Below, in pieces: positions 1-64,000 of a stretch of DNA of 64,000 nt. The notes below the pieces were generated by a model, which searched no databases, had not been told where the DNA came from, and saw only the letters and a program-made list of their open reading frames with translations. Numbering within the stretch: position 1 is the first letter of the stretch; each line of letters opens with the position of its first letter. A program made the position numbers and the translations under genes. Source of the DNA: Nitrospira sp. (GTDB lineage: Bacteria; Nitrospirota; Nitrospiria; Nitrospirales; Nitrospiraceae); NCBI GenBank assembly GCA_015903945.1, contig JABMDL010000004.1, positions 1 through 64,000 on the forward strand, read 5' to 3'.

Positions 1-589
1 GGGAGACATCGCCTGGTTCACAATGGAACTGGACTATACCCGGTACGTTAAGGAAGGCACCGAGCTCAAACGCATGCTGCTCCCATTGCGCGAAACGGGT
101 GTGCTGGAGCGCCGGAATGGACAATGGGTGATGCTGTCGTTTCATGAGTCCTTTCGCTCCGCGCAGATGAACGGCCCCCTGGCCCAATCAAGCGCCTCCT
201 CCGCGCAACAACTTCGGGTGACCAATCCGCCGGCAGCGGCCACGCCGGATGTGAGCGGGGACTGGGATATTCTCGAAGTGGAGGACGAAAAACGCTATAA
301 GGCGACGTTGGACAAGAACGGAAACGGCCCCTACACGCAGCACCAGGGTCGATTCGTTACCACGAAAATTGAAAACCGGCTGTGGCAAGGCACGTGGCAC
401 CAGCCCGGCAACGATCGAGAGGGCGGATTCGAAGTCCTTCTCTCGGAAGACGGCAAGGAAGCCAAGGGCGTCTGGTGGTACACGCGAGTCAAGATGGGTA
501 AAACAGAATATAACAATATTCCACCAAAAGAACGCGGTGGCACCTATCACTGGAAAAAAATACCGCCATCATCGGTTAGCGCCCAATGA
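1..589 (+). CDS. SnoaL-like domain protein with C-terminal beta domain (5' partial)
   Basis: The reading frame is open to the left edge (first full codon at position 2), so the true start lies outside the window; 195 residues are visible. The N-terminal part, with a W-F-T-M strand and a later G-V-L-E-R-R-N-G-Q-W-V strand ending in H-E-S-F, has the look of the end of a SnoaL/NTF2-like cone domain. After a short Ala/Ser/Pro linker comes a second domain rich in W-x-G-x-W and G-G-x-F turns, ending in a W-W-Y strand pattern, probably a small beta barrel. The gene ends about 80 bases before the start of the copper-site protein downstream and may be co-transcribed with it. No function can be assigned. 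Confidence 0.6.
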   Translation, partial: GDIAWFTMELDYTRYVKEGTELKRMLLPLRETGVLERRNGQWVMLSFHESFRSAQMNGPLAQSSASSAQQLRVTNPPAAATPDVSGDWDILEVEDEKRYKATLDKNGNGPYTQHQGRFVTTKIENRLWQGTWHQPGNDREGGFEVLLSEDGKEAKGVWWYTRVKMGKTEYNNIPPKERGGTYHWKKIPPSSVSAQ

Positions 590-669
590 GCCAATCTGTT
601 TCTCTTCTGTCAGACCAACAATTCGGAGTCCGGTTCACCATCACAGCCTTATTTCCTCTGGGAGGACTT

Positions 670-1674
670 ATGTTTAGATCCCTCATTCTTTTTGCCATGA
701 GCGTCTTCATGATCTCATCAGCCTACGCCGATGGGGGACATGAGCACCATGCCGTCCCCACACTGAAGAAGCAGGTCGGCTCGAAGATCACGTATGGAGA
801 AAATACCGCGACCCTCACCTTTGGCCCGATCGATCTTCCCACCGGCCATGGGGAAGGTGACATGGGCGACTCCATGCCTCGATTTAATTTCCAGCTCCCC
901 GAAGACAAGTATTTGATCGGTTTCAAATCCGCCCTGTCTACGGTCGAGGGGAAGGAATTACCGAGAAATTACCTGCACCATATCTTGATGATCAACAACA
1001 CGAGACCCAGCGTCTCCTGCCCTGGCGAACCACTCTTCTTTGGCGGAGCGGGGCTTGAGATGTCCGAAACGCAATTCCCTGACGGATACGGCGTGAAACT
1101 CGCGAAAGATGATAAGCTCATGACGGTCGTCGCCTTCTATCATGGCGCTCCTCCCACCAAGAATGTCATCGCAACCTTCACGATGTACTTTGCGCCGAAG
1201 ACTAAACCGGTCCAGGCCATGGACATCTATCAGGTCGGGGTCAATATCGTCTGTTTCACCAAATTCGGCGATCGCCCGGCGGATCAGACTGATGAGGGAA
1301 TCGAAATCGGGGCCGGCGTTCAAGTTCGTACGGCGCCACTGAAATTCAGCATGGACGGCTGTGTCAAGTATGCCTATCCGCATGGCCATGATGAACTGCT
1401 ATTGATCGCGCTGGAGAACAAGACCAAGAAACAGACCCTTCTCCGGACGGTCCCAGATGTTGAACGGGACGGTACGCTCCGAGAATTCCTGCCTCACCAA
1501 GTCTATAAGGACAGTCAGGGCTTCCAGATTTCGAAGGCGGATGACTATGAAATGGTGATGGTCTACCACCATTCTCTGCAGAAGACTGAACTCCAACACG
1601 GCATGGGGAATTACCTGCTGTACATGACCCCGGGATCCTGCCCGGCAGAGAAGAAGACCGCCTCCGCCTTCTGA
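670..1674 (+). CDS. Secreted PHM-like copper type II monooxygenase-fold protein
   Basis: The start at 670 is chosen because GGAGG sits at 661-665 and the protein then opens with a clean signal peptide ending near A-Y-A-D; the frame is open further upstream but lacks that signal. The product has 334 residues with a His-rich mature N-terminus (H-E-H-H). The rest reproduces the metal-ligand order of peptidylglycine alpha-hydroxylating monooxygenase: H103-H104 in L-H-H-I-L-M, H158 in F-Y-H-G, H238-G-H240, and M312 in H-G-M-G-N-Y. In rat PHM the ligands are H107, H108, H172, H242, H244 and M314. A P-x-G-Y-G-V stretch between the second and third sites also matches. I infer an exported two-copper protein; substrate and activity are unknown, and a purely copper-binding role is possible. 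Confidence 0.68.
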   Translation: MFRSLILFAMSVFMISSAYADGGHEHHAVPTLKKQVGSKITYGENTATLTFGPIDLPTGHGEGDMGDSMPRFNFQLPEDKYLIGFKSALSTVEGKELPRNYLHHILMINNTRPSVSCPGEPLFFGGAGLEMSETQFPDGYGVKLAKDDKLMTVVAFYHGAPPTKNVIATFTMYFAPKTKPVQAMDIYQVGVNIVCFTKFGDRPADQTDEGIEIGAGVQVRTAPLKFSMDGCVKYAYPHGHDELLLIALENKTKKQTLLRTVPDVERDGTLREFLPHQVYKDSQGFQISKADDYEMVMVYHHSLQKTELQHGMGNYLLYMTPGSCPAEKKTASAF

Positions 1675-1686
1675 TCATTCCCTTAC

Positions 1687-1718
1687 GGGCCTGCCGGACC
1701 ACAGCCGCCGGCAGGCCC
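1687..1718 (+). terminator. Strong hairpin after the copper-site gene
   Basis: An 11-bp perfect stem (arms 1687-1697 and 1708-1718, GC-rich) with a 10-base loop lies 12 bases after the stop codon. No run of T follows, so it may be a Rho-independent terminator of low efficiency or a 3' stabilising hairpin. Confidence 0.55.
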
Positions 1719-1795
1719 AGTTCCTACCTTCCAGTCCGTTCAAAATTGTTCACGATAACGGGTCCTAACACCATTATCTTCAATTAAAACTCATC

Positions 1796-1887
1796 CTGCT
1801 CTGGGTTTCTGAGCAGCACTTGTGATATTCAATGCACCAGCTCGGCGTCATTCGACCTGAGCCTGTTAGAGCGGCTTGCTCAGAAAC
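1796..1887 (+). promoter_or_regulatory. Leader with competing stem-loops ahead of the fusion gene
   Basis: Three pairings can form: CTGCTC 1796-1801 with GAGCAG 1811-1816; CTGAGC near 1858 with GCTCAG ending 1883; and a long-range perfect 11-bp pairing of 1805-1815 with 1877-1887. The long-range pairing excludes both local stems. The element ends 15 bases before the ATG at 1903, so it could act on translation of the fusion gene. This is read from base pairing only. Confidence 0.4.
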
Positions 1888-1902
1888 ACCGGAACACGCG
1901 CC

Positions 1903-4900
1903 ATGCCGCAGAGTGAGCCCATCTCGATTCTCCTCGTCAACGAGTTCGCCGAAGAAATCAAACTGACCACGCTCGGTTTTCGAGGCTTCTTCCCAAACTG
2001 CCGAATCGAAGCCGTCTACTCCCTGGAGGAAGCGATCCAGTGGGCGCCTCGTGCTGCATGGCATCTCATCCTGCTCGATGACAACCTCCTGACTCAACGG
2101 GCAACATCTATCTTGCCGGAGCTCAAACGACTTGTTCCCGCAGTCGTCCTGGTGTTGCAAACCGAGCGTAGCGACTCCACCTCCGCGCTGAATGCGTTGC
2201 ACGCCGGGGCGGACTTTCTGCTCTACAAGAAATCGCCCGCGTTCCTCACCGAGTTGGTGTTGTACGCACGAGACGCATTTGAAAAACGTGACCTGCGTCT
2301 CACGCTCGATCGAACACAGGAGCGCTACGGCCGACTGGTGGACGCGTTGAACGACGTCGTGTATGAGCTCGATACGGGTGGGCGGTTCACCTACGTGAGT
2401 CCGCTCATTACCAGAATCCTTGGATATTCACAGGAAGAGTTACTCGGGATTCCCTACTCGGTCATTGTGCCGTCAGACCAACTCGATCTGGCCCGACATT
2501 GTTTCAACGACCGGAGAACCGGGACACGGGCATCTCGGCAGATCGAACTGGATCTCATTCGTAAGCCATCCCCAGACTCGCCAAGTCCCGCGCGCATCAG
2601 AATCGAGTTGAGCGCGAAGGGACTCTATGACTCTGAACGGCGGTACCGCGGCGCATTAGGGATCTTGCGCGATGTGTCGCAACACCGCCGCCAAGAAGCA
2701 ACCATTCACCACTTGGAGCATCAGCTGCAAGAAACCGATCGGCTGCTCACTCTTTCTCAACGCCTTTCAACGCTCTCAACACATTTACACGATCCTCACC
2801 AAGCCATTCGCACACAGGCGCAACTCCTGGTCCAATCTATTCGGGAATCCCGGCTGGTGGAACATGCCGAATCGCTGGCGGCCTCTGCAGCTGAAGCGCT
2901 TCGGGTCGGAGCGGACCTCGTCCAGGCTGCAACGGAACTTACCGCCCGCCGAAAAAGCGTGAACGACCTCATCGATACCGTCCTGGCAGCCACTCCCCCT
3001 CCATTTTCGAACACCGGCGGGATCGAACGATCGTATACCCCAACTCTGCCTCCATTCGGGGGAGACTCCGATACGGTCATGCAACTTCTCCGAGTTCTGT
3101 TCTCCTATGCGCAGCGCCATCTTGGAGCGACCGGGAGCCGACATGGTCTTCAAATCAGCACCAGGGTAATCGAACCACCCGGCGCACCAACCGCGCTCGG
3201 CTCCACCTCACGCACACCGGAACCAGCCGCTGAAATTGAAGTACGCCTCCAAGAAACTGACACGACCGTTGCGGAAGAGAGCCCTGCCGATCAGACGCCC
3301 AGCAACATTTTTGACGCCTACACCTTGGTTAAACAATTGGGCGGACGATTAGAGCTGCTCGCCCCGGCCGGAGGGCTTTTCTCGATCACCGTCTGGATTC
3401 CGACGAGATCGACGCCACCGCCCAACAGCGATCCAGGTCCGCCGCCCCTTGCCGTCGCGTGGCCACACACTCACGCCGAGCCTTCATCGGTCGCAGCGCC
3501 TCACACTGAGATTTCCCCTCCTCCACCCCAACCATTATCTTCGCCCGCTCCCCCACCGCTGCCCGATCGCCGCACGCACATTCGCATCGCCACCAGTCTT
3601 CCCGCACGCGTGGCCATCGGAAATACCGTGCGCGAAGGCACCCTGACCGAGTTGAATTCACGTGGAGCCACCGTAGAGCTCGCGGGGCGACTTCCACCGC
3701 TCGCCCAACAACCAGCTCTTTTCACGCTCAAGACTGCTGCGGGCGTATTCGAGTTGCATGCGACCGCTCATGACCGGGGAAGGACCACACAACCAACCAC
3801 AGGAGATGCACCAGCCTCCCGACTGGCGTTCCTGTTCACCGCTCTCACGAACACCGAGGACAAAATCTTGGAGTCCTATGTCGAGGAAGCACGGGGACGG
3901 ACTCTCGATGCAACCGTCGACGTCCTCCTCATGGAATCGGATACGCTGGAACAGCCGGACGCCATCGCGGGCGAATCCCAGTTGCGAGGAACTGACCACC
4001 GAGAAACCTTGAGAGTCCGTGTGACCCTCCCGGTTCGTGTAGGCCTTTCCTCGCTCGGCGAGCGCAGCAAGTCACTGCTGGGCCTCGTCATCAATTTCAG
4101 CCGCGGCGGCCTGTGTTTCCAAACAAGTGCGCCGCTCGGATCCGTAGGAGACCCCATCGCAGTCCATTTTTCCTCGACCAGCCATCTCGGACAGCCACGG
4201 GCGCATGAGCCGGATGTCCCTGAAGCGATCCTGGACGGCCGTATCGTGTACATGACGCCAGACCAGACCGTTCCATCCGAATTGAGAGGTGGCCCCACCC
4301 AACCAGGACAGCGCATCGGTATTCGATTCTTCCGGTTGACGCCCTTCGCGGAACGGGAAATTAACCGAGTCATCGCCCAGCATGTCGGATCTTCCATGAT
4401 TCTGGCCGGTACCGTCGGCCGCTCTTCGATCGTGAGCGCCAGACGGGAATGCCGAAATGTCCGGCATCAAGTCATCGCCGTGACAGATGACCATGCCCGC
4501 CATCAGATCTCACCCACTACGCCGATCGTGATCATCGCTCCAGGATTCGGATTGACACAGACCGATTACCTTCCGCTTTCGTTTTATCTTGCGGCGAACC
4601 GGTTCCGCGTCCTTCGGTACGATCACACGAATCATACAGGGCAAAGCGACGGGGACCTTCTGCAAACCACGCTGCGTGGGATGCAGACAGACCTGCAGGC
4701 TGTCCTGGATTTTGTCGCCACAACCTGGCCGGCCGCGTCACTGACCCTGCTGGCCGAGGATCTCAGCGCCCGTGTTGCCCTCAAAGTGTTGGCTCAGGGC
4801 AAGACGGCGGATCAATTGCTTCTCGTGAATCCTGTTTTCGATATTGAACTGGCGCTTTCTACCCTCTTTCAGACCCCGACGGTTGAACACTACCGGCAGG

Positions 4901-6117
4901 GCGTCCGGAAAGGCATCGCCAATCTTTGGGGCTTGAATATTAATCTTGATCAGTTTATTGGAGACGCGATTGCGGGCGAGTACACCGATATGGCGTCGCT
5001 GGCAACAGACCTGGCCAAACTGGTCTTGAAACCTGTGGTCGTGACTTCTCCGGGACAACATCGTCACCCTCACAGTCTGTTCGGCCCGCAAGACCGGTCC
5101 TTCCGTGCACTTGGCCCCTCGCTCACCATTGTGCCACTGCAGGCAGATCTCTCCAGTGAATCGAACGTCTATGATGACCGCCACGCCGACGCATTCAGAG
5201 CCATCGTGAAATTGATACCGGGCTCAGCGGCAGCAAGCCTTCCCACCATACAGACGAGTGAGCCCACTCAACGAGAAATTCATTACCAACGGCAACTCGA
5301 ACAGGAGCGTATCCGCCTCTGCCATCATGTCTCACAGGCGACGCGTGACGCCCTGTGGGTCGCACAGCTGAATCAGACCTCCAAATTCAGCGACCTGGCG
5401 GACTACCAGTCGCTCCAACACACCATCCACCGGCAGATGCTCCCCCTTTCCCCCGGCATGACAGTCCTCGACATCGGCTGCGGACAGAGCGACTTCGCCT
5501 GCACGCTATTCACCAATCAGCTCTATCACCGCTCCCATCATACCGAGATCTCGGCCTCCCCGCTCAAGTATGTCGGCTTAGACCAGTCTGATGAAACCCT
5601 CACGCATGCAGAACACCGTATCAGCGCCATTCTTGGTGGACTGGGGATGGAGACCGTTTCCCCGTCCATCACGCAATCACTGACCATGAGCTGGCTGCGT
5701 AGCGAGTGGGGGGATTCCCTTCCCCTTACCGACCATTCGATGGACCGGATCCTCTGCCAGATATCCCTGTGCTTCGTCCCATCTCCCTTAAGCTGTGTAC
5801 GGGAGGCCCTTCGGGTCTTGCACCACAATGGTACGCTGGTCCTGACCTGCTTTCAGCCCCACACCGACCTCGCGATCCCGTTCCGTCGCCACCTCCGCGA
5901 TACACACAATGACGAGTCCTGTGCGTCGGCTCAAATTCTCACGCATTTCTTCGGCCGCCTCCGCGAAGCGGTTCGCCATGGCTTACTCCATTGCTACGAA
6001 CGAAATGAGCTTGTCCGCCTGCTCCTTCATGCCGGAGCCGGTCCGATCCAGATTGTTCCCATTCTTGACAACCAGCTCTTGCTTGCCGTCGTCGAGAAGG
6101 GCAAATCTGCTGGCTGA
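1903..6117 (+). CDS. Giant fusion: receiver-PAS-degenerate kinase core-PilZ-PilZ-LuxD-like hydrolase-methyltransferase
   Basis: The protein has 1404 residues from the ATG at 1903; a TTG at 1876 is in frame but overlaps the leader structure. Domains in order: receiver (about 6-130, phospho-Asp D59, but the usual N-terminal acidic pair reads N-E); PAS (about 140-260); a helical and ATPase-like stretch (about 266-503) with neither H-box nor Asn of the N-box, so probably not a kinase; a Pro-rich linker; PilZ 1 (about 555-666, R557xxxR561, second motif imperfect); PilZ 2 (about 696-830, R700xxxR704 and N731-F-S-R-G-G, canonical for c-di-GMP); an alpha/beta hydrolase related to LuxD acyl-transferase (about 873-1106) whose nucleophile position is D953; a class I methyltransferase (motif I at 1188-1195). 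It sits ahead of a two-component pair and an HD-GYP gene. I infer a cytosolic c-di-GMP-responsive adaptor or enzyme; the reaction is unknown. Confidence 0.72.
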   Translation: MPQSEPISILLVNEFAEEIKLTTLGFRGFFPNCRIEAVYSLEEAIQWAPRAAWHLILLDDNLLTQRATSILPELKRLVPAVVLVLQTERSDSTSALNALHAGADFLLYKKSPAFLTELVLYARDAFEKRDLRLTLDRTQERYGRLVDALNDVVYELDTGGRFTYVSPLITRILGYSQEELLGIPYSVIVPSDQLDLARHCFNDRRTGTRASRQIELDLIRKPSPDSPSPARIRIELSAKGLYDSERRYRGALGILRDVSQHRRQEATIHHLEHQLQETDRLLTLSQRLSTLSTHLHDPHQAIRTQAQLLVQSIRESRLVEHAESLAASAAEALRVGADLVQAATELTARRKSVNDLIDTVLAATPPPFSNTGGIERSYTPTLPPFGGDSDTVMQLLRVLFSYAQRHLGATGSRHGLQISTRVIEPPGAPTALGSTSRTPEPAAEIEVRLQETDTTVAEESPADQTPSNIFDAYTLVKQLGGRLELLAPAGGLFSITVWIPTRSTPPPNSDPGPPPLAVAWPHTHAEPSSVAAPHTEISPPPPQPLSSPAPPPLPDRRTHIRIATSLPARVAIGNTVREGTLTELNSRGATVELAGRLPPLAQQPALFTLKTAAGVFELHATAHDRGRTTQPTTGDAPASRLAFLFTALTNTEDKILESYVEEARGRTLDATVDVLLMESDTLEQPDAIAGESQLRGTDHRETLRVRVTLPVRVGLSSLGERSKSLLGLVINFSRGGLCFQTSAPLGSVGDPIAVHFSSTSHLGQPRAHEPDVPEAILDGRIVYMTPDQTVPSELRGGPTQPGQRIGIRFFRLTPFAEREINRVIAQHVGSSMILAGTVGRSSIVSARRECRNVRHQVIAVTDDHARHQISPTTPIVIIAPGFGLTQTDYLPLSFYLAANRFRVLRYDHTNHTGQSDGDLLQTTLRGMQTDLQAVLDFVATTWPAASLTLLAEDLSARVALKVLAQGKTADQLLLVNPVFDIELALSTLFQTPTVEHYRQGVRKGIANLWGLNINLDQFIGDAIAGEYTDMASLATDLAKLVLKPVVVTSPGQHRHPHSLFGPQDRSFRALGPSLTIVPLQADLSSESNVYDDRHADAFRAIVKLIPGSAAASLPTIQTSEPTQREIHYQRQLEQERIRLCHHVSQATRDALWVAQLNQTSKFSDLADYQSLQHTIHRQMLPLSPGMTVLDIGCGQSDFACTLFTNQLYHRSHHTEISASPLKYVGLDQSDETLTHAEHRISAILGGLGMETVSPSITQSLTMSWLRSEWGDSLPLTDHSMDRILCQISLCFVPSPLSCVREALRVLHHNGTLVLTCFQPHTDLAIPFRRHLRDTHNDESCASAQILTHFFGRLREAVRHGLLHCYERNELVRLLLHAGAGPIQIVPILDNQLLLAVVEKGKSAG

Positions 6118-6237
6118 AGCCGCCCTCATTATGTATACTGCGATGTTGGTGATCGGCACCGCGCCTCAGTGCCGGTTCGCCGCATTGTGTCACGCTACGT
6201 GACGCGACGGCCAGCGATTGACTGTTCTCACGCCTGT

Positions 6238-7503
6238 ATGACGGACCAGATTGTCACTCACCTAGCGATAGATCAATCGGCTTCCGAGTCGCTTCAACGC
6301 ATTACCCGATTTTCTCGGGACCTCGGACAACTCACCACGCTCTCTGCCATTGCCCAGCGTGTGCTGTTAGAACTACTGGAGATCGTGCAATACCCAGCTG
6401 GAACGCTCTACCTTGCCGAGCACGAACATGCAGACTTTCGCCGGCTGGTTGAACATGGATCGAACCAGATGCACGCGGCACCGGCTACGCTGTCCTTACA
6501 CCATCCTCTGACCGACCAGCTGATTCGCAACCTGCAGCAGCACAACGATTCTTGCTATGGCCTTCTCAAACCTCAACACGGGGGCTCACTCGCGCTGTCC
6601 GACGATTTTCGTGTTCGCGCGGCGATCCCGCTTGTGAGCAAAGGCCGATTGATTGCAATCGCTCTGCTGCACATGGATACCGCAGCGGACAGCCAGAGTG
6701 TTGAGCATGCCGATCTCTTGACGACCATGGCCCAAATTTCCGCCAACGCCTTGGATTCGATGCTCGTGTACGAAGACCTGCGCCAGTCACAAACCTTGAT
6801 GCGTCGGACAGACCGGCTCCGCTCGCTCGAAACTATAGCGGGAGGGTTTGCCCACGAAATCAGAAATCCGCTGACCTCGATCAAAACGTTTATCCAGCTC
6901 GCACCCGAGCGGAAGGACGACGCCGAATTTATCCGTGATTTCAGCCGAATCGTGCTTGACGACGTCTATCGAATCGAGCGGCTGATCCAGGAAATCCTTG
7001 ACTACGCCCGGTATATGGAGCCGAAACTGACCGAGGAAGATATCAACGATCTCGTCTCGTCGTGCCTGTATTTCATCGACGTCAAAGCCCGCAGCCGAGG
7101 GATCAGGATTGAAAAAGAGTTGGCGTCCGGGCTTCCTCGTGTCATGTTAGATCGGCAACAAATGAAACAAGTGCTCTTGAATTTGTTCTTGAATGCGCTG
7201 GATGCCATCGGCGAACACACGGGCATGCTCCGGGTCAAAACTGCCGCGATGATGAAACCGAAAGGCACCGCCTGGATTCAAGTCGAAGTGGAGGATACGG
7301 GACACGGTATCTCGGCCGCCGATCTCGATCACATTTTCGATCCCTTCTTCACCACGAAACACAAGAGTGGAGAAAACGAAGGCACGGGGCTGGGATTGGC
7401 GATCGCCCATCAAATTATTCGAGAGCACCGGGGCACGATCCAGGTACAGAGCACGGTGGGATCCGGAACAACATTCCGCGTAAATCTCCCATCGATCGCC
7501 TAA
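6238..7503 (+). CDS. GAF-domain sensor histidine kinase (NtrB-like)
   Basis: The protein has 421 residues from the ATG at 6238; a GTG at 6169 would add an Arg-rich tail with no ribosome site. It has no membrane segment. A GAF domain fills about residues 10-190. The DHp helix carries the H-box A-H-E-I-R-N-P-L with H206, followed by a HATPase domain with an N-box (N-L-F-L-N-A-L-D-A), D-T-G-H-G-I and a G-T-G-L-G-L lid. All catalytic motifs look intact. It lies 18 bases before a sigma-54 response regulator, its evident partner, so it should be a cytosolic kinase that autophosphorylates on H206 and passes phosphate to D57 of that regulator. The signal bound by GAF is unknown. Confidence 0.88.
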   Translation: MTDQIVTHLAIDQSASESLQRITRFSRDLGQLTTLSAIAQRVLLELLEIVQYPAGTLYLAEHEHADFRRLVEHGSNQMHAAPATLSLHHPLTDQLIRNLQQHNDSCYGLLKPQHGGSLALSDDFRVRAAIPLVSKGRLIAIALLHMDTAADSQSVEHADLLTTMAQISANALDSMLVYEDLRQSQTLMRRTDRLRSLETIAGGFAHEIRNPLTSIKTFIQLAPERKDDAEFIRDFSRIVLDDVYRIERLIQEILDYARYMEPKLTEEDINDLVSSCLYFIDVKARSRGIRIEKELASGLPRVMLDRQQMKQVLLNLFLNALDAIGEHTGMLRVKTAAMMKPKGTAWIQVEVEDTGHGISAADLDHIFDPFFTTKHKSGENEGTGLGLAIAHQIIREHRGTIQVQSTVGSGTTFRVNLPSIA

Positions 7504-7521
7504 CAACGGAGAGCAGACACT

Positions 7522-8952
7522 GTGGACAGTTCTGACCAAAAGAAACGCGTGCTCCTCATCGACGACGAAGCGCGTGTACGCACCTCTTTGAAGATGGTGC
7601 TGGAACCGTCCTATGACATTCTCCAGGCCGCCGACGCCCAGGAAGGCCTCGACGTCTTTCGAAAAGAAGGGCCGGATCTTGTTCTCCTTGACGTCATTCT
7701 GCCAGGCACCGACGGGCTGGCCGTTCTCCAGACACTGCGTTCAGAAAGCAAGATGGTGCCGGTTATCATGCTCACCGGGACCAAGTCGGTCAAGACCGCT
7801 GTGGACGCCATGAAGCTTGGGGCGGCTGACTATTTATCCAAACCATTCGATGTCGACGAATTACGTATCGTCATCGACCGGGCATTGAATTCTCTGGAGT
7901 TGGAACGTGAAGTCAAACAGCTGCGCAGCCAGGTGGTGCAGCGCTACGCCTTCCACAACCTGATCGGCAAGAGTTCGGGCATGCAGGAAATCTACGCCAA
8001 GATAGAACAGGTCGCAGACAGCCGCACCACCGTCTTGATCACCGGAGAAAGCGGAACGGGGAAAGAACTCGTCGCCAAGGCCTTGCACTACAATAGCTCT
8101 CGCCGAGAACGACCCTTCATCGCCTTGAATTGTGCCGCCCTCCCTGAAACGCTCATTGAAAGCGAGCTGTTCGGGCATGAAAAAGGCTCGTTTACAGACG
8201 CCACTGCGCGGCGCACTGGGCAATTCGAAATGGCCAATACCGGGACTCTATTTCTCGACGAAATCGGCGACCTGAGCCCGGTCACACAAGCCAAACTCCT
8301 CCGGGTGCTGCAGGAGCGTGAGTTTACCAGAATCGGCGGCGTGCAGCCGATCAAAGTCGATGTCCGCATCGTGGCTGCGACCAATAAGAACTTGGATGAG
8401 CTCGTCCGGAAGGGCCAGTTCCGCGAAGATTTATACTACCGCATCAATGTCATCTCACTGTATCTCCCGCCGCTCCGCGATCGCGGTGAGGACATCGCCC
8501 TGCTTGGCAAACACTTCCTGGCCAAGCGCGTGGAGGAGGAAAAGCGCCCGCATATTGAATTTTCGAAGGAAGCATTGGAACTGTTGGTTCGCTATCCCTG
8601 GCCCGGCAACGTCCGAGAACTGGAGAACATCGTCGAACAGGCCTTTATCTGGTCGAACAACGCCGAACACATTGTCCCTGAACATTTGCCTGCCATTCTC
8701 AAAGGTGATGTCAGATCAGCTTCACTTCATGACGATACCATCTCCGGTCGCCTGTCTCTTGAGAAGGCCGTCATGGAATTCGAACGTGAGATTATCCTAG
8801 ACGCGCTGAAACGGACTAACTACGTACAAACCCACGCCGCCAACTTGCTGGGAATCAGCCGCCGAATGTTGAAATACCGTATGGATTCGCTTGGCATTAG
8901 CCGCATGGACCGGGACCCGACCTCGGAGCCCGATCCCGCAGTGCAAGAATGA
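7522..8952 (+). CDS. NtrC-family sigma-54 response regulator
   Basis: It starts at GTG 7522 with a GGAGAG site about 8 bases upstream. The 476 residues hold a receiver (D57 in L-L-D-V-I-L-P, with the D-D pair near residue 14), a central AAA+ domain (Walker A G-E-S-G-T-G-K-E, Walker B L-F-L-D-E-I-G-D) and a C-terminal Fis-type helix-turn-helix. The sigma-54 contact loop reads G-S-F-T-D-A where the textbook form is G-A-F-T-G-A; this variant is common in a subset of the family, so activity is expected. It forms a two-component system with the kinase just upstream. Target promoters cannot be named from this window. Confidence 0.93.
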   Translation: MDSSDQKKRVLLIDDEARVRTSLKMVLEPSYDILQAADAQEGLDVFRKEGPDLVLLDVILPGTDGLAVLQTLRSESKMVPVIMLTGTKSVKTAVDAMKLGAADYLSKPFDVDELRIVIDRALNSLELEREVKQLRSQVVQRYAFHNLIGKSSGMQEIYAKIEQVADSRTTVLITGESGTGKELVAKALHYNSSRRERPFIALNCAALPETLIESELFGHEKGSFTDATARRTGQFEMANTGTLFLDEIGDLSPVTQAKLLRVLQEREFTRIGGVQPIKVDVRIVAATNKNLDELVRKGQFREDLYYRINVISLYLPPLRDRGEDIALLGKHFLAKRVEEEKRPHIEFSKEALELLVRYPWPGNVRELENIVEQAFIWSNNAEHIVPEHLPAILKGDVRSASLHDDTISGRLSLEKAVMEFEREIILDALKRTNYVQTHAANLLGISRRMLKYRMDSLGISRMDRDPTSEPDPAVQE

Positions 8953-9166
8953 CACACTAGCGTCTTGGTGTGCGTGATTAATCGCACGCAGCCGTGCTTC
9001 TGATCAGGTCCCGATGGGGAAACGGGTGGTTTAAGAAAACTACATATAGTCATATTACGTATTGTCTATACTCTCTGTTGTCACACACTTGCAACCATAT
9101 GAAAAGGAACGGGAATTGCTTGAACATTCCTACTGAAACTCGTTCCCAGGCGGAGTCCTGCTGCAC
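8953..9166. other. AT-rich intergenic spacer
   Basis: The 214 bases between the NtrC-like gene and the HD-GYP regulator hold a short inverted repeat (CACAC/GTGTG near 8953-8973) and then an AT-rich stretch with a possible -10 hexamer TATACT at 9067-9072 but no good -35. It may house a separate promoter for the HD-GYP gene; support is weak. Confidence 0.3.
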
Positions 9167-10315
9167 ATGCCGTCCCACACAGATTTGAACAAGCCAACCG
9201 TACTCGTCATCGACGACGAAGCCGGTCCACGCGATGCGCTCAAAGTAATCCTCCGCCCATTTTTCAACGTCCAATCAGCAGAGAACGCCTGTGCGGCGCT
9301 CGACATTCTCAGTCGGCACCCCGTTGATCTCATCACCCTCGACCAGAAACTTCCCGACCGCCACGGCATGGACCTCCTGAAGGAAATCAGACAGGCCCAT
9401 GCCGACACCGAGGTGATCATTGTGACCGGCTATGGCAGCCTCAAATCCGCCATGGACGGCATTCGCTACGGAGCCGCGGGATACCTGCTGAAGCCGTTCA
9501 ATGTGACGGAGCTTATTACACTCATCAATCACACGCTCGAAAAGAAACGGCGGCTCGATTTTATTCGCAAGTTCTTTCAGTCGTCACCGGATCTCTGGGG
9601 AACCGAGCAGGAAAGTGCTCACGCCTGGCAGGCGCTCCAGTCTGGCTACGCGGCAGCTGGTGCAGATAAACAGGGACCGGCCCCTGTTTCAGGTACAGAC
9701 CTCGGATTGCTTCCACTTCTCTCTGACATTCTGGAGGCGACGGACAGAAACTTATTGAATCACTCAAGCCGGGTGAGTTTCTACGCGACCTTGATAGGGA
9801 ATCGCCTTAATTTGGGGAGTGAAGAGCAAAAGTCTTTAACGATGGGCGCCTTTCTACATGACATCGGAAAATCCGGGATTGGACCCCATCACTTCCCTGA
9901 GGGCCAACGCAAAGCTTCATCAGATTCCACGGACACGGACATCCGTAAGAACCATCCTGATAAAGGCGCCCAGCTGGTTCGCCATGCCGGCCTGTCAGCG
10001 GAGATAAGTCAGATCATTCTCTGCCATCACGAACGATGGGATGGACACGGTTATCCCCAAGGCCTCCAGGGAGAGGGCATTCCCCTTCTGGCTCGGATCG
10101 TCGCCCTTGCGCAGACCTTTGATCATCTCACTGCGGATCCAACGGCTTCGTCTCCCCTGTCCATAGATGAGGCCCTCGACCGTATTTCCAGCCAAGCCCA
10201 CACCTATTTCGATCCCAGGTTAACCAACTTATTTATTCAAGTCATCAATGAGTGCAAGCATTCCCTTCCCCCAATGGCCGTCGCGGCGACCACTGCCGAG
10301 AGCCGCAAGGCGTAA
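9167..10315 (+). CDS. Response regulator with HD-GYP c-di-GMP phosphodiesterase domain
   Basis: The protein has 382 residues and a CGGAG site about 11 bases before the ATG. Receiver at about 5-125, with D59 as phospho-acceptor and a canonical K in Y-L-L-K-P-F. HD-GYP domain at about 185-360: H231-D232 in L-H-D-I-G-K and, around 287-297, H-H-E-R-W-D-G-H-G-Y-P. Both metal and GYP motifs are intact, so hydrolysis of cyclic-di-GMP under control of receiver phosphorylation is expected. Its nearness to the NtrBC-like pair and to the PilZ-containing fusion suggests one c-di-GMP circuit, although no GGDEF cyclase lies in the window. Confidence 0.88.
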   Translation: MPSHTDLNKPTVLVIDDEAGPRDALKVILRPFFNVQSAENACAALDILSRHPVDLITLDQKLPDRHGMDLLKEIRQAHADTEVIIVTGYGSLKSAMDGIRYGAAGYLLKPFNVTELITLINHTLEKKRRLDFIRKFFQSSPDLWGTEQESAHAWQALQSGYAAAGADKQGPAPVSGTDLGLLPLLSDILEATDRNLLNHSSRVSFYATLIGNRLNLGSEEQKSLTMGAFLHDIGKSGIGPHHFPEGQRKASSDSTDTDIRKNHPDKGAQLVRHAGLSAEISQIILCHHERWDGHGYPQGLQGEGIPLLARIVALAQTFDHLTADPTASSPLSIDEALDRISSQAHTYFDPRLTNLFIQVINECKHSLPPMAVAATTAESRKA

Positions 10316-10332
10316 CGTTGCCCGCGCGTGTG

Positions 10333-12018
10333 TCACCCTGATTCTTTGGCTCCTGCGATCAGCTCTGCTGCGGTTTCCCTGACCTTCTTGGTCACCGTGG
10401 CTCCCCCAAGCATCCGTGCGATTTCGCCTTCCCGTTCGAGACTGGAGAGAAGCCGAACCGACGTCATCGTCCGATTCTTGACCTGGGATTTTTCCACACA
10501 CCAGTGATGGTCGGCTTGGGACGCCACTTGAGGAAGATGGGTGACACAGAGCACCTGATGAAACCGCCCCAAGTCTTTCAGCCGTTTGCCAATGGCAGCC
10601 GCGACAGCCCCTCCGACTCCCGTGTCAATTTCATCGAAAATCATGACCGGCACACGGTCCACACCCGCAAGAGCCGACTTCAGTGACAACATCACCCGGG
10701 ACAATTCTCCTCCCGAGGCGACCCGCGAGAGCGGCTTCAACGGTTCGCCGACATTAGTCGACAGCACAAATTCCGCGCGATCCGCCCCTTCGAGCCCATA
10801 CGCCTGTTCCCCCTCACCCGTCAGCACCTGAACCGTGAATTGAGTCTGCCCCATTTTGAGCGCATCCAGTTCCCGACGCACGATCTTCGTCATACGCTTG
10901 GCCGTGTCTGTGCGTTTGTCAGTGAGGGCCCGCGCCGTTCGAGCAACCTCCAGCACCGCATCACGAATCAACCGATCATAGCGCTCAAGTTGTTCGTCGG
11001 AATGGTGAAGCCCCTCCAGCTCCGCCCGAACACACCGGTGAGTCTCCAGCACCGCCTCGACGGTACCTCCGTATTTCTTCTTTAGCTTCTGAATCAAGGC
11101 CAAGCGATCTTCGATGGCAGCCAAGCGCATCGGATCACTGTCCAATCGATCCACATAGCCGCGGAGGGAGTCGGCCACCTCTCGCACGAGCACCTTGGCA
11201 TCGGCGGCAAGCCGGCTGGTCCCTTGCATATCGGGATCGATCTGCGCGAGCTCTCCCAACGTCCGTTCCACGAGCGATAAATTGGCCAAGACCCCGCCCT
11301 GCTCGCCTTGAAGCCGCTCTTGCACCTCTGCGGCCAGCTCATTCAGCCGCTGCACGGATCCCAACCTCCGCCGTTCGGCCTGAAGGGCCTCTTCCTCGCC
11401 AAGCATCAGCGAGGCGTCGTCCAGCTCTTGCTTCTGAAACGTCAAATAATCCTCCCGCTGTGCGGCTTGCAGGACTTTACCAGCCAGCGCTTCTCGCTCC
11501 TGACGGAGTCGTGTCCATTCACTATAGGCTGTCCGATACTGTCCCCGCACCGTGTGAAGTCGCCCGAAGGCGTCGAGGGCCTCCAGCTGTGTCTGAGAAG
11601 CGAGGAGCGACTGTTGATCATGTTGACCGTGAATGTCGAGGAGCGTCCCACCGAACTCTTCGAGCACATGGACCGGACTCATGACCCCGTTCAGGTACAC
11701 GCGGTTCCGTCCGGATCGGGCAATGACGCGCCGGATCACCAGTTGCGGATCATCTTTGCCGAGAATCCCCTGGTCGCGCAGTTTTCGACCGATCGGATGG
11801 TCTGAGGGAATCTGGAAGGACGCCTCGAGTTGTGCCTCGTCTGCCCCGAATCTGATCTGATCACTGGATGCCCGTCCGCCGACAAGGAGCGACAGGGCGT
11901 CAATCAGCAGCGATTTCCCGGCTCCTGTCTCCCCTGTGAGTACGGTAAACCCGGCATCAGGAGTCAACGCGACCTGTTCGAGTACAGCGAAGTTGGAAAT
12001 ACGCAGCTCGGTCAGCAT
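10333..12018 (-). CDS. recN: DNA repair protein RecN
   Basis: The protein has 561 residues, the usual RecN length, from the ATG at 12018; an in-frame extension to 12072 would run into trxA. It is an SMC-like ATPase acting in double-strand break repair. Walker A is G-E-T-G-A-G-K-S near residue 30, a long coiled-coil arm follows, then the signature S-G-G-E-L-S-R and the Walker B/D-loop I-F-D-E-I-D-T-G-V-G-G. It converges with the HD-GYP gene and follows trxA with a 16-base gap, so the two are probably co-transcribed. Confidence 0.95.
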   Translation of the reverse strand: MLTELRISNFAVLEQVALTPDAGFTVLTGETGAGKSLLIDALSLLVGGRASSDQIRFGADEAQLEASFQIPSDHPIGRKLRDQGILGKDDPQLVIRRVIARSGRNRVYLNGVMSPVHVLEEFGGTLLDIHGQHDQQSLLASQTQLEALDAFGRLHTVRGQYRTAYSEWTRLRQEREALAGKVLQAAQREDYLTFQKQELDDASLMLGEEEALQAERRRLGSVQRLNELAAEVQERLQGEQGGVLANLSLVERTLGELAQIDPDMQGTSRLAADAKVLVREVADSLRGYVDRLDSDPMRLAAIEDRLALIQKLKKKYGGTVEAVLETHRCVRAELEGLHHSDEQLERYDRLIRDAVLEVARTARALTDKRTDTAKRMTKIVRRELDALKMGQTQFTVQVLTGEGEQAYGLEGADRAEFVLSTNVGEPLKPLSRVASGGELSRVMLSLKSALAGVDRVPVMIFDEIDTGVGGAVAAAIGKRLKDLGRFHQVLCVTHLPQVASQADHHWCVEKSQVKNRTMTSVRLLSSLEREGEIARMLGGATVTKKVRETAAELIAGAKESG

Positions 12019-12034
12019 GGCTGCGGTGCGGGGT

Positions 12035-12382
12035 TCACGCGGTGCCGGTATGTTGGGCGAGCAGCGAATCAATCACGTCTTTGAATTGCCGCTTGGGCCT
12101 GGCCCCGACAAGCTTCTCAACCGGACGGCCGTTCTTGAAGAACAGGATCGTGGGGATGCTCATGACCTGATAGCGCCCCGCTACCTCCGGGTTTTCATCC
12201 GTGTTGAGCTTCAGGACCTTAAGCTTGCCGGTATACTCCTTGGCGAGCTCATCGACAATCGGCGCCACCATCTGGCACGGTCCACACCACACCGCCCAGA
12301 AATCGACCATCACCAATTCCGAGGCCTTCATCACTTCAGTGTCCCAAGACGAATCTTCCACTTTCAAGGTATCACCAGCCAC
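12035..12382 (-). CDS. trxA: Thioredoxin
   Basis: A 115-residue cytosolic disulfide reductase with the active site W-C-G-P-C and the conserved cis-Pro loop (S-I-P-T). It starts with GTG; a GGAGGGGG ribosome site lies at 12387-12394, which fixes the start. It lies directly upstream of recN on the same strand and about 120 bases after lptD. Domain content and length are ordinary for a canonical TrxA. Confidence 0.95.
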   Translation of the reverse strand: MAGDTLKVEDSSWDTEVMKASELVMVDFWAVWCGPCQMVAPIVDELAKEYTGKLKVLKLNTDENPEVAGRYQVMSIPTILFFKNGRPVEKLVGARPKRQFKDVIDSLLAQHTGTA

Positions 12383-12500
12383 GTCGACCCCCTCCTATTA
12401 AAAGATCTCACACGCACACATGCGGGCATCGTACTCCAGCCCAGTTTTTGCTGTCAATTGCGCCTACCGCGAATACACCGGCATTGGTTTACAACTGACT

Positions 12501-14966
12501 CTATCGACCTCCGGTCGTTGCACCATCAGCTTGCGGCACCTGTTCGATACGGCCGTAGGGTCCTCCGGGGGTATGCCACGGCAACCCGCGTTCACCCCAG
12601 AGCAACGGGGACAGGATACTCCGCATAATGGCAGTGCCAGTATTTTCTGTCCATCCCACCCCTGTCAGGCTGAGCATGAAATTGAACTGCTGACGATCGG
12701 GGAACTGCAAATAGTGGAATCCGGCCGACCAGCACTTGCAGGGATTCTGATAGAGGGCCACGACGTCGTACTCCGGACTCCGTCCATGTTTCACGTCGTA
12801 GTAGCCTTTGGCTCCGACCGTCCAGCCCCACGGTGTGCGGAAGGCTCCGCCCATTGTCAGGAACAGAATCTCGTCCGTCGGCGCATAGACTTCATTGAAG
12901 GAAATGGGATTCCAGACATCCCCGCGTCTGACACGGTTGCCGTCGCGTGAATACCGCTGACCCACATCAATGTACCAGTTGCTGCCTTCCTGGAGACGAA
13001 GGTCGGTGTTCACTTGACTTACGACCCCCTGATAGGGATCGAAAAACGCGTCGACGGTCAGGTACTGATTGATCGGCGGCCGGCGGCCGGCGCTGATATC
13101 CCCGGCTCCACGCCCGAACCCGGCGGCGTCCAATTGAGACCGGACGGCAAGCGGGTGATGATTGCCGATGACCGCTCGCAGCCAGAGGTCGGAAAATTTT
13201 CTGCCTTGAATGTCGACTGTGGCCGGCTGAAGAGGCTGGGTGACCGACCCCGACTCCGGATGGACGCCCGGCATGAAGTTTCTCGCCTTGGTCTGCACGT
13301 CCCCCACGTGATAGCTCTGTGCCACCGTCAGATCGAGCCAATTGAACGGCCGATCCTTTCCTTGCTCCAAAATGCGGCTTCGCAAGGCATAGGTCAGAAG
13401 ATTTTTTTTTGGCAAATCATCCACCTGATCGATCAGCGTCAGTTTCGTTTGATCCGTGTGCGGCACGTACTCATACGTGGCGGATGGTTCGATCGTGTGC
13501 AGAAATCCACCGTTGCGGTCGAGCCCAAACCGGCGCGTCAACTTGGACATCGCTTCGACCCCGACCCAGAACGTTTCGCGATGTTGGGCCGCGGTCGTGT
13601 CAACCCCTCTGCTGTAGTACACCTCACGGAACTTGGCTTGCGGCCTGATGCCGAGAATATGCCCCAACTCGATCACGTCGGTCGCAAGTGCAGGAACCAC
13701 GTCGGCCCGGTTGAGCGTAAACCCCTGCTCCCGGTAAAAGTTGACGAAATTCCCTTCCATTCCAACCCGCAGAGGGGAATTCAGTAGCGAAGTATCGGGC
13801 AGGTTATACCCGACTTCAGGAAGCCGCTGAAAAGTATCCTTTCCCCCGGCCTGCAACGGCTGGAGATAGCGCCCCAACAGGTAAAGATTCCCGTACGGCA
13901 ACCGCTGGGTCGCTAATAAGTTAGACTCGTTGCTGGGCGACGCGCGCAACGTCCCCGAATTGCTCAGTTGCTGGAAATAGTTAGGATCGGTGACGAAGTT
14001 GACGTTGGTCCGAAGCAGAAGGGTGTCGGTGAAGAATTGCGTATGGCTGCCCGTAAACGTCGCGCGCGCTCGCTTGGCATCCTCCCCCGTACTGCTCACC
14101 CCCGCGACGTTGGGTAATTCCGTCTGCTGGAGATAGCCTACATGCCACTGTCCCCGCGAGCGCCGGTCTAAGACATATCGATAATCGAAATCCGACCCAT
14201 AGCCCAACTGGCTGTAGTACTTCGGCGCAATGGTCAAATCTTGGCTCGGATTGATGGCCCAAAAAAAACTGCTTTGGGCGGAGATGCCGAATCGGTTATC
14301 GTACGAGATGACTGGCATCAGGAAACCGGTCTTTCGCTTGGCCATGGGATACGTCAGCGCAGGAAAAGGAAGGACCGGCACATCGTTCACACAGAACCAC
14401 GCCTTTTTGAATGCCATGGTATCGCCGAAGATGACATCGGCATCCTCAAATTGCAGGCGCCAGGCCGGCACTTCTCCGTCCTGTGCATCGCAGTTCGTAA
14501 AACTTCCGCTCTTGACTCTATAGTGATATTCCGAAAATCGCTGCAAGAGCCGGCCCGACACCAACGAATTCGTGGAGGGGGCAAACAGCTGTCCCTGTGT
14601 CACCACACCGGCCTCGGTATTCACGTTCAGTTCAAGCCGTTCCGCGGTGACATCCGTCTTGGGATCCGTCAAATGCACGTGGCCGGTCGCGGTCACAACT
14701 CCCGGCAACGCTTGTATCGTGACATGGTCCGCCGTGAGCGTGAGGGGCCCTTGGCGCACCACGACGGATCCGTCGGCTTCATACAGTTCTTGATCTTTTC
14801 GATAGTCCAAGCGGGCAGCCGTGATCTCCAGAGGCGCGGAGCCGGACGAGGAATTTCCGGCAGACTTCTGAATTTCAGCGGCCCAAAGGGAAAGCCCTGG
14901 AAGGGAAAGGACTAGGCCCCACGCAAGCACAAACTGCCGACAGATCCGCCACCAAGGATCTGTCAT
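12501..14966 (-). CDS. lptD: LPS assembly outer-membrane protein LptD
   Basis: The protein has 821 residues with an N-terminal signal peptide (L-W-A-A-E junction). The N-terminal periplasmic OstA/LptA-like domain covers about 40-160; the rest is the large beta-barrel that inserts LPS into the outer membrane. Cysteines occur near residues 170-220 (N-C-D and F-C-V) and as a C-x-C pair late in the barrel, in line with the inter-domain disulfides known from LptD. The gene starts one base after the folC stop codon, so the two are translationally linked. Together with lptF, lptG and lpxD elsewhere in the window it shows a full LPS outer membrane. Confidence 0.92.
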   Translation of the reverse strand: MTDPWWRICRQFVLAWGLVLSLPGLSLWAAEIQKSAGNSSSGSAPLEITAARLDYRKDQELYEADGSVVVRQGPLTLTADHVTIQALPGVVTATGHVHLTDPKTDVTAERLELNVNTEAGVVTQGQLFAPSTNSLVSGRLLQRFSEYHYRVKSGSFTNCDAQDGEVPAWRLQFEDADVIFGDTMAFKKAWFCVNDVPVLPFPALTYPMAKRKTGFLMPVISYDNRFGISAQSSFFWAINPSQDLTIAPKYYSQLGYGSDFDYRYVLDRRSRGQWHVGYLQQTELPNVAGVSSTGEDAKRARATFTGSHTQFFTDTLLLRTNVNFVTDPNYFQQLSNSGTLRASPSNESNLLATQRLPYGNLYLLGRYLQPLQAGGKDTFQRLPEVGYNLPDTSLLNSPLRVGMEGNFVNFYREQGFTLNRADVVPALATDVIELGHILGIRPQAKFREVYYSRGVDTTAAQHRETFWVGVEAMSKLTRRFGLDRNGGFLHTIEPSATYEYVPHTDQTKLTLIDQVDDLPKKNLLTYALRSRILEQGKDRPFNWLDLTVAQSYHVGDVQTKARNFMPGVHPESGSVTQPLQPATVDIQGRKFSDLWLRAVIGNHHPLAVRSQLDAAGFGRGAGDISAGRRPPINQYLTVDAFFDPYQGVVSQVNTDLRLQEGSNWYIDVGQRYSRDGNRVRRGDVWNPISFNEVYAPTDEILFLTMGGAFRTPWGWTVGAKGYYDVKHGRSPEYDVVALYQNPCKCWSAGFHYLQFPDRQQFNFMLSLTGVGWTENTGTAIMRSILSPLLWGERGLPWHTPGGPYGRIEQVPQADGATTGGR

Positions 14967-14967
14967 G

Positions 14968-16260
14968 CTAACCCCTAATCAACGAGAGCCCACAGCCACG
15001 CACCGCGGCCTTGATGTCGCCGAGTAACATGAGCGACCCCGCCACACAGACGAGGTCGCCGGAAGAGGCCCGTTGCTTCGCCGTCTGTAATGCTTCGGCA
15101 GGCTGCGGCACCTCGGACACCGGCTTGGGCCATTCCGTCAGCGATTGGCGCAGCTCGCCGACGGTCGCGGATCGGGCAAGACCGGCTTGCGTGAGCACGA
15201 TTTCGGAGATCAGCGGCAGCAGCGGTGCGATGAATGCGCGATGATCTTTATCCCGCATCATGCCCCACACAAGAATGACACGCGCGTGTGGATGACCGGC
15301 GAGAAAATCTTCCAGATAGCGGCTCAACGCCACGGACGCGGCAGGGTTATGGGCCCCGTCCAGAAGAACCCGCGGAGCATCTTCAAGGACCTCCAGCCGC
15401 CCTTCCCACACCACCGAGCGCAGTCCTTCACGGACGGCCGCCTCGTCGACCGACACGCCCCCCTGGACGGCCGCCTCGAGTAACGCGATGGCGCACGCGG
15501 CATTATCCAATTGATGCCGCCCGACAAGCCCGCATCGAAGTCCCTCAACCACCCTTCCCTGTCCCCGATAGATAAACCGATCACTGCCCCCGTCAACGAA
15601 GAACTCCGATCCCAGCTGCCACACCGGAGCGGCTCGCTCGGCTGCGACCCGCCTCATCACTGTACCGGCCTCAGGCCCCATCCGCCCGATCACTACGGGC
15701 ACCCCCGGTTTGATGATCCCTGCTTTTTCAAAAGCGATGGCCTCTTCGGTCGTCCCCAAATATTCCTGATGATCCAAGGCGATGGTCGTAATGGCGCACG
15801 CGATCGGGTCGACGACGTTGGTCGCATCAAACCGCCCTCCCATCCCGACCTCCAGCACCGCGAGATCGACGTGCGAGTCCGCAAAGTAAAGCATTGCCAG
15901 CGCCGTTGTCATCTCGAAAAAGGTCAGGCTCAGGTCCGGCGAAACGGCGGCGCGCAATCGGCCGACCAGATCGGCCAAGCGCTCTTCCGGAATCATGTCG
16001 CCGTTGATACGAATGCGCTCGCGGAACTCGACCAAATGCGGGGAGGTATACAGGCCGACCCGTAACCCGGAGGCGCGCAGCATCGCCGCCGCCATGGCAA
16101 CCGTCGATCCCTTGCCGTTGGTCCCGCCGACGTGCAGGACACGCAGCCGGCGCTCCGGATGACCAATCGCCTCCAGCAGCGCCTGCATCGGCTCCAGGCC
16201 GAGTTTGATCCCATGCTTCTGGAGACCATAGAGGTATTCAATGGCGGCGGGATAGGTCAT
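14968..16260 (-). CDS. folC: Bifunctional dihydrofolate/folylpolyglutamate synthase
   Basis: A 430-residue ATP-dependent Mur-ligase-fold enzyme that adds glutamate to dihydropteroate and to folates. The P-loop G-G-T-N-G-K-G-S-T is at about residue 44, followed by the T-S-P-H-L motif and a D-G-A-H-N-P motif in the C-terminal domain. It lies 26 bases downstream of accD and one base upstream of lptD in a - strand run. The accD-folC order is common in bacteria. Length and motifs are normal. Confidence 0.95.
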   Translation of the reverse strand: MTYPAAIEYLYGLQKHGIKLGLEPMQALLEAIGHPERRLRVLHVGGTNGKGSTVAMAAAMLRASGLRVGLYTSPHLVEFRERIRINGDMIPEERLADLVGRLRAAVSPDLSLTFFEMTTALAMLYFADSHVDLAVLEVGMGGRFDATNVVDPIACAITTIALDHQEYLGTTEEAIAFEKAGIIKPGVPVVIGRMGPEAGTVMRRVAAERAAPVWQLGSEFFVDGGSDRFIYRGQGRVVEGLRCGLVGRHQLDNAACAIALLEAAVQGGVSVDEAAVREGLRSVVWEGRLEVLEDAPRVLLDGAHNPAASVALSRYLEDFLAGHPHARVILVWGMMRDKDHRAFIAPLLPLISEIVLTQAGLARSATVGELRQSLTEWPKPVSEVPQPAEALQTAKQRASSGDLVCVAGSLMLLGDIKAAVRGCGLSLIRG

Positions 16261-16286
16261 CGACCAACCGGGGGGACGAGGAACGG

Positions 16287-17123
16287 CTAAAAATGGGAGA
16301 CGAGAGTGCTGACCGTCTCTTTGAGCTGCTTGCGTTCGACGATCATGTCGATCATGCCGTGCTCCAGAAGAAATTCCGCGCGCTGAAACTGATCCGGCAG
16401 TTGCTGCTTAATCGTCTGTTCGATAACCCGGGGGCCGGCAAAACCGATCAGCGCCTTCGGTTCCGCAATGATCACATCGCCCAACATTGCCACGCTGGCC
16501 GTGACACCACCGAAGGTCGGATCCGCCAGAATCGAAATGAACGGCAGCTTCGCCTCTCCCAATTTGGCCACGGCCGCCGACGTTTTGGCCATTTGCATCA
16601 GCGAGAGAATCCCCTCCTGCATCCGCGCGCCACCGGACGCCGTGACCAAAATAACCGGCACCTTTAATTCCAACGCCCGATCGATGGCGCGGCAGAGCTT
16701 CTCTCCCACGACCGACCCCATGCTGCCGCCCATAAAGCTGAAATCGAAAACACATAGCACGACACGGTTTCCGTTGATCAATCCCTCGCCGATCACCAAA
16801 GCATCCTTGCGGCCGGTCTTTTCCTGTTGTGCCTTCACTCGTTCGGGGTACGATTTGGTGTCGTGAAACGTCAACGGGTCTTGCGCGTGCAGGTCGATAT
16901 CCCATTCCTTGAAGGAGCCCAAATCGACGAGCAGCCCGATCCGCTCCATCACGGAAATCGGGAAATGATACTCGCACTTGGGACAGACCTTGTTATTGCG
17001 ATCGACTTCCTTGCGATACACGATTTCCCGGCAGTGATTGCACTTCAGCCACATGCCCTCGCTGCCTTTTGAGCGTGGAGGCGCCGGTGTCTCAACCGCT
17101 TTGTCTTTCTTGAACCACGCCAT
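16287..17123 (-). CDS. accD: Acetyl-CoA carboxylase carboxyltransferase subunit beta
   Basis: The protein has 278 residues. A four-Cys zinc ribbon (C-N-H-C ... C-P-K-C) near residues 28-50 precedes a crotonase-fold carboxyltransferase domain with G-G-S-M-G-S-V-V-G-E and T-A-S-G-G-A-R-M-Q-E-G. With AccA (not in the window) it moves CO2 from biotin to acetyl-CoA, the first step of fatty-acid synthesis. It is first in the accD-folC-lptD run. Nothing unusual. Confidence 0.97.
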   Translation of the reverse strand: MAWFKKDKAVETPAPPRSKGSEGMWLKCNHCREIVYRKEVDRNNKVCPKCEYHFPISVMERIGLLVDLGSFKEWDIDLHAQDPLTFHDTKSYPERVKAQQEKTGRKDALVIGEGLINGNRVVLCVFDFSFMGGSMGSVVGEKLCRAIDRALELKVPVILVTASGGARMQEGILSLMQMAKTSAAVAKLGEAKLPFISILADPTFGGVTASVAMLGDVIIAEPKALIGFAGPRVIEQTIKQQLPDQFQRAEFLLEHGMIDMIVERKQLKETVSTLVSHF

Positions 17124-17254
17124 GGTCCTGTCCCTCAGTCAATCGTGAGTAGCCTCACTGCCTGTCGCCATCGGCGGAGAATAGCACAGCCGTGCGCCTG
17201 ACGCACGTGCAAACCGGACTCCATGCAGAATGGAGGCATCGCGCGCTGGCCCAC

Positions 17255-17950
17255 TCATGACCAGGCCAGCCTGGCGAGCATCCAGATCCCGATACAGACA
17301 CTGGCAACGCCGGCACAGCCTTGCAAACCCATAAACAGACGCCGGCTGGCCGCGAGTGAATACACCAGCGGCAGACTGATCGTCAGCCCGATCGCCATCA
17401 TCCCTACAATCGAGCCCACACCGAAGACAGCAATCGACAACAGTCCCGATCCCAACTCACGGGTCGACGAGAGCACAATCAGCATCAGCGCCGCTGACCC
17501 AGCCAGCCCATGCGCCATCCCGATGCAGAGCGGCCGCACGGAACCGGCCATCCAATGACGGTGGCGATGATCGTCCTGCTGCTGGTGGCTATGAAAATGG
17601 ACATGCGGACCGTCATCATGGTGATGGCTGTGGACATGCCACCGTTCCCGGTACAGTTTCCACGCCAATGTCCCGCCCAGGGCAATAAGCAAGAGCCCGA
17701 CACCGGACTCGGCGAGGAGTTCAAATCGTCCGGGGATGCGGATCTCCCACGCCAATACCACCGTGCCGACGAGCAAGAGCGTCGTGGTATGGCCAACCCC
17801 CCACCAAAAACCAACGGCGCTGGACGCCCGAAACGAGGGCCGTTCGGCCAACACCGTCGAGATCGCGGCAAGATGGTCGGCATCGAGGGCATGTCGCAGA
17901 CCGAGCAGAAACCCGAACCCCAGAATCGCGGCATAGGATGGATCGGTCAT
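17255..17950 (-). CDS. NicO/UreH-like nickel-cobalt transporter
   Basis: A 231-residue membrane protein with about six hydrophobic segments. The first carries H-A-L-D-A-D-H, the HX4DH signature of nickel/cobalt permeases, followed by a second G-V-G-H-T-T motif. A cytosolic or periplasmic loop near residues 105-135 is packed with His and Asp, a likely metal relay. It is shorter than the classical NiCoT permeases (over 300 residues) and resembles the UreH-like group. It follows moaA by about 120 bases, and that gap holds a large hairpin. Nickel versus cobalt cannot be told from sequence; the cobalamin genes elsewhere make cobalt a reasonable option. Confidence 0.75.
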   Translation of the reverse strand: MTDPSYAAILGFGFLLGLRHALDADHLAAISTVLAERPSFRASSAVGFWWGVGHTTTLLLVGTVVLAWEIRIPGRFELLAESGVGLLLIALGGTLAWKLYRERWHVHSHHHDDGPHVHFHSHQQQDDHRHRHWMAGSVRPLCIGMAHGLAGSAALMLIVLSSTRELGSGLLSIAVFGVGSIVGMMAIGLTISLPLVYSLAASRRLFMGLQGCAGVASVCIGIWMLARLAWS

Positions 17951-17973
17951 ACGGGTCGCTCGACAACTCTCAG

Positions 17974-18052
17974 ATTAAGGCCACGGGAGCCAGCTCAACA
18001 CCGTTGCTGCGCTCCCGAGCTTAACCTCACCCTTATTATTAACTGTTATTCG
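17974..18052 (-). promoter_or_regulatory. Structured leader and AT-rich dyad before the NicO-type gene
   Basis: Reading on the - strand, an AT-rich imperfect inverted repeat (AATAAC-A-GTTAAT, within 18033-18052) is followed by a long hairpin at 17974-18023: outer arms TTAAG/CTTAA, then CGGGAGC/GCTCCCG, then CAGC/GCTG. The hairpin ends 24 bases before the start codon. It fits a metal-responsive operator plus leader, but matches no riboswitch class that I recognise. It could alternatively be a moaA terminator-like structure on the other side. Confidence 0.35.
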
Positions 18053-18072
18053 CAAGACTTCACACTTCATGA

Positions 18073-19152
18073 TCATCCGCCACGGGCGTGCATTTCCAAG
18101 TGGGGGTCTTCTCGAAGCCGATCAATGCCGATCAGTCCGCCGTTTCTGAGCCCAACCTGCTCCAATCCCTTCCGTTCCTCGGCGCCTCGGTCTCGACGAG
18201 CCTCCCAACCAGTGCGGATGATCTCCCGCATATCTTCCGCACTGAAGCCTCGCCGAAGAGGCTGCCGGAGATCCACCCCCGACATTGCATAGAGACACAA
18301 GTACCACAGCCCGTCCGCCGTCACCCGGCTGCGGTCGCAGGACCCGCAGAACGGCATGGTCGTGGACGGAATGACGCCGAAGATCGTGCCGTCCGACAAC
18401 CGATACCGCTGCGCCGGCGCCGACCCACGTTCAGGCAATGGGGTGATGGTCCCATAGTGCGCGCCCACACGATCCAGGATGCTTGCGCAAGACAACACCT
18501 TCTCCATGGCCCACTCGTTTGCTCCACCCACATCCATATACTCGATAAACCGCACCTCGGCCTGATACTGCCGGGCAAATTCAATTAACGCAACAAGCTC
18601 GTCGTCATTGAACCCTCGAATCGCCACGGTATCGAGCTTCAGGTCGGGAAACCCCGCCTTTCCCACAGATTCGATCCCATCAAGAACGCGGGCAAACTCG
18701 TCTCGACCGGTCAACCGGCGGAATCGCTCCGGCCGCAGCGTATCCAGACTGATGGTCACGCGATGAAGTCCCGCCTCATACAGCTCTTGCGCATACTCAG
18801 CCAGCAGCACTCCATTCGTGGTTAACGCAACCTCCCGGATCCGGCGATCATGAACCAGCAGCCGCACCAACCGCGAGAGGTCCCGCCGCAGCAGTGGCTC
18901 CCCTCCAGTCAGCCGAACCTTCTCCACGCCCACATCGGCGAAATAGCCGACAAGTGTCGCCAATTCTTCAAAACTGAGCACATCCTCTCGCGGCAGCCAG
19001 ACATACTCTTCTTCCGGCATGCAGTAGCGGCAGCGCAGATTGCAGCGATCCGTGACAGACAGCCGCAAACTCTTCAACGGCCGCCCGAAGGTATCGACCA
19101 CATGTGTGCCCCTGTCGCCCTGAGCAACCAGGTCCTTCATGAATTCATCCAT
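18073..19152 (-). CDS. moaA: GTP 3',8-cyclase MoaA
   Basis: A 359-residue radical SAM enzyme for the first step of molybdenum cofactor synthesis. The N-terminal cluster motif is C-N-L-R-C-R-Y-C; the C-terminal cluster is F-C-G-S-C followed by a third Cys in W-Y-L-C-L. The protein ends in G-G, the tail needed for MoaA catalysis. The stop of the upstream moaD-moaE fusion is 1-2 bases away, so it is co-translated in a moaC-moaDE-moaA operon. Confidence 0.96.
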   Translation of the reverse strand: MDEFMKDLVAQGDRGTHVVDTFGRPLKSLRLSVTDRCNLRCRYCMPEEEYVWLPREDVLSFEELATLVGYFADVGVEKVRLTGGEPLLRRDLSRLVRLLVHDRRIREVALTTNGVLLAEYAQELYEAGLHRVTISLDTLRPERFRRLTGRDEFARVLDGIESVGKAGFPDLKLDTVAIRGFNDDELVALIEFARQYQAEVRFIEYMDVGGANEWAMEKVLSCASILDRVGAHYGTITPLPERGSAPAQRYRLSDGTIFGVIPSTTMPFCGSCDRSRVTADGLWYLCLYAMSGVDLRQPLRRGFSAEDMREIIRTGWEARRDRGAEERKGLEQVGLRNGGLIGIDRLREDPHLEMHARGG

Positions 19153-19153
19153 C

Positions 19154-19849
19154 CTACGGATGTTCTTCCACCCACACCTCCCCTTCGGGAGTACGCTCCA
19201 GCTTCCAAATGGGGGTGATTTGCTTCAATTCATCGATCGCCCACTGACAGGCGCGAAACGCCTCAGCCCGGTGCTCAGCACCGGCGATGATCAGCACGAT
19301 ATTTTCGCCGATCGAAATCTCGCCGTAGCGATGAATAATCAGCATCTCCAGAATACCGAAATCCTGTAACGCTCGCTCGCGGATTTCCCGCAGTTTTTTC
19401 TGCGCCATCCCCTCATAATGTTCGAACGTGATGCGGTCCACATCGCGGCCCCGCGACCGGTCACGCGCAACCCCCAAGAACGTTGCGATCCCGCCGATAC
19501 GTGTTGACCGCCTGCGGACGCGGTCCAGTTCCTGATCGAGAGAGAAATTCTCCCGCTGCACCCGGACGAACTGGCTGTCGTCATCCGGGCTCGCACCTGC
19601 GCCTCCGGCAAACGGCGGCAACAGCGCAATCTCGTCGCCGGCGTGAACGATCGTGTCTTCGTGCGCAATGTCCTGATTGACCGACACCAGCACCTTCTTC
19701 TTCTGGATCAATTCTCCTATGTGAGGATAGCCGGCCTCGATCGCACCAATGACATCCTTAACCTGCCGGCCATCGGCCACATTCAACGACAGGGCCGGCT
19801 GGTTCCCCGCCATCATCTTAGTCATTCCAAACAGCTGAACCGTAATCAT
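19154..19849 (-). CDS. MoaD-MoaE fusion (molybdopterin synthase)
   Basis: The protein has 231 residues. Residues 1-85 are a MoaD/ThiS-like ubiquitin fold ending in P-F-A-G-G-A-G, with G82-G83 at the place of the normal C-terminal thiocarboxylate. Residues about 95-231 are MoaE, with H-R-Y-G-E-I-S-I-G-E and the late K-L-E-R segment. Separate MoaD and MoaE form the heterotetramer that inserts sulfur into precursor Z. In the fused MoaX of mycobacteria the chain is cleaved after Gly-Gly to free the tail; the same is likely here. The gene overlaps moaC by four bases. Confidence 0.92.
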   Translation of the reverse strand: MITVQLFGMTKMMAGNQPALSLNVADGRQVKDVIGAIEAGYPHIGELIQKKKVLVSVNQDIAHEDTIVHAGDEIALLPPFAGGAGASPDDDSQFVRVQRENFSLDQELDRVRRRSTRIGGIATFLGVARDRSRGRDVDRITFEHYEGMAQKKLREIRERALQDFGILEMLIIHRYGEISIGENIVLIIAGAEHRAEAFRACQWAIDELKQITPIWKLERTPEGEVWVEEHP

Positions 19850-20367
19850 CTTCCCTCGACCTTAACCTTAGCTTTAGCATTTCTTGTGTAGCTTCCTGAC
19901 TTTCCACCTGATTTTGACAACAGCCACACCTCCGTGAAACTCATCCCGCGATCCACGGACTTGCACATATCATAGATCGTCAACGCCGCCACCGACGCCG
20001 CCGTCAGCGCTTCCATTTCGACTCCCGTCTGCCCCGTCGTCTTCACCGTCGCCGTAATCGTGATCGAACAAGCCCCTGTCCGATCCGGCCGAGGCTCTTC
20101 CTGGAATGAAATATCGACGCTGGTCAGCAACATCGGGTGGCACATGGGAATGAGATCGGGAGTTTTCTTCGCGCCCATCACGCCGGCTACTTGAGCGACC
20201 GCCAACACATCGCCCTTGACAATCGTACGCTGCTGAATTTTTTCCAGAGTTTCGGGCTGGAGCAATACTTTCGCCTGGGCCGTGGCTACCCGTTCAGTCG
20301 AAGTCTTAGCCGACACATCGACCATCCGGGCGCGCCCGGCCTCATTGAAGTGGGTGAATTCAGCCAT
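19846..20367 (-). CDS. moaC: Cyclic pyranopterin monophosphate synthase MoaC
   Basis: The protein has 173 residues. It carries the conserved K-G-D-V-L, M-G-A-K-K-T, I-P-M-C-H-P and E-M-E-A-L-T motifs of MoaC, which completes cyclic pyranopterin formation after MoaA. It is the first gene of the operon, with a strong promoter about 45 bases upstream, and its last bases overlap the start of the moaD-moaE fusion (ATGA). Confidence 0.96.
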   Translation of the reverse strand: MAEFTHFNEAGRARMVDVSAKTSTERVATAQAKVLLQPETLEKIQQRTIVKGDVLAVAQVAGVMGAKKTPDLIPMCHPMLLTSVDISFQEEPRPDRTGACSITITATVKTTGQTGVEMEALTAASVAALTIYDMCKSVDRGMSFTEVWLLSKSGGKSGSYTRNAKAKVKVEGR

Positions 20368-20409
20368 TTTCTTCGGTGAATCAGTGCGTTACAGCAATGA
20401 CGTGAGAGG

Positions 20410-20439
20410 ATTATAGGAGCCAATGGAAATGAAGGTCAA
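20410..20439 (-). promoter_or_regulatory. Sigma-70 promoter for the moa operon
   Basis: On the - strand, -35 TTGACC (20434-20439), an 18-base spacer and a perfect -10 TATAAT (20410-20415). It lies 42 bases before the moaC ATG and should drive moaC-moaDE-moaA. No Moco riboswitch is seen between it and the start codon. Confidence 0.75.
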
Positions 20440-20743
20440 GCGAGGGAGCCAAGCGCCTCGCGTCGTGCATCTCACAGGTACTGGCCTATCCAGCCCACCC
20501 TGAATACTTCGCAGGGTGTATGGCTCCTACGACTTCATCTGCCATGCGGAATGGGATCTACTGCGGGCGATAGCCGGATAGACAGCAGCATTTGCAGTCT
20601 ATCTTGACCACCTGACGGAGGAGTGGAATATTGGACACGTGCAATGCTGCGCGGGCAATCCGCAACAGACTTAACAGTAAGCCTCCGCCGCACAAGCAGG
20701 GCATCGCCACAGGGACGCCGCAGCATGACCCCGAGGAAACAGA
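20440..20743. other. Intergenic region with two hairpins and a possible promoter
   Basis: This stretch between the divergent moaC and FkbM genes holds no convincing gene. It contains a 7-bp stem (20496-20502 with 20512-20518), a second very stable hairpin at 20577-20603 (7-bp perfect stem, one mismatch, then 4 more pairs), and directly after it a possible + strand promoter: TTGACC 20604-20609, 17-base spacer, AATATT 20627-20632. That would give a leader of about 100 bases ahead of the FkbM gene. Confidence 0.4.
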
Positions 20744-21586
20744 ATGAGCGCCTTTGAGCAGGCCGCACGCAGAACGATAACGTGGATTCCCAGATCAAGA
20801 CTCCTCGCCGCATGTTGCCGTTTCTACTGCGAGTACTGCGGGGACTCCAGCACAACGATCACCAGTGATCCAACCACCAATGGTGAGCTTCGCTTTGTTC
20901 GCGAGACAGCCCCATATCTTGACGTGGTGCTGGATGTTGGCGCAAATGTTGGAGATTGGACTGCTTCAGTACTCGAACTCAGGCCGACTGCCACCATTCA
21001 TGCGTTTGAACCCTCTACGAGCGCGCACCATGCACTCCTGCGCCGGGGCTTTCCGGACAATGTCGCAGTCCATAAGGCAGCCCTCTCATCGAGGGCAGGG
21101 ACAGCGCCCCTTCACATTTTCGGCGAGGCATCGGGGCTGAACTCTCTGCACAACCGATTCGGACTTGAGGACGGATATGGCATTCCACCAGCCACTCAGA
21201 CCGAGGAGGCCATGCTGTTGACCACAGACGAGTTCTGCATGAACCACGGTCTACAGCGTGTCGACCTCATGAAGGTGGATACGGAGGGACATGAAGTCGA
21301 CGTGCTGCATGGAAGCGTGCAGAGCCTCAAGAGCGGCATCATCCGACGCGTCCAATTCGAGTACGGCGGCACCTACATTGACTCGCGGCGATTCCTGAAA
21401 GATGCCTTTGACGTATTTGCCGGCCTGGACTACGTCATGTTTCGGATTGTTCCTGACGGACTCATCTCGTGTCCACGATACGACCAGCGCATCGAGACAT
21501 TCCAGTACAACAACTTCGTGGCCATTCGCAGCGACCTGATCAGTGAGTCACCTTCGGCCGGCAAAGCCCTGCAGCAGTCGCGGTAA
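20744..21586 (+). CDS. FkbM family methyltransferase
   Basis: A 280-residue protein with a GAGGA site 6 bases before the ATG. A SAM-binding Rossmann core has motif I V-L-D-V-G-A-N-V-G-D near residue 63, then H-A-F-E-P-S and, later, M-K-V-D-T-E-G-H-E, the hallmark of FkbM methyltransferases, which often O-methylate sugars or polyketides. The N-terminal 45 residues are Cys- and Arg-rich and outside the domain. It is the only + strand gene between two long - strand operons, and hairpins lie on both sides, so it may be a later insertion. The substrate is unknown. Confidence 0.82.
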   Translation: MSAFEQAARRTITWIPRSRLLAACCRFYCEYCGDSSTTITSDPTTNGELRFVRETAPYLDVVLDVGANVGDWTASVLELRPTATIHAFEPSTSAHHALLRRGFPDNVAVHKAALSSRAGTAPLHIFGEASGLNSLHNRFGLEDGYGIPPATQTEEAMLLTTDEFCMNHGLQRVDLMKVDTEGHEVDVLHGSVQSLKSGIIRRVQFEYGGTYIDSRRFLKDAFDVFAGLDYVMFRIVPDGLISCPRYDQRIETFQYNNFVAIRSDLISESPSAGKALQQSR

Positions 21587-21644
21587 TCTGCCTCCTGGCA
21601 TCGGATAATCGGACTGGGAAATGTGGCCACCGTATGGCGCAGGT

Positions 21645-21667
21645 GAGACCTCATGCATTCGGGTCTC
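21645..21667. terminator. Hairpin between convergent genes
   Basis: A 6-bp stem (GAGACC 21645-21650 with GGTCTC 21662-21667) lies in the 135-base gap where the FkbM gene and the pyr operon converge. No T-run on either strand; possibly a weak bidirectional terminator. Confidence 0.3.
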
Positions 21668-21721
21668 CGGCGGACACATCAGACACTGAAATCAGCTCAG
21701 GATGAGAAATCTTCCGCTGCG

Positions 21722-22522
21722 TCAGCACAACCGAATCTCTTCCCCCACACCAACCTGCAGGTGGTGCGCGGCACTCTCTTCTCGCAGAAAGATCTCCAAG
21801 GTGCCGCCGCTGTTGATCAGCGCGGAGGGACTGTCACGGCTCCCTTGGCTGTAGCTCCCGACTAAGCCGTTGATGATGCGCGGTCCCACATGAATCTCTA
21901 GGGCGGCCTCTCCCAGTGAGACCCTGAATTCCTGGACCTGTCTCGCCGTAATGTTTGAAATGAGATTCCCGAATCGATCGATTGAGACGATCTTTCCGAC
22001 CAGCAGTTCATCGTGCCGGATCGGGATCGCCGTGGAACGGCGGATTGGATCATGGACGACCGGGCCCATAAATGCCGGAGGCACTCCCCTGCTCAGCCAC
22101 GCTGCCACCGGCGCAAACACATCACGACCGTCAAAGGTCGATCCGGCTGTGGCCAGGCGGTACTGCTGGTTGTCGATCAGCCACATCTTCGCGCCAGGCT
22201 CCTGATCCAGCACTTCACTGAACAACCCGTTGTCCGGACCGATGAACATCGCGCGGCCGGTGGAAATCAGCAACGGTCGGCGCGCGGTGCCGACTCCTGG
22301 ATCGACCACGGCGACATGAATGGTGCCGTCGGGGTAATACCGATAGCAGGAGCGGAGAAAATACCCAGCCTCTTCGATCTGGTGGGAAGTGATTTGATGT
22401 GAGAGATCGACGATGGTGACGGCGGGATTGATCGACAAAATCACCCCCTTCATGCTCGCCACAAAATGATCGCGTTCGCCGAAGTCCGTCAGCAACGTGA
22501 TCAGAGGGAGGGCCGTCGACAC
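21722..22522 (-). CDS. SAM hydroxide adenosyltransferase-like protein (DUF62)
   Basis: A 266-residue member of the family that includes S-adenosylmethionine hydrolase and, more distantly, fluorinase. Family motifs are L-L-T-D-F-G, V-V-D-P-G-V-G-T (D74, R81), F-I-G-P-D-N-G-L and I-D-R-F-G-N-L. Archaeal members use an Asp-Arg-His triad; the third member normally sits in T-F-H-G-R-D, but here the motif reads T-F-D131-G-R-D, so the His is replaced. Activity is therefore open. It is the last gene of the pyr operon, two bases after the greA stop. Confidence 0.85.
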   Translation of the reverse strand: MSTALPLITLLTDFGERDHFVASMKGVILSINPAVTIVDLSHQITSHQIEEAGYFLRSCYRYYPDGTIHVAVVDPGVGTARRPLLISTGRAMFIGPDNGLFSEVLDQEPGAKMWLIDNQQYRLATAGSTFDGRDVFAPVAAWLSRGVPPAFMGPVVHDPIRRSTAIPIRHDELLVGKIVSIDRFGNLISNITARQVQEFRVSLGEAALEIHVGPRIINGLVGSYSQGSRDSPSALINSGGTLEIFLREESAAHHLQVGVGEEIRLC

Positions 22523-22524
22523 GG

Positions 22525-23001
22525 CTAAAATTCCTCGAACTTGATCTCCACCACTTCGTATTCGACCATCTTGACCGGAGTCTTGACCTCAACGAAATCA
22601 CCGACCCGCTTGCCGATCAATGCGCGTCCGACTGGCGATTGGACGGAAATCTTATTGAATTTCATGTCCGCCTCGTCCTGCCCGACCAGCGTATATTGCT
22701 TCTTGGATTGTGTCTCCTGCTCGATCACCGACACCGTCGCGCCGAACACGACCGTCTCGCTGATTCGCCCGGTGATCTCGACGATCCGGGCCTCGGCCAG
22801 CTTGGTTTCAATCTCGGCAATCCTGGATTCGATGAATCCTTGGCGTTCCTTGGCCGCGTCGTATTCGGCATTCTCGCTCAGATCGCCATGGGCGCGCGCC
22901 TCCGCAATCGCCTCGATGTTTTTGGGCCGTTCGACTTTCCGCAGACGGTCCAATTCCGCCTTCAACGCCTCGTACCCCTTCTTGGTAATCGGTGTCGGCA
23001 T
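22525..23001 (-). CDS. greA: Transcription elongation factor GreA
   Basis: A 158-residue protein with the N-terminal coiled coil bearing the acidic tip G-D-L-S-E-N-A-E-Y-D-A-A-K-E, and the C-terminal FKBP-like domain. It stimulates RNA cleavage in backtracked RNA polymerase. A GGGGAG site is 8 bases upstream. It lies 21 bases after carB; carB-greA adjacency is frequent in bacteria outside Proteobacteria. Confidence 0.97.
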   Translation of the reverse strand: MPTPITKKGYEALKAELDRLRKVERPKNIEAIAEARAHGDLSENAEYDAAKERQGFIESRIAEIETKLAEARIVEITGRISETVVFGATVSVIEQETQSKKQYTLVGQDEADMKFNKISVQSPVGRALIGKRVGDFVEVKTPVKMVEYEVVEIKFEEF

Positions 23002-23022
23002 GGTGATCTGCTCCCCGCAACG

Positions 23023-26295
<3,273 letters not shown>

Positions 26296-26318
26296 GTGAT
26301 TCTAAGACCGGATGTTAA

Positions 26319-27293
26319 TTATCCCGGTTGCGGCAGAGGCCCGATCGATGGGCGGTACGGCGCCGGCTGAACCGGCTCAACCGCGCCGGGCCCCCGGTAA
26401 AATTTCATCGCCTCAGGCAACCAGGCTTCAATCTGATCGATTCGGGAGGTATCGGACGGATGCGTCGACAAAAACTCCGGGATATTCTGTTTCGCCCGGA
26501 AGCAGACCTTGTCGATCATCTGCCTGGGGCAGCCGCTCATCCGTTCCCAAAACGGGACTGCTTCACGGGGATCGTAGCCCGCTTGGGCCATCAACCGGAG
26601 CCCGATGCGATCCGCCTCCGCCTCCTGACTTCGCCCGAACGGCAACGACACCCCCACTCCATATGCGCTCATCGCGGCCATGGCCGCATCCGGACGCCCC
26701 ACCGCGGCGCCAGCAGCCAGGGCGCCGACCTGCCCGATGGTTTCCAGAATGCCCCGGCTATAGCGCTCAGCTCCATGCCGCTGAAGGGCATGCGCCACCT
26801 CATGGCCCATCACGGTGGCCAAACCATCTTCGGTTTTCGTAAATGGAAGAATTCCCGTAAAGACCGCCACTTTCCCACCAGGCAAAGCAAAGGCGTTGAT
26901 TGATCGGTCGTCCTGAATCACGACAAATTCCCATTGATACTCCGGCTTATTGGCCGCAGCGGCGATCCGTGTACCGACCCGGTTGACCATGTCAGTGACT
27001 TCCAAGTTGTCACTCAATCGGGCCTTGCGCAGCACCTCATGAAACCCGCTGATGCCCATGGCGATTTCTTTTTCTTCAGAGATATATATAAATTGATCCC
27101 GCGACGTGCCCGGCGCCCGGTAGCACCCGGCCAGTGCGGACAGGAGGCCGATTGACGTCCCCATCTTCAGAGCACCATACAACCCCATCGCGTACCGCGC
27201 GCTGGCGCAAAACAGGCGGCGGCGCCCAATCGGCGCCGAATACAATCGGTTGTTTGAAGCATCAGTCGGCTGTGACATCAATAGTTCCACCAT
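26319..27293 (-). CDS. M48 family zinc metalloprotease, putative lipoprotein
   Basis: A 324-residue protein. The protease domain has the zinc motif H-E-V-A-H and the third ligand in E-A-E-A-D, as in BepA/LoiP-type periplasmic proteases. The N-terminus is long: G-R-R-R-L-F looks like a twin-arginine element and is followed by a hydrophobic stretch ending in the lipobox L-A-G-C at residue 57. ATGs at 27278 and 27188 are alternative starts; the 27278 one has a GGTGGA site. I infer an outer- or inner-membrane-anchored quality-control protease of the envelope. It lies between sppA and carB in the pyr operon. Confidence 0.85.
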   Translation of the reverse strand: MVELLMSQPTDASNNRLYSAPIGRRRLFCASARYAMGLYGALKMGTSIGLLSALAGCYRAPGTSRDQFIYISEEKEIAMGISGFHEVLRKARLSDNLEVTDMVNRVGTRIAAAANKPEYQWEFVVIQDDRSINAFALPGGKVAVFTGILPFTKTEDGLATVMGHEVAHALQRHGAERYSRGILETIGQVGALAAGAAVGRPDAAMAAMSAYGVGVSLPFGRSQEAEADRIGLRLMAQAGYDPREAVPFWERMSGCPRQMIDKVCFRAKQNIPEFLSTHPSDTSRIDQIEAWLPEAMKFYRGPGAVEPVQPAPYRPSIGPLPQPG

Positions 27294-27326
27294 CCGGCCT
27301 CATTCACCGAATCGCTTTCTCCGTCG

Positions 27327-28277
27327 TCACGGTATCCACAAATACATGAATTGCGGCGTGCCTCCCCGAGCAAGCGCCATAACATCGAATTCCGCCAGAC
27401 TCGACAACGGTCCGGGAGCTAACAGCCTCGAATAGACATTGTTCGAATATTCACCGGGGCGTTGGTACGTGATCACGCGGGCCTCTGCGATCTTCGCCTT
27501 CTTCTTCGCCAGTTCGATAGCGTCTTCCAGATATCCGATCTCGTCCACCAAGCCGGCCGCCTTCGCCTGTTCACCCGTATAAATGCGTCCATCGGCCAAT
27601 TTCTTGATCTGCTCCATCTGCAAATTCGGCCTGCCTTCTTGCACGACACTCAAGAACCGCTGATAGAACGAGTCAATAAGCCCCTGAAAGATCGTCCGCT
27701 CTTCAACTGTCATCACCCGGAACGGGGAGCCCATGTCTTTCCGAGGCCCCGACGTCACCGCAGTCGCCTCCACCCCCACCTTTTCGAGCAACCCCCGCGC
27801 GTTGATAGTCAGCATGATGACCCCGATGCTGCCCGTCACCGAAGAGGGATGCGCCATCACCGTATCGGCGGCAGCCGCGATATAGTACCCCCCGGACGTG
27901 CCCAGATCCATAATCGAGGCGACAATGGGAATTTTCCTGGATGTTTTGAACGTCTTGAGTTCGTGATACACGATATCTGACGCCGTCACCGTACCCCCGG
28001 GTGTATTGATCCGGAGGACGACGGCTTTGATGCTGTCGTCCTGCGCGGCTCGCGTCAGTTGTTCCTTGATGCGCGCGAGCATGCTCGGTGCGGGTATCAA
28101 CCCCTCCTTCTCCTGAGAGCTGATCATGCCGGAGACCTCGAGCAGCAGCACCTTTGCAGTTCCCGTTCCGTCGACCTGCGCTTCCTTGAGCGGCCCGGGC
28201 GCGGGAAAGAACGGAATGTTAATACAACCTGACAGCGACAGTCCGGTCAGCAACGCCGCGATAAGCCGATTACACAT
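27327..28277 (-). CDS. sppA: Signal peptide peptidase SppA (short form), putative lipoprotein
   Basis: A 316-residue serine-lysine protease of the S49 family. Nucleophile Ser is in G-T-S-G-G-Y-Y and the catalytic Lys in G-P-R-K-D-M-G-S-P. The N-terminus has a hydrophobic stretch ending in the lipobox L-S-G-C at residue 18, so it is probably a lipid-anchored form. It degrades cleaved signal peptides in the inner membrane. Its start overlaps the carA stop by eight bases, indicating coupled translation. Confidence 0.92.
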
Positions 28278-29448
28278 GATGAGTCTCCATCAGTCGGACA
28301 AATTCCTCGAAGAGATACGCGGAATCATGAGGCCCCGGAGACGCCTCCGGATGGTATTGGACCGAAAACACCGGCTGATCTAGACAGGCCATGCCTTCGA
28401 TCGAGCGATCATTCAAACTGAGATGTGTGATCGCCACTCTGCCGTAGCCGGTTTCGACCACCGGCGGCTTGTCCGGCACCTCGCTGAAGGGCTGGGGAAT
28501 CTTGACTGCAAAATTGTGGTTCTGGGATGTAATTTCGACTTTTTTGTTTCGAAGATCAATCACCGGATGATTCGCCCCATGGTGGCCGAACTTGAGCTTG
28601 AAGGTCTCCAATCCAAATGCGAGCCCGAGAATTTGATGTCCCAAACATATGCCGAAGATCGGATACCGCCCAATCAGTTTCCGGACCGCTTCCATGGCAT
28701 AGGGAACACCTTCCGGATCGCCGGGGCCGTTGGAGAGGAAAAGACCGTCCGGCTTCAGCGCATGAATCGCTTCGGCCGTCGTCGATGCCGGCACCACGGT
28801 CACTTCGCAGCCCACATCAACCAAACGGTTGAGGATGTTCTGCTTGACGCCGAAATCATACGCGACAACCTGCCAGCCCCGCCGCTCACGTCCACGCTCC
28901 CGATTCTGAACCGCTTCTGGAGCCCATGCTCCGGATCCCGTCTTCCACACATAGGACTGCCGGCACGTCACCTCCGCCGCCAAGTCCCGTCCCACGATGT
29001 TGGGCGCTTCCCGCGCTTTCACCACAGCACGGCCAGACTCAAGGCCGCCATGGGTAATGACCCCCTGCTGCGACCCGTGTTCACGCAAATGCCTCGTCAA
29101 AGCTCTCGTATCGAGCCCTTCGATCGCCACCACATGCGCCTGCGTTAAATATTCATGAACGGTTTGTGTGCTCCGCCAGTTGCTCGCCAGCCGGCTCGCC
29201 TCCATCACCACGAACCCCTCCGCCCAAATTCGGTGGGACTCCGTATCCTCCGGCGTCGTCCCGTAGTTGCCGATGTGGGGACAGGTCATCGTAATAATCT
29301 GCCCCTTATAGGATGGATCGGTCAGTACCTCCTGATAGCCGGTCATTGCGGTGTTGAATACCACCTCCCCCACCGTGTCCCCTTCGTACCCGAGTGCGCG
29401 ACCCTCGAAGCAGGCGCCGTCCGCCAACGCCAGTAAGGCTTTCTTCAT
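28270..29448 (-). CDS. carA: Carbamoyl-phosphate synthase small subunit
   Basis: The start at 29448 gives 392 residues, a normal CarA length, and overlaps the upstream gene by four bases (ATGA). N-terminal CarA-specific domain (from about residue 5), then a class I glutamine amidotransferase with nucleophile Cys in F-G-I-C-L-G-H-Q and the His of V-Q-Y-H-P-E. It supplies ammonia to CarB. It is part of the pyr operon; the partner carB is two genes downstream, not adjacent. Confidence 0.97.
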
Positions 29449-29966
29449 GACGTCGCTCCACCCAACGTGAGTGACCGGTTCGTCTTGATTCCCATCAGCA
29501 CCACCCCTAATACCAGTGTCACACCATACAGGATACGAATCGGCATGAGGACCCGAAACAGGGCTTCGAACGCCGACTTTTTTGCTGCATCTCCTTGAGC
29601 GGCAAACGCCTCCGCCTGAAGCGCAACCGCCTGCGGGTGCAGGACCAGAATAATGACGCCAGCCATTGCAACCATCACTACCAGCACGACCACCTCTCCC
29701 CGGCCAACCGCCACAGCCTGATCTCCACTCCACCACCGATACCAGCAGGAGGCACACAACACCGCCACGGCGCCGATCACGAACCGCTGATACCCTTCGA
29801 AGGCCCGCGTGAGAAACAATCCTCCTGAATCCTGCCCGCCAAACGTATTGAAGACCGCCGGAATGACCGCGCCGATCAGGACCGCCATCCCCCCGACCCA
29901 CAGGCCCAAGGCCAGCCATTCAAGTGTCAGGCAACAGACTGCACCCCAGTGGGACAAGCGCCGCAC
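29445..29966 (-). CDS. DUF4149-like small membrane protein
   Basis: A 173-residue protein from the GTG at 29966, chosen because a GGAG site is 10 bases upstream and the longer frame runs into pyrC. Four hydrophobic segments are visible, the first with W-V-G-G-M-A-V and a following N-T-F-G-G-Q, as in DUF4149/TMEM205-type proteins. Function unknown. It is tightly packed between pyrC (gap of a few bases) and carA (4-base overlap), so it is made with pyrimidine enzymes. Confidence 0.7.
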
Positions 29967-29970
29967 GCGG

Positions 29971-31293
29971 CTATCGCTCCGACGATCCAGCCTCGAACAC
30001 GACTCGTCCTCCCACAATCGTGGTCTTCACCTGGCCCTTGACCTTCCAGCCGGCAAAGGGCGTATTGCGGCTCTTCGAACGGAACTTGCTCGGATCAACC
30101 TCCCATTGGACAGACTGATCGACTATTGCCACATCGGCATCCGCGCCGACCGCCAACGTCCCCTTCTTCAGTCCGAACGCCGCCGCCGGGGCGCAGGTGA
30201 GCTTCGCCACCGCCTGTTCCAGCGACAACACGCCTTCTTCGACCAAACCCAGCGTCAACGAGAGCGCCGTCTCCAATCCAACGATTCCGAACGGAGCCTC
30301 GGTAAAGTCCTGTTGCTTTTCCTGTGTGGCGTGAGGCGCATGGTCGGTCGCAATGACATCAATCGTCCCATCGCGTAAGCCATCCTTGATCGCGTGCACA
30401 TCATCCCACGTCCGCAGCGGCGGATTCATCTTCGCATGGGTATTGTACCCACGGACCACCTCTTCGGTCAGCGTAAAGTGATGGGGACAGGCTTCCGCCG
30501 TCACCGCAATTCCCCTCGACTTGGCCTCCCGCACCATTCGGACCGACCCGGCCGTGCTGATATGCGCGAGATGGAGCCGTGCGCCCGTCAGTTCGGACAG
30601 GGACAGATTCCGCGCGACCATGACATCTTCCGCGGCCGCCGGAATACCGGGCAATCCCAGCTCGGTCGAGATGAGCCCTTCGTTCATGCAGCCGCCTTCC
30701 GCCAGATGCAGATCCTCGCAATGATCGACGACCGTGAGGTCGAATGCCCGCGCATATTCCATCGCCCGGCGCATGACCAAACTGTTCATCACCGGCCGGC
30801 CGTCGTCGGAAATGGCCACACATCCGGATCTCCGGAGATCGCCGATCTCCGCCAATTCTTTTCCTTCCGAGCCTTTCGTGATCGCGCCGACCGGCAACAC
30901 GTTGGCCAGACCGGCCACCCGGGCTCGTTCCAAAATGAACTCGGTCACCGCCTGATTGTCGTTGACGGGATTTGTGTTGGGCATGCAACAGACCGTCGTA
31001 AACCCGCCGGCCACCGCCGCCGCACTGCCGCTCTGAATCGTTTCCTTATATTCGAAGCCGGGCTCTCTGAAATGGACATGCAGATCGACAAAGCCTGGCA
31101 ATACCAGCAACCCTCGAGCCTGAATCGTCGTACAGCCAGGGGGCACCGGGAGATTGGGTCCAACCGCTGTCACCTTGCCCTGCTCGATCAGCACATCGCT
31201 GATTCCGACAAATCGCCCGGGATCAATCACCTGCCCGTTCTTGATCAATATCGGCTTCACAGCAAGACCGTCTCCCTTTCCACGTGCCGTCAC
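29971..31293 (-). CDS. pyrC: Dihydroorotase
   Basis: A 440-residue class I dihydroorotase (amidohydrolase fold). Zinc ligands in [10 protein letters not shown] near residue 70, later H-C-E-D and H-I-S-T, and catalytic Asp in A-T-D-H-A-P-H. It closes carbamoyl-aspartate to dihydroorotate. It starts with GTG inside the pyrB stop (GTGA overlap), so the two are translated together and may form a complex, as in other bacteria with this gene pair. Confidence 0.96.
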
Positions 31294-32210
31294 CCGGCTC
31301 CAGACATGAGATACAAAATGCCCATCCGCACCGCCACTCCGTTCGCCACCTGGTCGAGAATGACGGACGAGAGACTATCCGCCACATCCGGCGCGATTTC
31401 GACCCCACGATTGATCGGGCCCGGATGCATCACGATTGCACCGGCATCAGCCAACTTGACCCGCTCGGCAGTCAACCCGTACAACCGCGCGTATTCACGA
31501 ATGGTCGGAAACAATGCCCGCCCCTGCCGCTCGAGCTGAAGACGGAGCATCATGATCACGTTGACCCCGCGCAGCCCCTCGTCCATATTGGAATAGACCT
31601 TCACCCCCAGCTGCTCGACGCCCCATGGCATCATGGTGGGGGGGCCTACCAGCCGTACCTTGGCGCCGAGCTTCGTGAGCGCATAGATATTCGAACGCGC
31701 CACGCGGCTGTGCGCCACGTCGCCGACAATCGCCACCCGCAACCCTTCGAATCCAAGGCCCCGCTCTCGAATCGTATAGAGATCGAGCAGGGCCTGTGTG
31801 GGATGCTCGTGCCAGCCGTCGCCGGCGTTGATAACTGACGATTTGACCCCACGTGCCAGCGTTTCAGCGGCCCCGGCTGAGGAATGGCGGAGGACGATGA
31901 TGTCCGCCTGCATCGCTTCGATATTGCGCGCAGTATCAAGCAGTGTTTCGCCTTTCACGACGCTGCTTGACGAGGGCGAGAAATTGATGACGTCCGCGCT
32001 CAACCGCTTCGCCGCCAGCTCGAACGAGGTGCGCGTCCTCGTGCTCGGCTCGAAAAACAGATTGACGACCGTCTTTCCCCGCAGCGCCGGTACTTTCTTG
32101 ATTTCGCGGCCCGTCACTTCCTTGAAGGAGTCCGCCGTTTCCAGCACCAGTGTGATCTCATCCACCGACAAAGGCGCCAGACTCAGCAAATCCTTACGTT
32201 TGAGACTCAT
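31290..32210 (-). CDS. pyrB: Aspartate carbamoyltransferase catalytic subunit
   Basis: The ATG at 32210 has a GGAGG site 6 bases upstream and gives 306 residues, the standard size; the frame is open further but into pyrR. Carbamoyl-phosphate motif S-T-R-T-R-T-S-F and aspartate-side H-P-T-Q-A-L-L-D-L and [10 protein letters not shown]. It condenses carbamoyl phosphate with aspartate. Second gene of the pyr operon; no pyrI regulatory subunit is present. Confidence 0.97.
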
Positions 32211-32223
32211 GGCATCCTCCGCC

Positions 32224-32870
<647 letters not shown>

Positions 32871-32912
32871 AGATGTCGGACCCGGCCCAAGCCGGAACAG
32901 TACGCATAATCG

Positions 32913-32936
32913 GCTCCTTGCCCACCTCACTGGATG
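32913..32936 (-). promoter_or_regulatory. PyrR mRNA-binding loop
   Basis: The - strand reads ATCCAGTGAGG followed by TGGGCAAGGAG, close to the Bacillus PyrR-binding consensus (UCCNGNGAGG, then a GNAAGG). It lies about a dozen bases after the predicted transcription start and 40 bases before the terminator, the layout of an anti-antiterminator. Basis: consensus recall, not a covariance search. Confidence 0.75.
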
Positions 32937-32954
32937 AGCGTTAAAGGTATGCGC

Positions 32955-32983
32955 ATCTTACTGACGGAGGCCGCGACTGTCAA
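32955..32983 (-). promoter_or_regulatory. Sigma-70 promoter of the pyr operon
   Basis: On the - strand, a perfect -35 TTGACA (32978-32983), 17-base spacer, and -10 TAAGAT (32955-32960). Transcription should start near 32948, just upstream of the PyrR-binding loop. Confidence 0.8.
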
Positions 32984-33085
32984 GCCTCCGGAAACAGAAC
33001 TGGACTATCACATGATGCTGTTGTCTGGTGTTGTCGCCGGACTGTCCCTTCCTTACAATGTTTGCGCACAGGGACGATCTTTCGT

Positions 33086-34042
33086 ATGGCTCACTTCACA
33101 CTCTATTGCACCCGAGTGCTCCCGGATCCGGTCATGACCGCTATCCGAGAGCGATATACGCTCGTTCACGAACCGCCGGATCATCCTCCTTCCCAGGAAG
33201 AATTAGAGCAGGGATTCGCCGAGGCGGACGCCGTGATTTCGACCCTTGCCGAACATGTGGACCATGCGGTGCTGGCCTGCGCCTCGCATCTCAAGATCAT
33301 CGCCAACTACGCAGTGGGCTACAACAACATCGATGTCGTCGCTGCCGGCCAGAGAGGGATTGTCGTCAGCAACACGCCCGATGTCCTCACCGATGCCACA
33401 GCGGATCTGACGTGGGCGTTGCTGCTTGCGGTAACCCGACGGGTGGTTGAAGGAGACCGGTGGCTGAGAACAGGCCAGTGGCCTGGCTGGGCCCCCACGC
33501 AAATGCTGGGGGGCGATCTCACAGGCAAAACACTCGGCATCATCGGCATGGGACGAATCGGTCAGGCCGTTGCCCTGCGGGCGGCGGGATTTCGCATGCC
33601 CGTCCTCTATACCAGCCGCCGGCCCGTCACCGTCCCTGCCGGCCTTTCATGGAAGCGATGCTCGCTCGACGAGGTACTGACACAATCCGATTTCCTCTCC
33701 CTCCATGTTCCACTCACTGACACCACCCGGCACCTGATCGGAGCTCACGAGTTGCAGAACATGAAACCTACGGCCTTTCTGATCAACACATCTCGCGGGG
33801 CGGTCATCGACGAAGGAGCCCTCGTATCTGCATTGGAAACCGGTCTCATCGCCGGAGCAGGCTTGGACGTGTATGAACATGAACCAGCCGTTCATGCGAC
33901 ACTGACAAGGCTATCGAACGTCGTACTGCTTCCGCATCTCGGATCCGCAACCGTGGAGACACGCATACGCATGGGCATGATCTGCCTGAAGAATGTCGCT
34001 GCGGTCTTGTCCGGGAAACCAGCCCCGAATCGGGTGGGATAA
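33086..34042 (+). CDS. D-2-hydroxyacid dehydrogenase (GhrB-like)
   Basis: The ATG at 33086 gives 318 residues, normal for the family. NAD(P)-binding Rossmann motif G-I-I-G-M-G-R-I-G-Q near residue 150; catalytic Arg in N-T-S-R-G-A-V, Glu in D-V-Y-E-H-E-P and His in L-P-H-L-G-S-A-T. It interconverts 2-oxo and D-2-hydroxy acids, most like glyoxylate/hydroxypyruvate reductase; the exact substrate cannot be fixed. It is divergent from the pyr operon and ends one base before the convergent TPR gene. Confidence 0.88.
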   Translation: MAHFTLYCTRVLPDPVMTAIRERYTLVHEPPDHPPSQEELEQGFAEADAVISTLAEHVDHAVLACASHLKIIANYAVGYNNIDVVAAGQRGIVVSNTPDVLTDATADLTWALLLAVTRRVVEGDRWLRTGQWPGWAPTQMLGGDLTGKTLGIIGMGRIGQAVALRAAGFRMPVLYTSRRPVTVPAGLSWKRCSLDEVLTQSDFLSLHVPLTDTTRHLIGAHELQNMKPTAFLINTSRGAVIDEGALVSALETGLIAGAGLDVYEHEPAVHATLTRLSNVVLLPHLGSATVETRIRMGMICLKNVAAVLSGKPAPNRVG

Positions 34043-34043
34043 T

Positions 34044-36008
34044 TCAGCTAGCCAGGCGTAGGCCCACGCCTTCTGATGATCGATGGGCCTTGAGCGCCGC
34101 CAGTCGCTGCGGCACGTCGTGGAAGGACGGAATGGATTGGAACGTCGCGACGGCCTTTCCCCATTGCGCTTCGGCTTCATACAACAAGCCGAGTTCGTAG
34201 CGAATGGCCTGGCCTTTTGTTCCTTGGCAACGGGGATCGACCAAGACAAGCTCAAGCTCTGTCAGGGCTTGGACCAAACAGCCCTCTGCTTTATAGCACA
34301 GCGCCGTCATGAGTGCTGATTCAAGATAATAGGGCTCTCCCTTTCTCGAGCGATCGAATTCTTCCCTCGCCTCCTGAAAGAGCCCCATGTTCTTATAGGC
34401 GACGCCCAGCGTAAAGTGCGCCTCATAATCAGCCGGTGAAGCGGTCGTGACCTGCCGGGCTCCCGATTCCGGTTTCGAGGTCTCAGCACTTGGACCGTGC
34501 CCCCCCGGCGCCGTTTCCTGCCGGGTCGTGTCGGCGAAACGGAATCGGCCCCCATCCGGCTCGGCCTGAGACGTCGCCACATGTGCCGGCTGTCCGCTCG
34601 GCTTTCTCTCGCAATTCGTGATCATATCCGGCTCAGAGTGTTTCCAGATTAAGGGCTGGGACTGACTGGAACGGGTCGGCGAGGACGGCACCCGTAACTC
34701 GTCTGGCGCAGCTCCCTCGATCGAAAACGTGGCGACAGGGGGGGAGGCAGATTGCAGATCCGGCGTCTTGGACTCGGAAACGATCGGCGTTCCATGGGCC
34801 TCTGAGGATTGGCCGATCTCAGCTGCAGACTCGCCTTTTATCCTTGCAGCAAGACGGGCCACGAGCCCGGCATCCGGGGAAAGCGCCTGAACCTTTTCGA
34901 ACAACTCTTCATGTAGACCTTCCATCCCTGGCTCAGGATGGGCCAGCAACGATTCCACCGCTTTGGCGTAGTGCTCCGCCGCCCCCGCGGGATCGTTCTT
35001 TTCCTCGCAGAGCTGCGCATACAGTTCATGCAAGGGGGCAGAATTGGGTTGTGCGACGAGAAATTCCATAATCAACGATTCGGCCAGATTGAAGTCCTGC
35101 GCGCGGAGCGCGGCCCCTGCGAGGAACCGGTATTCGCCCAGCGCAACTTGAAGATCGCCCTGTTGCAGATGGAGTTTTGCGAGCAGTTGGCAGACTTTGG
35201 GATTGCCCGGCTCGCGCGACAGCATTTGGTTGAGGATCGCTTCTGCTCCGGCATACTGGCCTTCCGCGATCCGACGGGTCGCCTCCGCGAACGGGCCGGG
35301 AAGCTCAGCCGACAGATGCCCAGCGCCTGCCCCTCCCCCTGGTTTCAAGGGCTGATTCGGGCCGCCCGCCCCCTTCTTGATGCTCGCAACGAACTGCTCG
35401 GCTTCGCTATTCTTGGGGTCGATTCGAAGGACCGACAGATAGGCCTCTTTCGCCTCTTCGTAACGCCCCTGTGCCGATCGTTCACGGCCGAGTTGCAGAT
35501 AAACCCTTGTCGCATCATCCTGAAGATTCTCTTGAACACAAAGGTCGGCGATACGTTGCTGAGCATTCAGATTAGACGGATCGTAGGCGACAATTTTCTT
35601 GTAGGTTTCGAGAGCCTCTTTCCTCTTGCGCTCTTTGAGGTAATGCTTCGCCAGTGTCAGATAATCCTGCACCGCGCTGCTGATTAGGCCACGCTCCGCA
35701 TTAAGATCTCCCAGATGCCGATAGATTTCAAAACGAGTCGGCTCGCACTTGAGCACTTTCTTATATGCCGCAATAGCCTTAAGCGTCGCTCCTTCGGCTT
35801 GAAATGCTTTCGCGGCTTGCAGAAACGACGCGGTCGCTTCCGCGGTGGCATTCCGTTTCAGATACAAATCCCCGATGGAATTGTGAATGCTGCCGTCGTG
35901 AGGAGCCTCCGCGGCCAGTTTCTTCCATTCGGCGATGGCCTCACTAAACTGCCCCCGTGAAGCCATCAGTTGCGCTTGTTGCAATACCTTGGCGCGGTCG
36001 GACGACAA
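34044..36008 (-). CDS. Large TPR-repeat protein
   Basis: A 654-residue protein. It starts with TTG, supported by a strong GGAGGGG site 7-8 bases upstream. About eight tetratricopeptide repeats fill residues 1-205 and 225-345, and two or three more lie near 530-630. The middle (about 385-515) is a low-complexity Ser/Pro/Glu linker. No signal peptide, so it is probably a cytosolic scaffold. Nothing in the context gives a partner: it is a single gene between the dehydrogenase and cspA. TPR proteins of this build often assist envelope or secretion complexes, but that is only a guess. Confidence 0.8.
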   Translation of the reverse strand: MSSDRAKVLQQAQLMASRGQFSEAIAEWKKLAAEAPHDGSIHNSIGDLYLKRNATAEATASFLQAAKAFQAEGATLKAIAAYKKVLKCEPTRFEIYRHLGDLNAERGLISSAVQDYLTLAKHYLKERKRKEALETYKKIVAYDPSNLNAQQRIADLCVQENLQDDATRVYLQLGRERSAQGRYEEAKEAYLSVLRIDPKNSEAEQFVASIKKGAGGPNQPLKPGGGAGAGHLSAELPGPFAEATRRIAEGQYAGAEAILNQMLSREPGNPKVCQLLAKLHLQQGDLQVALGEYRFLAGAALRAQDFNLAESLIMEFLVAQPNSAPLHELYAQLCEEKNDPAGAAEHYAKAVESLLAHPEPGMEGLHEELFEKVQALSPDAGLVARLAARIKGESAAEIGQSSEAHGTPIVSESKTPDLQSASPPVATFSIEGAAPDELRVPSSPTRSSQSQPLIWKHSEPDMITNCERKPSGQPAHVATSQAEPDGGRFRFADTTRQETAPGGHGPSAETSKPESGARQVTTASPADYEAHFTLGVAYKNMGLFQEAREEFDRSRKGEPYYLESALMTALCYKAEGCLVQALTELELVLVDPRCQGTKGQAIRYELGLLYEAEAQWGKAVATFQSIPSFHDVPQRLAALKAHRSSEGVGLRLAS

Positions 36009-36103
36009 GACAAACCCCTCCTCTGAGAGTCACGCTGACGCTAACAATCTTCAGGAGTTTTGTCGAGGAAATGCCAGAATCAAACGGTAAACCGAAGAAA
36101 GCA

Positions 36104-36140
36104 GCACGGACCCTCCCTCTCAAGAAGGAATGATCCGTGC
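36104..36140 (-). terminator. Weak hairpin after the cold-shock gene
   Basis: A 7-bp stem (GCACGGA 36104-36110 with TCCGTGC 36134-36140) with a 23-base loop lies 30 bases downstream of the stop codon on the - strand, followed by a short T/C-rich stretch. Terminator function is plausible, not strong. Confidence 0.4.
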
Positions 36141-36169
36141 CGGCCTTGGTGACTCAGTGGATTGGCTGC

Positions 36170-36388
36170 TTACGAGGCCGCCACGGCCGCCTTCAGTACG
36201 TTGGCGGCTTGAGGCCCCTTGGCGCCTTGGACGATGTCGAACTCGACGTTCTCACCTTCCTTGAGGCTCTTGAACCCATCTCCTTGCAGCGCTGAATAGT
36301 GCACAAAGACGTCTTCCCCACTATCGAGACGGATAAACCCGAACCCCTTCCGATCATTGAACCACTTGACCGTCCCTTTTGTCTTCAC
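36170..36388 (-). CDS. Cold-shock protein (CspA family)
   Basis: A 72-residue single cold-shock domain with RNP1 K-G-F-G-F-I and RNP2 V-F-V-H-Y-S, aromatic surface intact. It binds single-stranded RNA/DNA and acts as an RNA chaperone. A GGAGG-type site (AAAGGAGGGG) lies close to the ATG. The predicted promoter is about 170 bases upstream, giving the long 5' leader typical of cold-induced csp genes. Confidence 0.95.
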
Positions 36389-36561
36389 GAACCCCTCCTT
36401 TCCTCAATGACTACACACAGTTACAGTGCGCTGTCATTAAGCCGTGCGTTGAAAAAATGATCCGACGGTAAGACACGAATCTGGTGGGCGTGACTGACGG
36501 GCACCTGAAGAAGAGTTGCATCACTCGCGGAACCCATCTTAATTGTCGAATTTCGCGCAGC

Positions 36562-36589
36562 ATGTAACATAGGGCTTTTCGTCTGTCAA
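36562..36589 (-). promoter_or_regulatory. Putative promoter with long leader for the cold-shock gene
   Basis: On the - strand, -35 TTGACA (36584-36589), 16-base spacer, -10 TTACAT (36562-36567). The leader of about 165 bases to the ATG at 36388 includes a T-run and could be a cold-responsive RNA. Confidence 0.5.
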
Positions 36590-36623
36590 GCGAATCTTTC
36601 ACTTGCTGATTTCTTCCCCAATG

Positions 36624-36652
36624 TTTACAAGGACACGAGACTTCCCTATAGT
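36624..36652 (+). promoter_or_regulatory. Sigma-70 promoter of the lptFG-fabF-acp-lpxD run
   Basis: TTTACA (36624-36629), 17-base spacer, TATAGT (36647-36652), 33 bases before the lptF start codon. It is divergent from the csp promoter. Confidence 0.7.
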
Positions 36653-36685
36653 GGGGTCCTCGGCACTCCCAACCACAAGAATCCC

Positions 36686-37777
36686 GTGATCCTACGAACC
36701 CTGCTCGATCGATATATTTTTACGGAACTGCTCTCGCCGTTCGGCCTCAGCTTGGGTGCGCTGTGTTTCGTCATGCTGACCCGGGAACTGCTGCGCCTGG
36801 TCGAGTTGTTGGTTTCGAAAGGGGTCGGCCTCTGGTCGGTTCTGAAAGTCATCGCCATGCTACTGCCGTCCGGCTTGGTGTTGACTCTGCCGATCGCCGG
36901 ACTTATCGCGTCGATCACCGCCTTTGGGCGCTTGTCCTACGACAAAGAACTCGTGGCCATGCGCGCCGCGGGACTGAGTCTGTTTCGCCTGTCACAACCG
37001 GTCTTCCTCTTTTCCCTCGCGGTGTTCGCCTTGACGCTTGTGTTGTCCCAATGGGGACAGCCCTGGAGTTCGCTGAACCTCAAGAAAGTGGCGCTGAATC
37101 TGCTCAAGGATCAGCTGGTGCTCGCCTTGGAACGAGGCACATTCAATGAGCCGATTCCCCACATGGTCATCTACGTCCCAGAGTCGGCCGACGGCCGGCC
37201 GGCAAAAGGCATTTTTGTGTCTGACGAACGGACCGCGACGGAACCCCGTATCATCGTCGCGGAAGAGTATCAGGTGTTCATGGACCGCGTGAACAACCAG
37301 GTGGCATTGCGACTGGTCAACGGGGTCATTCACACCAAGCCTGATCAGGTGGACCAATATCGGCTCGTGTCCTTTGCCAGTTATGACATCAAGGTGAGCC
37401 TCAGCCAAAGCAGTTATGCCGCGACCGAAGAGCGACCGACCTACGAGCAAATCATGACGATGATTCAAAAATCCGACGGCAAGGACACGACTGGACTCCG
37501 TCGGCTGATGGAATATTACAAAGACCTGGCCTTTCCAACCGCGTCGCTGGTGTTTTGCCTGTTGGGTGTGCCGTTGGGAATCGTGTCCAAGCGGTCCGGA
37601 CGTGTGGGTGGGTTTGCCGTTGGCGTAGGGATTATTGTCATCTTCTATTTGCTGAACGTGGCCTGCGATTTTCTCGTCACAACGGCATGGATCGGACCCT
37701 TTGCGGGCGCGTGGATGCCGAACATCATATTCATTGCCGCCACCATTTTCATGTACCTCAAGATGAGCCGCCAGTAA
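36686..37777 (+). CDS. lptF: LPS export permease LptF
   Basis: A 363-residue YjgP/YjgQ permease: a pair of N-terminal and C-terminal transmembrane bundles (about residues 10-125 and 275-360) flank a periplasmic beta-jellyroll. It starts with GTG at 36686. With LptG and LptB it extracts LPS from the inner membrane and feeds LptC-LptA-LptD. lptG follows six bases after the stop codon. Assigned LptF, not LptG, by gene order; the two are close homologues. Confidence 0.88.
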   Translation: MILRTLLDRYIFTELLSPFGLSLGALCFVMLTRELLRLVELLVSKGVGLWSVLKVIAMLLPSGLVLTLPIAGLIASITAFGRLSYDKELVAMRAAGLSLFRLSQPVFLFSLAVFALTLVLSQWGQPWSSLNLKKVALNLLKDQLVLALERGTFNEPIPHMVIYVPESADGRPAKGIFVSDERTATEPRIIVAEEYQVFMDRVNNQVALRLVNGVIHTKPDQVDQYRLVSFASYDIKVSLSQSSYAATEERPTYEQIMTMIQKSDGKDTTGLRRLMEYYKDLAFPTASLVFCLLGVPLGIVSKRSGRVGGFAVGVGIIVIFYLLNVACDFLVTTAWIGPFAGAWMPNIIFIAATIFMYLKMSRQ

Positions 37778-37782
37778 ACGCC

Positions 37783-38874
37783 ATGACGATACTCTTCCGG
37801 TATATCCTGCGCGAATACGTCAAGATTTTCTCAATGTGCTTTGCCGGCTTAATGACCATTTATCTGGTGATCGATTTCTTTGAAAAGATCCGTCGCTTTC
37901 TGCGCTACGATTCGGGGGCGGGTCCGATCCTGATCTACTTCGCGCTCAAAATTCCAGCCATCGCATTTCAGGTCGTGCCGTTCGCCGTCCTGGTGGCCAC
38001 GCTCCTCACGCTGGGCCTGCTTGCCCGGAGTAATGAAATCACGGCCCTGCGCAGCTGCGGGGTCAGTCTGCTGTGGATGACATCTCCCTTCCTCTTGTTT
38101 GCATCCGTTATGTCCGTCATTCTGCTGGCATTCAGCTCCTCGATCATCCCGATCGCTTCAGAAAAAGCAGAAGAAGTCCGAATGGTCCATATCGAGAAAA
38201 AACCGAACCCGTTGACCGTCAAACCCCTCCAGCCATGGGCCCGCATCGGCACCGACACACTCATGCAAATTCACGGAATCGATGCTGGAGGCAAGACGAT
38301 CCGTGGCGTCCGGCTGTTTCACTTCACCCAAGCCTTTCATCTCGACCAGTTGGTCGAAGCTGAACTGGCGCAGTACAGTGCAAGCCACTGGACGCTCTTG
38401 AATGGCAATCGCCGGCTCTTTCGGCCGGACCATGCCACTGAGCTCAGTGCCTTCGCAGAGGAACCGGTGGCTATTCCTTTGATTCCTGACGACTTTTCCA
38501 CATCGCTGACGGGCAACTCCGAAACCATGACCTTTAGAGAGATCCGCAACTACGTCGGCCGGCTCCAACCAGAAGGTATGCCGTTCTCGAGATTACTCAC
38601 CGACTATTACAGCCGGCTTGCATTCCCGCTGGTCACCGTCATCATGGTCCTGGTCGGCATCGCGCTGGGCTTGCGGCGCAGCGGGGTTCGAGGCGGCAGC
38701 ATGGCCGTAGGAATCGGTCAAGCGTTCATTGTGGGATTCTGCTACTGGACGACGCATTCCGTTTCGATCGCCCTGGGCCGGGGAGGAGCGTTGGCACCCA
38801 TGCTCGCCGGGTGGATGGCCAACATTCTGTTCGCCAGTTTCGGACTCTATTTATTACTCAAAGTGCGTCACTAA
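37783..38874 (+). CDS. lptG: LPS export permease LptG
   Basis: The ATG at 37783, six bases after lptF, gives 363 residues. Same architecture as LptF: transmembrane segments at about 10-125 and 275-360 and a periplasmic beta domain between them. The N-terminal I-L-R-E-Y and the R-S-N-E-I-T-A-L-R-S-C-G coupling segment are typical for LptG. Together with LptF it forms the transmembrane part of the LPS exporter; the ATPase LptB is not in this window. Confidence 0.88.
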   Translation: MTILFRYILREYVKIFSMCFAGLMTIYLVIDFFEKIRRFLRYDSGAGPILIYFALKIPAIAFQVVPFAVLVATLLTLGLLARSNEITALRSCGVSLLWMTSPFLLFASVMSVILLAFSSSIIPIASEKAEEVRMVHIEKKPNPLTVKPLQPWARIGTDTLMQIHGIDAGGKTIRGVRLFHFTQAFHLDQLVEAELAQYSASHWTLLNGNRRLFRPDHATELSAFAEEPVAIPLIPDDFSTSLTGNSETMTFREIRNYVGRLQPEGMPFSRLLTDYYSRLAFPLVTVIMVLVGIALGLRRSGVRGGSMAVGIGQAFIVGFCYWTTHSVSIALGRGGALAPMLAGWMANILFASFGLYLLLKVRH

Positions 38875-38952
38875 CCAGCCCTCCCTAGTTGACTGCTTTC
38901 CGTGCTTCCGGTAAGAAAGGAGCGGCTTGCCGCTGTAAAGGAGAACCGTATT

Positions 38953-40209
38953 ATGAACTCGCGCGTGGTGATTACCGGTCTGGGCGTCGTCTCCTCCATC
39001 GGGATCGGTGTAAGCGAGTTCTGGAAAACTGCGCTTGCCGGCCGTTCCGGAATTTCTCCGATTCAGTCGTTCGAACCGTTTTTCATGGCGGACTACCGTT
39101 CGAAGGTCGCCGGACAGGTCCTCAATTTTTCACCGGAACAGTATCTGCCCGCAAGCCAAAGCAATCGGGTGGACCGTTATGCCCAATTCTCGCTGGTGGC
39201 CGTAAAAGAGGCGCTCGCCGACGCCGACATCGTGATGGCCAAGGAGTCACCGCACCGGGTCGGCGTGATCGTCGGAGCCGGAATGGGAGGCATGGTCATG
39301 GGAGAGCGGGAGATCACCCAGCTCTTCAAAACGCAAAAACCGAACCGCGTGCATCCGAATTTTATTCCCACCATCACGCTCAATTCCGCATCCGGCATCG
39401 TGGCCATGGCCTATGGCGCGAAGGGGCCGAATCTCACGATTTCGACCGCCTGCTCATCCAGCGCCCATGCCCTGGGGCAAGCCCTCTACTGTATCCGGAC
39501 CGGCCAGGCCGACGTGGTGATCGTCGGGGGAGCCGATGCCAGCATTACACCGCTGGTGTTTGCCGGCTTTTGCTCCTTGCGGGCCCTCTCCACCGAGTTC
39601 AACGACACTCCGGAACGCGCGTCACGCCCCTTCGACCGGCACCGCGACGGCTTCGTCATGGGAGAGGGAGCCGGCGCCTTAATCGTGGAATCCCTGGCCC
39701 ACGCCAAAAAACGAAAAGCGCGCATCTATGCGGAGCTCGCGGGATATGGCGCAACGAGCGAAGCCTATCATATGGTCATTCCCAAGGAAGACGGTGAAGA
39801 AATCGCGATAACCATGAAAATCGCACTGGATTCGGCCGGCCTGACGCCGGCGAACGTGGACTATGTCAATGCCCATGCGACGTCGACTCCTATCGGCGAT
39901 CAGGTGGAGGTCAAGGCGATCAAGCGGTTGTTCAAGACCCGCGCGAATGCGGTCGCGGTCAGCGCGACCAAGTCGCTGGTCGGCCATACCCTGGGCGCCG
40001 CGGGGGCCCTGGGTGCCATCGCGTCGTCCCTGGCGATTCACACCGGGCAGATTCATCCCACCGTAAACTATGACGACCCCGATCCTGCATGCCGTTTGGA
40101 TGGCATCAGCCGGCATGCGCAGGAACGAAAGGTCCGCGCGGCCCTCGTGAATTCGTTCGGATTCGGCAGCAACAACGCAACGGTGGTCCTAAAAAAGTTC
40201 GCCGCGTGA
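38953..40209 (+). CDS. Beta-ketoacyl-ACP synthase II-like (FabF family)
   Basis: A 418-residue enzyme from the ATG at 38953 (AAGGAG site 10 bases upstream). Thiolase fold with catalytic Cys in S-T-A-C-S-S-S-A, His in N-A-H-A-T-S-T-P and His in V-G-H-T-L-G-A-A-G, so the active site is intact. It condenses malonyl-ACP with acyl-ACP. It pairs with the adjacent unusual ACP and stands between lptG and lpxD, away from a standard fab cluster; this suggests a dedicated acyl chain for lipid A or another envelope lipid (inference). Confidence 0.88.
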   Translation: MNSRVVITGLGVVSSIGIGVSEFWKTALAGRSGISPIQSFEPFFMADYRSKVAGQVLNFSPEQYLPASQSNRVDRYAQFSLVAVKEALADADIVMAKESPHRVGVIVGAGMGGMVMGEREITQLFKTQKPNRVHPNFIPTITLNSASGIVAMAYGAKGPNLTISTACSSSAHALGQALYCIRTGQADVVIVGGADASITPLVFAGFCSLRALSTEFNDTPERASRPFDRHRDGFVMGEGAGALIVESLAHAKKRKARIYAELAGYGATSEAYHMVIPKEDGEEIAITMKIALDSAGLTPANVDYVNAHATSTPIGDQVEVKAIKRLFKTRANAVAVSATKSLVGHTLGAAGALGAIASSLAIHTGQIHPTVNYDDPDPACRLDGISRHAQERKVRAALVNSFGFGSNNATVVLKKFAA

Positions 40210-40365
40210 AAGACAATCATCCATGCACATCCGACGGGCCTTCCCTCGGCTCGCCATGATGAGGGAAAACATCAGTTCTAGATTCATACCCACACCTTCA
40301 TCCATTGTCCTGAATATCCCGCAGGTTACTGACGGGATGTTCGTGTCCACCAAGGAGCATCCATA

Positions 40366-40791
40366 ATGGCTGACCTCGCAATTACGCAGCAAATCATTCA
40401 ATCGCTCGCCACCTACTTGAAACGCGATCCCGCCTCCATCACGGAATCCCATCACCTCCGGGACGATCTGGGACTCGATTCGGTGGCCGTCATTGAGCTG
40501 CTTTTTGAAATCGAAGACCGTTTCAAAATTCAGATTCCCGATCAAGACCTCGTGGGGCTGAGCACGGTCGGATCAGTGGCCGCCTATGTACAGGAGCGGC
40601 TGGCGTCCCCCAAAGCCGCACCGAAAGCCACGACGAAAGCCCCGGCAAAAGCTGCGGCGAAACCCGCAGCCAAAGCCCCGGCCAAATCCTCCACGAAACC
40701 AAAATCGAAGGCCAAGGCCGCATCACCGCCCGCCCGGAAGCCGGCCGCCAAGCCGAAAACAGCCCAGACTGCCAAGGGCAAGAAAAGGTAA
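40366..40791 (+). CDS. Acyl carrier protein with long Lys/Ala/Pro-rich tail
   Basis: A 141-residue protein with an AAGGAG site 8 bases before the ATG. Residues 1-80 are a normal ACP fold with the phosphopantetheine Ser39 in G-L-D-S-V-A-V. Residues about 81-141 form a basic, low-complexity tail of K-A, K-P and P-A-A-K units like histone H1 C-termini. Ordinary ACPs are acidic and about 80 residues long, so the tail is unusual. It sits between a FabF-like synthase and lpxD and may serve them; the tail might bind membrane, LPS or nucleic acid (inference). Confidence 0.85.
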   Translation: MADLAITQQIIQSLATYLKRDPASITESHHLRDDLGLDSVAVIELLFEIEDRFKIQIPDQDLVGLSTVGSVAAYVQERLASPKAAPKATTKAPAKAAAKPAAKAPAKSSTKPKSKAKAASPPARKPAAKPKTAQTAKGKKR

Positions 40792-40798
40792 CAACACC

Positions 40799-41893
40799 AT
40801 GCCCTTGCCGAAGCTGCCGACCCCGATTACCCTGACCCAGATCCAACAACTTGTCGGCGGAACGATCCATGGCGACGAGCAGACGCCTATCTCCGAGTTG
40901 GCCAGTCTATCCGAGGCTACCCCTCAGGCCCTGACGTTCATCGCCAACGACAAGGCGCTGAAGCTGCCACAGGGGTTTCAGGCAGCCGCAGTCCTGATTC
41001 ATCGGCATGTGCCGGAGCTGCCTATTCCCCAGATCGTGGTCGCCCATCCGTTGCTGGCCTTTGCCATGGTGGCGCAACGATTGTACGTGCGTCCCAGTGC
41101 CCCTCGCGGTATCGCCGAGGGAATGACCAAGGGCACCGGCGTCACCATAGGAGCGGATCCGTCGATCTGGCCGTTCGTGACGCTCGGCGACCGTGTCACC
41201 ATTGGCAACCGTGTCACACTCTATCCCGGCGTCTTCGTTGGATCGGATTCAAAAATCGGGGACGATTGTGTGCTCTACCCCAATGTGGTGGTGCGCGAGG
41301 GGTGCTCGCTGGGCGCTCGGGTGATCGTGCACAGCGGCACCGTCATTGGAGCCGATGGGTTCGGCTATGTCCAGCACCAGGGACGCCACCAGAAAATTCC
41401 TCAGCTCGGCGGCGTGGTCATTGAAGACGATGTGGAATTGGGCGCGAACGTGACTGTCGACCGTGCCACACTCGGCGTCACCCGGATCAAACAAGGGACC
41501 AAGGTCGACAATTTAGTCCAGGTCGCGCATAACGTGACCGTGGGAGAACATTGCATCTTGGTCGCCCAGGTAGGCATCGCGGGCAGCACGACGATCGGCC
41601 ACCATGTGATCATCGGCGGACAAGCCGGTCTCTCAGACCATATCACGATCGGCGATCACGTCATGATCGCCGCCAAGGCGGGAGTCAACCGCAGCCTGGA
41701 GTCGAATCAGATCGTCGGAGGAGCCCCGGCGCTGCCGCGCGAACGGGCGCTGAAAGTCCAGGGCGTCATTCATCATCTCCCGGAATTGAATCAGCAGGTC
41801 CGGGACTTGATCGAACGAGTGGAGACGCTGGAACAATCAGCACGACGAACGCCGACGAAGGCCAGAGTGACCCGTACAAAAAAGCGTCGCTAG
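40799..41893 (+). CDS. lpxD: UDP-3-O-acylglucosamine N-acyltransferase LpxD
   Basis: The start at 40799, seven bases after the ACP stop, gives 364 residues. An N-terminal uridine-binding domain (about 10-100) is followed by the left-handed beta-helix of hexapeptide repeats. The catalytic His lies in the V-A-H-N-V-T-V-G segment near residue 250. It transfers a 3-hydroxyacyl chain from ACP to the lipid A precursor. The C-terminus ends in a basic K-K-R-R tail about 20 residues beyond the usual end. Its ACP neighbour is a natural acyl donor candidate. Confidence 0.93.
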   Translation: MPLPKLPTPITLTQIQQLVGGTIHGDEQTPISELASLSEATPQALTFIANDKALKLPQGFQAAAVLIHRHVPELPIPQIVVAHPLLAFAMVAQRLYVRPSAPRGIAEGMTKGTGVTIGADPSIWPFVTLGDRVTIGNRVTLYPGVFVGSDSKIGDDCVLYPNVVVREGCSLGARVIVHSGTVIGADGFGYVQHQGRHQKIPQLGGVVIEDDVELGANVTVDRATLGVTRIKQGTKVDNLVQVAHNVTVGEHCILVAQVGIAGSTTIGHHVIIGGQAGLSDHITIGDHVMIAAKAGVNRSLESNQIVGGAPALPRERALKVQGVIHHLPELNQQVRDLIERVETLEQSARRTPTKARVTRTKKRR

Positions 41894-42471
41894 CGCTTCT
41901 CCGGCATAATCACACGCCGCCAGAGGAACAGCTTCGCCCAATAGAATCCCGCCCAAGGCATCAGCAACGCCGGGATCGGGTGCACCTGCCCATACACGAT
42001 TGCCGCCACCCCACACCCCACCAGCAGTGCCACGCCAAGCAGATAGGCCACCGGAATCAGTTGTCGGCCCGGATGCTCGATCGACGGTGCCGGCGTCTCT
42101 TTCTTCTGCCGTCCCCTGCTCCCCCCCATCCGCTGTTTCATCCGAGCGCTCATCCGAGCCGCCAAGACCTCTGGAAACTGCCCGAAGATGAACCGGTGAT
42201 ACAGCGTTTGCCCGATACCGAGCGCCAGTCCCACCACGATCAGAGTCGAGCTGGCGGAGAAGGTTGTCCAGGAATAGGTGTCGGTGGCCAGCCACTGATA
42301 GCCTAGCCCGCCGATTCCGCCGACCAAACAGAATAATCCCACAATGCCTGAGGGAAACAGAATAAAGGTCCGCACATACTCTCGCGCCTGTTGCGCGACT
42401 TGTTCAGGATGGTGTGCAGTGATGAGCTTGGGCACGTTCGGCCTCCAACCGTTCCTTTTGAAGGTCGGCAT
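41890..42471 (-). CDS. Small multi-pass membrane protein, function unknown
   Basis: A 193-residue protein from the ATG at 42471. Two hydrophobic pairs (about residues 35-85 and 140-180) flank a basic cytosolic loop rich in Arg, Lys and Met (about 95-130). The C-terminus is R-R-V-I-M-P-E-K-R. I do not recognise the family. It converges with lpxD with a four-base tail overlap. Confidence 0.6.
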   Translation of the reverse strand: MPTFKRNGWRPNVPKLITAHHPEQVAQQAREYVRTFILFPSGIVGLFCLVGGIGGLGYQWLATDTYSWTTFSASSTLIVVGLALGIGQTLYHRFIFGQFPEVLAARMSARMKQRMGGSRGRQKKETPAPSIEHPGRQLIPVAYLLGVALLVGCGVAAIVYGQVHPIPALLMPWAGFYWAKLFLWRRVIMPEKR

Positions 42472-42608
42472 TATAACGGGATCACCACCGAGATCCAAAT
42501 CTGATCGTCAATCGGTATCTATTCGACGGCGCCCATGACAGGTCGGAACCCCATGACAAGAGAAAGCCGTAGGATCGAAGGCCTCGACGGACAGCCGCAT
42601 CGAACGAT

Positions 42609-44909
42609 TCAGCGGTTAGGGATGGGATTGGCCGAGGGCAAACTCTTGATGGGGTCGGTTGAGTGAGGCAGGATTTCTTCGATGGAGGCGATCTCGAGAC
42701 GGCCGAGCGTCACCCACTGCTCCGCCATAGGGGTCAACGTCTGGATCCGTACTTCGACCGCCTGCAACCGCTGGGGGAGGGTCTCGACCTTCCGGTAGGC
42801 CGCCGCATTCAGAAACGACTGCACCCCCTGGAGAAACATCGTGATCGTCGCGGCGTGAATGGTCTTGGCCAGCTCTTGCAGCGCGGCAACATGGCTGGCG
42901 ATTGGCGCCAACTGAGACGAGGTGACGAAATCCTGCGCACCTTGTTGGCGCAACTGACGGAGCTGCTCTGTCATGGCTGGAACCCGCTCATGCACTTCCT
43001 TGAGAAACTCTTCGTCGAGCCTTCCAAGATCGCGCAGAATGCGCTTCACCGCTTCCACGGCAATCTGTTCCTCGCGCGGCCCAACCTCTTGCTCGGCACG
43101 CTCAATCACCGCTTCCAACACATCTCGAGACGGTTGAACCGAGCGGGCACGGACTCGCTGGAGATCCCTCAACGCCCGCAGTAACGGCACGGAGGATTCG
43201 ACACGGACCGGCGGCTCTTGCGGCAGTGTCACGGGGACGACAGGCACCGGGGCGGACTCGGCAACCCGTTCCGCCCGCACATATTCAGTCAAGTCAGGCA
43301 TCTCTTCATCCCGACCAGCTACCTCCCTAATCAAGTCCAATATCTCGCTAGTCTGGTCAGACATCTCCCGAGTCACGTCAGGCATGTTTCCAGTCGAGTC
43401 AGGCATCCCCCCAGTCACGCCAACCATCGCTCCAGCTGGGCCAGGTATCTCCCCAGCCGAGTCACGCACCTCCTCAACTGCACCAGCCTCATCCCCTGTT
43501 CCTGAAAGACGATGGACCGCCGCCGCAATTTGCTCAAGCCCTTCTTGAACCGTCCGAAGCCAGTCCGATGTCTGCTCTGTCTCCGCCTTGTCGATGTCTT
43601 GAAGAGCCGGCAAGAGGGCCCGTGCCATCCCTTCGATGTCGGAGAGTTGCACGGTGGACGCCGAGCGAGCCAAATGCGTCATTCCATTTCGAATGACCCC
43701 ATGAAGTTTCGAACGGACCGCCCGCTCGGTACCGGCATCCAGCTTCTTGAGCGCGGTCTGCAGCTGAGCCAGCCACTCGCGGGCCTCGAGTGCAAACAAC
43801 CCAACGAGTTCCTTGTGCAACATCAGATCGCTCTTGGTCCATGTCTGCTCTCGGCTCCCTGATTCAGCGTCAGGGCTTGGCGCCTCCGCCTCCTGGATCG
43901 ATTTCTTACGGAGGTCGACAACGCCCTGGATCGCCGAGGCAATGACATCCAAACTTTCCAACAACGCGGTGAACTGGTCTGATGTGGAGACTGGCGCGGG
44001 ACTCTGATCGTTGGCAGGCGGCTTGCCGGCAAAGGTCACCCGCCCCACGGCCGGTGGGTCCAGCGCCTCAACAATTGACACCAACGGCGTCAGACTCAAG
44101 TCGATGTGCGGCGGGGTTGCCTGGTCAGCCACAGATGTCCCGCCGATGTGCACCACTGGGCGTAACGGGTACCGGCTATTCACTCTCTCCACGGTCGCCA
44201 CTTCTCCGGTCGACAGCCGTACCCGAGTTCCCAGCGGATAGACGGACAGTTGCTCGATCAATGCCTTCAGGATCTCTCGCGGAAATGCCGTACGCTCCAC
44301 CACCAACAATTCTTTTACGGCTTCATGCGGAAGCAGCCGACGGCGATAGGGCCGGTCACTGACCAACGCATCGAAGACATCGACCACACCCAGAATTTGG
44401 GCCATTTCACCGATCTGGCGACCCTTGAGCTGGTTCGGATATCCACACCCGTCAACACGCTCATGCGCCTGCAGGACCACCTGTGTCAACCAGTGATACT
44501 CCGGTCCCAGCCGTTGAATGACCTGCGCACCCAGGTTGGGATGTTGCTCGATCAACATCCGCTCCTCTGTGGTCAACCGACCGGCCTTGGCAATCACCGA
44601 CGCCGGGACTGCAAACAATCCAATGTCATGGACCAACCCACCGAGGGCCAGCCGATCCAGTTCTTCCCCATAATACCCCAGCCCGATCCCAACCTTGGTC
44701 CCCAGTATGCTGACGTTGATCAGGTTCGTGATCAGCGTTGGGCCGGGCGGACCTGACAGCGCTTCCACCACCAATTGATCATCTTGCCTCAGCGAGGAGA
44801 CCAATCCCTGCACGAGTGCACGAATCCGGTCTATCGCAAGCAGCCGCTGACTCTGAACGGCTGCCGCCACTTCCGTCAACTCGCCTTCAGCCTCCCGATA
44901 CCAACTCAT
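42609..44909 (-). CDS. HD-GYP phosphodiesterase fused to degenerate Hpt-like helical region
   Basis: A 766-residue cytosolic protein. The N-terminal HD-GYP domain (about 60-230) has H94-D95 in V-H-D-I-G, H123-P, and H149-E-R-V-D-G-C-G-Y-P158, so c-di-GMP hydrolysis is likely. A beta extension (about 230-290) follows. Residues about 365-460 resemble a CheA P1/Hpt bundle, but the phospho-His position is Thr (T-H-L-A-R-S-A). Residues about 475-544 are ten heptads encoded by a 21-bp tandem repeat. The C-terminal helical part (about 680-760) is homologous to the end of the next gene upstream. It is the last gene of the chemosensory operon and is probably its output enzyme. Confidence 0.82.
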   Translation of the reverse strand: MSWYREAEGELTEVAAAVQSQRLLAIDRIRALVQGLVSSLRQDDQLVVEALSGPPGPTLITNLINVSILGTKVGIGLGYYGEELDRLALGGLVHDIGLFAVPASVIAKAGRLTTEERMLIEQHPNLGAQVIQRLGPEYHWLTQVVLQAHERVDGCGYPNQLKGRQIGEMAQILGVVDVFDALVSDRPYRRRLLPHEAVKELLVVERTAFPREILKALIEQLSVYPLGTRVRLSTGEVATVERVNSRYPLRPVVHIGGTSVADQATPPHIDLSLTPLVSIVEALDPPAVGRVTFAGKPPANDQSPAPVSTSDQFTALLESLDVIASAIQGVVDLRKKSIQEAEAPSPDAESGSREQTWTKSDLMLHKELVGLFALEAREWLAQLQTALKKLDAGTERAVRSKLHGVIRNGMTHLARSASTVQLSDIEGMARALLPALQDIDKAETEQTSDWLRTVQEGLEQIAAAVHRLSGTGDEAGAVEEVRDSAGEIPGPAGAMVGVTGGMPDSTGNMPDVTREMSDQTSEILDLIREVAGRDEEMPDLTEYVRAERVAESAPVPVVPVTLPQEPPVRVESSVPLLRALRDLQRVRARSVQPSRDVLEAVIERAEQEVGPREEQIAVEAVKRILRDLGRLDEEFLKEVHERVPAMTEQLRQLRQQGAQDFVTSSQLAPIASHVAALQELAKTIHAATITMFLQGVQSFLNAAAYRKVETLPQRLQAVEVRIQTLTPMAEQWVTLGRLEIASIEEILPHSTDPIKSLPSANPIPNR
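43278..43487 (-). repeat. 21-bp in-frame tandem repeat, ten units
   Basis: Ten consecutive degenerate 21-base units (boundaries at 43298/43299, 43319/43320 and so on) encode heptads of the type P-D-x-T-x-x-M. Unit length is constant, so the frame is kept and the number of heptads can vary by slippage. Confidence 0.85.
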
Positions 44910-44997
44910 AGGAACGACGCCTCTATCTAAACAGTACTACGCGGGTCCGCCGAATCCTGTTCGGCCACTCATGATGAAGCCTTGTCGCATACCCAGG

Positions 44998-45936
44998 TCA
45001 ATTAGGCAAGATGGCGCCGATGGCTGAACGCTCCGCCCGCCCGGCTTCCACCCAGGCTTCAAGCGCCTGTATGCATTCGGCGAGTCGCGCTTTGACAGCG
45101 CCATATTTTGGAGCGGCGACGACGACCCGTTGTTGCATGACCATCGAGAGAAAACTATGCAACCCCATGAAGAACGTCATGGTCTCCGATGCATTCACTT
45201 GCTGCGCACTCGACCAGAGTTGGGCGGCTTGTTCCACGGCTGCTCCCAGCGGTTGGGTTGTGGGACAAGGACGTTCCATCCCGCTCTGGAGACGCGCGAG
45301 CTCGTCAGCGATCGAGGGGCCTTGAGCCGTAACGGCGGCCAGGAATCCTTCCTCTCCCTCCGACCATCGTTCAAGAAAGTCCCGAAGGGACTTCACGTTG
45401 CATTGTTCTATCCCGTTCAGTTTCAGTCCTTCGATCTGAGCAATAACCGTGTGAAGCAGATTGCGGGAATACACACCGGAGGGAGACTGCTGATCTTTGA
45501 ACCCATGAAGCAAGGCCAGCAGCTCCGTCGCAGGCATCATCACGGCTTGACCTGGGGCCTGGTCGACGGCATTCACTGAGTCAAACGTGATCCCGGTTGC
45601 CCCTGTAATGGCGGTGTGGATAGCCCCCAAGTGCTTGCACAGGGCGGTGAAATCTCGAGCTGAGATCGTATCTGATGGGTTCTGAACAGCCTCGACAAAT
45701 GGAAGGGCGGCGTAACTCGCTCGTTCAACCTCGCTAAGCCCCATCGTCGCAGCCGACCCTCCCATGTTGGTGAGACCAGCATTGATCGTGTGGACGAGCT
45801 TTACATGACGGTCAGGTGGGGGGGCTTGCTGTAACTCATCCAAGGCCACATGGATTTGCTGGAGCCATTCCTTGGCCTCGTGAACAAAGACATCAATCAG
45901 ATCTTTTTGAAACTCATCAGGCGACTCGACAGGCAT
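44998..45936 (-). CDS. Degenerate Hpt/CheA-P1-like helical protein
   Basis: A 312-residue all-helical protein. Residues about 10-110 look like an Hpt bundle (F-V-H-E-A-K-E-W-L, then T-N-M-G-G-S-A-A-T-M-G-L) where the phosphorylatable His is replaced by Thr. The last 90 residues (F-F-M-G-L-H-S-F-L ... S-A-I-G-A-I-L-P) match the end of the adjacent HD-GYP protein. It is thus a stand-alone paralogue of that protein's helical region without the HD-GYP domain. I infer a docking or adaptor role in the chemosensory complex. No catalytic motif is present. Confidence 0.65.
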   Translation of the reverse strand: MPVESPDEFQKDLIDVFVHEAKEWLQQIHVALDELQQAPPPDRHVKLVHTINAGLTNMGGSAATMGLSEVERASYAALPFVEAVQNPSDTISARDFTALCKHLGAIHTAITGATGITFDSVNAVDQAPGQAVMMPATELLALLHGFKDQQSPSGVYSRNLLHTVIAQIEGLKLNGIEQCNVKSLRDFLERWSEGEEGFLAAVTAQGPSIADELARLQSGMERPCPTTQPLGAAVEQAAQLWSSAQQVNASETMTFFMGLHSFLSMVMQQRVVVAAPKYGAVKARLAECIQALEAWVEAGRAERSAIGAILPN

Positions 45937-45988
45937 GGCGCTCGGCCCTTCAAGAAATACACGGTCAGACAGAAACTCAGGCCCCGGC

Positions 45989-47200
45989 TCAGGATGAGGT
46001 CATCCCTTTGCCTAATTGCGACGCCAACCCGGCGATTTCACTCAATTTGCGAGCCATTTCTTCAAATCGCTTCGTCGCATTGAGCGCAGCCTCTTCACTC
46101 TCAGTTACCCGCCGGAGCAACGAGGTATTCCGCTCTCGCTCAGCGGTAAGAAGTCCGCCCAGCTCTCGTACCTTCGCCTGCGCCTCTTCCTTCCCCTGCG
46201 CATCCACTGCGGCCCTCTGCCGTTCAGCAGCCAACGCGTCTTGCAGTTCCACGACCCGTTGAGCCGTTGGTGCCGCTGCCGCCGCCGCGCTTTCCATGTC
46301 CGACAGTTGTTGGACCAACTGCGTCCCAGCGGCTCGCTCGGCATCGACCTCCGCTTCCAACTGAGCGACTCGCTCGGCCAATGCTTGGACAGCAGTCAAA
46401 TCCTGCCGTACTTTCCGTGCCGCCTCCTGCTCAGTCTTCAACTCAGCCTCTAGTTGTCGAACCCGTGCGGCCAGGCTCTCGCTGGCCTCTACTTTTGACT
46501 CCAAATCATTGGCCCGACGGCGTTCCGCCTCCAGCAAAGCCTGCACCCCGTTCATCCGGCCGAGTTCCGCCTCAAGCTCAGCGGTCCGCTTGAGCAGAGT
46601 TTCGGCCCGAACCTGTTCCGCTTGAAGCCGCGCCTCAGTCTCTTTCAACTTGCCGGCGGCTTGAACATCGGCCCCACTCTGAAGTGGAGCCGCGTGAGGT
46701 GACATCAGCTTGAGCCCCGGCGGGGACGCCGGCGCGGGAGCCTGTTGTGGCGCCGGCATGGCCTTGATGCCGATCGGTGGAGGAGCGACTCGAGCCACTG
46801 TGGATTTGAACTCAGAAGTCTCCACTGGTTTGTGGCGTTTGGCGATGAGCTCCAGCACCTTATCCTTCAGCGAGGTTCCTTGAAACGGTTTTTTCAGGAC
46901 GCCGTCAGCTTTGCACGTCTCGGCCTGCTTCGTGACTTCATCGTTGACAATACCTGAAATCAACAGCACAGGCGTGGCAGCCAGAGTGGCCGTGGCGCGA
47001 ACGAACGCGCACACCTCGTACCCGCTCTTATCCGGCATGATCACGTCGGACACAATCACATCGGGACAATCCTTCTTCAGATAGGTCAGGGCTTCCTCCC
47101 CGTTGGCCGCGAGCACCACGCTCAAGCCGGCCTCGGCCAGAAGCCGCTCGGCCACCTTCCGAACGGCAATACTGTCGTCTGCAATTAAAATTTTTGGCAT
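45989..47200 (-). CDS. Response regulator with long coiled coil
   Basis: A 403-residue protein. Residues 1-120 are a receiver with the D-D pair (8-9) and phospho-Asp in V-S-D-V-I-M-P and K in L-K-K-P-F, all intact. A Pro/Ala linker (about 135-170) leads to a coiled coil of about 220 residues rich in E-A-E-R heptads. The build recalls AglZ of Myxococcus, a pseudo-receiver plus coiled coil that acts under the Frz chemosensory pathway in polarity and gliding; that likeness is architectural only. It lies in the chemosensory operon and is probably phosphorylated by its CheA. Confidence 0.82.
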   Translation of the reverse strand: MPKILIADDSIAVRKVAERLLAEAGLSVVLAANGEEALTYLKKDCPDVIVSDVIMPDKSGYEVCAFVRATATLAATPVLLISGIVNDEVTKQAETCKADGVLKKPFQGTSLKDKVLELIAKRHKPVETSEFKSTVARVAPPPIGIKAMPAPQQAPAPASPPGLKLMSPHAAPLQSGADVQAAGKLKETEARLQAEQVRAETLLKRTAELEAELGRMNGVQALLEAERRRANDLESKVEASESLAARVRQLEAELKTEQEAARKVRQDLTAVQALAERVAQLEAEVDAERAAGTQLVQQLSDMESAAAAAAPTAQRVVELQDALAAERQRAAVDAQGKEEAQAKVRELGGLLTAERERNTSLLRRVTESEEAALNATKRFEEMARKLSEIAGLASQLGKGMTSS

Positions 47201-47233
47201 GCGACTATCCTTCCCTTACCATGGCTGAGACGA

Positions 47234-47686
47234 TCATTGGCTGTATGCCGAACCGAGTAGCGATGGCGCGAGAATCGGGATCTCAACAGTTCCGCTCGAA
47301 AAGCTTCCATGTGCCGGGACATCTCGCCCGTAATAGGGCCTGATTGCGATACGTTCCACGGTCTCAATCACGGGTATTTCGTCGTCGATGCAAATGGCCA
47401 TGGTCCCCAGCGTGTGTTTTGCTTGCAGCCATAACCGCTCGCTCCCCCGCGGCGAAAGACCGAGCCGGGCAGCAAGATCCCAAATGGGCAACACCGTTTG
47501 TCCCAAGCGCACCACGCCGGACACAAACGGAGTCCGGCTCGCCAGAGCAATAGGCTCCCGCCATCCCGACACCCCAGCCAACTCATCGGCTTTTGCCGCA
47601 AAGCGACATCCACCGATGGAAAATGCGAGCAGACGCCACGCCCTCGCGTCCTGCGTAGCAACGCGCCCGGCTCTCGCCCTCAACAT
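47234..47686 (-). CDS. CheW-like adaptor, divergent (1)
   Basis: A 150-residue protein from the ATG at 47686, which leaves a seven-base overlap with the gene upstream; an ATG at 47752 would extend it into that gene. A CheW beta-barrel is recognisable by F-V-S-G-V-V-R-L-G-Q-T-V-L-P-I-W-D-L and the following L-G-L-S turn. Expected to couple CheA with receptors. It is one of three CheW-type proteins in the operon and is divergent from the canonical one. Confidence 0.75.
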   Translation of the reverse strand: MLRARAGRVATQDARAWRLLAFSIGGCRFAAKADELAGVSGWREPIALASRTPFVSGVVRLGQTVLPIWDLAARLGLSPRGSERLWLQAKHTLGTMAICIDDEIPVIETVERIAIRPYYGRDVPAHGSFSSGTVEIPILAPSLLGSAYSQ

Positions 47687-48216
47687 TTCTGCACCTGTGC
47701 CATTTCTCCTGTTGCGTGAGACGCACACCCGAGCCTGGAATCTGTTGACCATTCCGGCTGCCTGATGCCGTCGTCATGTTGAGAACAACTCAGCACCCAC
47801 GAGACGTTCAAGATCACTGCGACACGTTCCTGAAATACGATCATACCGAGGTACCACTCCCGTTCGGCGCCTTGAAAATGCAACGGCAACGGAACGACTT
47901 CTGACGCCCGACAGGCCACTTGCCCATGCACCCGATCCACTGCGACACATCCATACCGATCCTGATGCGCGAGTAAGAGCACACGCCGGTCCGAGCTGTC
48001 CTCGTTTGGCTCAACCTCCAGGAGATCCGTGAAAGCGAGCGGCGGGTAGACGATGCCGTCCGCGGATACAGCCTGACTGGCCGCCTCTTGCATGGTCAGC
48101 ATCCCCCGGACCGCAGTGGCGTCGAACGCGAACCAACGCTCCCCTATCGTCACCACCACATAACACGACGACGGGCCGCGCGTTGTTCTCTGGAATGTTC
48201 GCCCATGCCAACTCAT
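47680..48216 (-). CDS. CheW-like adaptor, divergent (2)
   Basis: The ATG at 48216 has a GGGAGG site 8 bases upstream; 178 residues. A CheW fold is suggested by Y-V-V-V-T-I-G-E-R-W-F-A-F, P-L-A-F-T-D-L-L and a later G-M-I-V-F-Q-E-R-V-A-V-I-L-N-V. The usual conserved G-x-x-N-x-R-G segment is poorly kept. The C-terminal 30 residues are outside the fold. Likely a structural adaptor or a receptor/CheA competitor in the array. Confidence 0.65.
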   Translation of the reverse strand: MSWHGRTFQRTTRGPSSCYVVVTIGERWFAFDATAVRGMLTMQEAASQAVSADGIVYPPLAFTDLLEVEPNEDSSDRRVLLLAHQDRYGCVAVDRVHGQVACRASEVVPLPLHFQGAEREWYLGMIVFQERVAVILNVSWVLSCSQHDDGIRQPEWSTDSRLGCASHATGEMAQVQKC

Positions 48217-48286
48217 CAGACCGCCTCCCACGTCATTGTCCGTAAGACCACCCGCTTCGTCAATGAATACACAACTTCCTGCTGCG

Positions 48287-51200
48287 TTATGGGCTTACCG
48301 CTGGAGTCCGCCCAACCCATCGTTCTACGACCTGGAACAGTGCTCGCTCGTCCACCGGCTTGGCGATATACGCGTTCACGCCGATATCGACCGCCAATTG
48401 ACGGTGTTTTTCTCCCGCCCTGGTCGTCATCACCACGATCGGTGTGTGCTTTGTAAGCGGACGTCCTCGCAGGGCCTGCACCACCTCGTATCCGTTGAAC
48501 CTCGGCAACTCAAGATCGGTGATAATCAGCCGATACCGCGTTTCCGATGCTTTTCTAATCCCGTCGTCCCCGTCAACCGCCGTATCGACGATGTACCCCG
48601 CAGACTCCAACATTTTGCCGATGAACTTACGGACGGTGAGCGAATCATCGATCAACAGAATCGAGGCCTCCCCCGCATTGGCTGACGCTGTCGTACCGGT
48701 TCTCCCTTCCTGAGCCGTCGTCTTGAGCCCGAGAGTCTCCGCGGACGGCTGACCGGCCGGCCTGGTTCCCAAACGGCTCGGGTCGAGGACCAGAATCACA
48801 CGCCCTTGAGGGTCGATGGTGGCCCCTCCAAAACACGACTGTTCCAGTGGCCGTAACGCCCCCAGCCTCTTGATCACGATTTCATGGCGCCCGAGCAATT
48901 CATCGACCGCCAATCCCATCAGTCCTGCGGCGGTCCGCACAATCACAACCGGCAAGCCGCTGTCGATACCGACAGATTCCCCGCGCAGGAGATGTCGCAG
49001 GGATTTCACCTCAATCATCTCCTCGCCGAGTGAGAGCAGCGTGCGGTCGTCTCTCTTCGTCAACAACACATCCGTCGCCATCGTGACTTCACGGATGCTC
49101 GAGAGCGGGATCGCATACCCTTCCGTTCCTGCGCGCACAAACAGCGCGTTGGTAATCAGCAACGTGAGCGGAAGATGCAACGTAAATTTCGTTCCGACAT
49201 CCGGCAACGACTCCACTTCAATATGGCCGTTCATACCGTCGACGACCTGCTTGACCACATCGAGCCCGACGCCTCGACCAGCTTGATCGCCAACCGTATC
49301 GACCGTGGAAAATCCCGGTGCAAAGATAAACTGGAGGGCCTCCGCGTCCGTCATGTTGCCGACCTGTTCAGATGTCGCCAACCCGACTGCGACGGCTTTC
49401 TCTCGGATTCTTGCCAGATCGACTCCGACCCCGTCATCCTCAACCTCAACCAGGATCGAGTTCCCATGATGGGCCGCATGCAGATAGATCGTTCCTGTCG
49501 CCAGTTTGCCTTTGGCCACCCGGTCGGCCGGCAGTTCGATGCCGTGATAGACGGCGTTGCGGACCAAATGCACCAGCGGGTCCACCAGCCGCTCGACCAC
49601 ACCTGTATCAACGTGCGTGTGCTCACCCGATATCTCCACCGTCACCTCTTTGTGCGAAGCGCGAGCCACTTCGCGAATGGTGCGCCGGAATCGAGTAAAG
49701 GCCGTTCCGATCGGGACCATGCGGGTCCTGGCAATCTCGTCCCGCATGTTCCGCGTCAACTGCTGTAGCTGATTCATATCGTCCTGCGCATGCCGGAGAG
49801 ACCCGCTGAACTGCGCCATTGACTCGGTAATGTCCGCGCTCACTTCGCCGATCCGACGGGCGAGAATATTGAAATCATCGTAGGTGTCGAGTTCCAATCC
49901 GCCGAAGTCACCGAACCGACGACTCGTGGGGGTTGACGGCTCCGCCTGGGCGGACGGGACAGTGTGAAGAGTGAACGTGTGCTTGTCGGCAAACGATTGG
50001 ACGGCGTCAATCAGCCGCGTCTTGCACGCGATGACTTGCTCGGCCAACCGTTCCAAGGCCAGCAGCCGCTGTTCGAGCCGACCGCGCCCGATCATCAGCT
50101 CACCGACGAGGTTCATCAATTTTTCTAATCGCGTACGGCTGACACGGACAACCTCCCGCTCGGCTCCCAATTGTCCGTCCGGGTATTTATCACCGGCTCC
50201 CGGCTCCGCTTCAAGGTCGGCGTGTGGCTCCACCCACGACTGCGCAGCGGCTTCGGGCCCAGTTGTCAGTGACGCTTCAGCATCATCCCCCAGCTCCAGC
50301 CGATTCAATTCCAACATAGCGGCTTGGAAGCGCTGTCTAGTCCCCCGGACGGTGTCGGGATCGTTCTGCATCAAGATCCGGACAACATCAATCGAGCGAA
50401 GGATTGCATCGGTATACCACGGCAGAACATGGAGGCGGTCATCCCGCACCGCGGCCAAAAACTCTTCGACCTGATGAACCAGATCGCCGATCACCTGAAA
50501 CCCCACGGTATACGCCGAACCTTTCAGCGTGTGCGCCGTTCGAAACAACTGCTGAATCAGATCCTTGTTCTGAGGATGCGTATCCAGCCGCAGCAGATTC
50601 ACCTCCAGGGACTCCAGATACTCCCGTGCCTCCGGCTCAAAATACGACAGGACTTCCGGATCGATCTGCGGGAGAAAATACTCGTCGGTCAGAGCCGATG
50701 GAGAACTTGTTTCCGGCTCCAGCGGAACCGTGCCAGCCTCAGGATCTTGGTCAGCGGCTGGCGCTGGAAGCTGACCGGCCGGATGCACAGGTACCTGCCC
50801 GCCACACACTCCGTGGAGCATACTGATGACTTCGGGCACCTTGCGTTGTAACCACTCACCGGTGGAGGGATCTCGCTGCAGGAGCATGCGAAGCAGTGTC
50901 GCCGTCTGAGCACAGGCATCGAGCAGTTCATCGTTGAGGGGAAGTCGGCCTTCCCGAACGGCGAGCAAACAGGTTTCCAGGGGAGATGCGATGTCCCCAA
51001 TGACCTGAAACCCGGCGGCGTAGGCCGCCCTCTTCAGCATATCCGCGGCGTGAAACAGCCGATGGGTGGCATCGGCATCGGCCCCCTTCGCGTGAAGCGC
51101 CTCAATCAGCCCGTCGATCGCGCCAAGATACTCATTCGCCTCCGGCACGAACGCCATCATGACCTCGGCATCGATGGGAGGCACGACATAATCTATGCTC

Positions 51201-51694
51201 ATCATCGGCACGGCCGGCTCAGAATCGGGATGGAGTGCTCCCTGGGTTACCGGAACGGGGGATTCCGGTATCGGCAAGACAAGATCCTGCGAGGCGGCTT
51301 CACCGGATGCCCATTCTTGGGATAAAGCCAGACATCGATCGACCGTTGCCTTATCTTCTCCTCTGCCGCTCTGAATTGCGTTCACAAGCGTTTGGGCACC
51401 CTGCACGATCTCGCGCATCACCCCCACGGCTCGCGGCCAGTCTTCCTCTGGAATCTGCGCAACATGCTCGCAAATGACCTCCAGCCGCTCGGCAAGTGCT
51501 GCGATCCCCTCGTATCCGTACAATGCGGCGGCCCCTCGTAAGCGGTGGGCCGTGATAAAGTGCTCGTGGAGCTGCTCGGGAACGGGGAGACTGTCTCCGG
51601 ATGGATCCAGCGCCCTGGCGATGGACGACAGCCCGTCCGACGCTTCGGCAACAAAAATATTGATGAGATTGTCCTGGTCGAACTCGGCACTCAT
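48287..51694 (-). CDS. Hybrid CheA with three Hpt domains and C-terminal receiver
   Basis: A 1135-residue protein. Three Hpt domains: 1 (about 1-115) with H50 in A-H-R-L-R-G; 2 (about 175-290) where the His position is D218 (A-A-D-M-L-K-R); 3 (about 340-460) with canonical H388 in A-H-T-L-K-G-S-A. Then the dimerisation helices, the kinase domain (R-N-A-V-Y-H-G-I-E N-box, D-D-G-V-G-V-D, G-R-G-V-G-L-D), a CheW-like P5 domain and a receiver with D1060. The build is that of ChpA/PilL/FrzE-type kinases of non-flagellar chemosensory systems. All catalytic motifs look intact. It stands between the MCP and the CheW-like genes. Confidence 0.93.
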   Translation of the reverse strand: MSAEFDQDNLINIFVAEASDGLSSIARALDPSGDSLPVPEQLHEHFITAHRLRGAAALYGYEGIAALAERLEVICEHVAQIPEEDWPRAVGVMREIVQGAQTLVNAIQSGRGEDKATVDRCLALSQEWASGEAASQDLVLPIPESPVPVTQGALHPDSEPAVPMMSIDYVVPPIDAEVMMAFVPEANEYLGAIDGLIEALHAKGADADATHRLFHAADMLKRAAYAAGFQVIGDIASPLETCLLAVREGRLPLNDELLDACAQTATLLRMLLQRDPSTGEWLQRKVPEVISMLHGVCGGQVPVHPAGQLPAPAADQDPEAGTVPLEPETSSPSALTDEYFLPQIDPEVLSYFEPEAREYLESLEVNLLRLDTHPQNKDLIQQLFRTAHTLKGSAYTVGFQVIGDLVHQVEEFLAAVRDDRLHVLPWYTDAILRSIDVVRILMQNDPDTVRGTRQRFQAAMLELNRLELGDDAEASLTTGPEAAAQSWVEPHADLEAEPGAGDKYPDGQLGAEREVVRVSRTRLEKLMNLVGELMIGRGRLEQRLLALERLAEQVIACKTRLIDAVQSFADKHTFTLHTVPSAQAEPSTPTSRRFGDFGGLELDTYDDFNILARRIGEVSADITESMAQFSGSLRHAQDDMNQLQQLTRNMRDEIARTRMVPIGTAFTRFRRTIREVARASHKEVTVEISGEHTHVDTGVVERLVDPLVHLVRNAVYHGIELPADRVAKGKLATGTIYLHAAHHGNSILVEVEDDGVGVDLARIREKAVAVGLATSEQVGNMTDAEALQFIFAPGFSTVDTVGDQAGRGVGLDVVKQVVDGMNGHIEVESLPDVGTKFTLHLPLTLLITNALFVRAGTEGYAIPLSSIREVTMATDVLLTKRDDRTLLSLGEEMIEVKSLRHLLRGESVGIDSGLPVVIVRTAAGLMGLAVDELLGRHEIVIKRLGALRPLEQSCFGGATIDPQGRVILVLDPSRLGTRPAGQPSAETLGLKTTAQEGRTGTTASANAGEASILLIDDSLTVRKFIGKMLESAGYIVDTAVDGDDGIRKASETRYRLIITDLELPRFNGYEVVQALRGRPLTKHTPIVVMTTRAGEKHRQLAVDIGVNAYIAKPVDERALFQVVERWVGRTPAVSP

Positions 51695-51746
51695 CGGCGC
51701 TCCGTCATACAGGAGAACCCCGTCGTGCGCGGCATTGTGCCGATCA

Positions 51747-53636
51747 TTAGGTTAGTTTGAACTGTGCCACCGATGCCGTCAGACCTTCGGCCAGTTTCAC
51801 CATCTCTTCCACGGTCTCGTGCGCGTGGTGGGTTGCCTGCTGTGTAGCCATGGCGCCGCCGGTGAAATCCTTGATCGCCCGACCCACCTGATCGGTCGAT
51901 GACGCCTGTTCGGCCGCGGACGACGCGATCCGTTGGGCAAGTTCTGCAGAGCGTTCTGCAATCGACGAAATCGTGTGAAACACGTCACCGGTTCGAAGCG
52001 CGGAGGCCGATCCGGCTTCCACCGCCTGTGTCTCGCGCTCCATGGCGGCCACAGCGGTTTGCGTTTCGCCCTGGATCACTTTCACCAGATCCGCAACCTC
52101 ACGCGTGGCTTGCGTGGAGCGTTCAGCGAGTTTCCGAACTTCGTCGGCTACAACAGCGAATCGCGCGCCGGCCTCGCCGGCACCGGCCGCCTCGATCGCG
52201 GCATTCAGCGCCAACAGGTTCGTTTGGTTGGCGATGTCTCGAATGGTCAACACGATTTGAGAGATTTCCAATGACCGGTCGCCCAGTGACTTCACCTGTT
52301 TGGCCATCCGTTGCACTGCGGACCGGATGCGCTCCATATCCTGTACAGTTTCCTGCACAGCGACACGACCTTGTTCCGTCGCTTGCAGCACCTGGCGGGC
52401 TGAGTCGGACGACGCCCCGGCAATATCGGACACCTGACGCATGGAGATCATCAGGCGCTCAATTTCATTCAGTGCCTTGACGGATCCTTCCGCCTGACGT
52501 TTTGCGGTGCCGGCCATCTGCCCGGCATTGTCCCGCAAGGTGCCCGCTGATTTGTTGACGCGTTCAGACGACTCTCGAACCTGGCGCATCAACTGCGTGA
52601 ACCGCTGAATCATGAGATTGAACCCGTCCGCCAAGTTGCCGAACATATCAGCGGTGACATCGCCGCGCTTGGTCAGATCGCCTCTCCCGACATCCGATAC
52701 CAGCATCAGGAACTGGGTCAGACGTTTCTGCATCATATCCCGCTCCTCTTCCGTGGAGACGAGCGTCGTGATGCGGTCCAGCATGACGTTGATCGCTTTG
52801 GCCATTTGACCGACTTCGTCCTGGCTTTCCAGTTTGGCTCGTGCCCGAAGATTACCCGCGGCGGCTTGCCCGGCCACGTCAGCCACATGAATAATATTCC
52901 CCGCCATGCTGCGGGCGAGCAGATATCCCACTGCGCCTCCGAGGAGGAGCGCCATGAGCGCACCGATCATCACGACTTCGGCATGCTCGTCGGCCTCGGC
53001 TTGTTCTTGTTCACTCATGTCTTTGGCGACAGCGCGCGCCGTGGTTATCACGTCGCGCATCTGGACCGTCGCCTTGCCGTATTTATTAGCGACGTCGACG
53101 GAGAACGTGAACTGGGCAAGGTCTCGCATGGCTTGTCGTTGCTCCTCCGTCATCGACGGACTGAAGCTATCGGCGAAGGCGCCGAGCGCTCCTTCAGCGG
53201 CCACGAAATAATCTCTCAGTGTCTGCTGAAGCGCTTCGACACTCTTGCCGTGTTCACCGTCCGCGGAGGGATCCAGGAGAGCAGTTGCCCGAACGGCGTC
53301 GAGAGGAGCGAGGACCTGGCGCTTTAGCTCAACAAGGGGCATGATCGCCTCGTCAAATTCGCGCTTCCTCATGTGGCGTCCGGCGCTCAATAGTGCACCG
53401 TGATAGAGGCCGAGATTCGTGCTGCTGACACCGATGTTCGAGAGTGCCACCGTCGATCCTTCGTAAACGGATTGCAGCCCGCTTTTCACCTGGTTAAGGC
53501 CGATCAGGCCGATCACGACAACGACAAGCATCATCGCACCGACGGAGGAGAACCCCACAATCAACTTCGGGAGCGTCTTAAGGTTGTGAAACCACGCTCC
53601 GACCACCCACCCTGCCGACTTGCTGGACCGCGCCAT
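51747..53636 (-). CDS. Methyl-accepting chemotaxis protein
   Basis: A 629-residue protein; GGAGGGG site before the ATG. Transmembrane helices at about 28-50 and 222-243 enclose a periplasmic four-helix-bundle type domain of about 170 residues. HAMP follows the second helix, then a second HAMP-like unit (about 300-350), and a cytosolic coiled coil with the tip [16 protein letters not shown] that binds CheA and CheW. It is the only receptor in the operon. No CheR-binding pentapeptide is seen at the C-terminus. Confidence 0.94.
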
Positions 53637-53727
53637 AACTCCCCTCCTTCCTGCGAGGCGACGCCGATCGCCTTCACAGGATCATTGCTCGGCTTATCAA
53701 TCAGTCTGTCGAGCGTTCACCGCACAT

Positions 53728-54246
53728 TCAGGCCGCTTGCCGATCACCCTTGCCCTCAATCATGACCAGCAGCCTGGAGACGTCCATCATGCCGATCGTT
53801 CGGCCAGCCGTTTTCAAGGCCACGGAAAGAAACGGACATGCCCCCGCCTCCTCGCCGGACGACATCTCCTGCAGATCCTCGACAGCAGCCGTCTGAATTT
53901 CCGGCACGTCATTGACAAGGATGCCGACGTCCCGCGCCCCATGCCCCACCACGACGGCATAGCGCGGGACGGTCACACTTGGCAGGCCTAACGATGGGTG
54001 CAAATCGACGACGGGAACAATACTGCCACGAATATTGGCGACACCAACCAGCGCCGGTGGCATCCCTGGTACCGGTGTGATCGAGTCAATCTTGAATACC
54101 TCGCGTACCTGGCTCAGGTCGATCGCGAGAGACTCCGTGTCAAACGTCACGATGCAAATCCGAAAAGCCCCCGCCGATTCCGCGGAGCCTGCTTCGCCCT
54201 GAACAGGAGGTTGACCCGATTCAACTGTCGGTCCCATGGTCTCCAT
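53728..54246 (-). CDS. cheW: CheW adaptor
   Basis: A 172-residue protein. A canonical CheW domain begins near residue 28 with I-C-I-V-T-F-D-T-E-S-L-A-I and has the conserved G-V-A-N-I-R-G-S-I-V-P-V-V-D-L segment. It bridges the MCP tip and CheA P5. The first 27 residues are an acidic, Ser/Gly-rich tail. It lies between the cheY-like gene and the MCP. Confidence 0.93.
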   Translation of the reverse strand: METMGPTVESGQPPVQGEAGSAESAGAFRICIVTFDTESLAIDLSQVREVFKIDSITPVPGMPPALVGVANIRGSIVPVVDLHPSLGLPSVTVPRYAVVVGHGARDVGILVNDVPEIQTAAVEDLQEMSSGEEAGACPFLSVALKTAGRTIGMMDVSRLLVMIEGKGDRQAA

Positions 54247-54274
54247 CGATACACGAGAAGCGAGAACGGTCCAG

Positions 54275-54637
54275 TCACCCTAAGGCCTGCCTCACTGCAT
54301 GCAGCAGATCTTCCGGCTTGAATGGTTTCACCACATGCCCATTGGCGCCCTGCTGCTGACCCCAAAACTTGTCGCTTTCATTCCCTTTGGATGTACACAA
54401 TACGATCGGAATGTTCTTGAACCGCTCATTGCTCTTCAAATCCCGGCACGCCTGATATCCATTTCTCCCCGGCATAACGACATCCAGGACAATGAGGTCC
54501 GGCTTCTCGGCAGCAAGTGTACGCTCAAGATCGTCCGCGTTGGACAAGGAGACAACGGTATGCTTGGCAGCTGTGAGATAAAAGGCGATCAACTGCAACT
54601 CTGCGTACGAATCATCGACGACTACGATCTTGCTCAT
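54275..54637 (-). CDS. Single-domain response regulator (CheY-like)
   Basis: A 120-residue receiver from the ATG at 54637, chosen because the AGAGG site is 9 bases away, while the ATG at 54643 is only 3 away. D-D pair near residue 8-9, phospho-Asp in V-L-D-V-V-M-P-G, Thr in C-T-S-K and Lys in V-K-P-F: complete. Its likeness to PilH/PilG-type regulators, and the lack of flagellar genes here, point to a non-flagellar target. Probably a phosphate sink or output of the hybrid CheA. Confidence 0.9.
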   Translation of the reverse strand: MSKIVVVDDSYAELQLIAFYLTAAKHTVVSLSNADDLERTLAAEKPDLIVLDVVMPGRNGYQACRDLKSNERFKNIPIVLCTSKGNESDKFWGQQQGANGHVVKPFKPEDLLHAVRQALG

Positions 54638-54675
54638 GAACATGTTCCTCTCATGTCATGCCCGTTCAGGCCTTG

Positions 54676-55416
54676 TCACCGGATCGGCACCACAACACTG
54701 ATCGCACCGGCCAGCGCTCCCTCTTTCCATCCTTCCTTCTTCATGCCGGTCATGTCCCATTCTCCCTTTGGGCTTCCATGGCATGCCAAACAGCTGGCAT
54801 CGGCATAGTCGGGAGTCAACACGCGCACGGCCGGTTTGCCGTTGACAATCGTCGCCTTTGCATATGGTTGCCCCTTCGGATGGCGCGGATCGGCGAACAT
54901 GCGGAGCACCTCGGCTTCAAAGTCATCGGGCTGATTGCCCGGAAACCGGTGTTCCATTCCGGTCAACTTCACGGTGATTCCGGTCTTGGCAAAATACTTC
55001 TGTCCGGCTTTCCGGGCGAAGACGGAAGGACCAAACCCTTTGTATGCGATGCCCTGCTTGTTGATCACCGGTTGTGCGTCGACAATTACCTCGCACTCGG
55101 CTTGGACCATGGCCAGTAGAAGTTCCCGATAGGGAAGAGTGTTCGGTTGCGACAAATCGATATGAGTCTCAGCCTTGAAGCGCTCAATCAGTTGGCGGTT
55201 CATCTGCTCATCCGTGAATCCCTTGTGGCCCTTCCTCGCATCATTGATCAGGTCCTGGTGCTCGGACACAATGGATCGGCCGGCTTTGAGCAGCGTGATC
55301 AGCAATTCCGCCACCTCGGTTTCACCGCCTGTCTTCGCATGGGTTGGAGAGGCCGTTATCACCGCCCACAGGCCAATGCTCAGCCCCAGCGCAAAGACAG
55401 AGGTTCGCACACGCAT
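54676..55416 (-). CDS. Secreted DUF3365 heme-c protein
   Basis: A 246-residue protein with an N-terminal signal peptide (cleavage near T-H-A-K). The mature part is a DUF3365/Tll0287-like sensor fold ending in C209-L-A-C212-H213, a single c-type heme attachment motif, in the context Y-A-D-A-S-C. Such domains often occur as the periplasmic part of redox or gas sensors. Here it is a separate periplasmic protein at the head of the chemosensory operon, so it may pass a redox or ligand signal to the MCP (inference). Confidence 0.82.
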   Translation of the reverse strand: MRVRTSVFALGLSIGLWAVITASPTHAKTGGETEVAELLITLLKAGRSIVSEHQDLINDARKGHKGFTDEQMNRQLIERFKAETHIDLSQPNTLPYRELLLAMVQAECEVIVDAQPVINKQGIAYKGFGPSVFARKAGQKYFAKTGITVKLTGMEHRFPGNQPDDFEAEVLRMFADPRHPKGQPYAKATIVNGKPAVRVLTPDYADASCLACHGSPKGEWDMTGMKKEGWKEGALAGAISVVVPIR

Positions 55417-55462
55417 CCTCGCCCCCCACTCGCAACACTGATGGTCAGTGACCGCTCAGGCG

Positions 55463-55490
55463 AGTCTATCGCCTTGCCGACTGTATGCAA
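55463..55490 (-). promoter_or_regulatory. Putative promoter of the chemosensory operon
   Basis: On the - strand, TTGCAT (55485-55490), 16-base spacer, TAGACT (55463-55468), about 47 bases before the DUF3365 start. The match is moderate. The rest of the 257-base gap to the adenosyltransferase gene shows no gene. Confidence 0.4.
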
Positions 55491-55673
55491 GAAATCGGTG
55501 AAAATTGACGGCGTTACACTGGCAGAGATGCGCTCAGACGGGTGTGCGGACAACTGTACCTTTGCACCTTATCGGCCAAGACAAGGAGCATTGGACGGGC
55601 CCAGGATGGATCGCGGAGAGAGGATCGCTAGAACTGCACGAGTACCCAGCCTAACTTGGAAAGCTTCATCTGA

Positions 55674-56258
55674 TCATGTGAGTCTTGTGCGTTCCCACAG
55701 GACCTCCGATTCGCCGAGCGAATGCGTCACCCATCGCGCGAGGACAAAGAGCGCATCGCTCAGGCGGTTGAGAAATACAATGCTCATTGTGTCCACTTGT
55801 TCCTTCCGCATCAGACTGACACAGCGACGCTCGGCGCGTCTGCAGACGGTACGGGCGAGATGAAGCATACTGCCGATTGTTCCACCTCCCGGCAAGATAA
55901 ATTCCTTCAGAGGCTGAAGATCTTTCTGCCAGCCGTCGATCGATCGTTCCAGTCGGGCCACGTCGGCCTTCTCAATCGACGGCATGTTCGGGAACGACTG
56001 GCCAGGTATCGTTGCCAAGATACCGCCGATGTCGAACAGCTTGTTCTGCACCCAGCGCAACTCGCGCTCGACCTGTGCCAGCCGTGCGTCCTTCTGTTCG
56101 TTCAGTAACTGAGCTCGCACAACTCCGATGACCGCATTGAGCTCATCGACCGTCCCGTAGGCCTCTACACGCACGGCGTCTTTCCACACCGGCTGCCCTC
56201 CGGCCAACCGGGTTTTCCCCTTGTCGCCTGTTTTCGTATAGACCTTAGTGATGCGCAT
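55674..56258 (-). CDS. ATP:cob(I)alamin adenosyltransferase (PduO type)
   Basis: A 194-residue protein with a GAGG site before the ATG. Trimeric helical-bundle family: N-terminal T-K-T-G-D-K-G-K-T ATP-binding loop, V-R-V-E-A-Y-G-T-V-D-E-L-N near residue 30, and the late C-R-R-A-E-R-R and N-R-L-S-D-A-L-F motifs. It makes adenosylcobalamin from cob(I)alamin. It lies 24 bases after the TonB receptor gene and should be controlled by the same riboswitch. Confidence 0.94.
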   Translation of the reverse strand: MRITKVYTKTGDKGKTRLAGGQPVWKDAVRVEAYGTVDELNAVIGVVRAQLLNEQKDARLAQVERELRWVQNKLFDIGGILATIPGQSFPNMPSIEKADVARLERSIDGWQKDLQPLKEFILPGGGTIGSMLHLARTVCRRAERRCVSLMRKEQVDTMSIVFLNRLSDALFVLARWVTHSLGESEVLWERTRLT

Positions 56259-56282
56259 GATTTCCTCTTCGCACAGAAGTCC

Positions 56283-58436
56283 TTACAATCCTTCGAATCG
56301 GTAGCTGAGCCCGCCATAAACGGAAATACTTGGTGCAGGAACAACGAACCTTTCGACATTTCCCCCACCCGTTAGGTTATTTGCGGCAATGATTCCTTGT
56401 GTAAAATAGCGCTGATCCAGCATATTGTTGAGCATGACAAACCCACTCAGTCGGCCTCCAGGAACCGACCGTTCATACGAAGCCCGTCCGTTCAATAGGA
56501 AATAATTTGATATCTGCGGCTGGGTATTTTGTTCATCATTCGCCAGAAACTGTGAGCTCACATACAATCCCATCAGAGAAAATGTCCAGCCTTCTGCAGG
56601 ATGAAAATTCCCGGTCACGCCAATTCTATGCTTTGGGACTAAAGCAAATGCGCTTCCGGTTCGTACCTGTTGAACATATGGTGTTCCCCCAAAAGCACCA
56701 AAAAAGAAGGGATTCAGCGTGAGGTCGCTCTCAATAGTAGCCTCTGTATACGTGTAATTGACCGCCCCATCAATATACTGGTTATATCGGGCTTTTATAG
56801 TAGTCTCAATACCTCGTCGTCGTGATCGATCGATGTTCTGATTGCTCGAAAAAGTAGTAGCCCCGCAAGTAAACGGATCGCCGCAGACAATCAGGATTTC
56901 GTCCTTGACATCCGTATGATATAAGGCGAGCGTTGCCTCACCCCATGCCCCGAGTGCAGACTTAATCCCCACTTCGTAACTTCGACTTTGAACAGGCTTG
57001 AGATTGGGGTTTGACCCGAACGATCCCAAGGCAAAGAGCTCATTAAAGGTCGGCGTTCGAAATGCTTCACCATACGTAAAATAGAGGCTAGTCTGTGGAG
57101 TGACAACATAGGTTAGACCCGCTCGCGGTGTTACCCGACTAAACTGCCTGTTGCCGCTATTGCCTGGGTTGAGATCGTCCGTGAAATCGATCCTGTTGTG
57201 ATCATATCGAACACCGCCTGTGAGGATAAGACTCGATGCGATGTTTAGCGTATCCTGGACGTACGCTCCCACTACGTCCTCATCGGTTGAGCCAACACCC
57301 GAGGAGATAAAGTTTCCGACTACTGAGCGTCGCCGGTTCCCGAAATCGTTACGCGTAAACTCTGCACCCATAACCAAGGTATTGCGGTGCCCCCAAAGAC
57401 CTATCTCGTTGGTCAACTGTGCCGTCCCCCCCTTTGCATCAGTAAGAGTGATATTTGTTGCTTGAGGAAGTGCACCGCCAGGGAAAAATGGTTGACTTAC
57501 AGTAAACTGGTCCTGATCGAGCCTTCGATAGAATCCATTCACGTTCAGGGAGAAACCCATGGGCAAATCCTGCTTGCCGGTAAAACGAACAAGATGAGAA
57601 CCACTAGCAAAGTAATCTCCCGGCGTGAAGTTAGCCGTTGGATCCACTGAGGCCTGGCTGAAGGGGAGGGAACCGGCCTGTTGCAAGCGGTCTTTTACAT
57701 AGGTGTACGCAAGTGTGAGATCCGTCCCCGCCGTTGGGCGGTAGCCCAGCTTGCCGAAGAATCTTGAGATGCGAGCCGCTGACTCGGTCCTATACCCTTC
57801 CTCCATCTCTCTTGAAAAATTCGTGTAGTAATCGAATTTTCCAATTGAACCGTTAGCGTTTATTGCATAGCGCTGCCGTGAAAAGCTCCCCCAAAGTCCT
57901 TCTCCCGTAACCGAGTGCTTCTCTCCTCCTCGTTTTGTAATGATATTGATGACTCCTCCCATTGCATTCTTGCCATAAATAGCCGAGGCTCCTGGGATTA
58001 TCTCGATTCGTTCGACCGTTTCGAATGGAATGAGATCGAAATTCACGGCATTGAAGTCTGGCTCATTGACTCGGACACCATCCACAAATACCGTGGTGGA
58101 TGGAACGGGCTGGCCATTGAAACCTCGAAGATCGATTGTCTGCTGAAATGCATTACCGACCGAGTCGTACATCACGATGCCGGTTGCCCACTGGATGGCT
58201 TCCTGAACCGTCTTCGCGCCGGTCTTTTTGATGTCTTCCGCCGTAATGATCGTCACTTTGGCTGGAAGAATTCTGGCATCGACGGGCGTATCAGGCAGGC
58301 GGGTGCTGGTGACGACGACTTCCTTCGCTTCAATCGGCTCTGGATCGTCTGACTGGGCTGAGGCAGGAACGGGACCAGAGGCAAACAACCCATTGGCAAT
58401 AACACACAAACACACTACGGCTGAACGGTAACGCAC
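56283..58436 (-). CDS. TonB-dependent outer-membrane receptor, probable corrinoid uptake
   Basis: A 717-residue protein starting with GTG (GGGAGG site 6 bases upstream). Signal peptide ending near A-S-A-Q, a TonB-box-like E-V-V-V-T, plug domain (about 50-165) with the G-A-S-A-I-Y-G-K-N-A-M-G-G-V-I-N-I signature, then a 22-strand barrel ending in an aromatic C-terminal strand. Base composition is somewhat more AT-rich than the neighbours. The cobalamin riboswitch in its leader and the adjacent B12 genes make it a BtuB-type transporter; substrate specificity is inferred. Confidence 0.88.
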   Translation of the reverse strand: MRYRSAVVCLCVIANGLFASGPVPASAQSDDPEPIEAKEVVVTSTRLPDTPVDARILPAKVTIITAEDIKKTGAKTVQEAIQWATGIVMYDSVGNAFQQTIDLRGFNGQPVPSTTVFVDGVRVNEPDFNAVNFDLIPFETVERIEIIPGASAIYGKNAMGGVINIITKRGGEKHSVTGEGLWGSFSRQRYAINANGSIGKFDYYTNFSREMEEGYRTESAARISRFFGKLGYRPTAGTDLTLAYTYVKDRLQQAGSLPFSQASVDPTANFTPGDYFASGSHLVRFTGKQDLPMGFSLNVNGFYRRLDQDQFTVSQPFFPGGALPQATNITLTDAKGGTAQLTNEIGLWGHRNTLVMGAEFTRNDFGNRRRSVVGNFISSGVGSTDEDVVGAYVQDTLNIASSLILTGGVRYDHNRIDFTDDLNPGNSGNRQFSRVTPRAGLTYVVTPQTSLYFTYGEAFRTPTFNELFALGSFGSNPNLKPVQSRSYEVGIKSALGAWGEATLALYHTDVKDEILIVCGDPFTCGATTFSSNQNIDRSRRRGIETTIKARYNQYIDGAVNYTYTEATIESDLTLNPFFFGAFGGTPYVQQVRTGSAFALVPKHRIGVTGNFHPAEGWTFSLMGLYVSSQFLANDEQNTQPQISNYFLLNGRASYERSVPGGRLSGFVMLNNMLDQRYFTQGIIAANNLTGGGNVERFVVPAPSISVYGGLSYRFEGL

Positions 58437-58445
58437 GATGGACCT

Positions 58446-58462
58446 CCCTTGTGCTCGAAGGG
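58446..58462 (-). promoter_or_regulatory. Shine-Dalgarno sequestering hairpin of the receptor leader
   Basis: On the - strand, CCCTT (58458-58462) can pair with AAGGG (58446-58450), which is part of the AAGGGAGG ribosome site of the receptor gene. It follows the riboswitch and suggests control of translation initiation. Confidence 0.55.
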
Positions 58463-58474
58463 TTGAGTCGAACC

Positions 58475-58720
58475 GACTGCCGGAAGGGTCTCCTGACTCG
58501 CGGATCGCCGTGTTCTTCCGCCTTCCCGTCTAAGACGTTAACCGTCAATCGTTATGCGTCAAACGTGAAGAGATCTTCTTTCGTTTAACGGTTCACGAAT
58601 AACGTGTAACGTCCGCAAAGACAGTGGCCTATCTGGAAGATCACTCCCCGCTTACAGTGGCGGCACCGTGATGGACTTTCACCATCTTCCCCGTCACCAA
58701 CAGCGCTTCTCCTAAACGCA
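58475..58720 (-). ncRNA. Cobalamin riboswitch 1 (upstream of TonB receptor)
   Basis: On the - strand the leader shows the cobalamin riboswitch landmarks in order: G-rich GGGAA with AAAGTCC, CCGCCACTGTAA, GCCACTG, GGGAAGGC and the B12 box AGTCAGGAGACC (58486-58498 region). Between GCCACTG and GGGAAGGC lies an extra imperfect hairpin of about 80 bases (58534-58614). It should repress the receptor and adenosyltransferase genes when adenosylcobalamin is present. Confidence 0.88.
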
Positions 58721-58756
58721 ACTTCCTCCCGATTGACATCGTCCCCTATCAGGCTC

Positions 58757-58792
58757 ATGACCATGCGGCCGGGGACTTGGCCGCCTGGCATG
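58757..58792 (-). terminator. Hairpin after btuD
   Basis: Inner stem GCGGCC/GGCCGC (58779-58784 with 58765-58770) with outer ACCAT/ATGGT arms and a bulge lies just past the btuD stop on the - strand. No T-run; possibly a processing or partial termination site between btuFCD and riboswitch 1. Confidence 0.4.
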
Positions 58793-58794
58793 GT

Positions 58795-59658
58795 TCATTG
58801 CACGACGCCTAAGGTCACCCGTGGCACACCGCGTTGCGGATGAGAATCAACCACCACGTCGCATCCGTAGACGGCTCGTAACACCTCCGGCCGAATCGTC
58901 TCGACTGGCGTCCCTTGCGCGCAGATCTTTCCGTCCTTCACCATCAGCACGCGATCGCAGAGTAGGCTTGCCACGTTCAAATCGTGTGACACCAATACGA
59001 CCGTCAGTGACCGCTCTTTCGCCAACCGCTGAATCAACGAGCACAGCTCGATCTGGTGATTGAGATCGAGAAACGCCGTCGGTTCATCCAGCAACAAGAT
59101 GCGCGGCTCTTGTGCCAACGCCCGCGCGATCATGACGCGCTGACGTTCTCCGCCGGATAAATCAGACACGAGCCGATCGGCCAACTCGACCACATCGGCC
59201 TCGACCATGGCCCGATGCGCCGTGGAAAGATCCTCTTCGCGCTCAGCCTCCATCCCCATACTCCACCACCCGGCCTGCCGATGGGGAAACCGCCCCATCA
59301 GCACCGTCTCCGCAACCGTAAAGGGAAACTCGTGAGCCTGTTCCTGTGGAACAAAGGCCAACGTTCTGGCGATGGCGAGTGGGGAGAGATTGCCGATGGC
59401 TTGTCCTGCCAGACGAATGATCCCGGACTCAGGACGCAACAACCCGGCCGATAGTTTGAGTAACGACGACTTGCCTGATCCATTAGGCCCGACGATTCCC
59501 AGCACTTGACCGGGCGCCACGTCGAACGAGGCCTCCTCGATCGTCCATGGGCGGCCGAACTGGGACAGGCTGTAGCGGAACGAGACCTTCTCGACCGCCA
59601 ATATCGCAGCCGTTGTTACCTGTCCGTCGTCAGACCTGGACAGTACCTGCGTCACCAT
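58795..59658 (-). CDS. btuD: Corrinoid ABC transporter ATP-binding protein
   Basis: A 287-residue ATPase of the FecE/BtuD family: Walker A G-P-N-G-S-G-K-S near residue 41, signature L-S-G-G-E-R-Q-R, Walker B I-L-L-L-D-E-P-T and the H-loop V-S-H-D. It powers import by the permease encoded directly upstream; the two coding regions abut with no gap. The family also serves siderophores, but riboswitch control supports corrinoids. Confidence 0.9.
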   Translation of the reverse strand: MVTQVLSRSDDGQVTTAAILAVEKVSFRYSLSQFGRPWTIEEASFDVAPGQVLGIVGPNGSGKSSLLKLSAGLLRPESGIIRLAGQAIGNLSPLAIARTLAFVPQEQAHEFPFTVAETVLMGRFPHRQAGWWSMGMEAEREEDLSTAHRAMVEADVVELADRLVSDLSGGERQRVMIARALAQEPRILLLDEPTAFLDLNHQIELCSLIQRLAKERSLTVVLVSHDLNVASLLCDRVLMVKDGKICAQGTPVETIRPEVLRAVYGCDVVVDSHPQRGVPRVTLGVVQ

Positions 59659-60801
59659 CTAGACCATCCGATCTTTTCGCCACAGGAGGAGATACAGAAA
59701 GAACGGGCCTCCGGCCAGCGCCGTCACGACACCCACAGGGATTTCGGCTGGCGCAAAGGCTGTCCGCGCCACCGTATCCGACAACACCAGGAACATGCCG
59801 CCGACAAAGGCCGACGCCGGCATCAGCAGCCGGTGATCCGACCCGATCGCCATTCGCACCGCATGGGGAATGAGCATCCCGATAAACCCGATCATCCCGC
59901 TGACGGACACGACCGCCCCGGTTAACAACGCGGTCAGCACATAGAGCCGTTGCTTGATCCGTTCCGTATCGATCCCCAAGGACCGTGCGGTGTCCTCTCC
60001 CTGTGTGAGCACATTCAGCGCCGGCGCCTGATACAGTAAAGCCAGCCCGCCGATGGCCACATAGAGGGCGATGCCGGCCAGCCCGGTCCAATTCTGAGGC
60101 GTCAACGACCCCATAAGCCAGGCGATGAGCCCGGCGGAACGAGCTGGGTCCATGATCGAGGTAATGAACATGATTAAGGCCGTGAGCATGGCATTGAGAA
60201 TCACACCGGCCAGCAAGAGGCTATGGATCGGCAAGCGGCCGTGCGACTGTGCCAGCCGATAGATGAGGATCAGGGCCATTAAGCCGCCGGCAAATCCCCA
60301 CAGCGGCAACACCGATACGACGGCCGCAATCGTTCCCAGACCCAAAAGCATCGCGAGGGCGACACCCAACGCAGCTCCACTCGACACGCCAAGAACGTAA
60401 GGATCGGCCAGCGCGTTGCGCAACAGTGCTTGCAGTGCGGCCCCCACCACCGCCAGCGTACCTCCGACGAGAAATCCCATCAGCACGCGGGGCAACCTGA
60501 TCTGAAACAGAATGGCGCCCGTCGTCTCGTCCACCGCACCATCGATGCGGCCGACCGTCACCAGTTCCAGCAAGGCCGCCAGCAGATCGCGACCCGATAC
60601 GCGTGCCGCGCCGAAACAGCTGCTCACAAGTACCACAACAACTGAGGCCACCAGTAGACCGATCAGCACCAGCCACCGGCGGCGGCTGGTCACGATGGCA
60701 CCGGTCCGGGCCCATCCAGCCACGACGGGCGACCTCACCGAACCGGATACAGGCGCTCCGCCTGCCGTCGAGGTAAGAGGTGTGGCCTGTCCATTAGGCA
60801 T
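59659..60801 (-). CDS. btuC: Corrinoid ABC transporter permease
   Basis: A 380-residue FecCD-family permease with about ten transmembrane helices after an unusual 40-residue hydrophilic N-terminus. The motif R-L-P-R-V-L-M-G-F-L-V-G and the coupling segment G-F-I-G-M-L-I-P-H-A-V-R are typical. It starts four bases after the btuF stop. With BtuD and BtuF it forms the inner-membrane B12 importer. Confidence 0.9.
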   Translation of the reverse strand: MPNGQATPLTSTAGGAPVSGSVRSPVVAGWARTGAIVTSRRRWLVLIGLLVASVVVVLVSSCFGAARVSGRDLLAALLELVTVGRIDGAVDETTGAILFQIRLPRVLMGFLVGGTLAVVGAALQALLRNALADPYVLGVSSGAALGVALAMLLGLGTIAAVVSVLPLWGFAGGLMALILIYRLAQSHGRLPIHSLLLAGVILNAMLTALIMFITSIMDPARSAGLIAWLMGSLTPQNWTGLAGIALYVAIGGLALLYQAPALNVLTQGEDTARSLGIDTERIKQRLYVLTALLTGAVVSVSGMIGFIGMLIPHAVRMAIGSDHRLLMPASAFVGGMFLVLSDTVARTAFAPAEIPVGVVTALAGGPFFLYLLLWRKDRMV

Positions 60802-60805
60802 CGGG

Positions 60806-61771
60806 TTATGGCCTCCCGCTGAGTGCCGGTCCAGCCAGCGACGGATGCAGAAGGGTAACCAGCCGCTCCAAGGCCTGGCCGATGCGCGGACCGGGGCGAT
60901 TCAGTAAGTCCGCCGGAATCTGACGCAGGCGCGCCTGCTTGACTGCTGACAGGCCGGACCACTGTCGCCACGTCTGCTGTTCGCTCTCGGAAATCCCTTC
61001 GGCTTCCCCCACCGGAAAGACCAACACTTCCGGATCCTCCGCCAGCACCGTTTCCATGCTCAGACGGGGATACGGCGTAGTACTCTTGGCCGCCACGTTG
61101 AGACCTCCGGCGAGCCCGATCAGCTGATCGATGTAACTGCCGGGCCCCACGGTAATCAGCGGCTGACTGTTGAGCACATAGAGCACACGCACCGGCGGGA
61201 CTCCTGCCATGCGAGCCTTGATCGCAACGAGTTGCCGCCGCACCTCCATCGTGAGGGCCGCGGCCTCCGCCTGATGATCCGTCATCCGCCCGATGATCTC
61301 GATTTGCGAAAAGATGTCATCGACCGTCTGGCCCGAAAAAACGAAGAGCGGAATGTGCAGATGGTCAAGCGGGGCAAGCAGATCCGGCTTGAGAAATTCT
61401 TTCGGCGCCAGAACCAGATCCGGTTGCAACGCGACCAGCGATTCCAAGTTCGGATTGGCGTAGCCGACCTTCGGCTTCGTGGACACTTCAGGAGGAAAAT
61501 CGCAGAACTGCGTCACGCCGGCGACTTGGCCGCCGGCCCCGATCGCAAACAAGATCTCCGTGATGCTGGGGGCCAGAGACACAATGCGGACCGGCGTCTT
61601 CGCAAGCGAGATCTTGCGCCCAGTATCGTCCACAAACGAGCGTGACGACACATGCGTCATGAACGGCATGCCCGTCAGAATCCCTTGCTGCCGCCGTTTC
61701 ATGTCAGCTCCAACCTCTTCAGACTGAGCACCCACGGCAAGCAACACGACCAAAAACAGACATCGCTGCAT
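60806..61771 (-). CDS. btuF: Corrinoid-binding periplasmic protein
   Basis: The ATG at 61771 is chosen because a signal peptide (M-Q-R-C-L-F-L-V-V-L-L-A-V-G-A) follows; the frame is open upstream to the riboswitch terminator but without a ribosome site. 321 residues, two lobes joined by a rigid helix, with the typical V-S-L-A-P-S-I-T-E-I-L-F-A-I-G start of lobe 1. It delivers cobalamin to BtuCD. First gene of the operon controlled by riboswitch 2. Confidence 0.9.
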   Translation of the reverse strand: MQRCLFLVVLLAVGAQSEEVGADMKRRQQGILTGMPFMTHVSSRSFVDDTGRKISLAKTPVRIVSLAPSITEILFAIGAGGQVAGVTQFCDFPPEVSTKPKVGYANPNLESLVALQPDLVLAPKEFLKPDLLAPLDHLHIPLFVFSGQTVDDIFSQIEIIGRMTDHQAEAAALTMEVRRQLVAIKARMAGVPPVRVLYVLNSQPLITVGPGSYIDQLIGLAGGLNVAAKSTTPYPRLSMETVLAEDPEVLVFPVGEAEGISESEQQTWRQWSGLSAVKQARLRQIPADLLNRPGPRIGQALERLVTLLHPSLAGPALSGRP

Positions 61772-61935
61772 CAGGGCTCTGTTGCATCGCCGCTCACCAT
61801 CGACCCGACCAGGACGTTCAAACAGGCAGCCCGGCAAGGCCGCAGCGAGCGAACAGCCGAGGCGCACGTAGTTGGGTGCGTCGCAGGCTCTGAGCGCCGC
61901 GAGAACGCCGCCGGATAACTGTTTCAACGTCCTGA
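61772..61935. other. Leader segment between riboswitch terminator and btuF
   Basis: About 160 GC-rich bases. On the - strand the btuF frame stays open for 52 further codons with three Cys and many Arg, but I see no ribosome site. The - strand start (61908-61920) reads TTATCCGGCGGCG, also present in the two repeats at 62752 and 62889, so part of this segment may be a dispersed intergenic repeat. Confidence 0.4.
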
Positions 61936-61976
61936 AAATAAAAAATCCCCAAGGCCTGAGATAGACCCTGAGGATT
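61936..61976 (-). terminator. Intrinsic terminator in the btuF leader
   Basis: On the - strand, arm AATCCTCAGG (61967-61976) pairs with CCTTGGGGATT (61944-61954) allowing two wobbles, followed by TTTTTATTTT. It lies downstream of riboswitch 2 and is likely its expression platform for transcription termination. Confidence 0.75.
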
Positions 61977-62029
61977 GCTCCCGCATCTTCATCCTCGCCT
62001 GTTCCCCAGCCCTCGAGGGAACAACGGTC

Positions 62030-62255
62030 GGCGCTCCGGGCAGGTCTTCTGGCTCGTGGTTCACCCTACTCCCCGCGCCTTCCCAGCATGCTCGTGAAAC
62101 GTATCTCGTGAATCGTATCTCGCGTGAAAAGGAAGTCGCTTCACGCTTCACGAACGACGCTTCACGGCCACGCCAGTGGCCTATCGGGTTTCGTCCCCAC
62201 TTACAGCGGCGGGACCGCGAGGGCCTTGCACCCTCTTCCCTTACCCAGGCAGCAC
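62030..62255 (-). ncRNA. Cobalamin riboswitch 2 (upstream of btuFCD)
   Basis: On the - strand: GGGAA near the 5' end, CGCGGTCCCGCCGCTGTAA, GCCACTG, GGGAAGGC and the B12-box variant GCCAGAAGACC (62043-62053). The optional arm is again expanded by a hairpin of about 77 bases built from GTGAA/TTCAC units (62091-62167). It starts just after a promoter and ends about 55 bases before an intrinsic terminator, so control is by transcription. Confidence 0.87.
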
Positions 62256-62267
62256 AATGTGTCAGGC

Positions 62268-62297
62268 ACAATAGGAGAGAGACACAAAGCTTGTCAA
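62268..62297 (-). promoter_or_regulatory. Promoter of the btuFCD operon
   Basis: On the - strand, perfect -35 TTGACA (62292-62297), 18-base spacer, -10 TATTGT (62268-62273). Transcription should begin near 62261, at the 5' edge of riboswitch 2. Confidence 0.7.
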
Positions 62298-62365
62298 GTC
62301 CGGGCCAGCAAGAGACAATTCGGCCTCGACTATGCGCCGCCCGACCGGCTCCTCGATCGGTCCGC

Positions 62366-62395
62366 TTGTCAAGGCTCGCCCGCCTGTGGTAGCAT
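62366..62395 (+). promoter_or_regulatory. Putative promoter of rpmB
   Basis: TTGTCA (62366-62371), 18-base spacer, TAGCAT (62390-62395), about 45 bases before the rpmB start. Confidence 0.5.
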
Positions 62396-62439
62396 CCGCC
62401 GTTCCAAGAACATCGACCAGACAAGAAGGAGTACGAGCC

Positions 62440-62631
62440 GTGGCACTTCAGTGTGAACTCTGTCAGAAGAAACCGACCTCCGGGAACAATGTGAGCCATG
62501 CCAACAACAAGACCCGGCGCGTCTTCAATCCCAATATCCAGACCGTGCGCGCAATCGTCGGTGGCGCTCACAAGCGCATTCGCGTCTGCACGCGCTGCCT
62601 GCGGTCGGGGTTAGTCAAGAAAGCGGTCTGA
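62440..62631 (+). CDS. rpmB: 50S ribosomal protein L28
   Basis: The GTG at 62440 with an AAGGAG site 9 bases upstream gives 63 residues, a short bacterial L28. The start C-E-L-C and the later C-T-R-C give a four-Cys zinc site (C+ form). R-R-V-F-N-P-N-I-Q and V-C-T-R-C-L-R-S-G are conserved L28 stretches. It stands alone, divergent from the B12 operon. Confidence 0.95.
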
Positions 62632-62751
62632 GACGTCTCTCCGTTCCTCCCTCCAGGCACCATTCAACACTCTGCAACGATGCGTTGCGCGGTTATGCAC
62701 GCCGCGCGATCACGCGCGTGGTTGAGCCCAACTCTGAGATCGGAACACATC

Positions 62752-62795
62752 GGTGGAGTTTATCCGGCGGCGATTATGAAGAGCGGCTGCGCCGG
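62752..62795 (+). repeat. 44-base direct repeat, copy 1
   Basis: It matches 62889-62932 at 40 of 44 positions. Both copies contain CCGGCG near the middle and end in CGCCGG, so each can fold on itself. Confidence 0.75.
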
Positions 62796-62888
62796 GGACA
62801 CTTGAGGTATTTATCCGCTCGCAACAATTACGATGAGACGATAAAGAGCTCGCGGTCGGGGCAAGCCTGACTGAATCAAGAAAACACT

Positions 62889-62932
62889 GGTGGGTTTTAT
62901 CCGGCGGCGACTATGAAGAGCGGCTACGCCGG
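62889..62932 (+). repeat. 44-base direct repeat, copy 2
   Basis: Second copy of the 62752 repeat, offset 137 bases. It lies 30 bases before the duplicated tRNA 3' end. Confidence 0.75.
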
Positions 62933-62962
62933 ATGAGCCGCCGGGTCACACGAAGTGTGGTA

Positions 62963-62987
62963 TGGAGCGGGCGATGGGATTTGAACC
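62963..62987 (-). repeat. Duplicated 3' end of tRNA-Gly
   Basis: 25 bases identical to 63136-63160, that is CCA, discriminator, 3' acceptor arm and most of the T arm of the adjacent tRNA-Gly(CCC). The copy is 173 bases away in the same orientation. Confidence 0.85.
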
Positions 62988-63034
62988 ACACTCCGTCGCC
63001 GGATCGGCTCTGAAGCCTGCCTCCCGGCTCCTGC

Positions 63035-63052
63035 TGAGGGGGCCAGCCCCCT
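63035..63052. repeat. Perfect hairpin 1 (GAGGGGG/CCCCCTC)
   Basis: 7-bp perfect stem with a four-base loop CCAG, between the duplicated tRNA end and the tRNA. Confidence 0.8.
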
Positions 63053-63065
63053 CGCATACTCCCCG

Positions 63066-63087
63066 CGAAAGGGGCACACCCCTTTCG
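63066..63087. repeat. Perfect hairpin 2 (CGAAAGGGG/CCCCTTTCG)
   Basis: 9-bp perfect stem (63066-63074 with 63079-63087) with loop CACA, 13 bases after hairpin 1. The pair resembles a REP-type doublet. Confidence 0.8.
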
Positions 63088-63135
63088 AAATCCCCTGTCT
63101 TGGGTTCAAATTTGAGAAGAAGGAAGGCGCGGCTT

Positions 63136-63210
63136 TGGAGCGGGCGATGGGATTTGAACCCACGACAACTAGCTTGGGAAGCTAGGACTCTACCACTGAG
63201 CTACGCCCGC
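63136..63210 (-). tRNA. tRNA-Gly (anticodon CCC)
   Basis: On the - strand a full cloverleaf: acceptor GCGGGCG/CGCCCGC, D stem GCTC/GAGT, anticodon stem CTAGC/GCTAG with loop TTCCCAA (anticodon CCC, reading GGG), T stem GTGGG/CCCAT with TTCAAAT loop. Discriminator T, as usual for glycine, and CCA is encoded. It lies 60 bases upstream of the tyrS 3' end on the same strand as tyrS. Confidence 0.96.
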
Positions 63211-63269
63211 TCGCTGGGAGGCATCCTACGCGGAGCCTCTTAGGCAAGTCAAGGAAACGCTTCCTCCCT

Positions 63270-64000
63270 TCAAGAATTGAATTCAACAATCGCGAATTTT
63301 CGGCGGCCGATTTTCAGACGGTACTGCCGCCCAGGAACCAGGGTCAAGACACTGCTGGCATTATTCTGCTTCTGCCCATCAACTTCGATGCCACCTTGCC
63401 CGATCAGGCGTCGTGCCTCGCTTTTACTGGGAACGAGCTCAGTCCTGGCAAGGAGATCCACCAGACTGATGAGCTGTCCATCGCGAAGATCCGAGGAAGC
63501 GAGTACGAGCCGCACATCCGGCTCATCGGGAAATTCCTGTTTCTGAAACTTCTGCTGAAACTCCCTCCGTGCCTCCTGACCTGCCTCGGCTCCGTGGTAA
63601 CGCGCCACAATCAGCTCAGCCAGCGATTGCTTGGCCTCCATCGGGTGCAGCGCCTTGACAGAGCCAAGATCCTCCGTGGTGAGCAGTTCATAGTAGCGAA
63701 GCATCAAGGCATCGCTGATCGACATGACCTTGCCGAACATGTCGCCGGGCTTGTCTTCCAGCGCGATGTAGTTGCCGACGCTCTTGCTCATCTTCTTGAC
63801 ACCATCGGTGCCTTCAAGCAGCGGCATGGTGATCACGACCTGGGATTCCTGGCCATAGTCGCGTTGGAGTTCCCGTCCTACTAAAAGGTTGAACTTCTGA
63901 TCAGTCCCGCCCAATTCCACATCCGCCTTGAGCGCCACGGAATCGTACCCTTGCACCAGCGGGTAGAGAAACTCGTGGACGCTGATCGGCTTCTGGTCGC
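63270..64000 (-). CDS. tyrS: Tyrosyl-tRNA synthetase (N-terminal part outside window)
   Basis: The frame continues through the right edge, so the protein is incomplete; about 242 residues are visible. The Rossmann part includes [12 protein letters not shown], the KMSKS loop reads K-K-M-S-K-S-V-G, and an S4 RNA-binding domain ends the chain ([18 protein letters not shown]). The length after KMSKS and these motifs fit the TyrZ/TyrS long form that couples tyrosine to tRNA-Tyr. Confidence 0.95.

Follow-up and report, generated by a model that had tools for sequence, protein, structure and literature searches.

The genus Nitrospira comprises nitrite oxidisers and comammox organisms of key importance, which are hard to cultivate. 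Cell-cell signalling has been described for them in the form of acyl-homoserine lactone quorum sensing, which was linked to GGDEF/EAL proteins (PMC8553950). Four described systems come closest to the locus reported here. LuxD of Vibrio is a myristoyl-ACP thioesterase and as such a metabolic enzyme (PDB 1THT). In the acyl-ester quorum sensing system phcBSRQ of Ralstonia, the gene of a methyltransferase synthase adjoins those of a sensor kinase and of receiver proteins (PMC8578825). The PrsK/PrsR pair of XrtA/PEP-CTERM systems combines a membrane-GAF-HisKA kinase with an NtrC-type regulator, and a long-chain acyl-ACP reductase is structurally known from cyanobacteria (PDB 6JZU). The locus considered here resides in a window of 64,000 nucleotides from Nitrospira sp. 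(GCA_015903945.1, contig JABMDL010000004.1, positions 1 to 64,000) and encodes a protein of 1404 residues. The initial annotation knew of no described protein with this order of domains, and likewise no paper in the searched literature describes one, joins PilZ with LuxD, or brings together Nitrospira, PilZ, receiver and methyltransferase.

The gene is a single open frame with zero internal stops, for which a longer alternative TTG start exists at 1876, while the conserved start is the ATG at 1903 (MPQSEP). In line with what had been annotated, the order of domains is receiver-like, PAS, kinase relic, PilZ, PilZ, LuxD-like alpha/beta hydrolase and class I methyltransferase (Table 1), and the Pfam matches of the PAS, both PilZ, the Acyl_transf_2 and the methyltransferase domains all exceed the curated cut-offs. 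Within the relatives surveyed, all from Nitrospirota, the 1404-residue protein is matched in 120 of 175 Nitrospiraceae genomes, mostly as one full-length ORF with 31-94% identity, whereby the contig scan with the window protein reaches close relatives only. The initial annotation had envisaged that a corrected assembly might split the gene; as many independent genomes possess the same full-length ORF, a frameshift or fusion artefact is ruled out. Among plasmid relatives no full-length one was found; the matches were weak ones to methyltransferases and one of 28.7% to a protein annotated as acyl transferase (H1). A search of the window for the sigma-54 promoter TGGCAC-N5-TTGCW gave no match when at most one mismatch was allowed.

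Table 1. Coordinates of the long-form gene, its domains and the neighbouring genes within the window.
Feature	Position	Strand	Basis or remark
c3, conserved protein, no Pfam match	586..1674	+	upstream, same gene order (synteny)
Long-form protein gene (1404 aa)	1903..6117	+	open frame; full length kept across Nitrospiraceae
Receiver-like domain	1921..2256	+	D59, K109 present; N13-E14 in place of the acidic pair
PAS domain	2323..2688	+	Pfam PAS 1.4e-10
Histidine-kinase relic	2689..3423	+	no phospho-acceptor His, no N-box
PilZ 1	3559..3912	+	RxxxR kept (R557xxxR561); second motif degenerate (E-L-N-S-R-G)
PilZ 2	3988..4383	+	canonical: R700xxxR704 and N731-F-S-R-G-G
LuxD-like alpha/beta hydrolase	4450..5232	+	Acyl_transf_2 3.8e-12, 1THT alignment, fold; triad lost
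Asp953 codon at LuxD nucleophile Ser114 position	4759..4761	+	phmmer alignment to 1THT
Class I SAM methyltransferase	5392..6114	+	Pfam 2.6e-10; motif I VLDIGCG intact
Soluble GAF-HisKA-HATPase histidine kinase	6169..7503	+	intact H, N, G boxes; Pfam on L008 orthologue
NtrC-type sigma-54-dependent response regulator	7522..8952	+	Pfam on L008 orthologue
Response regulator with HD-GYP (HHERWDGHGYP)	9167..10315	+	sequence; Pfam HD_5 on L008 orthologue

The motifs placed by the initial annotation, i.e., D59, both RxxxR motifs, the second with N731-F-S-R-G-G, and the methyltransferase motif I at 1188, are all found at these positions. Two details had escaped it, namely N13-E14 in the receiver and the degenerate second motif of PilZ 1. 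The receiver contains both the phospho-acceptor Asp and the conserved Lys, its Response_reg Pfam score stays under the curated cut-off (21.8 vs 30.2 bits), and the residues of its metal-binding acidic pair are replaced. As these acids are missing in every Rec-PAS relative examined, canonical phosphorylation of the receiver is doubtful. The region behind the PAS domain matches FixL-type kinase chains weakly in sequence, and the assignment as a kinase core devoid of H-box and N-box stands, as Pfam gave neither a HisKA nor a HATPase match and the alignment revealed no His at the H-box position. A canonical hybrid histidine kinase is thus ruled out, both boxes and the acidic pair of the receiver being missing. 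The two Pfam PilZ matches (3.8e-9) differ in their motifs: the c-di-GMP receptor motifs RxxxR and (D/N)xSxxG are complete in PilZ 2, which is hence a predicted binder, while the second motif of PilZ 1, degenerate in the window protein, is kept in most relatives.

For the hydrolase domain, Acyl_transf_2 scores 46.5 bits against a cut-off of 20.3, while the NCBIfam LuxD equivalog cut-off is not reached (43.5 vs 420 bits). The structure prediction proposed with the initial annotation, carried out with AlphaFold2 on residues 545-1404, yielded a model of mean pLDDT 80 which supports the fold, its closest PDB structure being LuxD of V. harveyi (1THT), with a Z of 23.4 across 269 residues. LuxD is the best match in both sequence and fold, but the window domain is joined in one protein with signalling domains and a methyltransferase and lacks the LuxD triad S114-D211-H241: Asp953 replaces Ser114, and the equivalents of Asp211 and His241 are gone, as in all long forms examined. 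With nucleophile, acid and base missing, acyl chemistry is very unlikely and the domain is very probably a pseudoenzyme, as judged from its sequence. The initial annotation had suggested acyl/methyl chemistry gated by phosphorylation and cyclic-di-GMP; of this suggestion, the acyl part is very unlikely given the lost triad and canonical phosphorylation doubtful given the missing acids of the receiver, the SAM motif is kept in the window protein, and a scaffold role as well as a c-di-GMP input through PilZ 2 may apply. A bioluminescence-type fatty acid reductase is ruled out, as the window's genome is without a LuxC match.

Shorter relatives from Nitrospirota retain the whole LuxD triad, and in one of them (L065) Ser, Asp and His align with LuxD S114, D211 and H241. 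Some active relatives already possess the receiver-PAS front end. At 24 of 25 testable loci with intact triad the next gene encodes a 7TM-GAF histidine kinase, which is fused in one case; the 27 testable loci with dead triad have a soluble kinase (24) or no kinase (3). Against the explanation given below counts locus L109, where the triad is intact and no kinase adjoins. On the best tree triad loss is one change (72% bootstrap), hence the losses of triad and 7TM region are treated as one event and not as statistics, and a correlation of independent events is not claimed. As many active relatives of the f2 family (e.g., L112) show no Pfam PilZ match, gating by c-di-GMP does not extend to all of them. 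Kinases of similar type are also encoded behind acyl-ACP-reductase and FabH-like proteins with PilZ or PilZ-like domains; a PilZ-FabH-like protein was found in the same setting at L072, and a ketoacyl synthase lies upstream at L119. The pair of PilZ-like acyl-ACP reductase and 7TM kinase occurs in 8 genomes, among them that of the window, where the second acyl enzyme is a homologue of the cyanobacterial reductase (6JZU, E 2.6e-20) but differs from it by an N-terminal PilZ-like domain (under the Pfam cut-off) and by its location in a signalling gene pair. These pairings of intact-triad relatives with 7TM kinases, which were not visible to the initial annotation, are the more informative part of the material. 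In the L119/L120 operons the order is acyl-methyltransferase enzyme, 7TM kinase, second kinase and receiver protein, which resembles phcBSRQ in arrangement; PhcB, in the part of PMC8578825 drawn upon, is described without PilZ or LuxD domains. Moreover, a putative synthase encoded beside a membrane sensor kinase is seen in the intact-triad relatives but not in the window, where the kinase is soluble.

The long-form gene belongs to a conserved operon with the GAF histidine kinase, the NtrC-type regulator and the receiver-HD-GYP protein, whose HD-GYP motif was checked across loci and which is predicted from sequence to be a c-di-GMP phosphodiesterase. Kinase and regulator are related in sequence to PrsK/PrsR, but score far under the NCBIfam cut-offs (against the 300-bit cut-off of PrsK TIGR02916, the window kinase's L008 orthologue reaches 132.7 and the L065 kinase 150 bits) and have acyl enzymes as neighbours. 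Twelve genus members checked lack the long form and keep the kinase, which therefore does not need the protein; this, too, counts against the explanation that follows.

The explanation preferred here, held with slightly less than even confidence, derives the window protein from a fatty-acyl enzyme whose catalysis it has lost, and sees it today as most likely an accessory intracellular input to the soluble kinase. The ancestor would have been a PilZ-PilZ-LuxD-methyltransferase enzyme that accepted thioester-bound acyl chains and probably methylated the product. Its gene would have stood beside that of a membrane 7TM-GAF histidine kinase, the two proteins most likely forming signal synthase and receptor. 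Within the lineage of Nitrospira, the triad of the hydrolase would then have disappeared and the partner kinase would have lost its membrane sensor, while the receiver-PAS front end, behind which the kinase relic lies, would have been kept. For the present-day protein, PilZ 2 is suggested to bind c-di-GMP, and the constrained pseudo-active site around Asp953 to hold either an acyl carrier protein or an acyl ligand. Binding may in turn adjust the adjacent kinase and thereby the NtrC regulator and the HD-GYP phosphodiesterase. We infer that the active relatives synthesise a signal, that the window protein binds ligands and that it is coupled to the kinase, whereby a c-di-GMP input is supported by the canonical PilZ 2, the HD-GYP neighbour and five GGDEF matches in the window's genome.

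Selection on the protein bears on how far it is still used. As dN/dS is clearly below 1 in every part of it, purifying selection is evident, and the lowest value, 0.04 between window and UBA2082, is that of the hydrolase N-half (0.08 pooled over 12 other pairs; 0.10 in active forms). Gradual decay of a gene that no longer has a function would fit its several catalytically dead domains and its clean absence from the otherwise kinase-retaining operon in 11 of the 12 genus members mentioned above, but constraint that is strongest in the pseudo-active-site half and a full-length frame retained across many genera make this very improbable. Constraint on the N-half would also be expected if the dead hydrolase served as substrate-binding domain of an enzyme acting via its methyltransferase, which methylates a fatty acid or acyl-ACP provided by others and is regulated by the N-terminal domains. 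The window protein and its genus do retain motif I VLDIGCG as well as the beta-2 Asp (GLD); the SAM motifs are, however, eroded in sister genera of the same architecture (L039 series, L047), and among the folded domains dN/dS peaks in the methyltransferase (0.45, window vs UBA2082, though 0.16 in other pairs), so that this alternative is considered unlikely, albeit worth bearing in mind.

Haloalkane dehalogenases and epoxide hydrolases use an Asp nucleophile. Asp953 may accordingly be thought of as a working nucleophile in a hydrolase with altered chemistry, and Asp is near-invariant at this position across the dead-triad lineage. Yet Gly takes its place in L052 and L069, the family alignment leaves no conserved His or acid in the C-half that could complete the mechanism, and this half is under relaxed constraint, with a dN/dS of 0.185 against 0.09 in active forms, which renders the idea scarcely credible. 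A different objection concerns the active relatives, which might constitute a lipid-stress or membrane-lipid-modification module instead of signal synthases, with the window protein as its relic. In its favour, neither secretion nor sensing of a product shows up in the data, LuxD is itself a metabolic thioesterase, and the partner kinase resembles, under the NCBIfam cut-off, PrsK of exopolysaccharide systems. However, similar 7TM kinases are paired with several kinds of enzyme that consume acyl-ACP (LuxD-methyltransferase, FabH-like, acyl-ACP reductase), and a rule by which the enzyme makes the kinase's ligand fits this better than one stress reaction; the module is thus held to be rather unlikely.

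Under the preferred explanation of a non-catalytic, accessory kinase input, the pairs of active enzyme and 7TM kinase are candidates for a fatty-acyl signal synthase and its membrane receptor. More broadly, and only tentatively, with doubts that outweigh our confidence, they may represent an undescribed class of Nitrospirota signalling, in which the above acyl-thioester enzymes, often with PilZ, would make a fatty-acyl-derived signal sensed by the kinase and partly controlled by c-di-GMP, the window protein being a pseudo-synthase in which, on loss of the membrane receptor by the partner kinase, the active site became an intracellular sensor of a ligand. For annotation, caution is advised, as copies labelled acyl transferase in the Nitrospira lineage probably do no acyl chemistry. 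If the proposal holds true, the pair of acyl-thioester enzyme and 7TM kinase, often with PilZ, would be a second, so far unrecognised signalling route of Nitrospira, and the window protein would exemplify the turn of a synthase of this kind into a regulatory pseudoenzyme.

The fusion of receiver, PAS, kinase relic, two PilZ domains, LuxD-like hydrolase and methyltransferase in the long protein encoded in the window is real and no artefact, since full-length single frames recur across genomes of the genus and family: matches were found in 39 of 79 genomes at genus level and in 120 of 175 at family level, most of them single open frames of roughly 1400 residues at 31-94% identity. The window's genome belongs to the genus Nitrospira, its closest named relative being Nitrospira sp. 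UBA2082 (94% identity). The residue landmarks reported by the initial annotation proved correct on rechecking, and Pfam agrees, above its cut-offs, with the PAS, both PilZ, the LuxD-type (Acyl_transf_2) and the methyltransferase calls. Of the receiver and dead kinase core also proposed, the receiver retains its Asp and scores below its Pfam cut-off, and the kinase region matches no Pfam kinase model.

Among 47 full-length sequences the receiver keeps the Asp and usually the Lys, the acidic pair being absent, and both PilZ domains usually carry both motifs; in the window's protein the second alone is canonical. Alignment of these sequences revealed no phospho-acceptor His in the window's kinase region; locus L052 retains an H-box-like AHELSSPL, and a few others possess a His at or adjoining this position. 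When aligned with V. harveyi LuxD, Asp953 of the window's hydrolase falls on the nucleophile Ser114, and in the lineage that lost the triad Asp is near-invariant there, with the acid and His positions lacking conservation.

The search for relatives covered Nitrospirota and identified, in family, order and phylum, a shorter PilZ-PilZ-LuxD-methyltransferase form of about 930 residues and other variants, which keep Ser, Asp and His; in the short form L065 these align exactly with LuxD S114, D211 and H241. SAM motifs are intact in the active relatives. AlphaFold2 models of an active core (mean pLDDT 86) and of window residues 545-1404 (mean pLDDT 80) both gave LuxD (1THT) as best PDB match, with Z 30.9 over 281 and Z 23.4 over 269 residues, respectively; as other alpha/beta hydrolases come within about two Z units of 1THT, the LuxD assignment draws on sequence and structure together.

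Coordinates of the features discussed (window or locus numbering)
Feature	Location	Strand	Description
c3	window 586-1674	+	conserved protein
Inverted repeat	window 1688-1720		GC-rich, GGGCCTGCCGG...CCGGCAGGCCC, between c3 and long gene
Long-protein gene	window 1903-6117	+	single uninterrupted frame, 1404 residues
L064	5383-10308	+	PilZ-PilZ-LuxD-methyltransferase and 7TM-GAF-histidine kinase in one 1641-residue frame
L072	0-5913	-	Rec-PAS-PilZ-methyltransferase protein without LuxD, separate PilZ-FabH-like protein, 7TM-type kinase
L119	853-9173	+	in a row: ketoacyl synthase, LuxD-methyltransferase, 7TM kinase, second kinase, receiver protein
L129 (G000:C11, window's own genome)	4428-8414	-	PilZ-like and long-chain acyl-ACP-reductase protein (580 aa), then directly 7TM-GAF histidine kinase (744 residues)

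Gene order around the long gene is strongly syntenic: RNase H-like, PP2C phosphatase, SnoaL-like, c3, long protein, soluble GAF-HisKA-HATPase kinase, NtrC-type regulator and receiver-HD-GYP protein, followed by recN on the opposite strand. The H, N and G boxes of the soluble kinase are all intact and the HD-GYP protein carries HHExxDGxGYP, thus the long gene has, as close neighbours, a kinase that is intact and an enzyme predicted to degrade c-di-GMP; five GGDEF matches occur in the genome. As for c3, it matched neither Pfam nor NCBIfam, is highly conserved (85-91% identity in close relatives) and remains beside the kinase even in genomes without the long gene. The inverted repeat downstream of c3 is possibly a terminator, hence transcription of the long gene may start from a separate promoter within the 228-bp gap.

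With genes called by a simple longest-ORF rule in genomes of which many are draft, the next same-strand gene at intact-triad loci is a 7TM-type kinase in 24 of 25 testable cases (the L064 fusion counted, L109 being the lone exception); the 27 testable dead-triad loci show a soluble kinase in 24 cases and no kinase gene in three. Membrane segments were counted by hydropathy with Pfam checks on representatives; in loci scanned with Pfam the 7TM type is defined by HisKA_7TM, GAF, HisKA and HATPase, and elsewhere by similarity in sequence together with a prediction of membrane segments. At L121-L123, which are more distant, a hybrid kinase that has membrane segments comes next.

Acyl enzymes of other kinds are found repeatedly in this kinase-paired setting. 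At L072 the acyl enzyme appears to have been swapped; L120 has a gene of the same size in the upstream position of the L119 ketoacyl synthase, and L121 an acyl-CoA dehydrogenase. The acyl-ACP-reductase protein of the window's genome matches PDB 6JZU (E 2.6e-20), its PilZ match being below the Pfam cut-off, and its order with the 7TM kinase is kept in all eight genomes in which the protein was found (the window's and seven further Nitrospiraceae).

A tree built from the hydrolase-methyltransferase core without the triad columns separates dead from intact forms by one change (72% bootstrap), so triad loss probably happened once; because this is a single change, no statistical weight can be given to its coinciding with the disappearance of the 7TM sensor. 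One locus cut by a contig end (L074) has a partly broken triad. The receiver-PAS front end is older than triad loss, as intact L060, L061 and L063 carry it, likewise missing the receiver acidic pair. Free decay of the dead hydrolase is not what is observed, given that dN/dS is low and lowest in the pseudo-active-site half, the most constrained part of the long protein: between window and UBA2082 it amounts to 0.04 for the hydrolase N-half, 0.08 for receiver and PilZ 2, and 0.35-0.45 for ATPase relic, PilZ 1 and methyltransferase. Pooled over 12 other long-form pairs, hydrolase N-half, C-half and methyltransferase gave 0.08, 0.185 and 0.156, as compared to 0.10, 0.09 and 0.10 in active forms. 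The soluble kinase is present in each of 12 genomes of the genus examined for lack of the long form, so the long protein is accessory to the kinase and not required by it; in 11 of them (G001 is the exception) c3 lies about 300-350 bases from the kinase, hence the long gene dropped out cleanly.

The nearest functional analogy is the Ralstonia phcBSRQ operon, in which the kinase PhcS senses the product of the methyltransferase PhcB, methyl 3-hydroxymyristate (3-OH PAME in other strains), and two receiver-domain proteins are encoded alongside (PMC8578825). L119 resembles this order with a chain-building enzyme added; the window locus departs from the operon's gene adjacency because the window's kinase is soluble. 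The analysis demonstrates the architecture, the loss of the triad, the existence of intact relatives, the pairing of genes and the constraint, and we infer signal production, ligand binding and kinase coupling: the ancestral enzyme would have made an acyl-derived ligand for its partner membrane kinase, and the window's protein may now act as a modulator of the soluble kinase, responsive to ligand and c-di-GMP.
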